This document shows, in pieces, positions 1-64,000 of a stretch of DNA of 64,000 nucleotides. The DNA is from Bremia lactucae. Taxonomy: Eukaryota > Oomycota > Peronosporomycetes > Peronosporales > Peronosporaceae. The notes beneath the pieces were generated by a model. The model saw nothing but the letters and a program-made list of their open reading frames with translations. It did not search any database and was not told the origin of the DNA. The position numbers and the translations under genes were made by a program. Location of the stretch: NCBI RefSeq assembly GCF_004359215.1, contig NC_090611.1:3252784-3316783 (forward strand), in the 5' to 3' direction. Each line of letters starts with the position of its first letter. The stretch's first letter is position 1.

Positions 1-1029
1 ACATTCCCTTAAAAGTGAGATACACCCTTGTACTGAATATCTCAACTCATAGCTACCTTTCCTTTCGTCGAAGGGCTTGGCCCTGCCGCTGTCGCCAATA
101 GGTGAGCTCAGTATCTTAATGTGGAAAATGCTTGTTGAAATGAAGGCTTTTGTTCGTGACTGCAAAGTTAGACATGATATGTATCGAATGGTGGACTTGA
201 TGTTTGTTACTCCAGGCTATCGTTATCAATTCAATTGAAGCAATTCAGTGGAGATACTAAACCATAAGCTCAGTGGGCAACTTAGGAGGGACATACGATA
301 CAAGGTGAGCGACCATACTCGAAGAGTACTCCAAATTCGTGCCATTTCGATTTTGTCTTAAGAAATATACATACGGAGATATAAAAGCCGCAAAAGCATT
401 GAACATTGTGGTTCGTACCGCATTATTTTACTTGTATCGATTTTGGTCGCCGTAAATATATCCCTTATGATAAACACGCTGAAAGGTAAGAAAAACCCGT
501 ACTTGGCTTGATTTTTTGGCAGAGTAGGCTATATGTACTTGACACGAATGCAGTGTCAGCTCCTCATTGATTACATTACACGATAAACTTCGATGGACAC
601 ACCGGGGATTGAACCCGGGGCCTTCCGCATGCAAAGCGGACGCGCTACCACTGCGCTATGCGCCCGATGGAAAGTAGATCGGAATTTTCCTACTCCAAAT
701 TTGTTTAAATGACTTTAAAGACAACTTATGCACTGCTCCTTCTATCTTTTGAATTTCCATCCAATTTTTAATTTTTGTTATTTATAGCAATCAAAAACTC
801 ACATTTTTAACAGATTCTATTGACATGACATGTATATAATGCTTGTGGAGGAATTACTTGTGTCCGAGACTGTAATACCAAAAGTGGGTATATTGATTGA
901 GTGTGTTATTTGTGAGTGAATTGATCTCACGCCTAGTCAGTCCTACGCAACGTTGCTGGCCATTCGTTCCATTGACGTAACTTTCCTTCTATGTAAGTCA
1001 CAGCACAAAAATGAGGGACGCCACTTTCT
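1..1029. repeat. ~1 kb direct duplication, copy 1
   Basis: This stretch is almost identical to 2313-3339 in the same orientation. By eye the copies differ by a few substitutions and a 2-base indel near 100 (CCTGCCGCTGTCG against CCTGCCGGTCG). Each copy holds one tRNA-Ala gene and the same AT-rich flank. Copy 1 begins at or before the window edge and stops exactly at a single N at 1030. A recent duplication and an assembly artefact would look the same here, because the end of the homology coincides with the N. Confidence 0.9.
594..665 (-). tRNA. tRNA-Ala (TGC), copy 1
   Basis: The minus strand gives a complete 72-nt cloverleaf: acceptor GGGCGCA paired with TGTGTCC, D stem GCGC/GCGC, anticodon arm TCCGC-TTTGCAT-GCGGA, a 5-nt variable loop, T arm CCGGG-TTCAATC-CCCGG and discriminator A. 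The anticodon is TGC (alanine). The third acceptor pair is G3:U70, the known identity element for alanyl-tRNA synthetase, which agrees with the anticodon. There is no intron. Nothing in the fold suggests a pseudogene. Confidence 0.95.
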
Positions 1030-1030
1030 N
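1030..1030. other. Single-N assembly join
   Basis: One N marks the end of duplication copy 1. The sequence after it (CATAGCTTGTTGAAGTG...) does not continue as copy 2 does after the corresponding base (3339). Two further single Ns (23373, 34887) also lie at the edges of repeated sequence, so it is best read as a contig join placed in a repeat. Confidence 0.7.
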
Positions 1031-2312
1031 CATAGCTTGTTGAAGTGTTTGTACCAAATATGTAAGTACGAGTTGAGAGAAAGTTTGTTGAAATTTCTAA
1101 TCACATTGCAGTTTACTAGGGTCGTATATTACATAATTGACTAGGTGACTTCTCAATCTCGCCAGGGTAACATTAGCCTATCTTAAATACATATATACAA
1201 AAGTGCTTGCGTGCCTTGGTGGAAAGGCTGTGAAGTGCGCATTCTCGTTTCACTACGTCAATCTGCTGAAAGTCCGCGCCATTTTTTAAATTTACAGAAT
1301 TCTGTGCTTGAGCAATAATTTGTTGAGTTGTGTTTGTTGTGTGGTTGTTTTGATGAGTCAGTGGTCTAAGTCAATTCGATATAAAAGCAAATTTTTGTTG
1401 CTCAAGCAGGCAGTAGCTGTCAGTTAGACCTAATGGGTGCGGATTCCATCTCCGCTTCGTGCAAATTTGAAATTCTTGAGAAGTGCGGTACAAGAAGCCA
1501 AATCGACTCAAGGTTTCGAGGGATATATGACCTTGAAAAAAATACCTGTATAAAGAGCGGTACCTGAAAGAGAAAAAGAGAAATGGCATTTTCTCTCCGG
1601 TTTTTTCTTTCTGATTTTAAAGAAGGTCTATGCTTGTAGAGTTGTTACTTGTGGCCGAGACTGTAAGACCAAACGTAAGTATATGACGAGTGTGTTATTT
1701 GTGAGTGAAATGATTCACGTCTATTCATTCCTACAAAACGTTGCTGGCCATTTATTCCTATTGTCCATTGGTTTATAACCACATTACTTTCCTTATGTTG
1801 TAAGTTACAGCACAGAAATGGAGGACGTCACTATATGGCAGGTTAGCACTGATGAACCCCAAACAACAGTTCTCTAAAGGCTTAAACTTCCGGACATTAG
1901 CGAGGCTCGTATCCGCGACCTCTCGGTTAGTGCTGCCACAACTTTTGGGCAACAAGGAAATAAAATCTAATCTAAATTTCCCCCCACTTAAACCATAGAC
2001 AATCTACAGCGGTGATAAAATCGGGTGATCTGGAGCTTCTTCCATTCGATTTGAGTCCCAGTCCAAAAGTGCTTAATGCCAAGCATGATAAAACTTACCA
2101 TTTGAGCTTTGCATAAATGTAAAGAAGCATTCGTCGTGTTCCAATCATACGCTTGTACGTTTAATCCTGTGTGTAAATATGCTTGACAAGCGCCATGCAG
2201 TCACCCTCCCCGCTAGTACTTGCTGCAGTTTTCATATGATGGGAGGTGCTGAGGCTTATGGCAATTGGTTTGAATAGTCTTAGTCACTGGCCCTCCGCGA
2301 TAAATACCCCTC
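1031..2312. other. Gene-free spacer with a dispersed repeat
   Basis: No convincing gene is seen between the two duplication copies. A dispersed repeat is present around 1630-1945. It shares the block TTACTTGTGGCCGAGACTGTAA and nearby text with 845-1029, 3157-3339 and 37470-37800. On the minus strand its far end resembles a tRNA promoter B box, which would fit a SINE. The short ORFs here have no recognisable domains. Confidence 0.5.
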
Positions 2313-3339
2313 ACATTCCCTTGAAAGTGAGATACACCCTTGTACTGATTATCTCAACTCATAGCTACCTTTCCTTTCGTCGAAGGGCTTGGCCCTGCCG
2401 GTCGCCAATAGGTGAGCTCAGTATCTTAATGTGGATAATGCTTGTTGAAATGAAGGCTTTTGTTCGTGACTGCAAAGTTAGACATGATATGCATCGAATG
2501 GTGGACTTGATGTTTGTTACTCCAGGCTATCGTTATCAATTCAATTGAAGCAATTCAGTGGAGATACTAAACCATAAGCTCAGTGGGCAACTTAGGAGGG
2601 ACATACGATACAAGGTGAGCGACCATACTCGAAGAGTACTCCAAATTCGTGCCATTTCGATTTTGTCTTAAGAAATATACATACGGAGATATAAAAGCCG
2701 CAAAAGCATTGAACATTGTGGTTCGTACCGCATTATTTTACTTGTATCGATTTTGGTCGCCGTAAATATATCCCTTATGATAAACACGCTGAAAGGTAAG
2801 AAAAACCCGTACTTGGCTTGATTTTTTGGCAGAGTAGGCTATATGTACTTGACACGAATGCAGTGTCAGCTCCTCATTGATTACATTACACGATAAACTT
2901 CGATGGACACACCGGGGATTGAACCCGGGGCCTTCCGCATGCAAAGCGGACGCGCTACCACTGCGCTATGCGCCCGATGGAAAGTAGATCGGAATTTTCC
3001 TACTCCAAATTTGTTTAAATGACTTTAAAGACAACTTATGCACTGCTCCTTCTATCTTTTGAATTTCCATCCAATTTTTAATTTTTGTTATTTATAGCAA
3101 TCAAAAACTCACATTTTTAACAGATTCTATTGACATGACATGTATATAATGCTTGTGGAGGAATTACTTGTGTCCGAGACTGTAATACCAAAAGTGGGTA
3201 TATTGATTGAGTGTGTTATTTGTGAGTGAATTGATCTCACGCCTAGTCAGTCCTACGCAACGTTGCTGGCCATTCGTTCCATTGACGTAACTTTCCTTCT
3301 ATGTAAGTCACAGCACAAAAATGAGGGACGCCACTTTCT
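2313..3339. repeat. ~1 kb direct duplication, copy 2
   Basis: Second copy of 1-1029, offset by 2310-2312 bp. It continues past the homology into unique sequence without an N. Its flank (2240-2312) also looks continuous, so this is the better-supported copy. Confidence 0.9.
2904..2975 (-). tRNA. tRNA-Ala (TGC), copy 2
   Basis: Identical in sequence and fold to the gene at 594-665, including the TGC anticodon and the G3:U70 acceptor pair. It lies at the same place in the duplicated block. Confidence 0.95.
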
Positions 3340-3399
3340 TGATGGATAGCGCTAATGAAACCCAAACATCAGAAGCCTATAGGCTTAAACTTTCGGAAA

Positions 3400-4104
3400 T
3401 TGACGGGAATTGAAAGCGTGTTCTCTCGAATGTGCTCACACATGTGCTCACACATCTTATCGACTGAGCTACAATGTAGCTAACATTTAAGCAATTTTTT
3501 CCCTACTATTACCCCTAAGTTTGGTACAAACACTTAATCAAATTATGCAAATAAACTTATCTTTTCACACATGTGCACATATGTGATTTCAGAGTTGCAA
3601 CATCACCTTCAACATGTCCGACGATGCCGTAGACATCTCGATGATTTCACGTACCGAAGGTCAGGCTATCCAGTAACGCTGAAAACTACGCTGACGTTTT
3701 TCCCTGATATCTCCAGCATTTGCCAGCGACTGGAGTCTACAGCGAAGCTCATACGCGGAAATATACGTTTTGTTTCGTTCAATTCAGGTTTCAACTGCTT
3801 CTTCAGGATCATGCAGGTTTCGAAAGCAGCAATAATACTGCGTAGCGAAGCAATGTTGCAATACCTCTTCAAAGCGTTAGGAGTGGAAATAGCGATCTAT
3901 GCATTTGCGTGTTTCCTTTTAATGCCGTTCGTGTTCGGTCTTAAACTTTAAACGATTGACATCCCGTACGGCTGTCCTCACACACTAGTAACACGAACGA
4001 CTGCACTCAATTTAAACTCCAATTAGAGGGCGAGCAATATTTTATGTAGAAAGCCTAAAAGTGTGTATGATATGAGATTGATCCTGATAGTAAGTCATAT
4101 GGAT
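3400..4104. other. Spacer; weak ORF and tRNA-like motif
   Basis: No recognisable gene. On the minus strand near 3400-3490 there is an A-box-like GTAGCTCAGTCGAT followed by a B-box-like sequence, as in tRNA-derived SINEs. A 126-codon plus-strand ORF (3571-3951) and an overlapping 68-codon minus-strand ORF show no family signature. The block ends at a solo LTR, so a decayed retroelement is the likeliest origin. Confidence 0.3.
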
Positions 4105-4372
4105 TGTAGGCGGGCACGTCGTAATGCGGCAACGCTCTACTTAGATACACACCCTAGCACAGCGAGAAGCGTGTTAACCTGCTTCTCTTGCGTGTAGTGA
4201 GGTAGTTGTGGAGGGCACGTTAGCGACCTCACCCAACACACTAAGTACTTTGATTAAGAGTCGTCACGGGAGCGGTAATATGGCTCCTCGTGCGCACTTA
4301 TCAAGTAGCAAGTAGTTTTCAGACTGATTTATATTAAATCGTATTAAATATAAATTCCTATTTTAACCAATC
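4105..4372. repeat. Solo LTR, family LTR-3
   Basis: Starts TGTAGGCGGGCACGTCG and can be aligned by eye, with scattered changes, to 34028-34290, the LTR next to a Gypsy gag remnant. Shared blocks include CACACCCTAGCACAGCGAGAA and GTCGTCACGGGAGCGG. No gag or pol sequence adjoins it, so it is a solo LTR or fragment. The 3' end is uncertain because the copies drift apart after about 4372. Confidence 0.7.
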
Positions 4373-4675
4373 AAAATGTTATCTGGTAAACCAATTGCAT
4401 CCTGATAACAAAACTCGTTTATTGCATCATATAACAAGAACGACAAATATTTTAGGGCAGATTTACTAAAACTCGTATAGGACATAATAAAGTAATGATA
4501 CAGACTTTATAGATTCGGGCAGACTAACGTTTCCTGATTTTCTTAAGATCTAACGCTATTATTATTGCCGCAAGCAAAATCCTATCAGTCCTCGAGTACT
4601 AATCACAAATGCTGAGCTCGAGTTATATTACCCTTTTAACTTTTCAGCTTGGCCAAGCAAAATTAAGATAGTGTC

Positions 4676-4750
4676 AGCTATGGGATTTGAACCCGCGCGT
4701 TCGAGAATCTACGGCCTTAACGTAACCACTTAGCTCACTCGAGCAGCTAG
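4676..4750 (-). repeat. tRNA-like sequence (SINE head or tRNA relic)
   Basis: The minus strand has an A-box-like GAGCTAAGTGGTTA and a good B box GGGTTCAAATCCC at tRNA-like spacing. No 7-bp acceptor stem can be formed and the anticodon arm is not convincing. It therefore reads as a tRNA-derived repeat or relic, not a working tRNA. Confidence 0.45.
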
Positions 4751-5014
4751 AAATTGGAAGAGCAACGCTGATATTAATAATAAACATTTCATAACCTTTC
4801 TCCCATACAACCGTTCAAGCCTCCTTTACCCTCTCATCCGCAATTTGGTGAATTCTGCTGTGACTGCTCTGTTGCTCTGCCTTATCTCCAGCGCATTGTG
4901 AACGTAGAATTTGGCTCAAAAGGATGTATGCATGGTTAAATGCCGAAGCAAACAACAACTAATAATTTGTGAGATCGGAGAGTAATTTGCAGCCGTGCCA
5001 ACTGGTGCTGTTCA

Positions 5015-5086
5015 TAGCACTTGTAGGTCTCGATCGAACGACCTTTGGGTTATGAGCCCTTCACGCTTCTTCTGCGCCAAAGTGCT
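5015..5086 (-). tRNA. tRNA-Met(CAT)-like sequence, repeat unit 1
   Basis: The minus strand gives a 72-nt sequence with a perfect 7-bp acceptor stem (AGCACTT/AAGTGCT), a D stem GCGC/GCGT and anticodon loop CTCATAA (CAT). The anticodon stem has only three good pairs (GGG/CCC) and the T stem is imperfect, so this unit is probably a pseudogene or a tRNA-derived repeat module. Confidence 0.5.
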
Positions 5087-5549
5087 GGATGCTGCATCCC
5101 AATTCACAGCAACCTTTCAAGATATTGGCCTGGCTTGTGCTACTAGCTATAATAGAGTGTGGTTACGCTTCTATTCGATATATATAAGCCCGTAACATAT
5201 TTGGTAATCCTCCAAGAGGCTTCATTATTCGTCATTCTTTGCGGGTTATTCGCAAGATGTCAACCAACCCGTGAAACGGTTCAATTTATTGAGGACGAAT
5301 TCAGACATCTTCAGTTCACTGATGCCGTCAAGTATCATGGGATCGCTATTCCGCCGGCTACGTTATAGAAAACTTTTACCGGTGGTGTGAAAAATAGATT
5401 CTGTTTGTCTAGTGGTCGCGAATACATCATTGTGAATGTAGAATATGGCTCAAAAGGATGTATGCATGGTTGATTGCCGAGAGCAAACAACAATGAATAA
5501 TTAGTGAGATCGAGTATTAATATGCAGCCGTGCCAACTGGTGCTATTCG

Positions 5550-5621
5550 TAGCACTTGTTGGTCTCGATCGAACGACCTTTGGGTTATGAGCCCTTCAAG
5601 CTTCTTCTGCGCCAAAGTGCT
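5550..5621 (-). tRNA. tRNA-Met(CAT)-like sequence, repeat unit 2
   Basis: Same position within the tandem unit as 5015-5086, with the same 7-bp acceptor pairing and CTCATAA anticodon loop. The anticodon stem is again weakened outside GGG/CCC. Likely pseudogene. Confidence 0.5.
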
Positions 5622-6078
5622 GGATGTTGCATCCCAATTCACATCAACATGGCCTGGCTTGTCCTACTAGCAAGAAAGTGTGCAGCAAGAGAGTGTGCTT
5701 ACGCTTTGACTCGATATATATGAGCCCGTAACATATTTGGTAATCCTCCAAGAGGCTTCATTATTCGTCATTCTTTGGGGTTATTCGCAAGATGCCAACC
5801 AACCCGTAAAACGTTCAGATTATTTTAGGACAAATTCAGACATCTTTAGTTCACTGATGCCGTATCATGGGATCGCTATTTCGCCGGCTACGTCATGGAA
5901 AGCTTTTACCGGTGGTGTGAAATATAGATTATGCCGTCTAGTGGTCACGCATGCATCATTGCAAATGTAGAATATGGCTCAGAAGGATGTATGCATGGTT
6001 GATTGCCGAGAGCAAACAACAATTAATAATTATTGAGATCGAGGATTATTATGCAGCTGTGCCAATTGGTGCTGTTCA

Positions 6079-6150
6079 TAGCACTTGTTGGTCTCGATCG
6101 AACGACCTTTGGGTTATGAGCCCAACACGCTTCTTCTGCGTCAAAGTATT
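6079..6150 (-). tRNA. tRNA-Met(CAT)-like sequence, repeat unit 3
   Basis: Third copy. Here the anticodon stem is complete (TTGGG-CTCATAA-CCCAA), closer to a real tRNA-Met, but the 5' acceptor strand has drifted (AATACTT). The three copies have lost different stems, which suggests independent decay of one tRNA-Met ancestor. Confidence 0.5.
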
Positions 6151-6763
6151 GGATGTTGCGTTCCAAATTGCATCAATGTTTAGAGATTTTGGCACGTCTT
6201 GCCTACTAGCAATAATAGCTGATGCTTACGCTTTTTTCGTTATTATAAGCCCGTCACATTTTTGGTAATCCTCCAAGAGGCTTCACTATTCATCATTCTT
6301 TGCGGGTTATCTAAAGATGCCAACCCGCAATGCGGTTCAGTTTATTGAGCACGACTGGAGAGTCGATCGAAAAGGATAAATATTCGCGTCTGCATACTCT
6401 AAAATCGATTAAAATAATTTAAGCTAATAATATCCCTTCACTTTTGCTTACTTGTTTATATACTTGCGAATACGTATACTAAGACTGATGTCCAAAAAGG
6501 TGTTGCTGCATTTAAGAACAGTAGCCTTGACGTTAAGAAAACCCCAGCGCTCAGCTTGCATTCATCAAACACACCTTAGAAAAATCTCAGATGAGGCGAA
6601 CCTTTATCATGTTTAGGCCCGAAAAAGTGCTTGTACAAAACAATTGCTTTAAGCTGTGACAAATACCTCTTACAACTCCCGCGGGATTCAAAACCAGCAC
6701 TAAACAGCATAAGGACTGAGTTGTATAGGGTGAATTAAGTTCGTCTTGTTAAGCTTTGATTTA

Positions 6764-8948
6764 CAGTAGAACCCCTCTAAAGTAATACTCTTAGGACCGA
6801 AAAGTAATATTACTTTATGCGTTTTATTACTTTAGATGCCAACCTCTTCTCTCCAGAAAATTTTCGTTTAGGAAGCTCAATGTGCAGCTGACGCATTACC
6901 TAACCCTAACCCTCGACGTGAAGCTTCAACTTTGACACTTTAACTAAACTAAAATATTTAAAGAAGTACAGAACGGGAACGGCAAATCTAAACGTCTAAG
7001 CAAGAACTGCAAACTTAACACAAAAAATGGCGAAAGCACACCTGAAGGTTGCTCATGCTCCTATCACTAATGAAATCCGCATAGCTATCAGTAAAAGGAA
7101 GCGTGATACCAGTGGAACACAGAAGGATATTGCACAATGGGTGGTAGAGAAATTTGGCATGACTGTCAGTCAAGCTGCGATTTCCAAGATTCTCAAGCAG
7201 CAGGAGCACTGGATCTCTTAAGGTGAAAAAGCTGGTGCAGGAGACGGAGCAAAAATTAGTATGGATGCGAAGCGTCAGAAGACTGTAGAATACCCTCTCA
7301 TGGAAGAGGCACTTTACAAATTTGTGCGAACTTACGAAGATGTCATGGATCTCTCGGGTGAACTTTATAAAGAAAAGGGGAGAATTTTTTTGGAGAGACT
7401 GTACCCCGATCAAGACACAAATACGTTTCAATTCTCCAATGGCTGGTTGAACAGGTTCAAAGCTCGATATGGAATCAAAGAGCGAGTGAGACATGGAGAG
7501 AGCGGTTCGGTTAACATGGAGATACTCGAGCAATCCTTACCCGCAATTCGAGAAGTTTTGGATCAGTATGAATGGAAGGATATCTACAATATGGATGAAA
7601 CGGGTTTGTTTTACCGACTTCAGGTATGTCGGGGCCAGTTGAAATCACTTTGGAAGCAACTTCAAATACTAAAATTTATTGCCTCCTCGCGTTAGGCTGA
7701 TCGTTCACTTGCAACGAAGCAACTGGAGGGCCGCAAGCAGCACAAGGAACGGCTAACTTTTGTTGTTTGTGCCAACGGAGATGGCTCAGATCGTGTCCCA
7801 CTTTGGGTGATTGGGAAATACTTGAATCCCCGTTGTCTCAAAAATATCAACCGTCAGAACCTTGGCTGCCACTACAGGGCAAACCCGAAGGCTTGGATGA
7901 ACAGTGTATTGTTTTTGGAATGGCTACAATGGTTTAATCGGAGGATGGGGAGAAGACAGGTGCTGCTGATTATGGACAATTGTCCTGCTCATGTTCCAAT
8001 TGACAGCTTGCCGGAGCTGGCCAATGTTAAAAATCCTTTACCTGCCGCCCAACACAACTTCCCGAATTCAGCCTTGTGATGCAGGCATTATTCGAACTTT
8101 GAAGGCCTTTTACAGGAAAATTTTCAATCGCAACTTGCTAAGAGCATTGGAGCTGGATGAAACACTTGACAATGTGGAAGCGCATAAAAAAGTGGATGTT
8201 TTGAAGGCGATGGTGTGGGCTGTGGAGGCCTGGAATATGGTGACCAAGGAAACTATTCGTAATTGTTTTAATCACTGCAAAATTCGGACATCAAGCTTGA
8301 ACATCCAAGTTCCTGCTAGGGCGACCGAACCCCCCGCAAATGTTGCAGATGACCTAATGTTACAGAATCATCAACTGTACCGCAATCCAATGGACATCAA
8401 CGCCATCCTCAACAACCCCTTGGAGAGAGAGGTCGCCTATAGTCCTGACGTAGAAGACATTGTGGCAGTAACAATGGAAGAACATGGATTGTCTTTGCCT
8501 GTAGAAGTGGAAGGAGGGATTCCCGATGCGGTTGATAGCGAAGTGCCAGCCCCCGTGAAAGCCAAGGACGTCCTTGATGCAATAAGGTTGTGTAAACTGT
8601 ACTTCATGCAGAGGAAGTGTGATACTTCCACGACTCACAGGAAACTGGATGAAGTTTTGGACGATTTTGAAAGGATACAGATTACTGGAAAGAAGCAAGT
8701 CACTCTCCATCGATTTCTCTCAAAAGCGGCAAAAGAAGTATAGTTATTTGAAAAATTTTTTTTTTTAGATACAACTTAATATATTACTTTTGGGGTATGT
8801 GTCTACTAATAGTGGGACTTTAAAAATATTACTTTATTACTTTGGCAAAATATTACTATAACCTTAAGTCCCAACTCGGGACCACGAAATTTTATTACTT
8901 AGGACGTATTATTACTTTAGAGCGTATTACTTTAGAGGGGTTCTACTG
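6764..8948 (+). mobile_element. pogo-like DNA transposon, complete ends
   Basis: A 2185-bp element bounded by roughly 25-bp terminal inverted repeats starting CAGTAGAACCCCTCTAAAG, flanked on each side by TA (6762-6763 and 8949-8950). That is the TA target-site duplication expected of Tc1/mariner/pogo elements. Short AGTAATA-type motifs are repeated inside both ends, as subterminal transposase-binding sites often are. It carries one transposase gene, broken at two places. The near-perfect ends and few lesions point to a fairly recent death. Confidence 0.9.
7027..8743 (+). pseudogene. pogo/Tigger-type transposase, broken
   Basis: A transposase that would cut and paste the element at 6764-8948. 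The N-terminal part is a psq/CENP-B-like helix-turn-helix (KDIAQWVVEKFGMTVSQAAI), followed by a second CENP-B-type DNA-binding domain. The DDE_1 catalytic core shows three expected acidic residues in context: YNMDETGL, LIMDNCPAH and QPCDAGI, so it is a DDD type. Two lesions are visible: an in-frame TAA at 7219-7221, and one extra A in a short A run near 8029-8033 that shifts frame inside the core. A 72-bp segment at 7624-7695 with GTATGT...TAG ends behaves as an intron. Downstream the frame is open to 8743. Confidence 0.9.
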
Positions 8949-9030
8949 TATTGGTTCCTCCATGAATTTGCGATAGCTACACCATTATCCGTCATGAGTG
9001 TGTAAACCTGACTAGCGTGTATTCTTAATT

Positions 9031-11307
9031 AGTGTGATACACACTATTTATAGGGCAGAGTGTACGGAAGTCCGGATACACACTATTCATAGGGCAGAGC
9101 GAATGGAGCCCGGATAGCGAGAGATGCAGCAGTGATCGTCATTTGTGGTGATGGGAAGCGCAATGAGTAAGCGAGATCAAGAGGATTGTATGATTGAATT
9201 GAAGGCGAAGCTTTGGGAATGGGGTTTTGACAACAATGATCTGAGCACGATTGAAATGAACAATAAAAATGTTGCGGCTGCCATGGATGCCATCATGCAT
9301 TATCTCTCAGTTTGGCCTGAATGCCGGTTAATAGGTCGATGGCGTGATCAACTACTCGCCTTGCCGAAGAAAACGGCGTATCTCTTTTCTCCGCGTCTCC
9401 GATCGTGGCGGCGTCTGCTCGCGGGCAGGCTTAAACTAATGGGGAAGGCGATGAGAAGGAAATTGAGGTGGAAAACGAAGAAGACAATGATGCAGTGGAG
9501 AACTTATTGGTCACACGCGAAAGAGCAAGCTCCAACAAGTAACTACACAACAGACAAGGATCAGGGTGGTCAAGTGGATGATTGGAGACGAAGAAGCAAA
9601 CGGCAACAAGGGCCTATTCACAAGAGCCGTGCAAGGGTATCCATCTGACTTCCGGCGTCAATGCCAACTGTACGAAGGCGTGTCGGTGGTGGAACAATCG
9701 CGACAAAATCTGTGCAATTGCTCGCGATTGCCAAAAAATGGTCTCTGTCAATCATAGGCAACCGGGCATACGCAAGAAGCTGATGTCAAAAGCAGCTCCA
9801 GGGCGTTAACCAGTTTGCGTTTGTTCATTCCAGTCCCCTAATTTAGTAGAAAAATAATAAAGAAATTGAAATTTTTGCAGAAGATCAAGAAAAATTAGTA
9901 GTTAAAAAGATGCAGCGAGCAGACTGGGTCAAGTGGCTTTATGCAGAATTTGTGGACGATTTCAATCGCTATCGGAAAGCGAACGTGAAGCTCTCTCCGA
10001 AGCTGCTTCTACAGTAGGCGAATGACATTATCCGCGAGTCGTCTCATCCAGTTTTTTGTCCCCAACACATTAGCAATGGAAAATTGTTGATGGATCGAAT
10101 TGACTATCGCTGGATTCAACGATTCATGGAAGCCTAAAACATCGTTGGCCGCGCACAAACTGGCAAGACCATGATTAGCGAGCAGCGAATGGAACATATC
10201 GAGAAAGAAGTTGCTTACCATGTGGTATGTAAGTTATTTGTGATATTATTGATCATATTATAGCGGATTGTGTCGGTGTAGGCGAGTTTTAGTCAGGTTC
10301 TTTGGACGAAAATATGGTGGAAATGCTGATGAACACATTTTGTAATCAATATGGATAATGGGTAACGCTAAGATTCCGTGGTGATAAAACCGACGTCAAG
10401 TACGCTGACGTTTTCTCTGGTGGCATGGGCATGACGATGGTCGTACGGCTTACCGGTGGCCCAGGCGCTACAATTTGCTCCCCATTTGTGATCTTTCAGA
10501 ACAAGGACTGCTCCTATCCCATCTGTTGTGTGCCAGATGATGTTCCTGGCGTCTCCTATAGATCAGTTAAGAAAGGTTTGATGACAAAAAAGGTTTGGTT
10601 GGAGTGGCTGAATAAGCCTCGCGCTCAGCAACGTAATTTCCCTGCCATCAACATGCCCGAGCACAAGCGCGTTATTTATGTATACAACTATGGAGGACAC
10701 AATGACGGCCTCGAGGTGGAGGATTGCCTGAACCGCATTAGTGCTAGCATACGCAAGCTTGTAGCATGCACCACAGACAAGGTGCAGTCGTGCGAAAGCT
10801 TTGTGATATCCAAGGTTAAGGACGAGTGGATGATCCTTTGGGAGGAGTACAAATTCAAGGCGATCAAAGAATGTTGTTTGCTAATGTGTCGGGGGCTATC
10901 AAAATCTCTGGCATGACAATCTTTCTAAAGATGGCAAAAGAATCGGTTCGTCGAGTAAACGCAATAAAGGATGCCACTGGCCTGTCTTACGCGCGCAAGG
11001 CCATTATCAGATGTAATCTATCCCTGGATGTGATCTGGCAGGGGCATATTGCACAGCTATCACCTGAACTGCAGGCGATTGTGAACGAGAATCGAAATCA
11101 TTTTGATGGAGAACCTGCGCCCCCTTTGCATTGAGCGTATCCCATCAAAACGACCCCAACTTTTCATCGTTTGCGCATAATAAATGAAACATCCAGCACT
11201 GAGCCTAATACACATTAATCAAGTGTGTATTACTTTAATGTGTTACACATTATTCATATGATGCACATGATTTTGATGTGCTTCGTGAATAGTGTGATAC
11301 ACACTAT
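9031..11307 (+). mobile_element. Second, older DDE transposon remnant
   Basis: A decayed transposase (9145-11134) sits between two copies of the near-palindromic motif AGTGTGATACACACTATT, at 9031 and 11291. A partial copy lies at about 9078. These may be the terminal repeats, but exact ends and a target duplication could not be fixed. The element differs from the pogo-like one in sequence and is clearly more degraded. Confidence 0.6.
9145..11134 (+). pseudogene. DDE_1-type transposase, heavily decayed
   Basis: Pieces of one protein are spread over several frames. They are an N-terminal part from 9145, a middle part at 9582-9809, a DNA-binding region around 9910-10220 (QRFMEA, KLSPKLLLQ) and a catalytic part at 10390-10916 with the motif order of DDE_1 cores (GGMGMTMVV, then a position where DNC is expected, then QSCESFVISKVKD). 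Stops fall at about 10014 and 10135, with frame changes between segments. The usual catalytic DN is altered (YNYGGHND), so activity is lost. The family call rests on motif order; I could not align it. Confidence 0.65.
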
Positions 11308-11723
11308 TGACGGATACCGGTGTAACTCTATAAATAAATAATGTGATATTTGTTCTCTTAGAAATAAGGTTTATCAAAAAGTGAAGTTACTGCAATTTTT
11401 TTGTAATTTACGTCAGATATATCGATTTCCGAGTGTTTTATTAAAATATGTCGCGTTCTGGTCAGCTTTTTAATTATGTATCCTTCCCTCTGTCTTTGCG
11501 GCATCTGTATAAGAATGCATGTGATTGTCATTGCGCACTTGAGCATTCTGCACGTATGCCGCACAATGGTGATTTTGAGCCCAAAAGGTATGGCCACGTC
11601 ACCTCAACATTAAGATATCTGCACCTTTGGTTTCTTATTACCCTGATTCGGTGTGGTCAACACACATTTATCTCAATCTTACATACATATAGTTGGAAAA
11701 GCTCATTGCAAGCTCTGTAGCCA

Positions 11724-14464
11724 ATGGCGACTGCCGACGTCGCGATTGCAGCGAGCTTTTCAGAGCTTGAAGCAGCACTTCAATGCGAAAACTTCTCCCG
11801 TGCTGTAGAAATTTGCAATAAGAGTGCGTTCTGTGCAGATTTTGTTCTAAACAGCGGAACGCAATGGGTGTTTCTGACTTTTGTACTCTCATTCGGCGCT
11901 CGCAGTTCGCTCCAAGCTTCCGGATGATAAGGATGCCGTTAAGGTCAAGTGTATTGCACTCATTCGTATGAGTAAGGTTGGGAATTTCTATCATCTTGTA
12001 CGACAAAAGGAGAAAGCTGACTGCGTTTTTACTTAGTTCGACAAGGCCCTGGAAATCGCCGCCAAGTATGACTTCTTAGCCACGGAAAAAGCTTATTGTC
12101 TGTACCGCCTTAAACAAGACGCAGAGGCACTTCAACTCATACAAGGAGAAGATTTAGAAGCACAGACCGATGTGCAGCTACATCTAGCAGCCCAGTTGGT
12201 AAGATAACGAATTCTACTGTGTCATTCATTGGCTCTGATGCTAAATCCTGGCCTTCTTTGCAGTACTTGCGTACCCAAGATTATAAATCGAGTATCAACA
12301 TTTACGAGCATTTACTTCAGCGAGCCAAGAAGGTTACATGAGAGTCCAAATGTATTGCAATTTGACGTATCTGACACCTCGATGGAATGACTTTAGGGCG
12401 ATGATCTTCTTGAGCTACAGACCAACCTACTTGCAGCGTACGCAAGTGCAAATCGAAGCCAGGAGCTGATAAACCGCGAGATCTTGGTTCGTACTTATTT
12501 TTATCAGTGATATGGATCGAGTGAGTAACGTGGACCTTTTGCTCCGCAGATTGAAGACGGCTATGAAGTAGCGTTTAACAAGGCATTTGTGTATATTCAG
12601 TCGGGCGAATGGGACGCCGCAGAGGAGCTGTTACTGACTGCTGACCGTACAAAACATTTCGTATCTATTTGCCACTTGCTGTATTGCTTTAACACGTCAA
12701 ATGCTCCGATAGGCTTGTGTCGTGATGCATTCGTGGCAGATGGTGCCTCGGAATCGGCCATTGACGAAGAAGTGGCAGTCATTAAAACACAATTGGCATT
12801 CGTGAAGCAGAAGCGTGGGGACCGAGACGGTGCACTCGCGGACTATCGCAGCGTGCTGAAGCTAAAGTTTGTGCGGAAGGCCTTTGTTGGCATTAAATAC
12901 TGATGGATGGTTTGCTTTGTAATGGCTCTTTAGATTACACGATCGTAGCGTGGGTGCAGTGGCTTCCAATAATATCGTAGCGATTCGGAAAGAGCGTGAC
13001 ATGCTCGACTCAATCAAGCGGCTGAAGAACATTGATACGTCCGTGTTGTCGGAGAAGCTACTTCCCGCTCAAAGGGAGGCAATTCTTACAAATCGGGCGC
13101 TGCTGCTGTGTCTAATGAATAAGGTGCATTCTCGTCTTTACATACATCATCTTGGGATACAATATTGACATGATCTTGCATGATTCAATTAGACGGAAGA
13201 ATGCCGCGAGAGTTTATCGATATTAAAGGCCCAGTTCCCGTTGTCAAAGTCAGTTGCTGATATTATTGTCTTACTGGCGATCAAAGACCAGTCACCGGCA
13301 GCCGTTGTGGCACAGCTTGAGGTTCCTCGAACTCGCTGCGTAATTACTTCAATGAGAATCTCTCTGACAAATCGTTTGCCATTCTTCTTTGCTAGAATGA
13401 CACGAGCATTGGTGGTCGTCTTGGCCTCGCCCACGTCTTTTTAACTGAAGGACACGTGCTCAAGGCTGCTGAGTGCATTCGCTCTATCGAGCAATTGGCC
13501 CACTCTCCTGGCACAGTGGCCACTCTTGTTGCCCTCTACGAGCAAGGAGGCGACTCGGCATCGGCGCAAGCTGTGCTTCAAGAATCTCTGGCTTACCACA
13601 AGGCTCGTGACTACACTTCGGAGCACGCTGTCAAGATTCGGGAGGGTGACTGCTGGTATAAGATCCAGAAACAGCAGTATCGAGAAGCAGCGGCCGCCTA
13701 CTTGGAGCTCCTAGAAGGAGAGACTGCGGGCGCATTGGATCGCGATTTACGCTTTCGTTTAATGGCCTCGTTGGTCATTGCATTGTAAGTTCCCGAGTCC
13801 AGTACGAAGAGTTTCAAGTGTTTTTGTTTTTTTTCACACATTTTAAAACGTGTAGATCGTTTTGTGATGCTGACGCTGCTCAAGCGCGGTGTGCGATGCT
13901 TCCTGCTATCGACGAGAGTGGCGTAGATCCAAGTGAATTAGAACAGCGAGCTCCCCGGTCAGCTCATTTTGCTGCCAAGTTTACGGATACTGGCGACAAG
14001 AAAAGCGAGTATGTATCGCAAATAGTTCCGCTTACCATTTTTGGTAGCATCAAAGGCGTTAAAGGATTCGTGGTGTCTGACTGTGCTTCTTCTTCTTCTT
14101 TCACAGGCGTAAGCGAGCCGCAAAGAGTCCAGAAGCTGTGGCTCGCAAGCGTGCAAAACGTAGGGAAGCGCATTTGGCCAAATTGCGAGCTCGTCCGGAC
14201 TACAATGCATCCATTGGATTACTAAATCCGGATCCAGAGCGCTGGATTTCGCGCAAGCAGCGCTCATATGGCAAGCGTGGTCGCCGTGGCCGCAACCGCT
14301 TTGTTGGAGCTCAGGGTGCTGGCATGAGTACGGAAAAGGACGCTTTCAAACTCGATGCTGCCGCTCGTGCTGCTCGCAAGGCCGAAATAGTTAAACCTGC
14401 TGCCGTCGTCGTCTCGAGTAACTCGGGTATCCGCAATTCCAAGAAAAAGAAGAAACGCAGATAG
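11724..14464 (+). CDS. SRP72: Signal recognition particle subunit SRP72
   Basis: SRP72 with SRP68 forms the large protein heterodimer of the signal recognition particle, which targets nascent secretory proteins to the ER. The model has 12 exons; introns lie at 11824-11905, 11977-12036, 12199-12263, 12333-12396, 12487-12549, 12647-12712, 12867-12933, 13124-13192, 13322-13395, 13785-13855 and 14009-14106. The joined frame is open for 653 residues, close to the 671 of human SRP72. Most of the protein is TPR-like helices. The C-terminus has the SRP72 RNA-binding signature NPDPERW followed by very basic KRGRRGRNR and a final KKKKKRR tail. Every intron restores the reading frame and sequence similarity, which argues for a live gene. 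It converges on the bL19 gene, 179 bp away. Confidence 0.93.
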
Positions 14465-14643
14465 AGGATATCGACGCGCAATAAAGTCGACGCGAGTGTT
14501 CTCAAGTGGCAGAAGCCGATAGAGGCGAATTCTGATTGTCTGCAGCTTGTTCTTTTACTGAAAAGATGTTACTATAAAGTAATTTCTTACCGAGTGATTT
14601 GATGTTTGTATGTCGCTAACCGAGTCAAAAGAAACTGCATGGC

Positions 14644-15251
14644 CTAAACAGTCGTAAAACTTGGCGCTTTTTCACGCAGATAAAAGAGTTTTGCACGACG
14701 CACACGCTTTTTGCCTTTGTGAATGAACGCCTCTTGCAGTACCTTGACACTCTGCAGTAGCGGTGAATGTAGAAATATCTTTTGCTCGTAGCCGTAGCCA
14801 CCAATGTGCTGCGTTCAAGATGATGAATACAGTACGTTAAGAGCTATGGGAGGTTAAGTAATAAAAAAGCAGATTAAAGCCTCACGTTGCGAAGAATAAA
14901 AGAGCTGCCCGTGCCGCGGTTTCGCCGTGCGAGCACGACGCCTTTGACGCGCTGGACGCGGCTACTTGTGCGACTAAGCAGATAGTGCACTTCAACCGAG
15001 TCTCCAGGCTTGAACGTTTCAATGTGTTTACCCTTCGAGTAATTTGCCACGGCCTCCGCCTCTAATTGTTGAAGCAATGAAGCCGCGCGCTTTGTTGGGA
15101 TCTTGAGCTTCGTGTGCTTGTTTTTTTCAAAAGGCGTCACTAGATCAGATGCCTTGCTTGTAGGTAGGGTTATTTGCGTACTAAGGAATAGCAATCCGCG
15201 CGACCTTGCGGCACTAGCGACAGACCCGAAGCTCTTAATGGCAGCAAGCAT
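14644..15251 (-). CDS. MRPL19: Mitochondrial ribosomal protein bL19m
   Basis: Large-subunit protein of the mitochondrial ribosome. Two exons, 15251-14886 and 14808-14644, separated by a 77-bp intron, give 176 residues. The bL19 core is clear: FKPGDSVEVHY, then VKGVVLARRNRGTGSSFILRN; after the intron GGYGYEQKIFLHSP and the typical basic end RRAKLFYLREK. The frame is open further upstream to about 15350 but only with non-ATG codons. The ATG at 15251 is chosen because it is followed directly by an amphipathic, acid-free presequence (LAAIKSFGSVASAARSRG), as expected for mitochondrial import. Upstream in-frame sequence contains a perfect GTAAGT donor, so a 5' UTR intron is possible. Confidence 0.9.
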
Positions 15252-16972
15252 TGTTTCGACCTTTGTGGGACCAATCGTAACAAAACCGCGACTTACGTGG
15301 TCCACATGAAGAGCTGCAAAAAGGTACTTTTGTAAATCTTTTACCTGCAAGCAGCGTCAAATACTTTATTACTTGAAATCACTACGCAAAGGCTAAAAAA
15401 GATTTGCACATTTATATTGCACATTTATATTGCAAATCAGACATATTGTCAATCAAACTAACGAGTCTATCGTAAGATGCTTGCGCTTACTGGAATATCG
15501 GTGGTGAGTGCTCGTCATATACATGCTCAGCAAGTCAGATGATGTCGGCAAATACTATTCGTCATTTTCCCCAAAGCACGCTTTTTGGAACATTTACGTG
15601 ATCACCTTAGGATCGCTGGTTTCGAAATATCGCACAAAAAATAGCCGGTGGTGCTAGTTTGCGTCTGAAATTGATATGTGCGCTCACTCACAGATACATG
15701 CGTGCGAAGAATCACTGAACATCAGTCTGCAAGTGACATTTCATTATCATCGGGTGCCTGATGTATACGGACTACTTCAACTTCTTAATATAATCAAAAT
15801 CTTTGATATTTCCCTTTAGGGTGCCTAACGAAACGAAGGAACATAATTACTGAAGGTGTATTTACAAAACGAAGTGGCGATGGCATGCTCAGGGGGTTTA
15901 GCTTCCTCATTGACTGTAGTTGTAAAAATTTTTAGGGTGAGGTATTTACCAAAAAGCTGAGGTACCTACCTATACCGGCACCCTTCCCTTTATCGTCGGG
16001 CGGGTAATTAACGGCCAAAATGTCTAAATAAAATAATTTGCTTCGTGCTGAGATAGCTACACAATTCAACCGCCAATAGATACCTTGCTTAAACTCTCAT
16101 TTACCTGTGAAAGAACCCAGTAAAAACATTATGTGTCCAATTTACATTAAATGCCGTACGCTGCATCCTCTTGAGCACTCAGAATTTCTGTCGAATACTA
16201 GCAAAACTAAAAATAATTGCTTAAGATTTTATAAAAACAATGACGTTGTTCATTCTACTTTATAAAGGCTACTCAAGCTCACAAAAAAAGCAGCTAACCC
16301 CACAACAGAAACGGGCTTTCGAGCGAATATCTGCAGTTTTGGCACTTAAGGTTGTAATGACAATATACTCCTTGATTCATCGATGCGCGGAGTTACACTG
16401 GATGTATATATTAAGTAAGACCTACGAGCACTTACATGATCCTGCTTTTGGGGCTTCAAGACTTTTTACGCATTTCGTTTGGCGTAAAAAAAAGGCACAA
16501 ATAGCATCAGAGTATACCATCAAGCAGTATTGATCACATCGCTGCATTTCTTAAAAATATCTATACTGAACAAAAAAGCACCTTTTTGAAAATATTTTAC
16601 ACTCCCGAAGCAGGGCTATAAGTGATGTAGAATAAAAAAATATCGGACATGATTATTTTTAAACATTTACTATCTGTTAAAATCTAAATCTAAGATAAAG
16701 AACATTTCGTTTGCGAGCTTAAGTGTTTCTCCATGTCTCTACACTAAAGTAAAACTTCTGTCGGTTGCCATAGCCGCGGAGAAGTGAGCCTGACAGCAGA
16801 CTTAAATCACGACGGGGGTGTAATTGCTATAAATACTTGCCCTCTTTCGCGCTCGTTTTTTTCTAGCTTTGGTGCCGGCGTACGTCAGGTTATTGTGTTT
16901 ATGGTTTGTAATATGAGAGCTAATTTAATTTTTTTATCTTTTTTAATGTCAATTTTCTAGCAAACCTCACCA
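15252..16972. other. Gene-poor spacer between bL19m and BMT2
   Basis: AT-rich and without a recognised gene. A 97-codon ORF at 16240-16533 starts with ATG and is open, but has no family signature and could be chance. The promoters of the two divergent flanking genes must lie at the ends of this stretch; no motif was clear enough to call. Confidence 0.5.
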
Positions 16973-17827
16973 ATGGGAATTACAGCGACTAATGACAAAG
17001 GTAACACGGCGGCCAAGCCGCCGGCGAAGCAGGCAAAGAAATTGCTCAAGAAATCTCGCAAAGCGCTTCACATTGCCCCAATTCATATGAAATCGCGACG
17101 AAAGGCGCGTCACGTGACTACAAATTTTCATCGTTTGACGCACGAGCTCGACCGACTCAAACAGCAAGAGCCAGAAGATGCTGATCGACTGAATCAGCGC
17201 ATTAAAGACATTAACAAGCAACTAGAAAAGCTAGGTGGCCGCCAGGCCTACCAGGATGCCAGTATTCTCAACACGAGCTTTCACCGTACGTCAAAGTGGG
17301 TCTTTCAACTGCTCACGCGCTTCGAGATGCGACCAAAAGCCAAGGTGCAGCCACTGCGCGTATTGGAAGTCGGTGCGATTAATACACAACTACTTTCATG
17401 TCCATGGCTGAATGTGCGAGCTATTGATCTCAAATCACGACATGCACGTATAGAGCAGTGCGATTTCTTTAGCCTCAAGCCTGCGGGTGAATTTCAGATT
17501 GTAGTGTCTAGTATGGTACTCAACTGCGTCCCTGGAGCGGAGAAACGTGGCCACATGTTGCGACTCTATCGTCAACACTTACAAGAAGGAGGCTTGTGTT
17601 TCCTAATGCTGCCACTGCTGTGTCTACGTCATTCGCAGTTCCTGACATACACTCGTTTTATCAAGATTCTAGAGGCTGTAGGCTTTCGTGTGCGAGAGAC
17701 AAAAGATTCCCCCAAAGTGACTTTCCTTTGCTTGGAGCGGTCGGAGAGCGTGGACAAAAACGCTTTTTTCCCACAAAAACGAATGATGGCTTGTAACAAA
17801 CGCAACAATTTTAGCGTCGTCATTTAG
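16973..17827 (+). CDS. BMT2: 25S rRNA adenine-N1 methyltransferase, Bmt2 family
   Basis: Bmt2 enzymes use S-adenosylmethionine to place m1A in the large-subunit rRNA during nucleolar ribosome assembly. The gene is a single exon of 284 residues; the ATG at 16973 has an A at -3 and G at +4. The N-terminus is strongly basic (KQAKKLLKKSRK, MKSRRKARHVTTN), as expected for an rRNA-binding nucleolar protein. A Rossmann fold follows: LEVGAINTQLL (motif I), VRAIDLKS (motif II), DFFSLKP and VVSSMVLNCVP (motif IV region), then RGHMLRLYRQHLQEGGLCFLMLP, which is typical of this family. It ends 31 bp from the convergent CCA enzyme gene. Confidence 0.88.
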   Translation: MGITATNDKGNTAAKPPAKQAKKLLKKSRKALHIAPIHMKSRRKARHVTTNFHRLTHELDRLKQQEPEDADRLNQRIKDINKQLEKLGGRQAYQDASILNTSFHRTSKWVFQLLTRFEMRPKAKVQPLRVLEVGAINTQLLSCPWLNVRAIDLKSRHARIEQCDFFSLKPAGEFQIVVSSMVLNCVPGAEKRGHMLRLYRQHLQEGGLCFLMLPLLCLRHSQFLTYTRFIKILEAVGFRVRETKDSPKVTFLCLERSESVDKNAFFPQKRMMACNKRNNFSVVI

Positions 17828-17858
17828 ATCGAATAAAATGGCTACATTTTGTGATTTT

Positions 17859-19511
17859 TTACGTCGTATTAGCGGCTATACTTGTCGTAAAGTGATGCAA
17901 ACACTCGTCGCGCGTTTTCGCAGGGTTTACGAGTTGCCACGATATGATGCGATCTAAAAGCTCTTTCATCTGTGGACCCGGTTTTATATCACAATGCTTG
18001 GCGAGATCATTACCCTGTAATGGAACCACAACACATTAGAGACCTTTTGTCATGACGAGACTTGAACGTACATTTAGCAATGGCTTTAACTTCCAGACGT
18101 CATGTAAATCAGCATCTTGGACCTGAGAATAAAAATAATCATACCGCGTCGCCACCGACGCGCGGGCGTCGTCAAGCGATCCCTCAGCGTTCGTGATTTC
18201 TTGCACACGTGCAGCATCGCAACAAATTTTCCACTGGGCTCCAATGCGACGGATCAAAAGCCCTACCTTGACACGATCAAAAGCATCTTTTGTAGCCATA
18301 ACAAAGTCATCAACTGAAGCGACGGCAATGGCTACGTCTTTCGCATTTCGATTGGGCAATTTTAAAAAATCTTGAACCACCACCAACGCAACGGATCGGC
18401 GGCGCTTATCGCGCACACAAAGTCGACGAAATGGCAGCAAAAGCGCTGCCAGTACGCGGACTAGGACGTCATGCTTTTCCTCAGCTGATAACGCGTCAGT
18501 GTCTAAATTTTCATCCGTAGCAGCGACAAGGCGATGCATTTCTTTGCCACACTTATAGCTACTATTCCACACGTTCTCTTCCAATTCCGCCAACTTGCCA
18601 TCAGAATGACAAAGGGGCATTTTTTCCAGCAGAATTGAAGGCAGAAATACGCTCTCGCATAAATTTAAGTCGTGTAGCAATCGCAGGGCACGTTCAGGAT
18701 GTGCTGCGCTTCCTATTAACATACTAGTTAGCTCCTTGCCGACCCGTTCGCGGCTGACCTTACGGACAAAAGCTTTCCTCACTTCTACGAGCTGAGCTGC
18801 GGCACGCAGCTCGTCGTCCAGGGTGCAATTAAATCGGGACGCAAAGCGCACAGCTCGCAGTACACGCAGTGGATCATCTAAGAATGTCACGCGGGGCTCC
18901 AGTGGCGTGCGTAGGTGTAACTTTATTAAATCGTTAATGCCTCGGCCAGTGTAGTCTTCGACTTGTTTCGTAGATAAATTGTAATAGAGACTATTGATCG
19001 TAAAGTCTCGGCGCTCAGCGTCTTGCTGGGGGGTTCCAATCGATACCGTTGGGATGCGATTGTCTTCAGACGCGTAGGCCTCCGCTCGAAGGTTGACAAA
19101 GTCCACCCAATGCATGTCGTCTCCAATTTGCATGGTCGCTGTCTCGAGGTGTTTGCTCTGCTCTGGGTTGGCTTTAATTACCCCTACCGCTCGCGCTGAA
19201 CGACCTTGCGTCGTCTCATACGCATTAATAAGGTCCGCAAACGCGCGGCCAGTCATGCAGTCCAGTACAATGTCAATGTCGTCACTATCTCGACCCAACA
19301 ATTTGTCGCGCACCCAGCCACCTGCAACGCGCAAGACAGCGCCGTTGGCCGCGGGCTGGGAAGCTACGTTTAGTAAAAACGCAAAGAGGTTTTCTTCAGC
19401 TTGCGTGAGATTAACACTGCATTCCAATGCATTAGGCATGGCTAGACGAGGAGCTTCAGATCGCTGCTTCTTACTAGGACTCGAGGAAGCGGCTGCCAAG
19501 CGCTTCGCCAT
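17859..19511 (-). CDS. CCA1: CCA tRNA nucleotidyltransferase
   Basis: Adds CCA to tRNA 3' ends without a template, in nucleus/cytosol and usually mitochondria. The protein has 531 residues from two exons, 19511-18072 and 18014-17859. The 57-bp intron has a GTACGT donor, and the join LLN|GND reproduces the family text KPLLNGNDL...KPGP, which settles the donor over two closer alternatives. Class II polymerase-beta-type motifs: GGWVRD at ~64-69, DDIDIV (catalytic acidic residues) at ~76-81, RRDFTINSLYY, then DPLRVLRAVRFASRF. An upstream in-frame extension uses no ATG. The short N-terminus is Ala/Ser/Lys-rich and could contain targeting signals; a downstream in-frame Met offers a second start. 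It is divergent from the RS protein gene with only 87 bp between start codons. Confidence 0.93.
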
Positions 19512-19598
19512 TGTGCAAGTTTTACGGTCTGTATTAAAGAAGACTACGGTACTAGTTGCAATACTTCTTTTCAACCAATGAACGTCTAGTCATTAACA
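19512..19598. promoter_or_regulatory. 87-bp bidirectional promoter
   Basis: The start codons of the CCA enzyme (minus) and the RS-rich protein (plus) are 87 bp apart, so both core promoters must share or overlap in this interval and the adjoining leaders. No clear TATA box is seen. The function is inferred from position only. Confidence 0.6.
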
Positions 19599-20337
19599 AT
19601 GACGGATGAAATCGCTGCGACGGAGATTACGAGGCAAATTGCAGCTTTAAAGCCGCGTCTAGTGGGACCAAGGGGCGTTATGAGTTATTTGGTTCGTGTT
19701 GTAGATTCTTCTTCTATAACATGATGCTTTGGAATGGTAATTGACCATGTGCGATGCTGCAGGACAAGCATCAAGGCGACCAGCGGGCGGACGTGAACAA
19801 GACATTCTTGACGAGTGTTATCAGAAGGTATTAGACCTTGTTGTTGATACTTTTCGCTGGATCCGACAAAACGATCTCTTTTGCAGTGTAGACTCGCATA
19901 ATCGGCGACACGAGGAAGACAAATGCTGGACTCTGCGGGAAATGGAGCAGAAGCTGCGGAAGAATACTGAGCGGCGGAGGAGAGGCCGCGATAAGAGAAG
20001 GATGGAAACTCATGGACGCAGCATAAGAAAACGCCGCTGTCGTAGTCGAAGTCGTTCGAGACATACTAGTACGAGTCGAAGCAGACGACGTAGTCGAAGT
20101 AGTGACCGTAGCATAGCTGCCCGGGAGCAGATTGAAACGAAGGACGAGGAGGAAGAACGTAGCTATTGGGCTCGGAAAAAGGCTGATCGAACCCGCGAGC
20201 TTTGGAAAAATTTATACGCTGAAGGCACCGTGTCTGTGGAAAACGGACCCGATTATAGCTCAGATGACGAAGACATTCGACCTCCAAAAGTCCGTTGCGC
20301 TATAGAAGAAAACACACACAAAAGACAAGATACATAG
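19599..20337 (+). CDS. Arginine/serine-rich protein, unknown function
   Basis: Three exons (19599-19691, 19763-19827, 19887-20337) join to 202 residues. The first ~55 residues are an ordered-looking segment with LVGPRGVMSYL and NKTFLTSVIRS. The middle is a dense RS domain (alternating R-S from about residue 105 to 140), then an acidic and aromatic tail (EEERSYWARKKADRTRELWKNLY). The N-terminal pattern of GP-x-G-x-M followed by NK-x-FL-x-x-x-I resembles the short alternative human POLR1D isoform, but this is a by-eye match. RS content suggests a nuclear, RNA-processing-linked protein. The gene converges on the amino-acid transporter gene at 101 bp. Confidence 0.75.
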
Positions 20338-20438
20338 CCGAAAGGATACTTCAACGCCATAGAGATTATCTTGAAGGCACCTCTTACGTTTAAATCAATG
20401 AGAACAAAATAACAGCGCATTCAAGTCTACTGCATTCC

Positions 20439-22222
20439 CTACTTCCACGTCGATGCTGCCTGGTACGTTGCAAAGACCATAGTAAAGATGCCAATTGCGA
20501 TCACAGTGTTGTTTAAGAAGCGACCTTGGTTGAGAAGCTTTGAATGAAATAGACACGGATAGATAAAAGCGAGCGGCACGGAGCAAAACCCCCCAATGAG
20601 CGCCACAAAATTATCTAACTCGTCTTTGCCGTAGTACGCAATCACAGCAGTTAGGCACACAAGAGCAAAACGAAACCCGTTCTTTTCCCAGCGCCAGTAA
20701 CCTTTTCGACGAAACTCGGGAAAAAAGTACCCTTCTAGAATCTTAACGACGGGGTACAACATCAATGGGTACGTAAACACAAGCGCCAGCGAGTACGTGA
20801 TTTGCACTGTCATGGTTGCTATGCTGACTTGGGCACTAGGTAGGTTCAAAGTCACAACGGATTGAGTATTCTGGCCAAACGCAGCGTACACAAGTCCTGC
20901 AAATACGGAAAAGAGCGTCACAAGAAAGAGCATTGTGAACGAAAGAATGCGTGGAAACTTGTGCTTAATGTCGTCATCCATCGCATCGTAGATCGGAAGC
21001 ACTAATCCGATCCCTTCAAAGCAGTAGACAGCTGTTCCAAGAAGCATGGCCCAACTGGTTGGGTTAAAATTTTCCCACGTCGCACTATTAGGTGGCGCGT
21101 CATGGAGCGTTTCAACCGTGTACGAGATGATGTAGGCGATGCCAAAGAGGATGAGAAGATCTGCCACCAAGTTTGTGAGTGCAAAGTATTCAATGCGACG
21201 CACCCACGACAATGGTGTATAGAGCAAGATTTGAAGCAAAATCAGCGTCAATGATGACGACGCGGTCGTTCGTTCGATTCCGAATGCAGCTAAAATGACT
21301 TCGCCAATGTTTTTTTCCACAAAAATCAAGTACGAGCAGCAAAAACCCGTCTGTGAAAGCACTAGAGAAGTGTTTACCGCCACACGGCCTAGTTTTCCAA
21401 AAGCCTTTTCCCCTACTAGACCATACGATACATTCGTGCGACCTTTTCGCAACAGCAGATCGGAGCAGTCTGTGAGGCGTAGCATACAGAATCCTGATAA
21501 GGCTGCAGAGATACTCAAGGCTGCTAATGAAAAGAGCATGCCTCCATTTTGAAATCCTTTGGGTAAAAAAAGAATACCGCTTCCAATAAACGATTTGAGG
21601 ATCGTAAAGACGGTCTTGCCAATAGTGGCACCACGCTGCTGCTTCTCAGGGCGCCGCTTCCATGCACGGCTGAGTAATGGCGTTACGGTCTCCTAAAGAG
21701 CACAGGAAACCATGTCAGTCTACGAATGCCATGTGAGGGTATGGCTACATACATCAATATCATCACCATCATCCGCAAGTCCAAGGTTGGCTACTATAAA
21801 ATCTCCGTATGTGGATTGGAGAATACTTGGCGAAGGTTGAATTGACTCAAGAAACGAATCTTGAACGTAGGAAGGAACATTCGGGCTAATGCCTCCTAAG
21901 TTTGTGATCACGTGGTCGCGACGAAAACCGCCGGGTTGAGCAATGTCCGAAGCCTTGCCTTGATTAGTAAGAGATGTTACACGACCTCAACCTTGATGGC
22001 TTCAAATGGCAACGTACCGATGTCCTCGTGCAAGATTTCGCTTTGATCCGGCAGCGACTTTGGACGTGATGGACCATCTTGCGTGTCCTTGAGTATGGCA
22101 AAGAAAATATCGCGTGTCATGTCGGATCCTTCTTCGGTAATATCATGCACGTCTGCGGGTAGCAGCGGCTCCCCATCAGAGCCAGGTACAGGCTGGAGCT
22201 TGCTGGTAGTATTGTCTTCCAT
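20439..22222 (-). CDS. AAAP-family amino-acid transporter
   Basis: A proton- or sodium-coupled amino-acid transporter of the AAAP/SLC36-SLC38 group. Three exons (22222-22018, 21958-21753, 21692-20439) give 554 residues. The first ~170 residues are hydrophilic and acidic, a cytosolic tail. TM1 starts after KTVFTILKSFIGSGILFLPKGFQNGG, the characteristic first helix with the GSGIL-x-LP break; about ten more hydrophobic segments follow, including the VYCFEGIGLVLPIYDAM helix conserved in vacuolar (AVT3/PAT-like) members. The introns (59 and 60 bp) join in frame, and the first uses a GTACGT donor and a CTAAT branch site. The subfamily and the membrane are inferred. Confidence 0.9.
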
Positions 22223-22514
22223 AAGATAAATCGTCAAGTAATTTTGATCATTGTTTGAATAGTGGATCAAGTTGTAACCACACGAAAATTGTTCGTTCGG
22301 GACGAAAGTAAGGATTTTTTAAAACTTTGCAGAAACGATGACTAAAAACGTGAAAAAATAAAGACGCGTATTAAACTGCTGGGTCTGCTTACGTGAACAT
22401 CTTGATTCTCACAGCGAACTTACTGTGCTTGTCCTTTAGAAATGCCTTCGTAAGTCCATCAAGCCACCATGTCGTCCGTGTGCATGTACTCCAACTCGAT
22501 GATCTCGCGTTCGA

Positions 22515-22964
22515 TGTAACGGGGCACTGCGACTTGTACTGTTTCAGTACAAGTCCACTTCACACTGCTTCAGATGTGAGTGGTGCCTCTCGTTAGGTGA
22601 CGTACACTGTACGTATAGAGGAAGACTTCTCTTAAGGCAAGTTAGCTTAAGAGTGTAAAATGAAAACTGTATTAATATAGTTAAGTGTCTTGTTAATCTA
22701 TCTTTGTAAATGTTGTCTTAACTATAAACTAATACTAAACATGTAAATGAATTCTTATCTATCTTATCTCGTAACTCTCTTTGATTACTTCTACAGCTGA
22801 TTAGTCTGCGGAATAAATAGACATAATGGTCTATACCTATTTATGGATAAGAATTCAGGAAATTACTATTTAAAGTAATTTCCTCCAAATATTATCTACC
22901 TTTTGGATAATATTAATTAACAATCTTTTATTGTTAATTTCATGTAACGATACACCCCGTTACA
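22515..22964 (-). repeat. LTR-1 copy A (3' LTR of a minus-strand Gypsy)
   Basis: A 450-bp LTR with 7-10-bp inverted ends TGTAACGGGG...CCCCGTTACA. Directly beyond its right edge the minus strand has a purine tract (AAGGGAGGGGTGA), the polypurine primer site expected next to a 3' LTR, so the element's sense strand is minus. The last ~110 bp is a run of hairpins: arms GGAAATTACT (22858-22883), AATATTATC, ATTAACAAT and TGTAACG. Confidence 0.85.
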
Positions 22965-23041
22965 TCACCCCTCCCTTAAACGACAATCACTCTGAATGTC
23001 ATTAGGTGGAGTGGTCGCTAAATGACCACTTAATTTTTAAA

Positions 23042-23372
23042 ATGATTTTGATTGGTCAGATCCATCATTTTAAATTCCATCGCATGAAGGAACAATTCAT
23101 GCGGGGTGAGGATAGTGTTGAACCTTCGGCTGCGGTTCGTGCAGCCGCGGGTGACGCATTGTTATCTCTTGCGGTAGACGTTCCGTCTACCGTAGTGTCT
23201 TCCACTCGCACAACACTTGGTGTTGCGAGTGCACGTGGTGATTCACCACGTGAGTACGACCCCTCTTTAGAGGTCGATTATGAGTGCGAGTCGGACGAAA
23301 TGGCCGACTCGGGGAGGATGGAACAGTCGCCTGATACCCGTCAGGCGGCTGATTATGAGCCTTCGAATGAGA
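23042..23372 (+). CDS. 5' part of Gypsy antisense ORF, copy A (cut by N)
   Basis: An ATG 78 bp from the LTR edge opens a 110-codon frame on the strand opposite pol. It continues to the single N at 23373. It matches the ORF at 62116-62466 over its whole length with few changes (shared blocks FHRMK, AVRAAAGDALLSLAVDVPS, SSTRTTL, EVDYECESDE). Composition is acidic and Ser-rich. No database family is recognised. Between the copies many DNA differences fall in hairpin loops, with the arms preserved. Confidence 0.6.
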
Positions 23373-23373
23373 N
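23373..23373. other. Single-N assembly join inside LTR-1 element
   Basis: The antisense ORF stops at this N. The next bases (TTGTTAATCTATC...) repeat LTR-1 text already seen at about 22690, so two pieces of the same repeat family have been joined here. Confidence 0.85.
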
Positions 23374-23648
23374 TTGTTAATCTATCTTTGTAAATGTTGT
23401 CTTAACTATAAACTAATACTAAACATGTAAATGAATTCTTATCTATCTTATCTCGTAACTCTCTTTGATTACTTCTACAGCTGATTAGTCTGCGGAATAA
23501 ATAGACATAATGGTCTATACCTATTTATGGATAAGAATTCAGGAAATTACTATTTAAAGTAATTTCCTCCAAATATTATCTATCTTTTAGATAATATTAA
23601 TTAACAACCTTTTAGTGTTAATTTCATGTAACGATACAACCCGTTACA
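23374..23648 (-). repeat. LTR-1 copy B, partial
   Basis: Matches the last 275 bp of copy A with few changes and ends CCCGTTACA. It starts at the N, so the missing 5' part may be an assembly effect. Its internal hairpin is one pair longer than in copy A (AATATTATCT/AGATAATATT), with T-A replacing a T-G wobble. Confidence 0.85.
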
Positions 23649-24060
23649 TTCGACCTTTTCACGTAAGAAGTGAAAATTGATATCGATGTAGATGGGGTTT
23701 TGCGCCAGTGCGACACATCTTTGGTATCTTGACAGATCGATGTGGCTCCATTTTTGAGAAAACTTCACGTTCTTCAGCAGCAATCGGAGCCAGACTAGTT
23801 CTTGAGCTGCGTTGTAGAGACTCACTCTGCGCTCAAGTCGCTGCTGTTGGCTGCCGCTTCGACTTCCACGGTATAACATTGCCATTTAGGAAGAAGATGT
23901 ATCCCGTTGTAAAGCGTCGCGTATCCAAATCGCCAGCCCAATTGACATCGGCAAAAGTTTTGAGCTCTCCCTTGCTCGCACCGTCAAATACGATCCCAGT
24001 GTCTTGGGCTGTCTTCAAATATTGAGGATCCTCTTTGCTGCAATCCAGTGTGTCTTCTCA
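23649..24060 (-). pseudogene. Copia RNase H fragment
   Basis: Minus-strand reading gives the end of a Ty1/copia polyprotein in two overlapping frames: FADVNWAGDLDTRRFTTGYI and IPWKSKRQPT from 24018 to ~23840, then the post-frameshift text around EAQELVWLRLLLK and LAQNPIYIDINFHFLREKVE. This is the standard copia RNase H ending. It is interrupted by a frameshift and lacks the rest of pol. It directly abuts an LTR-1 piece, so it was truncated by insertion or by the assembly. Confidence 0.85.
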
Positions 24061-24063
24061 TAT

Positions 24064-24492
24064 TGTAGAAGAGATACTTTGCTCCTTAAGTCAGAGGAAG
24101 ACTTATAGACTCACAGAGTCACTTAGTTCTATAGAACTAATAAGTTCAACAACTGAGTGAGTTGAACAGGCTCGTTGAGCTTAACAAATCCTAGTTGAAG
24201 GGATTCAGGGTTCGTAGAACAAAGTGGCAGCTAGTTCCAGATAGTATATACCTTAAAAAGTTTCTTTCTCTCGTAGATCAATGCGCAAGCTACAGGGGAA
24301 GGCACTAGACGCTGTAATATCAAGAGGGGAACTGAACTTTATTTACTATTTAAATCTAAAATCTCACCTTAGCCAAATTAGAATATATTTCTGTCGCCAG
24401 ATATAAACCTGGCGGCTACCATATATGTCAACCCATAATAAATGGGATCTTAGTGATTAATTATTTTAAATAGAACAAAAGGGTATTTATCA
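24064..24492 (-). repeat. LTR-2, 3' copy
   Basis: Left LTR of the minus-strand Gypsy element. It begins TGTAGAAGAG and ends at about TTTATCA, and contains short hairpins such as AGTTCTATAGAACT. Boundaries are placed from comparison with 29754-30183. Confidence 0.8.
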
Positions 24493-24944
24493 TATAGAAA
24501 ATGTCCCACAACAACGGTTTACCAGCCGATGTGTACCCTATTCCATCAGACTATTGACACCGAGTGACAAAATTCGCTTCAACTTCTCTCTAAGGTTGGA
24601 ATATAAGCAGTTAATTGTTCGGTTGTGTTCTGCATTTCTTTGTCTGATGATGGCTAAGCGTGGTTCCAGACTCTACCTCCTTCTTAACGACGAGATGATG
24701 ATCGACTATGAAATTCACACTTTATCGAAGGATGAGGAAAAGGAGCACGGTTGCTACACGCCTCCTGGTGTGGACGAATCTTGTCGGGCCCCAAATGAGT
24801 TCCAGAACGTGATGTCCCAGATGTTTTAGCTGCATTGCGTAGGGCACCGGACCCTGAGTTTAACATTAGCAGGTAGAGGCATTTAAAGCGTTACTTAACG
24901 CAAACTCCACTACCGGGAGCAGTGTGCTGTTACGCTGTGGTGTT

Positions 24945-25220
24945 TCAGCACACACACTGCGCAGAACGTCTTCGCAATGACGCGATTGGCACGTTCAGTC
25001 TGACCATCGTTCTGCTGATGGTCCGCAGTGGACATGTCGAATCTGGTGCCAAGCACCCGAAAATCGATTTCCAGAATTTATCCGTGAAACGGGAGTCTCG
25101 ATCAGAGACGATTTCCACAGGCAAACCGTGTTGGCGAAACACGCGATCTATTAATAGCCTTGCTGTACCTTCATCATCAGTAGTATCCAGCGTAGCTCCT
25201 AATTGTGCCGTTTCGCTCAT
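24945..25220 (-). pseudogene. Gypsy integrase core fragment (LTR-2 element)
   Basis: The minus strand shows the integrase core text RQHGLPVEIVSDRDSRFTDKFW, including the second catalytic Asp in SDRDSRF. Frames break on both sides. No intact zinc-binding region or chromodomain could be recognised in this element. Confidence 0.8.
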
Positions 25221-25947
25221 CGGTCAACAAAGATCACGATGCCGGTGCTACCGGCCTGATGTTTCGGTAGGCCGTAACAAAACCCATACTCCCAACGCCC
25301 TATGGATACGGCCGACTGACCAGTATCGCAGCAGCATGAGCAAAAAGGTTTTAACCCGTTGGCAAGTTTCACATGTGCGAACGCATGTGTTTACCCATTT
25401 TTAAAGCTTGGGCCATATAAATGTGGCTTGCGGAGCCATAGGGTTTTTCACTACCGAGATGACCACTGAGAACAGTCATAGAGAATTCGATACTTTGGAT
25501 CCTCATCATGAAGAACGACGATGCGCGGAATATCTGCAGCATCCGTGCAATAACGTAAGAGGCCGTTGATAGAAAATCGATATAAGCTCGCAAGCAAACG
25601 TGCCGACAATTTAATGTCCGACCCAGAGCTCTTAAGAGCTCGTAGTAGAGCTACACACTGGTGAACCTTGACGTAAGCCGAACGGATTAATTCAGTAATA
25701 GGTGACGTTATAGTCTTTAAATGAGAGAGCTCATAAGACGGTCTGCGTCATAACGCATCAGCCAAAGCATTCTGCTTGTCAGGCTTATATTTCATTTCGG
25801 CGAGAAATGAAAGCCATCTAGCCATTCTCTTAGAGAGATGGGGCGACTTGGTCGCACGCGTGATCTGTATATATCACAAACGTCTTAGAGCCTAGCAGAT
25901 GAACTCTAAATTTGACTAGAGCATACTTCATTGTGAGTAACTCTTTG

Positions 25948-26946
25948 TCATGTACTGGGTAATTCTTTTTTTGCAGCTTTAAGCTGTCTAGACTCGAACG
26001 CAGTTACACATTCTCGCCCATCAGTATCTGTTTGTAATAGAGCATTGCCGATGGCAAAATCCGGTGCGTCACAGACAACACTGAAAGGCCAATTTAACTT
26101 TGGCAGAGCCAAAATCGGGCATGGATAGACTACTAAGTTGTTTAAAAGCATCATTCTCGGTGTTAGTCCAGCACCAATCTGTGTCTTCTTTTAAGGAGAG
26201 TGGATAATGGCCTAGCCATATTATCAGCGTAATCTCGCTAAAGTTGTGCAAGTAGTTGGCGAGGCCCAACCACTTACGCGATTTTGTTTATCAGGAATCG
26301 GCAAATCAGCTATGGCTTTTACCTTGGTGGGGTCCGATCTAAGGCTTCGCTTCCAAATGAAGCACCCTACAAAATGAATTTCTTCTGCGCCAAAAATGCA
26401 TTTAGATGCATTGGCATTCAATTTGCTTGTGCACATACACTCGAGAACTACTCGCAATGGTCTATGTCGTTTCCACGTCCGACCGACCCTGCTCCGCACG
26501 ACTATGGCAAAAATTTCATCAAAATAAGTATACGCATAGCCTCGATGAGGGCGGAACACTACATCTTTAGACGATTCAATGTAGCCGCGGTGTTGGAGAG
26601 CCCTTGTGGCATAACCAACTACTCCCATAGCATATGCAAACCACTCTAGCGATATATCAGTAGCTTGCATGAGCAGTTGGTAATAACCATCGACTAAGTC
26701 AAGTGCACTGTACATCGTACATTCCACCATATTGTTCTGGCGAACATCCTTTCTAGAAATGAGGGTTTGTGCTGGTATAAAGGCAGCATTAAGCTTATGA
26801 TAAGCATGTACAATTCGCGATTTGCCATTTGACTTTTTGACACAAATTGTCGGTGTCGAATGGGGAATTTTACTCTCGCGTACCATTCCAGATTCGTGCT
26901 TAGCACGAAAGAAATCGTCAATGACGTCACACTGATCCTTTTGCAA
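25948..26946 (-). pseudogene. Gypsy reverse transcriptase and RNase H fragment
   Basis: The minus strand from 26946 gives RT domains: a C-x-KKSNGKSRIVHAYHKLN block, the DLVDGYYQLLM block, then YTYFDEIFAIV where active Gypsy enzymes have FDD. The second catalytic Asp has become Glu. Downstream the tether LPIPDKQN...VSGWASPT breaks frame, and the RNase H start (FSVVCDAPDFAIGNALLQTD) appears at about 26100-25950 in another frame. Dead copy. Confidence 0.85.
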
Positions 26947-28007
26947 AGGCCACTGTAGTATTTGGTTTATAGAACCAAGTAAATTTCATGACGGACACCT
27001 CCATCCGGAGGTAAAACCGATGGTGGATTTGTGCAAATCACATCGTGGAATTCTTTAACTAAGGAATATAATGGAGCCACAAAAGCTGCACTTAGTGTGC
27101 GAAGTGGCCCCTGGATGGCTTCATCCAGAAGCGATGATGAGTTTAACTCAATGTTTTGGTCAAATAGTCAACATCTCAGATAAGTCACCAGCCTATAAGT
27201 CTCGTCCCGAACTCATCAACAGACATTTGATAGAGCTCCAATAGAGCATGTAACGAAAGGATTGCCTCAAGGCTAACTTCTCCTTCGTTGTACCGGTCAC
27301 ACAATTTACAAGCGTATGCAACTGCTCGCTCGTATCACTTTGTGACGTTATAGACGCTTCGCGTCTCTGCTGTCTCAGAGTTGAGACAATGCGCCTCTTA
27401 GAGGCCGAAACAGCCATGTTCCCATTTTTCCCAACATTTACTGTCTTTAAACCTGAGCAGGTCGTAAGTTTTATTTTACCGTATAGAGTGGCAATCGAAG
27501 CGATGTATTTTGGTGCGTTCTAAGACAATGCATCTCGAGGCCGGCTCGTACGTCATTCGACGAGGAGTCATGTAACTCAAATTCCTTGTCTAGTAACTGT
27601 TTACGTGTCACTTCACGTGCTTTATAAGGTTTGACCCGATATGCTCTGGCGACTTGCCAATAGTGTCTCAACTGACACTCAATATGGTGCCACCTCGGCC
27701 GACCACTTTCGGTGGACTTAGACGTGCCACTCCACATGTCTCAAGACAGTTTACGCCATTGATGACTTGGCCCGAGGTCTACAATGCTTTCAGCATTTAG
27801 TAATTCGTTATTGCAAAGAGTGTCACTCGACGGAGTACGTGCCGTTCCACCCCCTTTTCCTGTGCCGGGCTCAAGATTGATGCTTTCAACATTGGAGTTA
27901 CTTAACTCATACATTCCGTTGTCTAGCTCCTGACAGATTCGGTCAGCGCTTCGCGTTCTTAGCGAATTTGTTGCCTCGCAAAGGTACATTGCGCGTTGCG
28001 CCTGAAA

Positions 28008-28250
28008 TCATAGATGCAGATTATACCTTGCACCGATTGGAGTTCGTTTCTTAAACTTAACGCGAATCGCGTTAAGTCTTTGAAACCAGGCTTCGCGTAT
28101 AATGTCTTTTACATTGCGAATAAACGCGTTACAGGCTTGCATCAACGAGCTTTTATCTCGCTTGTTGTTGCCACTATACCATCGATCCTTAAACAAGCAT
28201 CGAGATAAAAATCTTCCTCGGCGAGAAAATTCTTCGCGCTGGGATCAAGG
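28008..28250 (-). pseudogene. Fragment related to the Gypsy antisense ORF
   Basis: Minus-strand reading gives RWYSGNNKRD, ACNAFIRNVKDI and RVKFKKRTPIGA, matching residues ~75-127 of the antisense ORF at 62612-63838; with frame changes the match extends back over LDP-S-A-KNF. It lies inside the LTR-2 element between gag and the pol start, probably as an inserted piece. The similarity is at protein level with many synonymous and replacement changes. Confidence 0.75.
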
Positions 28251-28533
28251 CCATGTAGCTTTAATCGATCCATGGCTCATAGCGTTCAAGCCAGGCCATA
28301 CCAATGATGAAATCATATGTCAAATCCAAATCAAGGACGAGACAGCGTTCCACACTGTCAAATATTAAAAACTTACTACGTAAGTTCAACGGAACTTAAG
28401 GAACAGTGACACGAGTCCGAGTCGTTAATTCAACAGTGATTTAATCCCCTTCATGCGCTTTAAGCACCTCAGCAAATCGCTGATTCCCTTCACTAGCATA
28501 ATTGCAAGGCGCCCTTGAGTCAATTAAAACTGG

Positions 28534-29695
28534 CTATTGCATATCAAAGCCCTCTACAGTCGCCTGAGCAGCTAACAAGCCATGCTTGTACTCACATCCC
28601 GTGCCACTACGCACATAACTATTTGGGGCTAGGTCCTGTTTGCTCTCACCTCCTAGAGGTTCAGCAGAGCCTAGGTCTTCCCGAGTACGGCGCCCCGCCC
28701 CTACTAGGTATCGACGTTTGCCCGCACCGTACCAGATTTCTCGTGTAGGTCGGGATTGTTGCATTTTGAGCTTTGCGCTCGTTGCGTAAGAGGCAAGCCG
28801 AGCATAAGTGTTTCGTGCTTCCGCACATGTAACATCTGTGGATGTTTCTGTTTCTATGCTGTTCCATAGCTTGAAAAATTTCTTTCTCCTCCTCAACGAG
28901 GCTTAGATCCATGAGCTCCGGTCTATTAGATGACCTCAAAGTGCTTAAAGAGCTTGTACAAAACACGGGCGTGCTCACACGAGCGGACTTAAAGCCGAAT
29001 TTAACGCGTAGCGCTATGGCAGCTGCCTTTTCAAAAGTAACGGGATGGGATCGTTACAATTTCGTCCGGTCAACTGCCACATTGAGACCATCCCCTAAAA
29101 GACGATTAATAAAATAGCTTTTTGCACCGGGTCTTGTTGCATAGCGGCAATGCGAGTTCTTAACTCCTGGCCATAGCCCCCTAGGGTTCGTTTACCTTGG
29201 CGATACACCATGAGTCGCGATCGCGTACAAAAGTCTGATCGGGATGATCAAACATGCTAGTCACTTGCTGTTTCAGCGACTTCCAAGCGTCATTTTTAGA
29301 CGTGCTGCACATTCCATGGCTCTACCACCGAACATAGAGATTGCCATGGTCACCTTTTGCGTTCTGTTAAGAACATATGGACATCTCCATTTGCTGAATC
29401 CAAAAAAGGAGGTTCTCTCGCTCTTCGCCCTAAAATATCTTAACATTGACACCAAGGGAGCGAGTCTTAGGCTCTAGATCAGATAAAGAAGTGTATCGAG
29501 TAAGCATAGATGCTATAAGTGGCCCTGGACGAGTTCAATAAGGAAGGAGTTGTATTGCATAAAGGCTTCACGCCTTGCATCGAGAACCTCTGGTCCCTGG
29601 GTCTTGATGAACTCAATGTGTTCTAGCCCAAACAAGGTCTTAAGCTTCTCAAACGCTACGCGTTTTGACCCTGAAAGTTCGGAAAAAGTGTCCAT
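28534..29695 (-). pseudogene. Gypsy gag remnant with CCHC zinc knuckle
   Basis: Minus-strand gag of the LTR-2 element in several frames. The nucleocapsid zinc knuckle is intact as C-YM-C-GSTK-H-LCSA-C (C-x2-C-x4-H-x4-C) near 28840. Upstream pieces (29695-29513) are helix-rich and match the place of the gag core. Stops and frameshifts interrupt it. Confidence 0.75.
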
Positions 29696-29753
29696 TTCAG
29701 CAGAGGGTTAGTCTTGTAAGGACTCACGCGTAATTGACCACGACTGCTGTCAG

Positions 29754-30183
29754 GTGTAGCGGAGCTACCTTGCTCCTTAAGTCAGAGGGAGACTTATAGA
29801 CTCAGAGAGTCACTAAGTTCTATAGAACTAATATGTTTGACAACTTAGTGCGTTGTACAAGATCGTAGAGCTTAACAAATCCTAGTTCAAGGGATTCAGT
29901 GGTTCGCAGAACCCCGTGGCAGTTAGGGTCCGAGAGTATATAACTTAGAAAGGTTTATATCTCACGTAGATCAATGAGCAAGCCTTGATAGGCACTAGAC
30001 GCTGTAATTTCAAAAAGGAACTGAACTATATTTAGTTATTTAAATCTAAAACTCGACACTGATTAAATTAAAAAAGGATTTCGACCGCCAGATTTTATCT
30101 GGCGGCTACCATGTATGTTGCCCATAATAAATGGGATCTTAGTGATTAATTATTTTGAGTAAAACATAGGGGATTTACCCACA
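29754..30183 (-). repeat. LTR-2, 5' copy
   Basis: Right LTR of the minus-strand Gypsy element, 430 bp, TGTAGCGGAG... to ...TTTACCCACA. It holds hairpins (GCCAGAT-ttt-ATCTGGC; CACTAAGTT...AACTTAGTG). No tRNA primer-binding match starting TGG is seen just inside it on the minus strand. Confidence 0.8.
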
Positions 30184-30476
30184 CTTAATCGTTTCATTAT
30201 GCTCTGCGATTTTGCTGAAAATCATCAAGTCGTCTCAACAGTGCTTACACCGTTGACTTTCGGACATCCACGCATGGGTCTGCCGCAGAGCGGTGGAAAG
30301 CCTTGGTCTTCTAGGTGCTATGTATCTTGTATTCAACTGACGTGCAGCTTGCTTGGTTCTATAGGATGCGTTTTCAAGAGCACACTTTTAAGCTGGTTTG
30401 TCCGAGATTTCGAAGCTGCCCGGCTGATCATTTAAAGCTTTTCTTCGACTTCACGTAAATAAACGCTATATCCACC

Positions 30477-30689
30477 TCAACTTTCTCTGCTTCGAGGACC
30501 TTAATCGTGGCAATCTTAGTGCTGTGTTTATGGATTCCTTTCGGACCACTAGAGCAAACGTGACTTCGTAGTCAGTAACGAGTCACTGTGTAAACCCTTG
30601 ACCATAAGCCGTGCCTTGAGCTTGATAACGGATCCATTCGTGTTGCGATAAGTTAAAAAAAATACCATTTGATTCGGAAAGCCCGCGTG
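30477..30689 (-). pseudogene. Copia RT fragment (duplicated at 34888)
   Basis: The minus strand carries the start of a copia reverse-transcriptase domain (TYRNTNGSVIKLKARLMVKG). The first ~180 bp is nearly identical to 34888-35070, which begins right after a single N. Frame is broken. Confidence 0.7.
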
Positions 30690-30769
30690 CACCCGATAGC
30701 TTTTTGTCATTGCAGCATACCCACGTGGGAGCTCGTGGGTATGCTGCAATGAAAAAAAGCTATCGGGTG
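30690..30769. repeat. 36-bp inverted repeat (fold-back)
   Basis: Arms 30690-30725 and 30734-30769 are reverse complements with one mismatch and an 8-base loop. The related copia fragment near 35093-35170 has the left arm and both flanks but unrelated sequence where the right arm would be. Here, 25 bases of ancestral text have been replaced by 29 bases copied from the opposite strand of the left arm. Confidence 0.95.
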
Positions 30770-30845
30770 TATACGCCTCGCTTCTTGCATATCGGACGCA
30801 CCAAACATTCTTCTTCACCATCTCTACTCGGTGTACAGCGATTAG

Positions 30846-31340
30846 CACCCCAAGCGGCATGTTATGGGAGTGGCTGGTTATACCACAAGGGCTTTCCAAC
30901 GCCCCGGCAACATTTAATCGTCTAGTGACGCAACTGTTTCGCCCTCATCGAGATTATGCACAGACTTATTTCGATGCCATTTTTGTCCATAGTCGTGCGG
31001 AGCGGGGTCGGTCGGATATGGAAAACCATTTAGACCATTTGTGAGCAGTGCTCGAGTGCATGCACTCAAACAAATTGTATGTTAATGCATCTAAATGCAT
31101 TTTTGGCGCAGACGAAATTCCTTTTTTAGGATGCTTCATTGGAAAGCGAGACCTTAGAGCGGATCCCGCTAAGGTAAAAGCCATACTAGATTGGCCGGTT
31201 CCTAAAAACCAAAAGGATTTGCGTGAGTGGTTGGGTCTCGCCAATTATTTCCACAAATATAGCGAAAATTACGCTGATATGGCTAGGCCGTTATCTAATC
31301 TCCTTAAAAGGATACAGAATGATGCTGAACTAGCACCGAG
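30846..31340 (+). pseudogene. Gypsy reverse transcriptase fragment, plus strand
   Basis: The plus strand reads the Gypsy RT text LVIPQGLSNAPATFNRLV, then QTYFDAIFVHS (active copies have FDD, here FDA), a stop at about 31042, and the thumb/tether LRADPAKVKAILDWPVPKNQ and LGLANYFHKYSENYADMARPL. It opposes the orientation of the LTR-2 element and carries catalytic and nonsense lesions. Confidence 0.85.
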
Positions 31341-31700
31341 AATAATGCTTTTCGAGCAGTTAAGGATAGTCGTATCCATGCCCCGATTCTGGCACTGCCG
31401 AACCCAAATTGGCCTTTCAGTATTCAAGACACTCATAGTTGTTATGGCGACTTTAAATCACGGAAAGCTCAGTGGGAATCGCTTGGGCATATTTTCCCAA
31501 TCGCGGTCGTTTTGCGTTCAAACGAAACGCTCGACCAATACGAGGCGGAATTCACGCGCCGCGTTCATCCGCATTCCAAAGCGATGAAACAGCGGTCGCA
31601 GCGAATGAATTTTACCCGCTTGCATGTGAAAGAAATCATTGGAGGTACTGTATACCCTTCGTTTCTTCTAACTACGCTATTTCTGCTAGTCCATTTGAGA

Positions 31701-31982
31701 CTAGCGAAGAGCCTTCAGCTGGTGCTCTTTTTTGTAGGCAGTCAACAAGCAGGGCACGTCAATATGTAGGGTATCGATTGGTTCCCAAGAGTCGAAACGC
31801 TCTAGGTGAACTCTCCATTGGACGAGGATCTGATACCTTTGCCTCACGGAGCGGTGGGCAAGCAACCTTCCAACAATGAAGCGTTTATTCCCACCCGCAT
31901 CTATCAGTGCAGGCGGCGCCCGATAGGAGTGGCGATCTCGCCCACCTTCTCGCGGCTGCCTTACCTTCGTCCGTTCAATCAC
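31701..31982 (-). pseudogene. Gypsy chromodomain fragment
   Basis: Minus strand shows a pol C-terminal chromodomain: KRFIVGRLLAHRSVRQRYQI, LVQWRV and DSWEPIDTL, the usual F-x-V-E-x-I...Y-x-V-x-W...WEP pattern with lesions (GRLL where ERIL is normal). Opposite it and beyond, the plus strand keeps a coiled-coil-like ORF (31907-32257), as in the LTR-1 lineage. Confidence 0.75.
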
Positions 31983-32257
31983 AGGCGTTTAGCGCTGCCG
32001 AGCGACGTATTGCGGGTCTCGAGGGTCAAGTCTTGCGAATGACCTCGGGTCTTCAGGATATCCGCGCCAAGGATTCTCAGGGTTATGAACGCCTGAATCT
32101 TCGGCTTGACATCCTGGAGAAGTTGATGCTGAGGGGGACCCGCATAATGCGCGTGGTATCCCTCACTCTCCGAGTATTTTTCATGGTGGGAGAAGTCGAT
32201 CGGTTAAAATTTTTTACCTTCACCGTCTCCCTCACCCGGTCGACGCTCGATTCATAG
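31907..32257 (+). CDS. Coiled-coil ORF antisense to a chromodomain, third lineage
   Basis: A 116-codon plus-strand frame begins opposite the chromodomain remnant and contains a heptad-like stretch (AAERRIAGLEGQVLRMTS, GYERLNLRLDILEKL). Its position relative to the chromodomain is the same as for the long antisense ORF at 62.6-63.8 kb, but the sequence is not obviously alignable. It may be a decayed antisense gene or a chance frame. Confidence 0.35.
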   Translation: MQAAPDRSGDLAHLLAAALPSSVQSQAFSAAERRIAGLEGQVLRMTSGLQDIRAKDSQGYERLNLRLDILEKLMLRGTRIMRVVSLTLRVFFMVGEVDRLKFFTFTVSLTRSTLDS

Positions 32258-32918
32258 TCGGCGTCACCGCCGGTCTCCTTAGACGGCCGGGAGTATGTTT
32301 CTTGTCATTGCCCTTTTCTTACCCCAGTCTCCACGAGCTGTGTAGTAATTGGCGACGATTGACACCCCGTTAACGCACCCTCAGCTGTTCATCAGTTGCA
32401 TATGCCTCTCGCAGGAGCACATCCTTCCCGGTGTCCTGCGTTAGAGTTATCAACTGTGCGTGTACGCCAGTCTATTCATGGTTGCTGTTTTGCCAACCAT
32501 GGCAAGCCTAGGATGAGGTCATACAGACTCTCCATACCTAGCATTGTGAACTTCTCTTAACAAGAGAAGTCAATAAAGCTGAAGGCGAGACCTGAATGAG
32601 CTCCCTTAGACTTAACGAGCGCGCCGTTCGCTAACGAACGGTCGCCTGCCATCCTGGCAAAGCGACTTAAACCTCGCCGGTCTCTCTCGTAGAGCCAGAA
32701 CTTTTATAAAATTCTGTGATGCACCCGCTACTAGGAGGGTCATCTCCTGGTTATAGCCTCGTACTTGAGCGCTATGACCAATTGAGTTGAGGTCGAAATT
32801 TTGAGGCCACAGGGACTATTCTACCCATTTGTTCGACAACTCTGAACTTAGAGGAAGCTTCAGAGTCCGCGTCAGTAGGGCATCCCGCCCCTACTGCGCT
32901 CCTTCATTTCCCGACCTC

Positions 32919-34020
32919 TCAATGGTCGATGCAGAACTCATACGCCTCGCACGCTGTTTCTTGCAGGCTCTTTGGGAAGAAAGTCCTCTTGCTGTGCATC
33001 TTTGCTTCAACAGGGACCCTGGCATAGTAGCGAGCCATCATATGGCCGCGCTTGCCGCATTTGAAGCAGACAACGTCTGCGTTGCCCAACCTCATTGAAG
33101 TGGCATCTGTCATCACGGCCGACGGCTTATAAAAAGCTGTTCCTGGGGCACTGTCGTAGGATTGCTCCTCAACTAAGGCAATTTGGATTGCCTCTTCCAT
33201 AGTCGACGGCGCCTTTCTGAAAAGGGCCTGTCGCGATGGGCCATGCCGTAATCCGTTTATAAACGTGGGCACCTTACTATACTCGGGAATCGGACCTACG
33301 GTAGTAGATGCCGACAGCGAGCGCATCTCCTGCACATACTTTCGCAGAGATCGCTTCGCCTGTCGCGCTCCATATAAGCGCGCCTGAAGCAACACTTCGT
33401 TGTTTGACGGTTGGTACATGGCGCGAACCTTTGACTTAAAAATCGCCCATGTAGATAACGCCTTTCTGTCCGCCATAAGCGCCGAGCAAGCCCACTCTGA
33501 GGCCTTACCGCGCAGATGCGACATGGCGTACAACACCATCCGGCTGTCGTCCTTTGTGAGCTGCGCGACACCGCATTGCTCCATGGCTAAAAAGCTAGTG
33601 GGCAATCGTGTGCGCTGCAGTTCCATCGAACTTCGGCGGGTCCATCCCAATGGGCCTCGGCTGATGCGGCCGAGCAGAGAGCATCCCAACAGTCCTGTTG
33701 AGAGCCTTGCTCCAACCCTGCTAACTCCTCAGCTCATCCTAAGTCTGAGTGACGGACTCCGCTGCAGGATAGCTCTGTTCTTCGGACGCGGCTCGGCGCT
33801 GTCTGAGCACGAATGCCTCAAACTGCTCCAACGGAATAACATGTTGCTCAGGAGGATTGTCCAAGAGCCTGGCCAAAGCTTGTTCACCAAGTCCCTGCGC
33901 CAAGCGCTCTACCACCTCCCGATGATGTTTGGCGAGGTGGGGAAACGAGCCAAATCGATATTGACGCTCATCCTCACGTACACAAGTAGAGATGCGGGTC
34001 GTGGAAAGAATTTCTAGTGC
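32919..34020 (-). pseudogene. Gypsy gag (LTR-3 family), broken zinc knuckle
   Basis: The minus strand carries a gag core of the retrotrans_gag type (LRGKASEWACSALMADRK, FKSKVRAMYQP, LLQARLYGARQ, FINGLRHGPSR) over 33689-32919, with its N-terminal part in another frame at 34020-33739. The zinc knuckle reads C-FK-C-GKRG-H-MMAR-Y: the last ligand is Tyr, not Cys. The LTR at 34028 lies just upstream on the minus strand, as a 5' LTR should. Confidence 0.85.
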
Positions 34021-34027
34021 TATCAAG

Positions 34028-34290
34028 TGTAGGCAGGCACGTCTTAATGCGACCACGCTCTACTTAAGCACACACCCTAGCACAGCGAGAAAGTGGTTTA
34101 ACCGTCTACTCTCGTGTGCCGTGAGGTAGTTGTGGTGAGCGCCTTAGCGACCTCACCCAACGCACTAAATAATCCAATAAAGCGTCGTCACGGGAGCGGC
34201 AATTCGTCTCCTCGTGCGCACTTACCAAGTAAAAAGTAGTTTTCAGACTGATTTATATTTAATAGTATTGAATATAAATACTTACTTTAA
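34028..34290 (-). repeat. LTR-3 copy beside gag
   Basis: Begins TGTAGGCAGGCACGTC and aligns by eye with the solo LTR at 4105. The far end is not certain. The sequence that follows (34300-34630) has strong hairpins, for example GGATGACGC-tag-GCGTCATCC and AGTACAC-caa-GTGTACT, and could be part of the same LTR. Confidence 0.7.
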
Positions 34291-34633
34291 CTAATCATAA
34301 ATGTCATCTCTGTAGATATCACTTATATGTATTGCGAGCGTATCTTTCTAGATACCTCGCGTAACGGATGACGCTAGTTGTCATCACGGATGACGCTAGG
34401 CGTCATCCCTCATAATGTGAATGCACCTATGCGCATCACATACACAAGGGTTGGTCACAAATGTGAACCACACCCGAGTGCTGGGTCTAATCACTTTAAT
34501 TTAGTAATTGACCATTCCTTTAAGTACACCAAGTGTACTTAACGGTGAGTCAGCACTGGACGCGCGCAAAAAGAGACAGATAAGACTTTCATACATGTTT
34601 TGTAATATGAAATAATTAAGCTATTATTAATTG

Positions 34634-34886
34634 TGTAACGGGGCGTATCGTTACATAAAATTAACACTTAAAGGTTGTTAATTGATATATTATCTAAAAG
34701 GTAGATAATATTTGGAGGATATTACTTTATATAGTAATGTCCTGAATTCTTATCCATAAATAGGTATAGACCATTATGTCTATTTATTCCGCAGACTAAT
34801 CAGCTGTAGAAGTAATCAAAGAGAGTTACAAGATAAGATAGATAAGAATTCATTTACATGTTTAGTATTAGTTTATAGTTAAGTCA
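34634..34886 (+). repeat. LTR-1 copy C, partial, opposite orientation
   Basis: Reverse complement of the 3' half of LTR-1 copies A, B and D, starting TGTAACGGGGCGTATCG and cut by an N at 34887. In the stem that is A-T in copy A and T-A in copy D, this copy has an unpaired C-A. Confidence 0.85.
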
Positions 34887-34887
34887 N
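34887..34887. other. Single-N assembly join inside LTR-1
   Basis: Left of the N is LTR-1 text that stops at about the same internal LTR position where copy B starts after the N at 23373. Right of it, copia sequence restarts that is nearly identical to 30477 onward. Two repeat families thus meet at the N, which marks a scaffold join. Confidence 0.85.
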
Positions 34888-36310
34888 CTTTCTCTGCTTC
34901 GAGGACCTTAATCGTGGCAATCTTAGTGCTGTGTTTATGGATTCCTTTCGGACCACTAGAGCAAACGTGACTTCGTAGTCAGTAACGAGTCACTGTGTAA
35001 ACCCTTGACCATAAGCCGTGCCTTGAGCTTGATTACGGATGCATTCGTGTTGCGAAATTTTGTCAAAATGCCATTTGGTGAATGCCCTTGTGCAGCTTAT
35101 AGCTTTTTGTCATTGCACCATACCCCCGTGGTAGGTCGGGTGTTCTTCAGAATAATATCATGGGGTGTATACTGTTCGGTTCTTGGATATCGATGGACCT
35201 ACCATTCTTCTTCACTATCTCTACTCGGTTACTTGAGGCCCGTGGTGGAACGTATTCCATTGGCCTGCCTTGCCTTTTATGTGACTGGCTTGGGCGTATC
35301 AGTGGTGCCCGAGGTTCCTCGGTCGAACTTCGCCATTCAGAATGTCGCTCTCTACCGCATAAATAACGTCTAAGATCTCCTCTGTTGGCTCACTTCGTGT
35401 CTCTTTGCTGCGAGCTCTTCGGAACTCACACTTCGAAAATTATGATTGACCCATCGCTTGCATTAAAAAGCCGGTATGCCTTGTCTCCTTGGGGTATCCG
35501 AGAAGGTGGCACTTGACGCCAGGATCGTCCAGCTTCTTGCACTTCTCCTTCGTTATATGCGCATAACATTGTGCTAAACACGCACATGTGCTTCATACGC
35601 GGCTTCCGCATGAACAACATCTCAAAAAGGTTATAATTCTTATTAAACGAATTCAATAAAACGTTTCTAATGTCCGCTGCAATCATCATCGCCAAGCACC
35701 AATAGGTCTTGTCCAGACTGCTGTCATTAAGCATGCATCTTGTCATCTAGATCATGGTCCTATTCATACAATCCGCCATTTCATTTCGCTGTAAATTGCA
35801 GGCACTGTATATTCCTGCTTGATTCCGCGCCTGCCACAAATTGCTTCCATGCGAGTGCTTGGATACTCACAACCATTGTCACGGCGCGCACTTAGATTTT
35901 CGTGTCTGCCTCCGTTTCCACTTCGTTCAGAATGATCAAACGCTTCTGGTACTTCGGTCTTCGTGCGCTGGGGTAGATCGTGACAAACCCTTCTTCATCA
36001 TAATTAATGTCTCAATATCTTTGAAACCGGACTTCGATGCTGTACTGATCGGTCCGATGACGTCGGGCACACGATGCTATCGAGCGCGCAATCTGCCTAG
36101 CTTTCATTACTGTGAAAGGTCTTTTTGAATTGCTTGAATGTCACACACTTCTGCCTCAACAGTGGCACCGCTGATTCGTCCATCTTCGATCATCTCATTG
36201 ACCATTATATGCAATGTGTGGCCGAGACGTCTGTGCCACAATCCGACCTCCCAGTTGCCACGTGACATTCTTCTTCGGTATCCGTGTTCAGAAAGATTGG
36301 CTTTCATTTC
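34888..36310 (-). pseudogene. Copia polyprotein remnants (GAG-pre-integrase, integrase, RT)
   Basis: Reading the minus strand from 36307: LWHRRLGHTLHIMVNEMI, the copia GAG-pre-integrase zinc region; then 35746-35426 with RCMLNDSSLDKTYWCLAM and the integrase end NLFEMLFMRKP...MKHMCVFSTM. An RT start follows near 35070-34888. Several frameshifts and stops occur between blocks. Plus-strand ORFs here are shadows. Confidence 0.75.
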
Positions 36311-37086
36311 TTCGAGCCTGTCGCCTCAGTCCTCCCCTCTTACTTCGCGACACCGTTGTTTTCACAAATTTCGACGGAAGTGCCACGCGCAGTCGCGACT
36401 GTCATAGGAAAAATTCTAGAGTAAATTTTTCGCATGAAGCGTCTTCTTCAAGCGCGCTTTTATCAGCTACAGCCGTGCAACAAGCTTTGCGCCACTATTC
36501 TGTGGGCAAGAACCTTAAGCTTTGCACTTTTTCTTCCACAGAATACCCCCTGCTAGCTTTCTGTCGCCGTGTACTCTACGAACACTTCGCGGTCTTTCCA
36601 CGTGTGAGTCCAAGCTCTTTGTCGATAACCCGTGCACCTCTTGAAACCGTCTTCGCTACATACAATGCAACGTTTGATTGCTCGTCGTCAAACGTCTTAT
36701 TCTTGTCTCGAAATGCGGCCATATCTCGCGTACTGGCCCATTTTACCACAATTAAAGCACGTTCATGACTGTGCGTTGCTCCTACGACAGCGCTGTTTCT
36801 GGCACTACTCCTTCTGGTTCTTGCTGTTTGTTAGCAGTGCTGTAGCTGCCCCGATGAGCGTCGACATCTTCTGACGCATTTTTCTGCAATTACTCTGCTC
36901 ACGAGCCCCAGCACTAAACGGCGCGATCGACATTTAAAACGCTTTTATAAGACTTCGTAGCAGGCGGGCAAACTTTACCGCATCGTCGGGCAAATGCCTT
37001 CCTCGCTTGGACGACATTTCGCGCTCCTCATCAGCAAAAATGGTTATTTTACGTCATAACGTGCTCGCTTAAATTTGACAACGCAT

Positions 37087-37218
37087 ACAAAAGGATGCAA
37101 CTTCTCACTAAGTCTAATCGGTTTGCCACATCCTAGGTGCGATGAAACTTTAACAAAAGGATGCAACTTCTCACTAAGTCTAATCGGTTTGCCACATCCT
37201 AGGTGCGATGAAATTTTA
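37087..37218. repeat. 66-bp tandem duplication
   Basis: Two head-to-tail copies of a 66-bp unit (ACAAAAGGATGCAACTTC... to ...GATGAAACTTTA) with about two differences. 66 is a multiple of three, so a local plus-strand frame survives, but no gene is recognised around it. Confidence 0.95.
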
Positions 37219-37469
37219 AAGTGTCACCCAGACCTCATGTGCAATTGCTGTAGTCACAATGTGCATGAGCCGTGAATAGCTGAGATTTTTGCCGCGCGCG
37301 CTTGCTGCTCCATCGACTAAGACACGAAAGCTTCACCGGTGGTCGCTGCGCACAGTTACTTTAACGTTGAGGTACATCCTCTCCTTGATACTCCAGAAGG
37401 CATAGATGCTTCCGTCGAAGGGCTACCCTTTGACACTTAAACCGTTGAACCCTTGTTTGGACTCAAAAC

Positions 37470-37800
37470 CTATGGAAGGTCTATGTTTTGTATAGTAGTT
37501 ACTTGTGGCCCAGACTGTAAAACCAGAAGTGAGTATATTGATTGAGTGGGTTTTTGTGAGTGTGTCGATTTTGTGTCAATTCACTCCAAAACGTTGCCGC
37601 TCATTTGTTTCTATAAACTTCTCTTGGTAAGCACGTTATGCACGTAACTTTTCTTCTATTATGGGTCACAGCAACAAACGAACGAAAAAACGAGGGACGC
37701 CACGTTTTGGTAGGATAGCTCCGAAGAACCTCAATCACCAGATCCTAAAGGCTTAAAATTACGTACTTTAAGGGGATCGAATCCGTGACCCTCGGTTAGC
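37470..37800 (-). repeat. Dispersed repeat with tRNA-like B box (SINE candidate)
   Basis: Shares a block with 845-1029, 1630-1945 and 3157-3339 (TTACTTGTGGCC-x-GACTGTAA). On the minus strand it begins with TGGCAGCGCTAACCGAGG and GGATTCGATCCCC, resembling the internal A and B boxes of RNA polymerase III promoters. No poly-A or simple tail was defined, so SINE identity is tentative. Confidence 0.45.
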
Positions 37801-40150
37801 GCTGCCAATCTTAATTACTCAGCAGAATGTATTTAGAAATTCTACTAATCTTTTCTCTACTTGTGCGTACAATTCGGCGGAAATACTTAACAAACTATGC
37901 AAATAAACAATAAACCTGTCCTTCCTACATGTGCACATGCACCTGCCTAATTTTGCAGGCGCGGATTCTAATCGCAAGGCGAGGCCTATGAGAGCAGCAG
38001 TTGACTGCTTGTAGAGTTGTTCCATCTCGGCCTAATGACGGGAACCGCATAAAACTGAGCGCGGAAAAATATTACGGTGCTCCATGTGATCAATTTCATA
38101 TCAAACAGGAATGCCCTGCCCAGCGCAACCTCGCGCAAGCTGAAATAGTTGTGCTCGAATTCATTACCTTCTATAAATGGAATACAGAACGCTAAACTGA
38201 AATGCAAGTTAAAGATGCAACCTACCAAATTGCAACTGCATAATACAGGCATCAAGCAAGTTGCTGTGACTGACATTCAACATCAAGATACAAAAGGTCA
38301 TGCAGCAGCATTCTCGTTACATTATTCCAAATTTGTCTGAAGTAACGTCATGATAATCGAAAATGCATGACTACTACGAAATCGGATCATTATCCACCGA
38401 GTACGTGTTCGCACTTTTGAGCACTAAAATAATAGAATTACATTAGTAAAGTATGTGCGTGCGTCGATTTTACGAGGGCATCTTATATTTTTAAAGGTTG
38501 AAGCGGCGACTTTGGCCAACCACTTCGACAGTCGTATGGATGCGCCACCGGGTGGGCAGCGGGACTTGCATACGCGCTGCATGCATAAGAAGCAAGGAGA
38601 AGGTAAATTATGCGCAAGAATCTGACAGAAAGGAGCCAAGTATTAAAAGCCTAGAGAAGAACAATTAGCTCTTTAATATCGTCCTTAATATCACTTCCTC
38701 TTTCACCTGCTTATCGTCATCTCGGCGCACGCACCTGTTATCACAGCAGGTTATGAGCCCAATGAAAGGCACATCTGCTTTGGATGAGTCCAAGGAGCAC
38801 ACGCGAGAGGCCGTTGGTCGCGAAAGGACCGACGAGCACGAAGAATACAAGAAAGAGTTTGAGGAAGGGAACTGAAGGGGTGGGGGCGCATGAGAAGCTG
38901 CTAGACCTCCTCACGGGCCTCACAGAACGCATGGAGCGCCTAGAGGTATCGCAGCAGCGATTGGATTGGACAGAGGTAGCTCAATGACGAGCAGGTCAGC
39001 TTTTTTAGAAGTCCCTGGGCCAAGGAAATGATTTGCCAGGCCTTCGACGTAACGCCAATGCGGGCAATGACTCCTGCTTGCCGAAATCAGCTTGGTACTT
39101 TGGTATTCGACAACGACGCTACGCCAGAGCGTCGGAACATTCAAATCGCACACGCACATAATCAAGTTCTGCTGCAGTACTACTATTACCACCGACTTAC
39201 ATGGCACCACCGAAAGCAGCAGCCTCAGCAACCATTGCACCACAATTAAAAGTCGTTGACAAAAAATGTCTCAAAAATTGGAAAGCGGCATTTTGTCTGA
39301 AAAAAAGAGGATCGTCCGCCAAAGCGGTGTTTTGTCTTGGAAGAAGAGGATCGTCCTCTTAATGGCTCGTGAAAAGGGCGTGCGGGTTCCCATGGTCCGA
39401 GGATTTTAAGTTGGTATCCTTAATTAATTTGAAGGCCTGATTGAAAGGTAATACAACCAGAAATTGTAAAGGTGATGACAAGAAGTGCCTGCGCTGGAGC
39501 ATACAACGCAGCGGCTACTTCACACCTTTGCAACAAATAACGCCCGCGCAGAGCATATTACAGCCGCGAAAAGCTCACGAAGAAGCTGGACCAAACACTG
39601 CTCATTTTTGCTGGCGGTCAGCGAGGCTTACAGCGACGCAAAATAACTGGTCTTGGACAGTATCGTACACTACGCAGACCCCGCGATCGAGTGACGATGC
39701 TGTCAAGACTGAATTTGACAAGAATGAACTGTTTGAGGTAGGCAGAAGAGCTCGCGCACTTTGCAAAATTGACGGATTTCTAGTTTAAAGGGCTCCAGTT
39801 TGGCAAAGACGTGGTGAATGTGATCGTACAAAAGCCGACGACACCATAGAAAGTATTTCACGTGCTGAGAGGCAGGGCATTTTGAAGCCGCCTGTCAACA
39901 ACGAAGACACGGCAGCGCCCACGTTGACAAAGCCATCTTTGTCCTATTGTGGATGACTCGACTATTGGCCCTTGCGCCAGTCGATCTGAAGAGACTTCGA
40001 AAATTCCTCGGCTAAACGGCGTCCTTGCGCAAATACTCGCGCAAATATGTCGAAATGACACAATAAATGCGTCACATGACCACTTTTCATATTACTTGTT
40101 TACTCAAGAAGGATATAAAGTGGTCATGTAACGCTGAATGTCAGCGTTCT
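37801..40150. other. Degenerate stretch with faint gag-like coding
   Basis: No intact gene. Plus-strand text around 38750-38990 (EHTREAVGRERTDEHEEYKK; LTGLTERMERLEVSQQRLDW) and 39440-39790 is charged and helix-rich like Gypsy gag, and it precedes plus-strand RNase H remnants at 40.2 kb. It is probably the gag end of the same decayed element. Nothing in 37800-38700 is recognised. Confidence 0.35.
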
Positions 40151-40159
40151 TTTGAAAAT

Positions 40160-40640
40160 TCTAGCAAAAGTTCATGCAATCGCCGATCCTGGCGATTGCA
40201 AACCAAGACAGACCATATCATGTGGTCAGTAACGCAAAAGATTTTCAATCGGCTGTGCGTTAATGCAATATGACATAGACGGCGTAGAGTGCGTCGTCTG
40301 TTATTTATCGCGTCAGCATCAATGACTGAGCGAAATCATCCAGCGCATGACTTGGAACTTCTTGCCACGAAATATGCACTGGCTAAGCTTAGGGTCTATC
40401 TCCTGAGAGATACACCATTGATTGTATATGCAGTTCACCCATGTGTCTTCTTCACGCTTGGCCGTAAGCAGTTCGGACCCTTCGCAAAGTATGGCGAGAT
40501 ATTTGTCATTGTTTTGCGAATAATCACTTATTCCAGGCATATAAACCAGGACGATTCAAACTCGTCGCTGATGATCTTTTCCGCCTTGCCTGATTTTGGA
40601 ACGGCCACGAAAATAGCAGGGAGGATAAGCTACTGGTGCA
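40160..40640 (+). pseudogene. Gypsy RNase H fragment
   Basis: Plus-strand pieces match the RNase H region also seen at 46.6-47.1 kb: LQYDIDGVECVVCYLSR near 40265, then HDLELLATKYALAKLRVYLL from 40345. Both regions share long stretches of DNA text with substitutions (for example AATGCAATATGACA). Stops and frame changes are frequent. Confidence 0.75.
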
Positions 40641-40799
40641 ACAGTTAGTATTCAATCGTCAACGTTACTTGACTACGTAAGAAGAGTCTACCAATAAGAT
40701 AAAGCTCTTAATATTTTGATAAATTACATCATATATCCATCACAAGAATCCTTGAGAGGATTCTCGAATTTGTTTTGATCTTCATCAGATCGATACACA

Positions 40800-41760
40800 A
40801 CACGAGACCTGGCTTGACGAAATGGAAGCATCTCGTTACCTATACGAGAGACGAACTGTAGTTGATGCACGCTTCAAGCTACACCGTTTGTCTAGTGAAG
40901 CAAACTTGCCTCGCCTCTCGTGGGTGGACACATGTCTCTGCTGCTTTAGAGCTCCATGCTCCTAAGGATGTCTACTCTCTTAAAGACCCTCATTAGAGAA
41001 GCGCATCGTTTCTGAGATGCGCGAAGGGATTGAGCACCTACAATCCTTTTACGAAGGGGGGAGCGCTCGGTCTACGATGGATCCTCTGAAAAAGAGGATG
41101 GGTCTCGTCGTACTACCCGGATATTCCGCATTAGTTGGGAGCGAGGTTTCCAGCTATCATGCGTGGTAGATATCCTCGCCAACGATTGAGGTAACTAGTT
41201 CGACCCCCTTCACCTCCCGATGGTAAAATAAGCGTTCGACTAGATAACACTTCTTACCACCTAAATCCGTCAATGGATGTGGAGGAGGCGAGAAAATTGG
41301 GTTTATCTCATACGTCGAACCCGAGTCATTACCGTGACTTGGATCATGGCTTTCGGTAATTACGGGATAATGTTGATCTTGAACGTTCTCGTTGCCGCGA
41401 GTTAGCGACGACCGTCGACAGTGTTCGTCACGAACAGCTGCAAAACCGTGCTCACGTTGCGATTGGTCAACCAGCGAACGAACAGATGCATCAGTTCCTT
41501 TGTGACGAGGTGTCACCAGCTCGTCACGAGATTTCATCCTTGAAAAAGAAGTAAAACGTCTGGTTCGTGAAAACCAGATTTTGTCCCGAGACCATCAGGT
41601 ATTGACTCGGGGGCATCAGTCTTTGGCGGATGCTTTGGACCGTGCCAATCTTATTCGGAACTGGAAAAGCTTCGTACTGATGGTACGAGTGGAGACTCAA
41701 ACGTAAGAGTAGGACGCGGACGCATTCTACGAGGCAGCTCGATCGTTTCTTCATTGCCTT
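40800..41760 (+). pseudogene. Decayed copy of the Gypsy antisense ORF
   Basis: Plus-strand segments in changing frames can be aligned by eye to the antisense ORF at 62.6-63.8 kb: LSSEANLPRLSW followed by a Cys-rich CLCC (CPCC there), DVYSL, EMREGIEHLQS (EMRDAIDALQS there), GSEVSSYHA (GNEVPSCHA there) and a coiled-coil end with NQILSRDH. Opposite it on the minus strand lies a decayed chromodomain, so the overlap arrangement is the same in a strongly diverged copy. Confidence 0.75.
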
Positions 41761-42214
41761 GGTACTACAGTACACGGAATGGGCTGATAGACCTGGGGAG
41801 TAATTTATTACTGCCCACATTCGTCACTACACGCTTAAGTAGCTTTATTGTAGACAGTAGGACTATATCATTTAGTTTTAAATGAAATAACTTTTGCTCT
41901 TCCATTTTGTCAGAATTTCCGTTTCTATCGGTCCACCGCATCAGCAATGGAATCCTGTGCGAAACGGACCACTGTTTCTCGAGCCAGAGGGAATTTTCTG
42001 CTAACATGGTTTTACCATTTTTGTTTTCAGTGCGCCCAGTGCGCACAGCCGGATCATTCTCCTCTTTAGTGTGAGCATCATTGTTCTTACTAATGCCGTT
42101 GTTTCTGATGCTGAGTATGTCAGCATCGTTGTTGTCAAAGTCAGCAAAAGCCTTATCGCTATCATTTAGTTTGTAATCTTCAATTTTCATTGAATCAACA
42201 TTGGTATCATTCAC
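41157..42214 (-). pseudogene. Gypsy integrase C-terminus and chromodomain, decayed
   Basis: Minus strand: KLNDIVLLSTIKLLKRVVTN and NKLLPRSISPFRVL (integrase C-terminal barrel) from ~41900 to 41765, then PLTDLGGKKCYLVERLFYHR (chromodomain start) near 41280, with frame breaks between and after. Homologous to 63036-63989. The upstream 42214-41900 part is Asn/Asp-rich and not typical of integrase. Confidence 0.8.
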
Positions 42215-42594
42215 ATATTTCTAGATTTTCTTTGTACATATATTTGACTGTGGAGTCAATGCGTGGTGAGCAAGAGCTACGTTGTTCTTTGCTCGAGCGA
42301 CTCCCCCCCCCTTCAATAAGAGTCGATCTCAAGCAAGGTGGCTATACGTGGATGGCGTAAGCCATTCACGAGCTTAATTCCTCTTCACGTGCTCCGTTAC
42401 AACCTTTGCCAGTTCCGGCAGTGTTAGCAGTCCGTTTCTATGGACTTCTTCTTCGGAGTTCCCGAAGACGATTACAAGAGTAATGATACCCTTGTGTTTG
42501 TTGATCGTACAGCACATTTGTGAGCTCGACCTGCATCTTGCTGCAGTTTCGGAGTCGAGCACAGCCTCCGGCTGTGCTCGTTTCATTATTGACA

Positions 42595-43197
42595 CGATAT
42601 TTCGACTCCATGGGTTGCCCCGTGACCTGGTCTCAAGTTGAGAGCCCCGATTTTTGGTGTAGTTTTTGCATCTGCTTTAAAAAAAAATCCCTCGTAACAC
42701 AGTCGAAAATGTCACTTTATCACCATCGGAAATCAGGTGGTCAGACAGAACGTGCAAATTGTATCCTTGAAGGAAAAATCGCGGATACGTCAACTCTATT
42801 ACGAGTTGGTGCGTGTTTTTGTCTATGGCAGAATTTGTCATCGAAAATTCGATGAATGCATTAACAAAGCTTACGCTTTTTCTCACCAGTTGACAACTTC
42901 GCAAGCACGTATATACTTGCGGACGCACTCATACTGGCGTGGCCAGTAGAAGTTGCGACTTGTCGTGAAATAGGTATTTTCATGTCCATGATGAACACTT
43001 ATTGGTGCATCGTGGCACTCACGCATGATGCATAAAGGTTTATCATTATGGGTGGAGATGACGGCACGAGGTGTGTCGCCAGCATTTGCTGTGCAAAATA
43101 GAAAACCATTGCGTGTTGTGCATAAATATGTTGAGAATCGATACAATTTCGACAATCCTTTTAAGGTATGTTGGGGCGGAATTCGAGGGTAATCCAT
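42595..43197. pseudogene. Gypsy integrase fragments in opposite orientations
   Basis: The plus strand at 42595-42800 reads broken integrase core text (FDSMGCPVTW, GGQTERANCILE). The minus strand at 43197-42883 reads an integrase zinc-binding region (RECHDAPISVHHGHENT...Y-VRKYIRACEVV). The two belong to different insertions or to an inversion. Confidence 0.65.
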
Positions 43198-43799
43198 TAA
43201 CCCTTTAACAGCCTTATCTTCTTGATAACTCTTCTAACGTCGCCAAGTAATGTTATCGACGTAATTCTTATTGTTGCAACAGTGGCCTCGTGCAGATGAA
43301 AGGCTTTAAATCGCTAAGATTTTTTAGCAACTGAAGGTCATACTAAGAAAGATATGTATCGGAATAATGTGAGTTGTATTAATATCATTAAGTTCCCACA
43401 TCCATTCGCGCGTCAAGCAGCGATTAGTGGTGGTAATTTGATTAGTTAAATCAACCAGTGGACGGAATTGTCGCATTGCCGCTACAATATAACCGTGTAT
43501 AATAATATTGGACATGTTAAGTAAACTTATTATAATTTTCTCTCTCTACTCAAGTCTTAATATCGACCTCTAGTAGCTAAGACCTCTTAGCTACTTGTAA
43601 CCTTCCTCTGTCCGACGATCTACGTGAGTATCGAGGCACCTCACCTTAACTGTTATCCGTGTAGCTTGACTAGTACTGCTGTCAGTACTATCGAAAGGTC
43701 CCTCGTTACACTTTGTACCAATTCGTAGTCCGTTCAACGGCCTACCACGCTCCATCCGACAAGTGCATGTTTGATGAAAAAGGAGGGAGCTTTTTAGCC

Positions 43800-44310
43800 C
43801 GTCCAAAAGGCTTCCATGCAACGCTTGAAAGGTTCACTCATTTGAGTGATCATAAATGGAGAGCAGTCGACCGACGCTTTCGCGTCGACCCCGAAGCCTT
43901 AAGATCGACATTTCTGAGTTTTAGGCAGTCAACGGCGACTCATTTTTAAAAGTCTTCGTCGAATTAGACGACGCCGTTGAAGCTCGCCGCATCGATGACG
44001 ATACGACAATGGTGAAATTTGGAATGTCCATCTTAGCCGGACGTGCCAAATCTTGGGCACTAGGGCTTAAGCTTCACGACCCGTTTGTTTTTGGGTCGCA
44101 TGAGATCTCTAAGACCCAACTCAGGCAAACGTTTGAACCTTCATGTGCCGAAAGTAGGGCTTGAGCAGAGCTTCTGGATTTAAAATAGGGCAAGCGCGGT
44201 CTTCACGCTTTTACCCAACATACACGATACCTAGTAAGTTGTATCGTGAGTCATACAATTGATGAACACAGGTAACTAACTTTATTAAGGATCTAGCCGA
44301 CGGTCCTGTC
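43800..44310 (+). pseudogene. Gypsy gag core fragment
   Basis: Plus strand after ~43990: DDDTTMVKFGMSILAGRAKS, WALGLKLHDP, TQLRQTFEP, a retrotrans_gag core with in-frame stops near 44162 and 44189. It is flanked by strong hairpins, e.g. TAGTACTG-ctgt-CAGTACTA near 43671 and an 11-bp stem at 44460-44483. Confidence 0.75.
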
Positions 44311-45334
44311 AAGATCCACCAGTTCCGGCTCGAATTGGAGCTTTGTAACGGGGCACCCTTTGCTAGTACTGATAACAGTATTAGTGAACCTACAATGATT
44401 ACAGTGAAGGTGGGGTGCCTCGTCTACTTCACGTGCACGACGCGCAGAGGAAGGTTCTAAGTAGCTAAGAGGTCTTAGCTACTAAAGATAAATTCTATAG
44501 TTTTAGAATAGAGAAAGAGTCAAACTGATAAATATAGTAAGTGCTATCGTAACGATCTTCTATTTCCTAGTCTTTATAGATTATTAACTAACTATGCAAT
44601 ATGCCTCCTTGCGCGACGCCTAATCGTGTCTTGTAACGATTGGTGGGGCTAATTCAAGCTTAAATCAACCAATTAACAGAACTAATGCCTAATTGCATCA
44701 ATATTACCAACTTTGGTTATGTTGGAACTATTAAGTCAAAATTGATATGAGATAATGATTTTGTACTTCTTTGTCGATTTCGTCTCAGAGAAAATATTGT
44801 TAATTATTCCCATTATAAAATATAATATATATGTAACGGAACACCCCGTTACACGCTTGATCAAGTGATCTCTGCAGCGGAACAGGAGGACTTCAGCTTG
44901 AAACAGGCTTTCCTCTACTTGGTGATTATTGTCCAAACAGACGAAAAAAATGGAGGTTCAGAACCTGTAGACCTCTCGTATGTGGAGAGCGAGAAACCTC
45001 GCTCTTGAAGCTACAAACGATTGCAAACATGCAATCGTTGTCGAAAGACGGAAAACTATGCTCAGTAGTGTAGTGCCCCACGCCAGTGCCTAAAATCACT
45101 GAGCAAAACAATCGACCTCCCGCTAACAATAGCGGAGGACGCAGATCCGAAGACGTTATAAAATCGCAACGGTGAGGCGGCAAAAAATGGTCGGGGTCAG
45201 TAAGTGTGGAGCGCTCTACTGATCCTGCAACGTCAAGAATTTACAGGCCTTTTAGAGAAAGTTGCTCCTCACACAGAAGCCTTGCGTGTAATTGCCCCAG
45301 GTGATGAGGTTAAACGCATCACCTTGAAAACATA

Positions 45335-47107
45335 GTGGCAAATAAATTGCCACTTAAGTCCCTATTCGATTGTAAGGCGTCGAACAATTTCATTCGACGG
45401 CAAACGCTTGAAGATCACAGGCTTAAGTTCGTTAAGCGCGATATACCCGTAACGGGGATGACAGCACGCCTAGCAACAGGCGCATTTGTACCAGCTAAGA
45501 GCCGTATAGTTTCTTTGCTGTTACAGATGTACTGGTTTCTAATACACGATGAAGGGTACCCAGTACGATGATGATTTCATCGTGCTTAATTTGGATGACC
45601 AATTTTATGTTATTCTTGAATTCCATGGCTCAGAAAGTACGAACCATATATAAATTAACAGCATTTATCCGTTGCGAAGCCTGGTCATCAGAAAGCCTGG
45701 TCATCAGATGGCCATCTAACGAACGTCTTGGAGCGTCCACAAGCGTGTGGATGTCCTCCGAGTGACCGCGACGCCTCACATGTGGTTCGGTCGTTTGCAC
45801 AATGTGACGAGTGATCACATTGTGAAGTTAGATTCCGACAGCTGTGCACAACCCCAGGCAGCGTCGAAGTTCTATCACTTGAGTAAGTTGAGTGGTATAA
45901 AACAAGGATGCTTGCTTCGAAAGCAAAATCCAAGCAAATTTGAAGCGCCTGTCTATAAGAGACAGTGCGAAAGTCCTAGATCGACTGGAGTCGATCTTAG
46001 AGGATCTCGCTGTAGTTGCGCAGCCACATTTGGAGAGGTTACTCCCAAAATAAAACTTAAGGGAACAAGTCTCAAGGCTCTGCGTAAAAAGTCCTCAAAA
46101 CATGTGGTAAAAGGTTTCAAGGTTACTTAATTTGTAAAGAGGAAACTAAGACATTTAATGCCTTAGCAAACAACGGATCAAGTGCAAGTGCTCATACACA
46201 GATCGGTACGGCATTTCGCACCGAGTTATTTTGATGACGTCTTCTTTCATACGGAGCAATGATTGGAAATTCGGACGTTAACGCTCATCGTACCCATATT
46301 CGAAAGGTTTTTCTACTTAGGCGTAAACATAAGCTGTATGCAACTCTCGAACATTCTATTTGCTGCACAATACCACTTTGCTGCATCGCGGACAAAACGG
46401 TGTGAATACTGATCCGGAAAAGATCAAGGTGACCACTGAATGGCCTGTACCAGCCAAAGTAAAGGAACTTCAAAAGTTCCTTGGCTTAGCGGCTTACTTA
46501 AATATGTACTCACGCGATTATGCCGAAATGACAGTACAATTTTTTTTCTTTGTTGAAGAAAAATGTTAGTGCTCACGGAACGTTGATTGTCAGCGTTCTT
46601 ATATTTTTTCTAGCAAAGTCGCCGATCCGGCGATTGTATACCAGGACGGACCATTTCGTGTGGTCTGAAACACCAATTTTGCAATCTGCTGTGTGTTAAT
46701 GCAATATGACACAGACGGCATAGAGCGCATCGTCTGTTATCAATCGCATCAGCTTTTAACGCTAAGCGAAACTATACAGTGCATGACTAGGAACTTCTTG
46801 CCACGAAATTGAACTGGCTAAGTTTCGAGTATGTCTCTTGATAGATAGACCGTTCATTGTTTATACGGACCATGCGTCTTTACGTACGGCTGTAAGCAGT
46901 TCACACCCCTCGCAAAGAATGTCGAGACGGTTGTCTTTCTTCGCGGAGTATAATTGCTTAGTGGATTACAAACAAGGACGACTAAATGTCAGCCCTGATG
47001 CCCTTCCGCGCAGGCTCATTTTTAATCCGGCTCCGCAAAACAACAGTGGGGACGCCGTGTACGTGAAGAATTCGGAGGCACATTTTCCTTCACTTTTATC
47101 GGTGTAG
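45335..47107 (+). pseudogene. Gypsy protease, RT thumb and RNase H, decayed
   Basis: The plus strand shows protease text LFDCKASNNFIRR (active site normally D-S/T-G-A, here DCKA), then FYVIL and related linker text, RT thumb at 46400-46530 (VNTDPEKIKVTTEWPVPAKVK, LGLAAYLNMYSRDYAEM) and RNase H at 46690-47070 (IDRPFIVYTDHASLRTAVSS). Frames change several times. A perfect 9-bp hairpin (46462-46482) lies inside the RT codons for KELQKFLG. Confidence 0.8.
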
Positions 47108-47424
47108 GTTAGATAGTATTGAGACAGTACTAGTAAACGGTACCCCGTTACACCTGGTTGCATTTCGTGGCCCGTTTGACGCGAGAGAAAGGAGCGTTTC
47201 CGCCCCGCGTGAAGGCCCCTTTACAGTTTGTACAGTCAAATTATAGTTAAATCGAAATTTACAAAAGCAAAGTGATGACTCTTCAAGTAATAATATTAAG
47301 CCAGCCGCTATGGTGACAGACATTAATACTGCGGCCGTAGACAAAATTACTATGGCCACAGACAAATCACGGCCATAGACAAATCCCGGCAACAGACAAT
47401 TGATCTAACAATCACAGCTCACAA

Positions 47425-47800
47425 AAAACCCTTTTGCTTTTACAAAAAAACGCTAGAGCACTTTATGGTCGGCATGCGTTGAAATATACTTTCCTGCATC
47501 AGGGAGCGACACATGATACAACACAGATGCTACGCAGACGAGGAGAACCCTACTTTTGAAGAAACTACAAGGAAGCGTGTTGTAGGCTACATGGCGCGTG
47601 CATAACAGCTTCGAAAAATGCTGGAGAAGAAAAAGGCTCCTAAAGCCGTGGCAGCAGCCGTAGATGTGGACAAGTAAGATTAATCGGGTTTGCTTGCGAG
47701 ACGGTATAATCAAACCTAACTGAATTTAGCTTTTCACAGAGGAGGAAAGAAGGATGACACCGAAACAACCGCGGAAACAGCCAAATTGCGCGGTTTTCTG
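47425..47800 (+). pseudogene. Vps4 MIT-domain gene fragment
   Basis: Vps4 is the AAA ATPase that disassembles ESCRT-III; its N-terminal MIT domain binds ESCRT-III tails. Here plus-strand pieces match only that region: FYKKTLEHFM, HALKY, then EENPTFEETTRKRVVGYMAR followed by a TAA (47608-47610) where the family has Glu, then QLRKMLEKKKAPK. A GTAAGA...CACAG intron (47677-47740) is still present, followed by KLRGFLA and another GTAAGT donor. Nothing of the AAA domain follows. Retained intron signals mean the fragment arose by DNA duplication, not retroposition. The family call is by eye. Confidence 0.6.
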
Positions 47801-47977
47801 GCCTGTAAGTTGACTTGAGTTTCTGCACGAGTTATGCTGCTGCTCCTTGTCCATACCTGCTGAGAGTGCTGGGCATATCTAGCCCGATTCGTGTTGAGAC
47901 GTACAAATTTGCGATATAAATGGGTGGATCCGAATCTGCTAACTATGTCTAAACGTTTTTGTTTCAATGTAGTTATG

Positions 47978-48067
47978 GTCAGATCATATTATTCTAAATA
48001 GAATGTTGTGCTTGTTTTTGTAGTCAGATCATATTATTCTGGATCGAATGTTGTGCTTGTTTTTGTA
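47978..48067. repeat. 45-bp tandem duplication
   Basis: Two adjacent copies of a 45-bp unit starting GTCAGATCATATTATTCT, differing at about four bases. It lies in the non-coding stretch (47801-48423) upstream of the ARL8-like gene, where nothing else is recognised. Confidence 0.95.
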
Positions 48068-48423
48068 GTTATTAGATGTGTGAGTTGATGTAATTGTGTC
48101 GCTTATAATCAGGATTATCTGTCCTCGTATGTATGAAATGAACCGGGAGGTAAGATTTGATACAACCATTGGTATTCATTGGCCATTTTTCTATTTATGA
48201 CAATTATAGATTCCGATTAGATAAAGAATTTCTTGAGTGCGTCGCACGAATGTCGCTTCAGTGTTGCCAAAAGAAATCAGTTGCTACTTGGAAATACCTA
48301 CTGCAAGATAAGGGTACCTGTTAAGGTTGAACATGACAGCCCTCTTTACCTACCAAAACGAAAGAAGAAGCCCGCTGTTTGAGCCAACGCCACGCGGCCA
48401 CTAAACAGCGACACCACATCATC

Positions 48424-49171
48424 ATGGGAGGCATTCTACAGAAAATGCTACAAGCTTTTTACACGAAGAAGCTCGAGGTCGTGCTCGTGGGTCTTGAAAA
48501 TAGGTGCGTCGGATCAAACAATCTTAGGAGGAGGACTTTGGGGCAGCTCTTGATTCTTTGTTGCTACTAGTGGCAAAACTACGCTGCTGAATGTGATGGC
48601 CATGGGTCATCCCGTGGAGACATGCCCCACTATCGGTTTAAACGTGAAACTCGTTAAGAAGGGCGGTGTACAAATGAAGTGCTGGGATATTGGAGGGCAG
48701 GCACAGTATCGAAGCGAATGGGGTCGTTACACGCGTGGGTGTGATGTCATTATATATGTAGTCGACGCCAATGCGGTACGTACGCTGTGTGATTTGTATG
48801 TATAAACGCATCCGTGGTTTTTGACTCACAGTGCTGAATTGCTGTTAAAGTTCGACCAAATCTCCCTTGCGCGGAAAGAGCTCCACCGTCTCCTGGAAGA
48901 CCGGTAATGCCAACAGTTAGATGTCTGTACTGTTTTATTCTGCTGACACGTGTGCTTGCGTTCAAATAGCGAACTCGCAACGACGCCATTGTTGGTGCTA
49001 GCCAATAAAATTGACTTGGAGCCTCATATTTCGGAACCCGAGCTCATTCGCGAGCTTAATCTGGATTACATTGTCGATAATCCGTGGCTGGTAATTCCCA
49101 TCTCGGCGCTACGTCTCGTCAACATTGACCAAGTCATTCAATGGCTCATGAAACAATCGGGCAAAGGCTAA
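48424..49171 (+). CDS. ARL8: ARL8-like small GTPase
   Basis: Arf-like 8 GTPases act on lysosome/vacuole membranes in transport and fusion. Four exons (48424-48503, 48571-48775, 48851-48903, 48970-49171) give 179 residues against 186 in animals. G1 is GLENSGKTT (split by intron 1), G3 WDIGGQ, G4 NKID and G5-like ISAL. The ARL8-specific stretch after G3 (QYRSEWGRYTRGCDVIIYVVDA) is present. For intron 2 the acceptor at 48850 was chosen over the nearer CAG because only it keeps frame and gives the family spacing between the DA and RKELH motifs. The protein starts MGG, so N-myristoylation is possible, unlike the acetylated Met of animal ARL8. Confidence 0.9.
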
Positions 49172-49502
49172 GAAGTGTGACGGATAATAGACTCGATTCT
49201 TATCTTCTCAAGACGCTGTGTATGAGTCGATTCTGACGAAGAAAGACCGTCACATTGGAGTCACAACAATTTTATAAAACCCAGATCATTGCAATTTACT
49301 CGATTCCTCTTGAGCCATGAGTTGCTTTGGCAGCAGGAAGTGATGAATGTAGAGTTGCAGTGCAGTTAAAACACATGAACTGTCATTTTGCATCGTAATC
49401 ACTACGTCTTGTCCGTCTAATTTCACCACACTACGATCTCGAAGCTTCTGCCCTGTTGCCAATCCTTTTTGTTATTTTTCAAAGATTGCAAATTTATATA
49501 TA

Positions 49503-50559
49503 ATGGAGAGTTTTTTTTTGCAACACAGCGTCCTTCGAGACCGTGACTCAGATGAGCTGGGTGGAAGCGCCAATTCTGATTCCGAGGCCAGGTGCATGAG
49601 AAAGCATCGCGCTCTTGTTAATGCCTAGCTCACGTTTAATTGCGTGCTCCAGCGACGGTACAGACGTTACGGATCAAGTGGTTTCCGTCGCAGATCCAAC
49701 AGGGCCGTGGACACAAAAAGCGGTGGATAGCGAGACATGGGGCAAGCCTATACGACGCGTAAGCAAGGCACGAGACTTTGTTTCAGCCAACACGGGACCT
49801 AAGGGCGTTATGAACGACTTTAAGGCCCACAAACGATACCAGAAGCAGGAGGTCAGTTCAAAGGCGAGAGAGAATCAAGAAAGACAAGGATTAATTGTTG
49901 TGCCATATTATAGCGTCTTAGAGAGGAAGCTCATCGTGTAGCGGTACTTAATCGTATCACAAAAGGTGCTACTATTGCTAGTTCGCCAACGACACGCGAC
50001 CCGACTGCGTTCTTCAAAAGCGACGGAAGCTCTACCTTTGAATGCGATGACAACGACTTTCTCGACGAAGCCCTCTACGCGCAATATACTGAAAGGCGAG
50101 TCAAACAAATGCAAGAAGCCGCTCGTATTCGGAAGGTTTACGGAGAACTCGAGTACGTCTCGCCGACGCGGTTTCTGGAGCTCACCTTAAGACAAGACAA
50201 TTCAGTTTGTGAGAGCAACTTATTCGTACACCTCTACCACCCCGAGAATTATGCCTGTGGGCTCTTGAATATGCAACTGGAACTCCTAGCACGGAAATTC
50301 GTCCACGTCAAGGTACGCCAGTAGGGCCTTCACAAACTTTAAAAGTGCTGGTTTAACTCGGAAAGTCATGCGATCGTGGTCGTAGTTTCTCGCGATGATA
50401 GCCAAGGAGGCGGATTCGTCCATCGAAATGGCCGATCTTCCCGTACTGCTTGTCTATCGTGGACAACATCAGGAGGTTATCGTGGATGTTGCACGTCGTC
50501 TCGATGGTCAATTTACTCTTCAGCGTCTTGAAGCTCTTGCAAACGAGTTTCTATGCTAA
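49503..50559 (+). CDS. PDCL: Phosducin-like protein (PhLP1 type)
   Basis: Phosducin-like proteins work with the CCT chaperonin in folding G-protein beta subunits. Four exons (49503-49591, 49653-49851, 49914-50312, 50386-50559) give 286 residues. The N-terminal G-beta-gamma-binding helix NTGPKGVMNDFKAHKRYQKQE is diagnostic for the PhLP1/phosducin branch. The rest is a thioredoxin-like domain: DDNDFLDEALYAQYTERRVKQM, then YGELEYVSPTRFLE, LFVHLYHP and, in the last exon, DLPVLLVYRGQ. No active-site CXXC is present, as usual for the family. The stop codon is only 26 bp from that of the convergent zinc-finger gene, so the transcripts must overlap. Confidence 0.9.
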
Positions 50560-50585
50560 ATTTTTAAAAAAATTAGAAAATAGTT

Positions 50586-51386
50586 TTACAAGGTATCTAT
50601 TTTTCTGTTATGCAAAAACAAACACTTCTCGCCATAGCGACAGCTCTTGGTGCTCGCAAAGCTGTCGCAAATTCTTTTGCGATACTTGTCGAGTGCACGA
50701 CCGGAACGCATGGCTTGCGTTGTAGTGTGCTCAAAATTGCAGCGGTCTCCCCATTTGCACTCGCCACGTATAAAATCGTAACAGACTTTCAGCGTGTGTC
50801 GCTCCTTTTTCTGATGTGCGCGCTGCTTGTGCCACTTGCCAGCACGGTGTTCATCCAACTGAGTAAGACTTGTAAACGACTTTTTGCAACGAGAGCAGTG
50901 TAACGCTTTGTCTCCAATCTGTAAGCGCTCCAAGTGCTCTTTGGATGCCCGATGAGCTTGGAACGTGGCTAAATCTTGGCCGATGTACTTGCACGCTTTG
51001 CAGGCGAACGGAACTTTTGAAGGAAATGAAATTGCATCACGCAGTTCTTCTAGGTTTTTTTCAGCAATTTGATTCTTCTGCTCCATTTTCAAGCGCATTT
51101 GTTTACAAGGCGAAACGCTGGAGGACAAGCTAACAGCTGGCAACATATTCTGAGGAAGCGCCTTGATACGCTCCGATGCGTAGGCGGACAGATTCACGAC
51201 TGCCTTTGTCTTTCCATTCTCAAATTCTGATTCAGAACGCGAGTCACTGCTGTCATTGTCACTTTCATGTAGCTCTGCTTCTAGTTGCTCAATACGCGCT
51301 GCAATATCCTCTTTCTCTATAAAATTCTTCTTGCTCGGCACAGCATATTCAGCGGATTGCTTTAGGCGCTTCGCAATAGGCTCCAT
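50586..51386 (-). CDS. Mixed C2H2/CCCH zinc-finger protein
   Basis: A single-exon protein of 266 residues. An acidic, Ser-rich N-terminal third with a short coiled coil (EKEDIAARIEQLEAELHESD) is followed by four zinc fingers. Two are C-x2-C-x12-H-x5-H fingers of the RNA-binding type found in splicing factors (C-KA-C...H-RASKE-H and C-SR-C...H-RAGKW-H). Two are CCCH fingers: C-x7-C-x5-C-x3-H (CYDFIRGECKWGDRCNFEH) and C-x8-C-x5-C-x3-H near the C-terminus. The combination points to an RNA-binding protein, perhaps in mRNA processing; no specific orthologue is recognised. The start ATG is the first in frame. Confidence 0.85.
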   Translation of the reverse strand: MEPIAKRLKQSAEYAVPSKKNFIEKEDIAARIEQLEAELHESDNDSSDSRSESEFENGKTKAVVNLSAYASERIKALPQNMLPAVSLSSSVSPCKQMRLKMEQKNQIAEKNLEELRDAISFPSKVPFACKACKYIGQDLATFQAHRASKEHLERLQIGDKALHCSRCKKSFTSLTQLDEHRAGKWHKQRAHQKKERHTLKVCYDFIRGECKWGDRCNFEHTTTQAMRSGRALDKYRKRICDSFASTKSCRYGEKCLFLHNRKIDTL

Positions 51387-51512
51387 TTTGATTGGCTAAG
51401 GTTTAACAAAACAAAACGGAATTAATCGGATTTAGAGCTTTGCATGTTTTATTTATAGACTTTTTGAATGTTGCTTTAACATTAGGCCTTTTGCTTGCTA
51501 CGCTTCTTCGCC

Positions 51513-52767
51513 CTAAAAGACAACGTCGGCATCCGCAGACGGTTCATACTGGGCGAGGATGTCACGATCCGATGCCACAACGTCCGCAAAAGGGTCGTCG
51601 TCCGAGGCCTCGCCGTTCAATGCTCTTGACGCGGCTTCTTCTGCAACGAACTCACTGTGAGTTTTTACTTTTAGATAAAATTGTTGATATGGATTAAGTA
51701 ATTTGCCTTTTTTTCTGGCCAGGATGGCCTTTTCATGATCTTGCTTGTTTGCTTGGACCTTTTTAATTCTGACCCCAACCATTAAAAGCGTGATAATTAC
51801 CTAATTTTAAGAAAATCGTAATCCAGCTGGTACGTACCGAACAAAGTCTTCACGTTCAAGTTCATCCAGCTCGCGTGTAATATATGAGATCGTCTTTTCA
51901 ATACGAGGAATGGTCACCTACAGGAAGTAACGAGCATTTAAGCCTTCATCTAGCATTAAAGTGCCATGTTTTGACGCACATTGTCCAGCGCGTTCACACG
52001 ACGATTTGTAACTTTTAAAGCCTCATCCAGCGTCACAAAGGAAGTCTATCGTTCAAACACATAGGGATTCGCTTCCACGTTACACAACACACTTTCCTAG
52101 TTGCAATGTTTGCTCCTACCTGTAGTGACGCCAATTTAATTAATGCGCGCAATAGCACGCGAAACTTCTCGCGACAGTTCTGTATTTTGCCACCTCCTCC
52201 AGCGAGACCTATGTTTTCATTCTTTTCACGACTCACTTCCACCTCCGTAAACACCGGTAGCTTCACGCCAGCCACATTGTCGATACGGTTCTGCGTACGA
52301 ATCTCCGCCGTACTAACGGACTCGATTACTTTATTGCGAAAGTCGCCTGCGGCGTACTGTGCCTGCGTTAGCGAAAAGAAGGCTTCCGCGGCTTCCGTTG
52401 ACATTGCCATTTTGGTCTGCTCGCAGGATATCAAGACATGCTGTCAGCTCATGCCATCGTATACGAATGGATCATAGCACGAAGACCTTTTGGATGTCGC
52501 GCAGCATGGTTTGAAAACGCATCTTGAGCGCATCTGCCTTCTTCTTTAATAGCTCAAAACCTATAGACACCAATAAGGTTTCGAATGGACTCATGTTATA
52601 AAGCAAGAACGCACCTTTCTTCGCACCAACACGCTTGCCTTTGAACGTCGTCAGCGCCCTGTAGCGAGAAGACGTTGGTCAATGTTTCAAGCTCAAGGCA
52701 TTCAAACCAGCTCTATCCATCGCAACTAAAACCCCTACATGCGCGTAGGAGCAACTTGAATCGACAT
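51513..52767 (-). CDS. VMA8: V-type proton ATPase subunit D
   Basis: Subunit D forms the central rotor shaft of the V1 sector of the vacuolar H+-ATPase. Seven exons: 52767-52739, 52658-52615, 52560-52487, 52416-52120, 52045-51980, 51917-51838 and 51768-51513, giving 281 residues. The N-terminus VAPTRMALTTFKGKRVGAKKGFELLKKKADALKMRF spans three exons of 29, 44 and 74 bp and matches the family at both junctions. The core has DNVAGVKLPVF, then LIKLASLQ|TSFVTLDEALKVTNRRVNALDNV and IPRIEKTISYI. The C-terminal tail (from about residue 210) is longer than usual and acidic, and its exact end may hide another small intron. Divergent from the TBC gene with 110 bp between start codons. Confidence 0.92.
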
Positions 52768-52877
52768 GGCTGCACTCTTGGTGTCGCACAAATGAGGTTT
52801 TTCAAAGATCGTCCGAGGAAACCTAAATAATGTGATGTACACCAAAAGTATCCTTTTAAGTGCGGTAACACATACTG
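52768..52877. promoter_or_regulatory. 110-bp bidirectional promoter
   Basis: The interval between the ATG codons of V-ATPase subunit D (minus) and the TBC protein (plus) must contain both promoters. No canonical element is clear. Inferred from position. Confidence 0.6.
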
Positions 52878-55321
52878 ATGCAATCGCGTGCAGACTGGTT
52901 CGCAACTTCTGGCGCGCGAGAGCTACGTGATAGCAGCACGCTCGAGTATCGAGAGTATCTTGACCGCAGTCAATACTGTTTGAAACGTCATTTTGAAGAA
53001 GATTTGCGTCAGATCGAATTAGATCTGCCACGTACGGACGAGTCAATTCGGCTTTTTCTTTTATCTCATGACGAGAGACAGTCACTGGCGACAAACGAGG
53101 AATTACCGGAATGTGTGATGCAACAATACCTGCCCAAGTTAAAAAACGTACTCGTGGCATATAGCATGGTATGATAGAGTTTATTGTTTGTGGACAGGAG
53201 AGTTATTAATCGCACTTGTAAGTGTACAGAGGAATCCTCGAGTAGGATACATTCAGGGCCACGCAGATGTACTTTGCTTTATTCTTGGAAATTCTAATAA
53301 GCGGAGAAATGAAGAAGAGGCATTCTGGGTCTATGCCAGCGTCATTGAGAGGTACAGGGAGCTTACAATGGCTCTTGTGATCATTCCTTCACTAATTATC
53401 GCAGGGTCTTCCCGGAGGACTTCTTTTCTCGGACACCGAAGCTCCACGGATTTCAAGTTGTACGTGGGTGTCAAGTTGAATTGTGGCGAAAACGTTTTAA
53501 AACAATGTCTTTTGTGTCAGGACTGCAAGCTGTATCATGAGCTGGTTCTTGAAATACTTGTTCCACTTTTTCCGACCCTGTCCAAGGTGCGGCGCTTTCG
53601 ACTTGACCTTGACACACATTTGGGTAACTTTAAAGCTAAAACGCAAGGTTGACCTGCCTCTTGTGACGACATTGCTGTCATGCAAATGGTTTGTTTCGCT
53701 GTGGGTTGGAGAGTTGCCCCTTGCGTTGTTGTACGAAGTCTGGGACGCAATGCTTCGGCAAGACGACGGATCGATATTGCATCTACTTGTTGCGCTGCAT
53801 TTTTTCCATTTGGCAATCGAGAAAATACAACTTTATATGGTGCGGATGATGAAGTATTCAAATGATCAAAGCTAATATTTTGTGTCTTAGGAAACTGATC
53901 AGTGGGATTCGAGCTACATTTATAAAATTATCCTCAATCAATGCCAGAACGCAACTAATATAGCCCCACAGACGCTGCTACAGCAAGCACGGACTCTTTA
54001 CGGACTGCGAGATGAATCAATTGAAGACATGCGAGCCACTATTCGTCGACTACCGCAATTACGCAAAGCAGAAGTGGCAGCGCTTGCCAAGGAAACCCAT
54101 TTTAATCGTTTAGAAATGGAAAGACTACAAGACGAGTTTACATTTCTTCGTTTTCAAAAGAAGACATGTTGTCGCTCCAAGTTGCGTGGTTTAAGGCAAG
54201 AAGACCTCGAAGTTATACTATCTCGAGAATTGTACACAGTACGTCCATCACTACAACGTTATTGACACGAAAAACTGACGCCTGTATCTATTCGCACGTT
54301 TGTTTCAGTGGCCAATTGATTTCTATGATCATATTTATCGTCATCTAAGGCCGGACGGCTACGGAAATGTATCCTTTTTTAGTTTAATCCAGGTTTGTCT
54401 CGTTGCGTAATGCAAAATATCGCGACACTTCATTGTGTTGACACAACGGTGTATCTCTAGTTCTTATCAATTGCGAGTCGTGGGACGCTAGAAGAGAAAG
54501 CATGCCTTTTGTTCCAAGTTCCGAATCATCGGTATCAAGAATATCTCAACAAGCAAGGCATCACTCGTCTTGCAGGTAGGTACCTTGATTATCTTTTGTT
54601 TGAATTTTAACGACAAAATAATGTTGTCTTGATATAGATTTGTTATGCTGCCTTTTGACGAGTAAGTTGGTAGCAGATGCTGCAGGGCATCGATTGTATG
54701 AATCTCGTGGAAATGCACGCAGCGAATTGGTGTGCGACGCTGCGAAGAGTCCGCTTCTGCGAAAACACTTCCAGGCCATATTGTTGTCACAAACCACGCC
54801 GCATGGTCACCTCGAATACACAGCGTGGCTTGAATTTGCTCTTGGGGACAGCGAGATAGCACAACTGATGGAATGGAATATCAATCGCTCGGGTCGTGAT
54901 GTTTGTACGAAAACCCGCTCTTTTGGTTTCTGGAGGGGGACATCGATTCAGCCTGCACTACTTAGGACGACCTCAGACTCGATACTTGCCCAACAGCAAC
55001 GAATCGCCTTGAGACGACAGCTGCGCGTTCATATAGATGACTTGGATGAACGTAAGCATGAGCTGTTTTTCATGCGTAGCATGAGTAGAACTAACATCAT
55101 TTGAATTGAGCGCTGCAGGAATATATAAGGAAGATGACCAAGTGGCAAGAAAAGAAAGACAACGCGTGAGTCTTCTTTCAAAAGAGATGACTAAAAAGTT
55201 TGAGGCATGTTGGTCACCGGCTGAAGTGGAGACATTGAGTCGAAATCCTTTTCACGAACCGAATAGGGTCGTTCGTGCCGAGTCACTGTACATGCTTTGG
55301 TGCCAATGCAGCATTAGCTAA
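52878..55321 (+). CDS. TBC-domain Rab GTPase-activating protein
   Basis: TBC proteins switch off Rab GTPases by supplying Arg and Gln fingers. Ten exons (52878-53168, 53230-53351, 53405-53459, 53521-53586, 53648-53839, 53891-54238, 54309-54368, 54461-54575, 54638-55051, 55119-55321) give about 621 residues. The Arg-finger motif I-x-x-D-x-x-R-T is present as IELDLPRT and the Gln finger as GYIQG. TBC landmarks follow: EEAFWVYASVIER, KLHGFQVDCK, DLPLVTT...W and VGELPLALLYEVWDAML. The remaining ~330 residues are helical with Gln/Arg/Glu-rich segments and match no domain I can name. Exons 4 and 7-10 are supported by phase and donor quality more than by family alignment. Confidence 0.82.
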
Positions 55322-55556
55322 ATCTGCGTAGAAAGAGCTCCAAGATTTTACTTTCATGAGTCAACAGCAGCGTGGGATGTCTATAGGCATGTCTTTGGTA
55401 CAAATAAAAATAGATGTCAATGGTGCGATGAAGAAAATAACGGCAGAAGGGTCCCATGAAATCAATGATGTCATTGACGACTGTGGAGCCCTTACAAATT
55501 TATAGCTGTAGAAAGTATAAAAAGCCAAAATAAACGAGAAACTAGATGTTGCTACA

Positions 55557-56293
55557 TCAAGCATAGCGACGTGTCCACTCCGCAGCTACATCAGTAAAAT
55601 AAAAAAATGCAACATTAGTTTAATGCTCTTCGTCTGTCTCTCTTGAGCTTCACGCACCTGTGTGCACCGCACCAACCTCGTCCGTTTTCCAGTGATCCGC
55701 GACATCGTTTGCCAAAGGGTCATCTGGATTTGGGGCTGACAGTAGCGCCTGGATACTCAACAACACCGTGCGAATCTGCAAAGCGGGTGACCACTTGTCC
55801 TTGAGAATGTCGAGGCAAATGCGTCCCAGCTTGTCAATGTTTGGGTGGTAGATGCGGGTAAGAAAGCGCACTTTAGGAGGAGCCATTGGGTAGTCTACCG
55901 GTAGAAACAACTCCAGCTTGAAAATACCATCTACAAAACGTTTGCGACTTAGTGTTGCATCATAAGTAAGCAACAACAATTCCCTCAAGACGTACTTTCG
56001 TAAGGTGACGACTGCGGACCGGCGATGACCACTTGAAAGTAGCGGAGGTTGTCTTCATAAGGCGTTGCACTAATTCCAGCCACTGTAGTAAGAATTCTAG
56101 TAAGCAATTGGTATTTCTTCATACAAACACAATAGGACGCACCAGGCTCCGCAAGCAGCCGTTGGGTTTCCTACACAAGGCAGAAGACATTGTCATTCAA
56201 TCAAATCGCTTGCTTAATATAGCGGGTGGGGGGCAGACAATCACTGGTTTGGCATTGTACCTTCACGATGCGTCGCGGAAGAGTAGTCGCCAT
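55557..56293 (-). CDS. UBC13: Ubiquitin-conjugating enzyme E2 N (Ubc13)
   Basis: Ubc13 with an Mms2/Uev partner makes K63-linked ubiquitin chains in DNA-damage tolerance and signalling. Five exons (56293-56261, 56170-56143, 56082-55996, 55930-55658, 55585-55557) join to 149 residues; human UBE2N has 152. The frame reproduces the family across each intron: [52 protein letters not shown], the HPN motif in YHPNIDKLG, catalytic Cys in GRICLDIL and the end AAEWTRRYA. The first, second and last exons are only 33, 28 and 29 bp and are easily missed by ORF-based annotation. It converges on the TBC gene at 235 bp. Confidence 0.95.
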
Positions 56294-57347
56294 AAATTCC
56301 TTGGGGGAATTTTACTTACTGAACGAATGCGGTACCTCCTGTAGAATTATATATAACTTGATTGTGGAGGTACCCGACCAGAATGACGGTCAGATTCGAG
56401 TGCCGTTTTGTCCCGTGTTAATAATTTGGCCGAGACTGTTGGCGTTTTATGAGCATGAATTTGATAAACTTATTTATAGAAATGCGAGGTAGACGAAAAC
56501 ACATCGTACTTGTGTATGAGTCATAGAGGAGTCTACAAACGCATCCCGTTGGCAAATGTGCTGATTGTGGGCGCATCACTCGAACCTCTTTCAATAGACC
56601 ACCACGTAACTGTTAATGTAGCCCCAGAATGCAGGTAGTGAACATGGAAGGAAGCAAGCCTGCTATGAAATACCGGCGGATCCCTAACGTAATCAAATCT
56701 TCTATTACTACTTCATTTGACATATGGTGTCATTGGCGGATACGCTGCTGCGTTGAAGACGACGATGAAGGTGCACTACGCAATTCATGTTGCAAAATTG
56801 AAACGTGAATGAGCAACTTCGTGTGTAGCCATGTCTTATGGCTACATGAAATAATAAAATAGATTTACGGGACCTTTCTAAATGAATATAAATGACTGGC
56901 TAGGATACTTTTTTAGCATTGCGCCTCGGATCTTCAGTCGCAATTACATTTTCGCGTCGAGCAGCTTAACAATACATGTATATGGCTGCCACCTAGAAAT
57001 TGATACCTCCTGCAGTTTCTTCGAAGCTGCTTCTGGTTGGGTATCGAGTTCTACCAAGTTTTCGCCCGCCTTCGGTTGAGGTGGACCATGGAGCTGCTGA
57101 AAAGCAGCACTTTGGAAACCCTTGCACGTTGGTGAGCGCCTTGGGTTGCGTTGGCAAATAGCAAGTATTGGAGATACTGTGTGGAGTTCTTGCTGCAATT
57201 TGCTTGGACCATGAAACGCTCCAAACATCCTTAATTAGAACTAATAGAATCGTGTTGCAACAATACAAAGTCAAATAAAATTCAATTCACAGGAATACAC
57301 CAAAACGTCATAATGGCAACTCGGGACAACTTTTTGTTCATTTTACT
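56294..57347. other. Spacer upstream of UBC13
   Basis: No assignable gene. The plus strand at 57010-57230 has exon-like text (FLRSCFWLGIEFYQVFARL; SKYWRYCVEFLLQFAW) with stops between, which could be remnants of a membrane-protein gene. Minus-strand ORFs across the same place are in competing frames. The UBC13 promoter is expected just right of 56293. Confidence 0.4.
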
Positions 57348-58844
57348 TTAAGATGTCGGAAATGGATCCAAACTCTTGTAGGTGCTGGCTGTAGTCATCT
57401 GACCTTGTAAAGATTGTTGTCCTTGTACCAATGGCTGCACCCTTGGCAGGATCATCATCTGAGGTTGAACCGTCCTGGCCACTTGTGGCTGCAAACTCGA
57501 ATACATTGAATTCGATCCTTCAGGTGCAAGCGGCAACTGGTTGAAATTGGTGCTATATTGCACCATTCCGTTGACCATGAGGTGAGGCTGCATCGATGGC
57601 ATGGGCATCACCAATACCGGCGTCGAATGCTCCATCGACTGAGCTTTTTTCAAATCGTTGAGTGTCCGTTTCTCAATTGGATGTGCCGACAAAGCTTTCT
57701 TCTTTTCACTGGCCAAGCAATTCAAGTCCACGAGATTGTTTTCTGGCAAAACGTTTGATACAAATGTATCCGGTAGAGGGGATGACGTGTCACTTTGTAT
57801 GGAAGGCTTCTCGAGAGTAGAAGCTTGCGTCGGGACAAATGCCGATGCAGAAGCTGTAAAGCTCAAGCCAGCAAGATCTTCCAATGGCGTGTGGCTCCCT
57901 GAATCATCCAAAAACACAGACTTTTCACTTGAAGTAGCTTGAGGGATTAAGTCCACACCCAACAAGTCCACGCTTTCAATCGTGGCTTCCACACTCTTCT
58001 TTCCACTGCGCTTCTTGGCCTTGACGCGCGTAGTTGCGGTCGTCTTTTCTCGCTTGTCTTTCTTCTTCGATTTGGTCTTTGACGTTCGAGTCGTGGTCTT
58101 TCCCTCGTCTTGAGGTGGAGGTGGCAACTTGGCAGGGTCAAATGAATAGGCATAGTCCATTTTTGGAGTGGCCTCGCGATGATCATCACTCTCACTCTCG
58201 GAATAAAATTTGTGCTTTTTTGCTTTTGACTTTTTCTTACGCGCACGACGTCGGTCATTGGAAGACTCTGAGGATTCAGAAAGGGACTTGTCTTCGCTTT
58301 CGCTTAAAGAGGAGCTCTCGCTTTGACTGCGTGGTTTGGTTTTGATCTTGTTGCTCTTGCTCTTGCGCTCGTTTTTCGTTTTGTTGACGTGTCGACTTTT
58401 ACGTTGGTCTGTCAAAGATATGCTTTTGCTTTCGTAACCGCCGGGTGGGTTACTCGAGTACCCCTGGCCATAGTCAGAATAGGTTTTGGGTCGTTCCGAT
58501 GCAAAGTCGTTTTGATACCCCCCTGCACTGGCATTGTACCCTCCCGAGAATGACGACGTGTTACTGCGAATATCTGCCATCCAATTGGCTCGACCATCAT
58601 TCCGAGGCATTTGCTGCCCAAAATGATCTGGAATGGAGTTGGTGCTGGACCCTCGCGCCAGTTTTCCGCCATATTCAATGACCTTCCCGCCTAGCCATTG
58701 GCCGCTCTCAAGGATTTTACTCTTCCAGTCACCTGATCCTGCGTCGTACGATCCCCCACCACTGTACGAGTTCTGTGCGTAATTCGAGCCAAAGCGGTTG
58801 CGGTCATGCAAGTTACCACCCCCCGCTGAATTTTGCATCCACAT
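57348..58844 (-). CDS. Ser/Lys-rich low-complexity protein, unknown
   Basis: A single exon of 498 residues starting at ATG 58844. The N-terminal ~130 residues are Gly/Ser/Tyr/Asn-rich around one ordered-looking helix (DWKSKILESGQWLGGKVIEY), similar in style to lipid-packing sensor helices. Residues ~150-300 are highly charged (KKKSKAKKHK, SESSESSNDRRRARKKK). The rest is Pro/Gln/Ser-rich with possible clathrin-box-like motifs (LLGVDLI, LVDLN). I recognise no catalytic domain. An adaptor or vesicle-coat accessory role is a guess from composition only. It is divergent from the small coiled-coil gene, with 129 bp between starts. Confidence 0.7.
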   Translation of the reverse strand: MWMQNSAGGGNLHDRNRFGSNYAQNSYSGGGSYDAGSGDWKSKILESGQWLGGKVIEYGGKLARGSSTNSIPDHFGQQMPRNDGRANWMADIRSNTSSFSGGYNASAGGYQNDFASERPKTYSDYGQGYSSNPPGGYESKSISLTDQRKSRHVNKTKNERKSKSNKIKTKPRSQSESSSLSESEDKSLSESSESSNDRRRARKKKSKAKKHKFYSESESDDHREATPKMDYAYSFDPAKLPPPPQDEGKTTTRTSKTKSKKKDKREKTTATTRVKAKKRSGKKSVEATIESVDLLGVDLIPQATSSEKSVFLDDSGSHTPLEDLAGLSFTASASAFVPTQASTLEKPSIQSDTSSPLPDTFVSNVLPENNLVDLNCLASEKKKALSAHPIEKRTLNDLKKAQSMEHSTPVLVMPMPSMQPHLMVNGMVQYSTNFNQLPLAPEGSNSMYSSLQPQVARTVQPQMMILPRVQPLVQGQQSLQGQMTTASTYKSLDPFPTS

Positions 58845-58973
58845 GGCAAAAATTTGTCTACGAAAGCAGAAAAAATGTTTTTAACGAATCTGATATCTCA
58901 ACGCCAGCTGTTTTAATAACCAATCAAAATACATTATCTTCTAAGTAAATTATCACATTGAGGCACTACAATA

Positions 58974-59406
58974 ATGAACGCCAGCGAGAGCTTGATGGAG
59001 GGTGAAGACGTCGCGGAAGAGGAGCTACGCCTGCTTGAGACTATGACAAGTATTTCAAATGCTATGCAGCAGGTATAGCAAATTGGCTGATGCGGTCTAT
59101 GATCGGTAGTGCTAAGCTTGTAATCGCATAGTTTAATCAGGTGCTGGTTAAACTTAATCGACAGACTGTCGAATTGTCCAAAGAGCTCAGTACGGCGGAG
59201 CGGCAACTGGTTCGTCTCACCTTGCTCTGTTATTAACGATCGCCTAAAGGTAGTTTAATATTCTCTAGAACGCTTTGTACCTGCCTTTTCAAGCGGCGAT
59301 TTATGAGATCCAAAGCGCTAATGCGAATGCAACGAGACGGTCAACGATGTCGATTCCAACAATCGATTCAGTCGCGACGCCTGAAAGGCAACGTACTGAG
59401 CTTTAA
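58974..59406 (+). CDS. Small coiled-coil protein, 104 aa
   Basis: Three exons (58974-59072, 59132-59209, 59269-59406) separated by two 59-bp introns. Both introns join in phase 0 and give one open frame of 104 residues. The first 15 residues are acidic; residues ~18-75 form an almost continuous amphipathic helix (EELRLLETMTSISNAMQQ, VLVKLNRQTVELSKELSTAE). The tail is Ser/Thr/Arg-rich. The size and pattern resemble subunits of kinetochore (DASH) or BLOC/BORC-type complexes, but no diagnostic motif is present. No single ORF covers it, so it would be missed without splicing. Confidence 0.7.
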
Positions 59407-59496
59407 TAGATGCAACTTTATAGTAGTATTTTAGTTGTTATTATGTCGCCCACGGTTTCGCAAGAGCGACCTACGGACTGCTGCCCATACGTACTT

Positions 59497-60951
59497 TTAC
59501 TCGGGACCGACCATATCCCCGGGACGTACGTAGCGATCAAACTCGTCACCAGTCAAATAGCCAAGCTCAATTACAGTCTCTCGCAGAGTAGCTCCATTCT
59601 TGTGCGCTGTCTTGGCTACTTTCGAGGCTTTGTCATACCCAATGTGCGGATTCAAGGCCGTCACGAGCATTAGCGAATTTTTCATGAGCTGATCAATCTT
59701 TTCGCGGTTTGCTTCAATCCCGACGATACAATTATCCGTAAAAGCACTGCAACTGTCGCCAATCAAACGAATGGACGACAAAAGGTTACTAATCATCACA
59801 GGCTTAAACACATTCAGCTCAAAGTGGCCATTTGAGCCACCGACCGTCACGGCCACGTGGTTTCCCATTACCTGAGCACAGACCATAGTAATGGCTTCAC
59901 ATTGCGTCGGGTTCACTTTACCAGGCATGATGGACGATCCAGGCTCATTGGCAGGCAACGTGAGTTCCCCCAAGCCACTGCGTGGCCCCGACCCAAGAAA
60001 ACGGATATCATTGGCAATTTTCATAAGGGAGCAAGCAATCGTATTCATGGCGCCGCTGGCTTCGACCACAGCGTCGTGAGCCGCAAGAGCCTCGAACTTA
60101 TTGGGTGCCGTCACGAACGGTAACTTTGTCTCTTTCGCAATGATCTTGGCAATTGCAGCATCGTACCCCTTCGATGTATTCAAACCCGTACCCACTGCAG
60201 TACCCCCCAACGCAAGTTTGTATAAATTAGGCAATATACGCTCCACGCGCTCAATGGAGAGCGCAATTTGCTCGCGATAGCCCGAGAACTCTTGTCCGAG
60301 CGTCAATGGGGTGGCATCCTGTGTGTGGGTCCGTCCAATTTTGATAATGTCGTGGAACTCACTGACCTTGGCATCAAGTGCTTTGTGCAATTTTTGAAGA
60401 TTCGGTAGCAATACTCGATGAATCTCTTGGACTGCAGCAATGTGCATAGCCGTAGGGAACGAATCATTGGACGACTGGCCCATGTTGACGTGATCATTTG
60501 GGTGCACGGGGGTCTTGGTCCCGAGTTTGCCACCCGCTAATTCAATGGCACGATTACTAATCACCTCATTCGTATTCATGTTCGATTGAGTCCCCGAGCC
60601 CGTTTGAAATACTACGAGAGGAAAATGATCGTCGAGCTTGCCAGCAATCAACTCGTCGGCTGCGGCAATAATCTTGTCCGCCACAGCACGATCGAGTTTG
60701 CCTTGTTCGAGATTGTACTTGGCCGCGCACTTCTTGACTACACCAAAGGCCTTGATAATGGGCATTGGCATGCGCTCACGAGCGCCTCCGATGGGGAAAT
60801 TGTCGAGACTACGCTGCGTCTGAGCCCCCCAGTACTTCGTGTCGTCGACCTGAACTTCTCCAATTGAATCCGTTTCGATGCGGAAGGAACTCGCAGAACG
60901 TACAGCTTTGATCGTCATGCGGGACGAGCGAGTCATGGCAGCGGATAGCAT
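59497..60951 (-). CDS. FUM1: Fumarate hydratase, class II, mitochondrial
   Basis: Interconverts fumarate and malate in the TCA cycle. A single exon of 484 residues, the normal length for class II fumarases. The first ~25 residues ([20 protein letters not shown]) are basic, hydroxylated and free of acids, a mitochondrial presequence. Family marks in order: [55 protein letters not shown], the signature [15 protein letters not shown] (containing the catalytic Ser loop), [12 protein letters not shown] and [12 protein letters not shown]. No lesions are seen. The stop lies 90 bp from that of the convergent coiled-coil gene. Confidence 0.97.
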
Positions 60952-61163
60952 GCTTTTTCTGGCCGATGCTAGAATTTTGGGGAAGTGGCACTGACCTCAG
61001 CTTTGGTGGATCTATAATAGAAATAATCGAATCCTTTTGTGAATTGATTTACAAATTGCTGCGTGTACTATGTCTAAATTTGTTTATTAAGTACACAATA
61101 AGTGAGAAAAATAATCATTTTACAACGAGTGGATCGGTCTGACGCTTAAGCATAGTCAGGTTT

Positions 61164-61592
61164 AAAGGGGCACTGCCGACTTGTACTGCTTCAGTACTGT
61201 TAGAAAGCAACGTGTAGTCTAACGACTTACCGACACCATCGATGAAGTTGATCTCGGCGCGGAACTACGTCAGTGACAGGAAAACGGCACAAAACAGGTA
61301 AACAAACCAGTTAGGACTAGGTGAAGAGAGAGCAGTTTAAACAGAACAATAGACTTTAAAGCTGATCATTGATTCTTCGCGGAACTATCTTCTGTGACTT
61401 CGGTCTTTGCCACCACACTTTGTAGCAGCATCTTTTCCTCTCGTGTTTGACAAGTACAAGTCCACTTGCACTGCTCTAGTGCGAATGGTGCCTCACGTCA
61501 CTTCACGTACACTAGTACGTGCAGAGAAAGCCTCTCATTAAAGCACTTTCTTTAAAGAGGGTTAAAGCAAACTGTGATTAACATATCTATTT
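61164..61592. repeat. Degraded LTR-1-like pieces
   Basis: Two stretches, about 61164-61200 (GGGGCACTGCCGACTTGTACTGC) and 61450-61592, match the beginning of LTR-1 with many differences and lie directly left of the better-preserved LTR-1 copy D. They are probably remains of an older insertion of the same lineage. Confidence 0.6.
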
Positions 61593-62034
61593 TGTAACGC
61601 GGCACTACGGCTTGAACTGCTTCAGTACAAGTCGACTTCGCACTGCTTCAGTTGCGAGTGGTGCCTTACGTTAATTGTCGCACACTGTACGTGCAGAGGA
61701 ATACTTCTCTTAAGACAAGTAGACTTAAGAGAATAAAATGAAAATTGTATTAAATATAATTAAGTGTCTCTAGTTCTATCTTTGTAAATGCTAACTTAAT
61801 TATAATCTAATACTAAACATGTAAATGAATTCTTATCTGTAACTCTCTTTGGTTACTCCTGCAGCTGATTAGTCTGCGGAATTAATAGACATAATGGCCT
61901 ATACCTATTCATGAATAAGACTTCTGAATATTACTATGTAAAGTAATATCCTTTAAATATTATCTACCTTTTAGATTATACATAAATTAACAACCTTTAA
62001 GTGTTAATTTAATGTAACGATACACCCCGTTACA
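61593..62034 (-). repeat. LTR-1 copy D (3' LTR of the right-edge Gypsy)
   Basis: A 442-bp LTR, TGTAACGCGG...CCCCGTTACA. The polypurine tract beside it on the minus strand and the minus-strand pol end at 63036 show it is the 3' LTR. The hairpin at 61928-61949 has arms ATATTACT/AGTAATAT where copy A has AAATTACT/AGTAATTT, a compensatory pair change. Confidence 0.9.
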
Positions 62035-62047
62035 TCACCCCTCACTT
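62035..62047 (-). promoter_or_regulatory. Polypurine tract of the LTR-1 Gypsy
   Basis: Minus strand reads AAGTGAGGGGTGA ending exactly at the TG of the LTR; in copy A the same site reads AAGGGAGGGGTGA. A purine run at this spot is the plus-strand primer of LTR retrotransposons and fixes the element's sense strand as minus. Confidence 0.8.
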
Positions 62048-62115
62048 AACCGACAATCACTCTGAATGTCATTGGATGGAGTGGTCGCTATGTGACCACT
62101 TAATTTTTTGAAACG

Positions 62116-62466
62116 ATGTTGATAAGTCAGATCCATCATTTTAAATTCCATCGCATGAAGGGTCAATTCATGCGGGGTGGCGATAGTGCTGCGCCTTCGG
62201 CTGCGGTTCGTGCAGCCGCGGGTGACGCATTGCTATCTCTTGCGGTAGACGTTCCGTCTGCCGTAGTGTCTTCCACTCGCACAACACTAGATGTTGCGAG
62301 TGCACGTGGTGATTTACCACGTGAATACGACTTCTCTTTGGAGGTCGACTACGAATGCGAGTCGGATGAAGTGGTCGACTCGGGGAGAATGGAACAGTCG
62401 CCTGAAATACATCAGGCGGCTGACTATGAGCCTTCGAATGAGAGGCTCATTCTATTAGACGAGTAA
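62116..62466 (+). CDS. Gypsy antisense ORF, 5' part
   Basis: ATG 62116 is 82 bp from the LTR edge, on the strand opposite pol. The 116 codons are acidic and Ser/Ala-rich and match 23042-23372 over the shared length. The frame ends at TAA 62464-62466 two codons after ILLDE. A GT at 62463 and an AG at 62580 would remove 118 bp and join in frame to the 408-codon ORF, for about 530 residues. The removed stretch, however, also reads as acidic, Ser/Pro-rich protein in another frame (LFGSDDEDDPSSPVRS), so two frameshifts in an originally continuous ORF are equally possible. Confidence 0.6.
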   Translation: MLISQIHHFKFHRMKGQFMRGGDSAAPSAAVRAAAGDALLSLAVDVPSAVVSSTRTTLDVASARGDLPREYDFSLEVDYECESDEVVDSGRMEQSPEIHQAADYEPSNERLILLDE

Positions 62467-62611
62467 ACAGTCTATTTGGATCTGACGATGAGGATGATCC
62501 CTCATCGCCCGTACGATCTCCCATACGGTCACCTGCACGTGTCTCAGTGCAAGGTGACGACGATGGCGTAAGCCATCAAGTAAGAAAAGTTTTTGTGGTA
62601 CCCCTGCTTCA

Positions 62612-63838
62612 GTGGGTACCACTCAGGGGAGTGAAGACAATAAATTGTCTCATCTCGCCCCTGAAAAGAAGCCGTGGCTTTTGCCAGAAAGGCTTATTAA
62701 TAGCTTGTTTGGAGAAACTACTCCTCACAATAAATATTTCTTATTTATTGCGACAAAGCTACATGGGCTTGATCCCAGCGCGAAGAACTTTCGCGCTGAG
62801 GAAAATTTCGATCTCGATGCTTTTCTTAAGCATCGATGGTTTAGTGGCAACAATAAGCGAGACTTTATCTCGCTTATGCAAGCTTGGAATGCGTTCATTC
62901 GCAATGTCAAAGACATTGGACGCGAAGCTTGGCTTCAAAACCTTAACGCGAATCGCGTAAAATTTGAGAAAAGAACTCCAACCGGTGCAAACTATAAATC
63001 GCGTCGGTTGTCCCGTGAGGCTGGGCTTCTATGCCTCACGTGGGGTTATCCCTGTCCGTGTTGTGCAGACAACTCGGAGAGGGTAAAAGGGGATGTCTAT
63101 TCCCTTTCTTCGCCCTGGGGAAGGGCTCGCATCTCCATTGAGATGCGTGACGCGATTGACGCTTTGCAATCGCTTTGCAGGCGCCAGGGGCGCGTGTTTT
63201 CCGATGGGCCTTCTGAACCATCGGGTGGGTCTCGTCATACTGACGGACGAGGCCCTCAACGTCAACAATCAGCTGGGAACGAGGTTCCCAGCTGTCATGC
63301 GAAGGTGGATAACCTCGCCAGCGAACAAGATAACTCGTTCGCTGCCCCTTCACATCACGGTGGTTCTGGATGCGCTCCACAAGGAAACGTTGACCACCGT
63401 GGGAGTCCACCAAAGGTTGTGGTGGAGGAGGGAAAATTAGATCTGAACTGTATGTCGGATCTAATGTCGAAGATCGACAAAATGGATCACTTCCTCCATG
63501 ATTTGGAGGAGGGTCTTGAACACGAGCGCGGTAAGCGTCGCTCGTTGGAACAGATGGTGCAGAATCACCATATCGAGCGGTTGGAAGACCGTTCGAAGGG
63601 TGCGTACTCCTTGTTGGAGTACGAGCGGAACTATCATGCTGTTCGCGATGAGCTGTCATCAGCTCATCGTAGTTTCGAGGATCTTCGGAACAAGCATGAG
63701 AAACTTCAGGTTCAACATGAGAACCTGGTTCGCGATCACAAGAATCTTTTGGGGATTCTTGAAAAGGGTGGTCACATCCGTCCTCGGAAGAAGCCGCGTA
63801 CTGATGGTACGGGCGGAGCCGACCAACGTAAAACGTAG
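62612..63838 (+). CDS. Gypsy antisense ORF, main part (408 codons)
   Basis: A long open frame antisense to pol. It has no early ATG (first codon GTG), which fits being a downstream exon or segment of the ORF starting at 62116. Residues ~25-130 look globular (RWFSGNNKRD, AFIRNVKDIGREAWLQNLN). A Cys-rich motif CPCC sits at ~148-151. Residues ~285-375 are a strong coiled coil (LEEGLEHERGKRRSLEQMVQ, RNKHEKLQVQHENLVRDHKN), and the end is basic (RPRKKPR). Its last ~800 bp overlaps the pol C-terminus on the other strand. Homologous segments occur at 28.0 kb and 40.8-41.8 kb. No known family is recognised. A role as an antisense-encoded regulator is speculation from architecture. Confidence 0.65.
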   Translation: MGTTQGSEDNKLSHLAPEKKPWLLPERLINSLFGETTPHNKYFLFIATKLHGLDPSAKNFRAEENFDLDAFLKHRWFSGNNKRDFISLMQAWNAFIRNVKDIGREAWLQNLNANRVKFEKRTPTGANYKSRRLSREAGLLCLTWGYPCPCCADNSERVKGDVYSLSSPWGRARISIEMRDAIDALQSLCRRQGRVFSDGPSEPSGGSRHTDGRGPQRQQSAGNEVPSCHAKVDNLASEQDNSFAAPSHHGGSGCAPQGNVDHRGSPPKVVVEEGKLDLNCMSDLMSKIDKMDHFLHDLEEGLEHERGKRRSLEQMVQNHHIERLEDRSKGAYSLLEYERNYHAVRDELSSAHRSFEDLRNKHEKLQVQHENLVRDHKNLLGILEKGGHIRPRKKPRTDGTGGADQRKT

Positions 63839-63989
63839 GATGCGTTCGCATCCTACGTGGCAATTCTATTGTGTACGCATTGCCTCTTCGATGCAGTACA
63901 CGGAAAGGCCCAATGAACTTGGGTAGTAGTTTACTGCTACCCACATTAGTGACTAATCGCTTAGGTAAGTTTACCGTAGAGAGTAGCAC
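63036..63989 (-). CDS. Gypsy pol C-terminus: integrase barrel and chromodomain (partial)
   Basis: The frame is open to the right edge of the window, so this is the 3' end of a larger gag-pol. Counting from 63989, residues ~20-63 are the integrase C-terminal SH3-like barrel (SSKLLPKFIGPFRVLHRRGN, HPTFYVGRLRPY). A Pro/Ser/His-rich linker follows. Residues ~200-255 are a chromodomain (RFLVERIQNHRD, SYLVRWRGYPPSHDSWEP) with the aromatic residues of the methyl-lysine cage region largely in place, which would steer integration to marked chromatin. It stops at 63036, about 1 kb before the 3' LTR. That 1-kb gap is covered by the antisense ORF. Confidence 0.9.
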   Translation of the reverse strand: MLLSTVNLPKRLVTNVGSSKLLPKFIGPFRVLHRRGNAYTIELPRRMRTHPTFYVGRLRPYHQYAASSEDGCDHPFQESPKDSCDREPGSHVEPEVSHACSEDPRNYDELMTAHREQHDSSARTPTRSTHPSNGLPTARYGDSAPSVPTSDAYRARVQDPPPNHGGSDPFCRSSTLDPTYSSDLIFPPPPQPLVDSHGGQRFLVERIQNHRDVKGQRTSYLVRWRGYPPSHDSWEPRSQLIVDVEGLVRQYDETHPMVQKAHRKTRAPGACKAIAKRQSRHASQWRCEPFPRAKKGNRHPLLPSPSCLHNTDRDNPT

Positions 63990-64000
63990 TAGATCATTAA

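What the first reader, a model, noticed from the sequence alone, without database searches (positions are those of the whole stretch)
61593..63989. Retrotransposon DNA paved with consecutive short hairpins
Seen: from the LTR to the window end the sequence is an almost unbroken series of short inverted repeats, each unrelated to the next. Examples with perfect arms: 62080-62100 (7 bp), 62303-62323 (8), 62595-62622 (9), 62776-62798 (9), 62853-62877 (10), 63270-63294 (11, loop 3), 63603-63623 (8), 63646-63669 (10, loop 4), 63833-63858 (12, loop 2, across the antisense stop codon). I count a stem of at least 6 bp roughly every 40-60 bases. A perfect 7-bp stem with a short loop is expected about once per kb by chance. 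This runs through LTR, non-coding and double-coding sequence alike, which ordinary coding constraint does not explain. Possible causes are repeated template switching during reverse transcription, selection for RNA structure, or a source of dsRNA for silencing.
Basis: partly seen in the sequence, partly recalled or inferred. Interest (0 to 1): 0.9.

Follow-up and report, generated by a model that had tools for sequence, protein, structure and literature searches.

The report
Retrotransposon built of consecutive short hairpins
A Ty3/gypsy-type jumping element in an oomycete genome (probably lettuce downy mildew) is made almost end to end of short perfect hairpins, and its paired bases seem to be protected by selection while the element still copies itself.

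Summary
Predicted RNA folding is 43-45% stronger than shuffles on either strand; neighbouring host genes show no excess. All 50 aligned copies exceed their shuffles. Most readable pol-side pieces and an older gypsy family also show it; one Copia and one RVT_1 piece do not.

Private (mostly post-insertion) variants hit stems, loops and other bases equally; variants shared by copies are about half as frequent in stems. So pairing seems protected only while the element replicates. This was not seen in 11 badly aligned pol pieces. Some loops occur as exact reverse complements in some copies, the mark of template switching at formed hairpins. Switching looks too rare, and compensated pairs too few, to maintain the stems.

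Best reading: a retrotransposon counterpart of genome-scale ordered RNA structure in RNA viruses. RNA rather than DNA level is inferred. Ten open-access paper searches returned no such report.

The parts
61593..62034 (-). LTR (TG...CA), read as the 3' LTR of an element whose pol lies on the - strand
   Evidence: Sequence; copies of the LTR in many loci and at 22.5-23.6 kb of the window; 4 stems >=7 against 0.8
62000..64000 (.). Hairpin-paved stretch: 35 perfect stems >=7 bp
   Evidence: continues beyond the window in readable pol-side pieces of other copies
62104..63838 (+). Antisense ORF in two frames in this copy (62104-62466 and 62558-63838), conserved in downy mildews, no Pfam family
63036..63998 (-). 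C-terminal part of pol (Tf2-type SH3 domain and chromodomain), overlapping the antisense ORF by 803 bases
62243..62263 (.). Hairpin with 3-base loop in two orientations among copies (GAA 23, TTC 8, other or gap 19), about 7 changes on the copy tree
62358..62382 (.). Hairpin whose 9-base loop is exactly inverted in one copy (L008), nearly so in L053
62777..62797 (.). Hairpin with 5-base loop exactly inverted in L004
62853..62877 (.). 10-bp hairpin; the window copy itself carries the inverted 5-base loop
63270..63294 (.). 11-bp hairpin, loop 3; loop inverted in L052
63833..63858 (.). 12-bp hairpin across the stop codon of the antisense ORF, the longest perfect stem here

Best explanation
The element's transcript is kept folded as a train of short, unbranched, nearly perfect hairpins, a retrotransposon counterpart of the genome-scale ordered RNA structure (GORS) of RNA viruses. 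Shown: the density, its presence in 50 of 50 aligned copies, the folding excess, stems that vary less than loops and other sites only among variants shared by copies, and occasional inversion of hairpins. Inferred: that selection acts on RNA (perhaps on both the genomic RNA and the antisense-ORF mRNA, as no wobble class is clearly spared) and that the benefit is to deny single-stranded target to small RNAs or to the opposite transcript, or to compact the genomic RNA. Template switching may have supplied palindromes and causes the loop flips; selection keeps them.
For: Density and folding excess. Singletons per column equal (stem 0.662, loop 0.674, rest 0.662), shared variants not (0.138, 0.348, 0.264); holds in 100 of 100 split halves and below the rest in 12 of 12 region-by-codon strata, with matched ascertainment, and in 0 of 1000 circular shifts is the ratio as low. 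Synonymous shuffles lose the stems. Older copies fold less. Reduced diversity at paired sites and consecutive unbranched stem-loops are also reported for coronavirus GORS (PMC7642675, passages).
Against: No clear G-U tolerance on either strand (one search gives relative ratios GT 0.51, AC 0.66, other 0.53). No excess of compensated pairs (34 double changes against 31.2, 19 of them paired; 159 against 62, only 66 paired). No stem protection in 11 pol pieces (0.271 stem, 0.279 rest). No expression, small-RNA or probing data. Only 4 of 12 stems of the older family are in register with the 21 here.
Confidence: 0.55

Rival explanations
1. Mutational ratchet: template switching between arms, in reverse transcription or host replication, repeatedly turns imperfect palindromes into perfect ones, and hairpins pile up without being selected.
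For: Loop inversions, exact in several stems, one recurrent; switching is known to homogenise arms and invert spacers in yeast genes (PMC8604942, abstract and one section) and to create perfect stems (PMC8794818, abstract and discussion). No wobble class is clearly spared, as expected if any mismatch is corrected.
Against: Symmetric correction should leave many new perfect arm pairs; alternative perfect arms occur at 10 of 52 helices, eight of them in one copy only. Shared variation in stems is reduced, not moved into compensated pairs. Flips are few beside point variants (inference).
Confidence: 0.25
2. DNA-level function: hairpins matter in single-stranded cDNA or in the integrated DNA (for example strand transfer, priming, or chromatin), not in RNA.
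For: Equal effect on both strands; all mismatch classes suppressed alike; loop inversions show folding during nucleic-acid synthesis.
Against: Stems of 7-12 bp are short for extrusion from duplex DNA (recalled, not tested); no known step of LTR-element copying needs a hairpin every 50 bases (recalled).
Confidence: 0.13
3. The hairpins are a source of dsRNA for silencing of the element.
For: Small RNAs from LTR elements are abundant in the related Phytophthora infestans (PMC3522703, passages).
Against: No perfect stem over 12 bp in 62-64 kb; protection of stems in the element's own transmitted lineage does not fit a cost to the element.
Confidence: 0.04
4. By-product of protein sequence, codon usage or composition.
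For: Synonymous shuffles keep somewhat more stems (2.1 in 1278 bases) than dinucleotide shuffles of the region (1.71 in 2001 bases).
Against: 21 observed against a maximum of 7 in 500 synonymous shuffles; stems below other sites in 12 of 12 strata including noncoding.
Confidence: 0.03

Closest known systems
Genome-scale ordered RNA structure (GORS) of positive-strand RNA viruses such as coronaviruses and hepatitis C virus (PMC7642675, passages)
   Same: Consecutive, largely unbranched stem-loops through coding and noncoding sequence; folding well beyond shuffles; less diversity at paired sites
   Different: LTR retrotransposon; 2-kb mean excess 43-45% against genome means of about 15% (SARS-CoV-2) and 23.4% (highest recorded there), though that paper also has a local peak over 50%; stems are perfect Watson-Crick and equal on both strands
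Template-switch mutations at inverted repeats: arm homogenisation and spacer inversion (PMC8604942; PMC8794818)
   Same: Spacers inverted in place in some copies, recurrently at one hairpin
   Different: Tens of hairpins in 2 kb of one element; arm homogenisation hardly seen; flips also at arms of 8 bp, whereas the yeast paper saw them only above 9
Chromodomain Ty3/gypsy elements with an extra antisense ORF beside the 3' LTR (known from plants; recalled, from no call)
   Same: Pol ending in SH3 and chromodomain; extra ORF on the opposite strand next to the 3' LTR
   Different: The ORF overlaps the pol end by 803 bases and belongs to a downy-mildew family without Pfam match; I recall no hairpin paving in the plant elements

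Membership tests
Ty3/gypsy LTR retrotransposon, chromodomain type | LTR and chromodomain-bearing integrase end | tested here: met
   LTR 61593-62034; SH3_Tf2-1 and Chromo over Pfam cut-offs
Ty3/gypsy LTR retrotransposon, chromodomain type | Order of reverse transcriptase, RNase H and integrase in pol | not tested
   The window ends inside pol and the next 5829 bases read N
GORS | Folding energy well beyond dinucleotide shuffles over long stretches | tested here: met
   43% (+) and 45% (-) in 350-nt fragments of the window copy; 28-50% in six other copies; host -0.7%
GORS | Extends over most of the genome of the element | tested here: inconclusive
   12 of 13 readable right-hand flanks above expectation, one with none; most of pol unreadable in the window copy
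GORS | Paired sites less variable than unpaired sites | tested here: met
   for 62-64 kb; not seen in the 11 pol pieces
GORS | Structure present in the RNA and tied to persistence or evasion | not testable with these tools
   No RNA data
Template-switch palindromes | Spacer inversion with arms kept | tested here: met
Template-switch palindromes | Arm homogenisation leaving compensated multi-base changes | tested here: not met
   Alternative perfect arms at 10 of 52 helices, mostly one pair in one copy; no excess of double changes there

The most novel reading that the evidence does not exclude
A clade of oomycete Ty3/gypsy elements is under selection to be folded end to end into short hairpins, perhaps in both transcripts: an ordered-genome structure in a retroelement, denser than the viral genome means I could compare with. 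Since gypsy elements are reported to fill over half of the contig sequence of Bremia lactucae (PMC6570648, passages), a large share of such a genome could be hairpin-paved.
Probability: 0.45. Interest if true: 0.87.

Novelty: new variant of a known kind. Interest (0 to 1): 0.74.

Why it matters
If selection on structure is right, a retrotransposon has evolved an architecture described in RNA viruses, possibly against RNA silencing. Oomycete gypsy families would become a natural experiment: many copies of different age let one measure how structure is gained, kept and lost. The dense hairpins also let loop flipping by template switching be clocked. And it warns that short inverted repeats, predicted microRNA precursors and clustered multi-base differences in such genomes may stem from this architecture.

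Tried and rejected
Rejected: chance and composition; codon usage; a trait of every mobile element of the host (Copia piece L072: 2 stems against 0.7; RVT_1 piece L073: 0 against 0.8; one sample each, so weak).

Led nowhere: covariation within the family, since most differences look like post-insertion decay. Comparison with the older family at 40.8-41.9 kb: 5 compensated pairs against 2.2 expected, 4 uncompensated against 2.8, 4 of its 12 stems in register; too decayed to settle conservation. Which strand's RNA: G-T beside stems outnumbers A-C on the + strand in most copies, but so would base composition. Relatives in viral contigs: 57 pattern matches, none confirmed. Fold of the antisense protein: mean pLDDT 63, no PDB match at E <= 0.001. 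No call names the organism: fumarase is 100% identical to an unnamed protein and 93% to Plasmopara halstedii and Phytophthora palmivora; 115.93 Mb in 220 contigs fits Bremia lactucae (115 Mb assembly). That is inference.

Limits: 70 of the 71 loci then held were screened (L031 left out); 50 kept after dropping 20 duplicate or overlapping places. Variant counts use columns with at least 35 letters or 30 (strata, 69). Right-hand flanks: 13 of 30 had over 700 readable bases; 11 were aligned (L010 and L020 left out). The first 30 copies are the best-scoring matches of 40 candidates scored out of 4006. Copies are related, so the counts are not independent events.

Full report
WHAT IS THERE. The interval is one end of a Ty3/gypsy-type element on the - strand: an LTR at 61593-62034 (TG...CA), then, going right, the C-terminal part of pol on the - strand (63036-63998; Tf2-type SH3 and chromodomain). 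Opposite lies a + strand ORF (62558-63838, with a first part at 62104-62466 in another frame in this copy). It has 38 relatives at E <= 0.001, 35-93% identical; those named are from Peronospora and Hyaloperonospora. It has no Pfam family; a low-confidence model shows a helical domain and a long coiled coil. The host is an oomycete, probably Bremia lactucae (inference).

Host genes at 48-61 kb have 16 in 13 kb. RNAfold in 200-nt windows: mean z -5.60 (+) and -5.41 (-) over 10 windows each, against +0.16 and +0.21 over 33 host windows each. In 350-nt fragments the excess over 15 shuffles is 43% (+) and 45% (-), 28-50% in six other copies (lowest in L017, L029, L067), -0.7% in 13 host fragments. 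For scale, PMC7642675 gives about 15% for SARS-CoV-2, 7.5-10.7% for hepatitis C virus and 23.4% as the highest recorded genome mean, but also a local peak over 50% in one gene (passages). A 2-kb mean is not strictly like for like. It is not coding: shuffling synonymous codons leaves on average 2.1 (maximum 7 of 500) where 21 are seen for the + protein, and 1.6 (maximum 7) where 15 are seen for the - protein.

HOW WIDE. The DNA search scored 40 of 4006 candidates and returned 46 matches. In the 50 copies kept for alignment, 50 of 50 have more stems than any of 20 shuffles of the same sequence (6.2-17.5 per kb; mean expected 1.72 per copy). Of 13 readable right-hand (pol-side) flanks, 12 exceed expectation (3-14 stems against 0.8-1.9) and one, L020, has none. 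Three pol-side pieces fold with mean z -3.1 to -5.3. An older gypsy family at 40.7-46.6 kb has a 21% excess on both strands, and 24-35 kb, which holds gypsy remnants, 12.6%. One Copia piece (z -0.3) and one RVT_1 piece (z +1.0) have none. So it appears to be a trait of some gypsy elements, not of the host; the negative controls are single samples. The LTR folds less strongly but has 4 stems against 0.8.

CONSTRAINT IN THE REPLICATING LINEAGE. In the 50-copy alignment I compared variants seen in one copy (mostly after insertion) with variants in at least 3 copies (passed on by replication). Singletons per column are equal: stem 0.662, loop 0.674, rest 0.662. Shared variants are not: 0.138, 0.348, 0.264. 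With stems defined in one random half and variants counted in the other, 100 of 100 splits agree. With stems defined in the window copy alone, and only columns where it has the common base, shared/private is 0.190 (stem), 0.407 (loop), 0.323 (rest); Fisher p 4e-4 against rest and 2e-4 against loop. Sliding the stem mask round the alignment gives a ratio as low in 0 of 1000 trials. Stems are below the rest in 12 of 12 region-by-codon-position strata and below loops in 11 of 12. Against this: in the 11 pol pieces, which align badly (2375 columns from at most 1500 bases each), stems are no less variable than other sites (0.271 against 0.279). Copies are related, so these are not independent events.

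WATSON-CRICK RATHER THAN WOBBLE. Changes in stems that leave G-T, A-C or no pair have shared/private ratios 25/104, 27/87 and 17/213; against transitions (0.690) and transversions (0.199) elsewhere, all three are cut to about 0.35-0.45. With the window copy as definer the relative ratios are 0.51, 0.66 and 0.53. An RNA structure on one strand should spare one wobble class; none is clearly spared. Either both transcripts count, or exact pairing counts, or the sample is too small. Four nearly fixed internal mismatches are all G-T on the + strand, a weak hint towards RNA of that strand. Compensated double changes are not in excess in the whole set (34 against 31.2 expected, 19 of them paired). 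Among 11 intact copies double changes exceed expectation (159 against 62), but most, 93, do not pair.

HAIRPINS FLIP. Of 51 helices examined, several have copies whose loop is the exact reverse complement of the common loop. Strong cases, with 5-7 differing bases: 62358 (nine-base loop, L008), 62777 (L004), 62854 (the window copy). Three-base cases: 62080 (L017), 62243 (8 copies), 63270 (L052). Weak, explicable by one or two point changes: 62562 and 62939. Near-exact cases occur in L053, L067 and L071. A search blind to stems, for segments present in both orientations with at least 4 differences, found 8 places, 6 at hairpins, up to 25 bases long. Reversed-only and complemented-only controls gave 12 and 2 uncollapsed hits of at most 9 and 4 bases. 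One further case lies in pol (3 copies against 2, 11 bases; shorter hits there may be chance). The 62243 loop changes orientation about 7 times on the copy tree for 8 carriers; internal branches are short, so this may be overstated. It is the spacer inversion by template switching described in yeast genes (PMC8604942, abstract and one section), and shows that the hairpins form in nucleic acid being copied.

HOW IT MOST LIKELY WORKS. Switching can make palindromes (PMC8794818, abstract and discussion), but as upkeep it should leave many new perfect arm pairs. Alternative perfect arms occur at 10 of 52 helices, eight of them in a single copy. Purifying selection on pairing in the active lineage fits better. 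In Phytophthora infestans small RNAs come mostly from LTR elements and map along the two commonest gypsy elements (PMC3522703, passages), so shielding from silencing or from the antisense transcript is my favoured benefit; that step is inferred. Confidence: 0.55 selection on RNA structure, 0.25 mutational ratchet, 0.13 DNA-level function.

NOVELTY. Ordered genome-scale RNA structure is known in RNA viruses. Ten full-text searches of the open-access library (listings, plus the passages and sections named above) returned no report of it in an LTR retrotransposon. Subscription papers and preprints were not covered.

Noticed in passing
62104-63838 (+): Antisense ORF overlapping the pol 3' end by 803 bases, conserved in Peronospora and Hyaloperonospora at 35-54% identity, no Pfam family; low-confidence model: helical domain about 44-154 and coiled coil 296-403.
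   Followed up: partly
40700-46600: Older, decayed relative (51% to pol over 107 aa, 35% to the antisense ORF over 136 aa) that is also hairpin-rich (21% folding excess); its other genome copies are 71-79% identical to it.
   Followed up: partly
22515-23649: Second fragment of the same family with LTR-like pieces at 22690-22965 and 23374-23649, 98% identical to each other.
   Followed up: no
32919-33728 (-) and L031 from 8502: Gag-like ORF with a CCHC-type motif (motif recognised from memory) in another gypsy copy; the 32-34 kb stretch also folds strongly (mean z -2.5 in 5 windows).
   Followed up: no
G000, e.g. C13:2208036-2208638: 57 of the 151 listed pol-end matches have the same score, 84% identity and a 220-aa open frame: looks like a young, truncated subfamily.
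   Followed up: no
1-1029 and 2313-3339: Direct repeat of about 1 kb, 99.4% identical.
   Followed up: no
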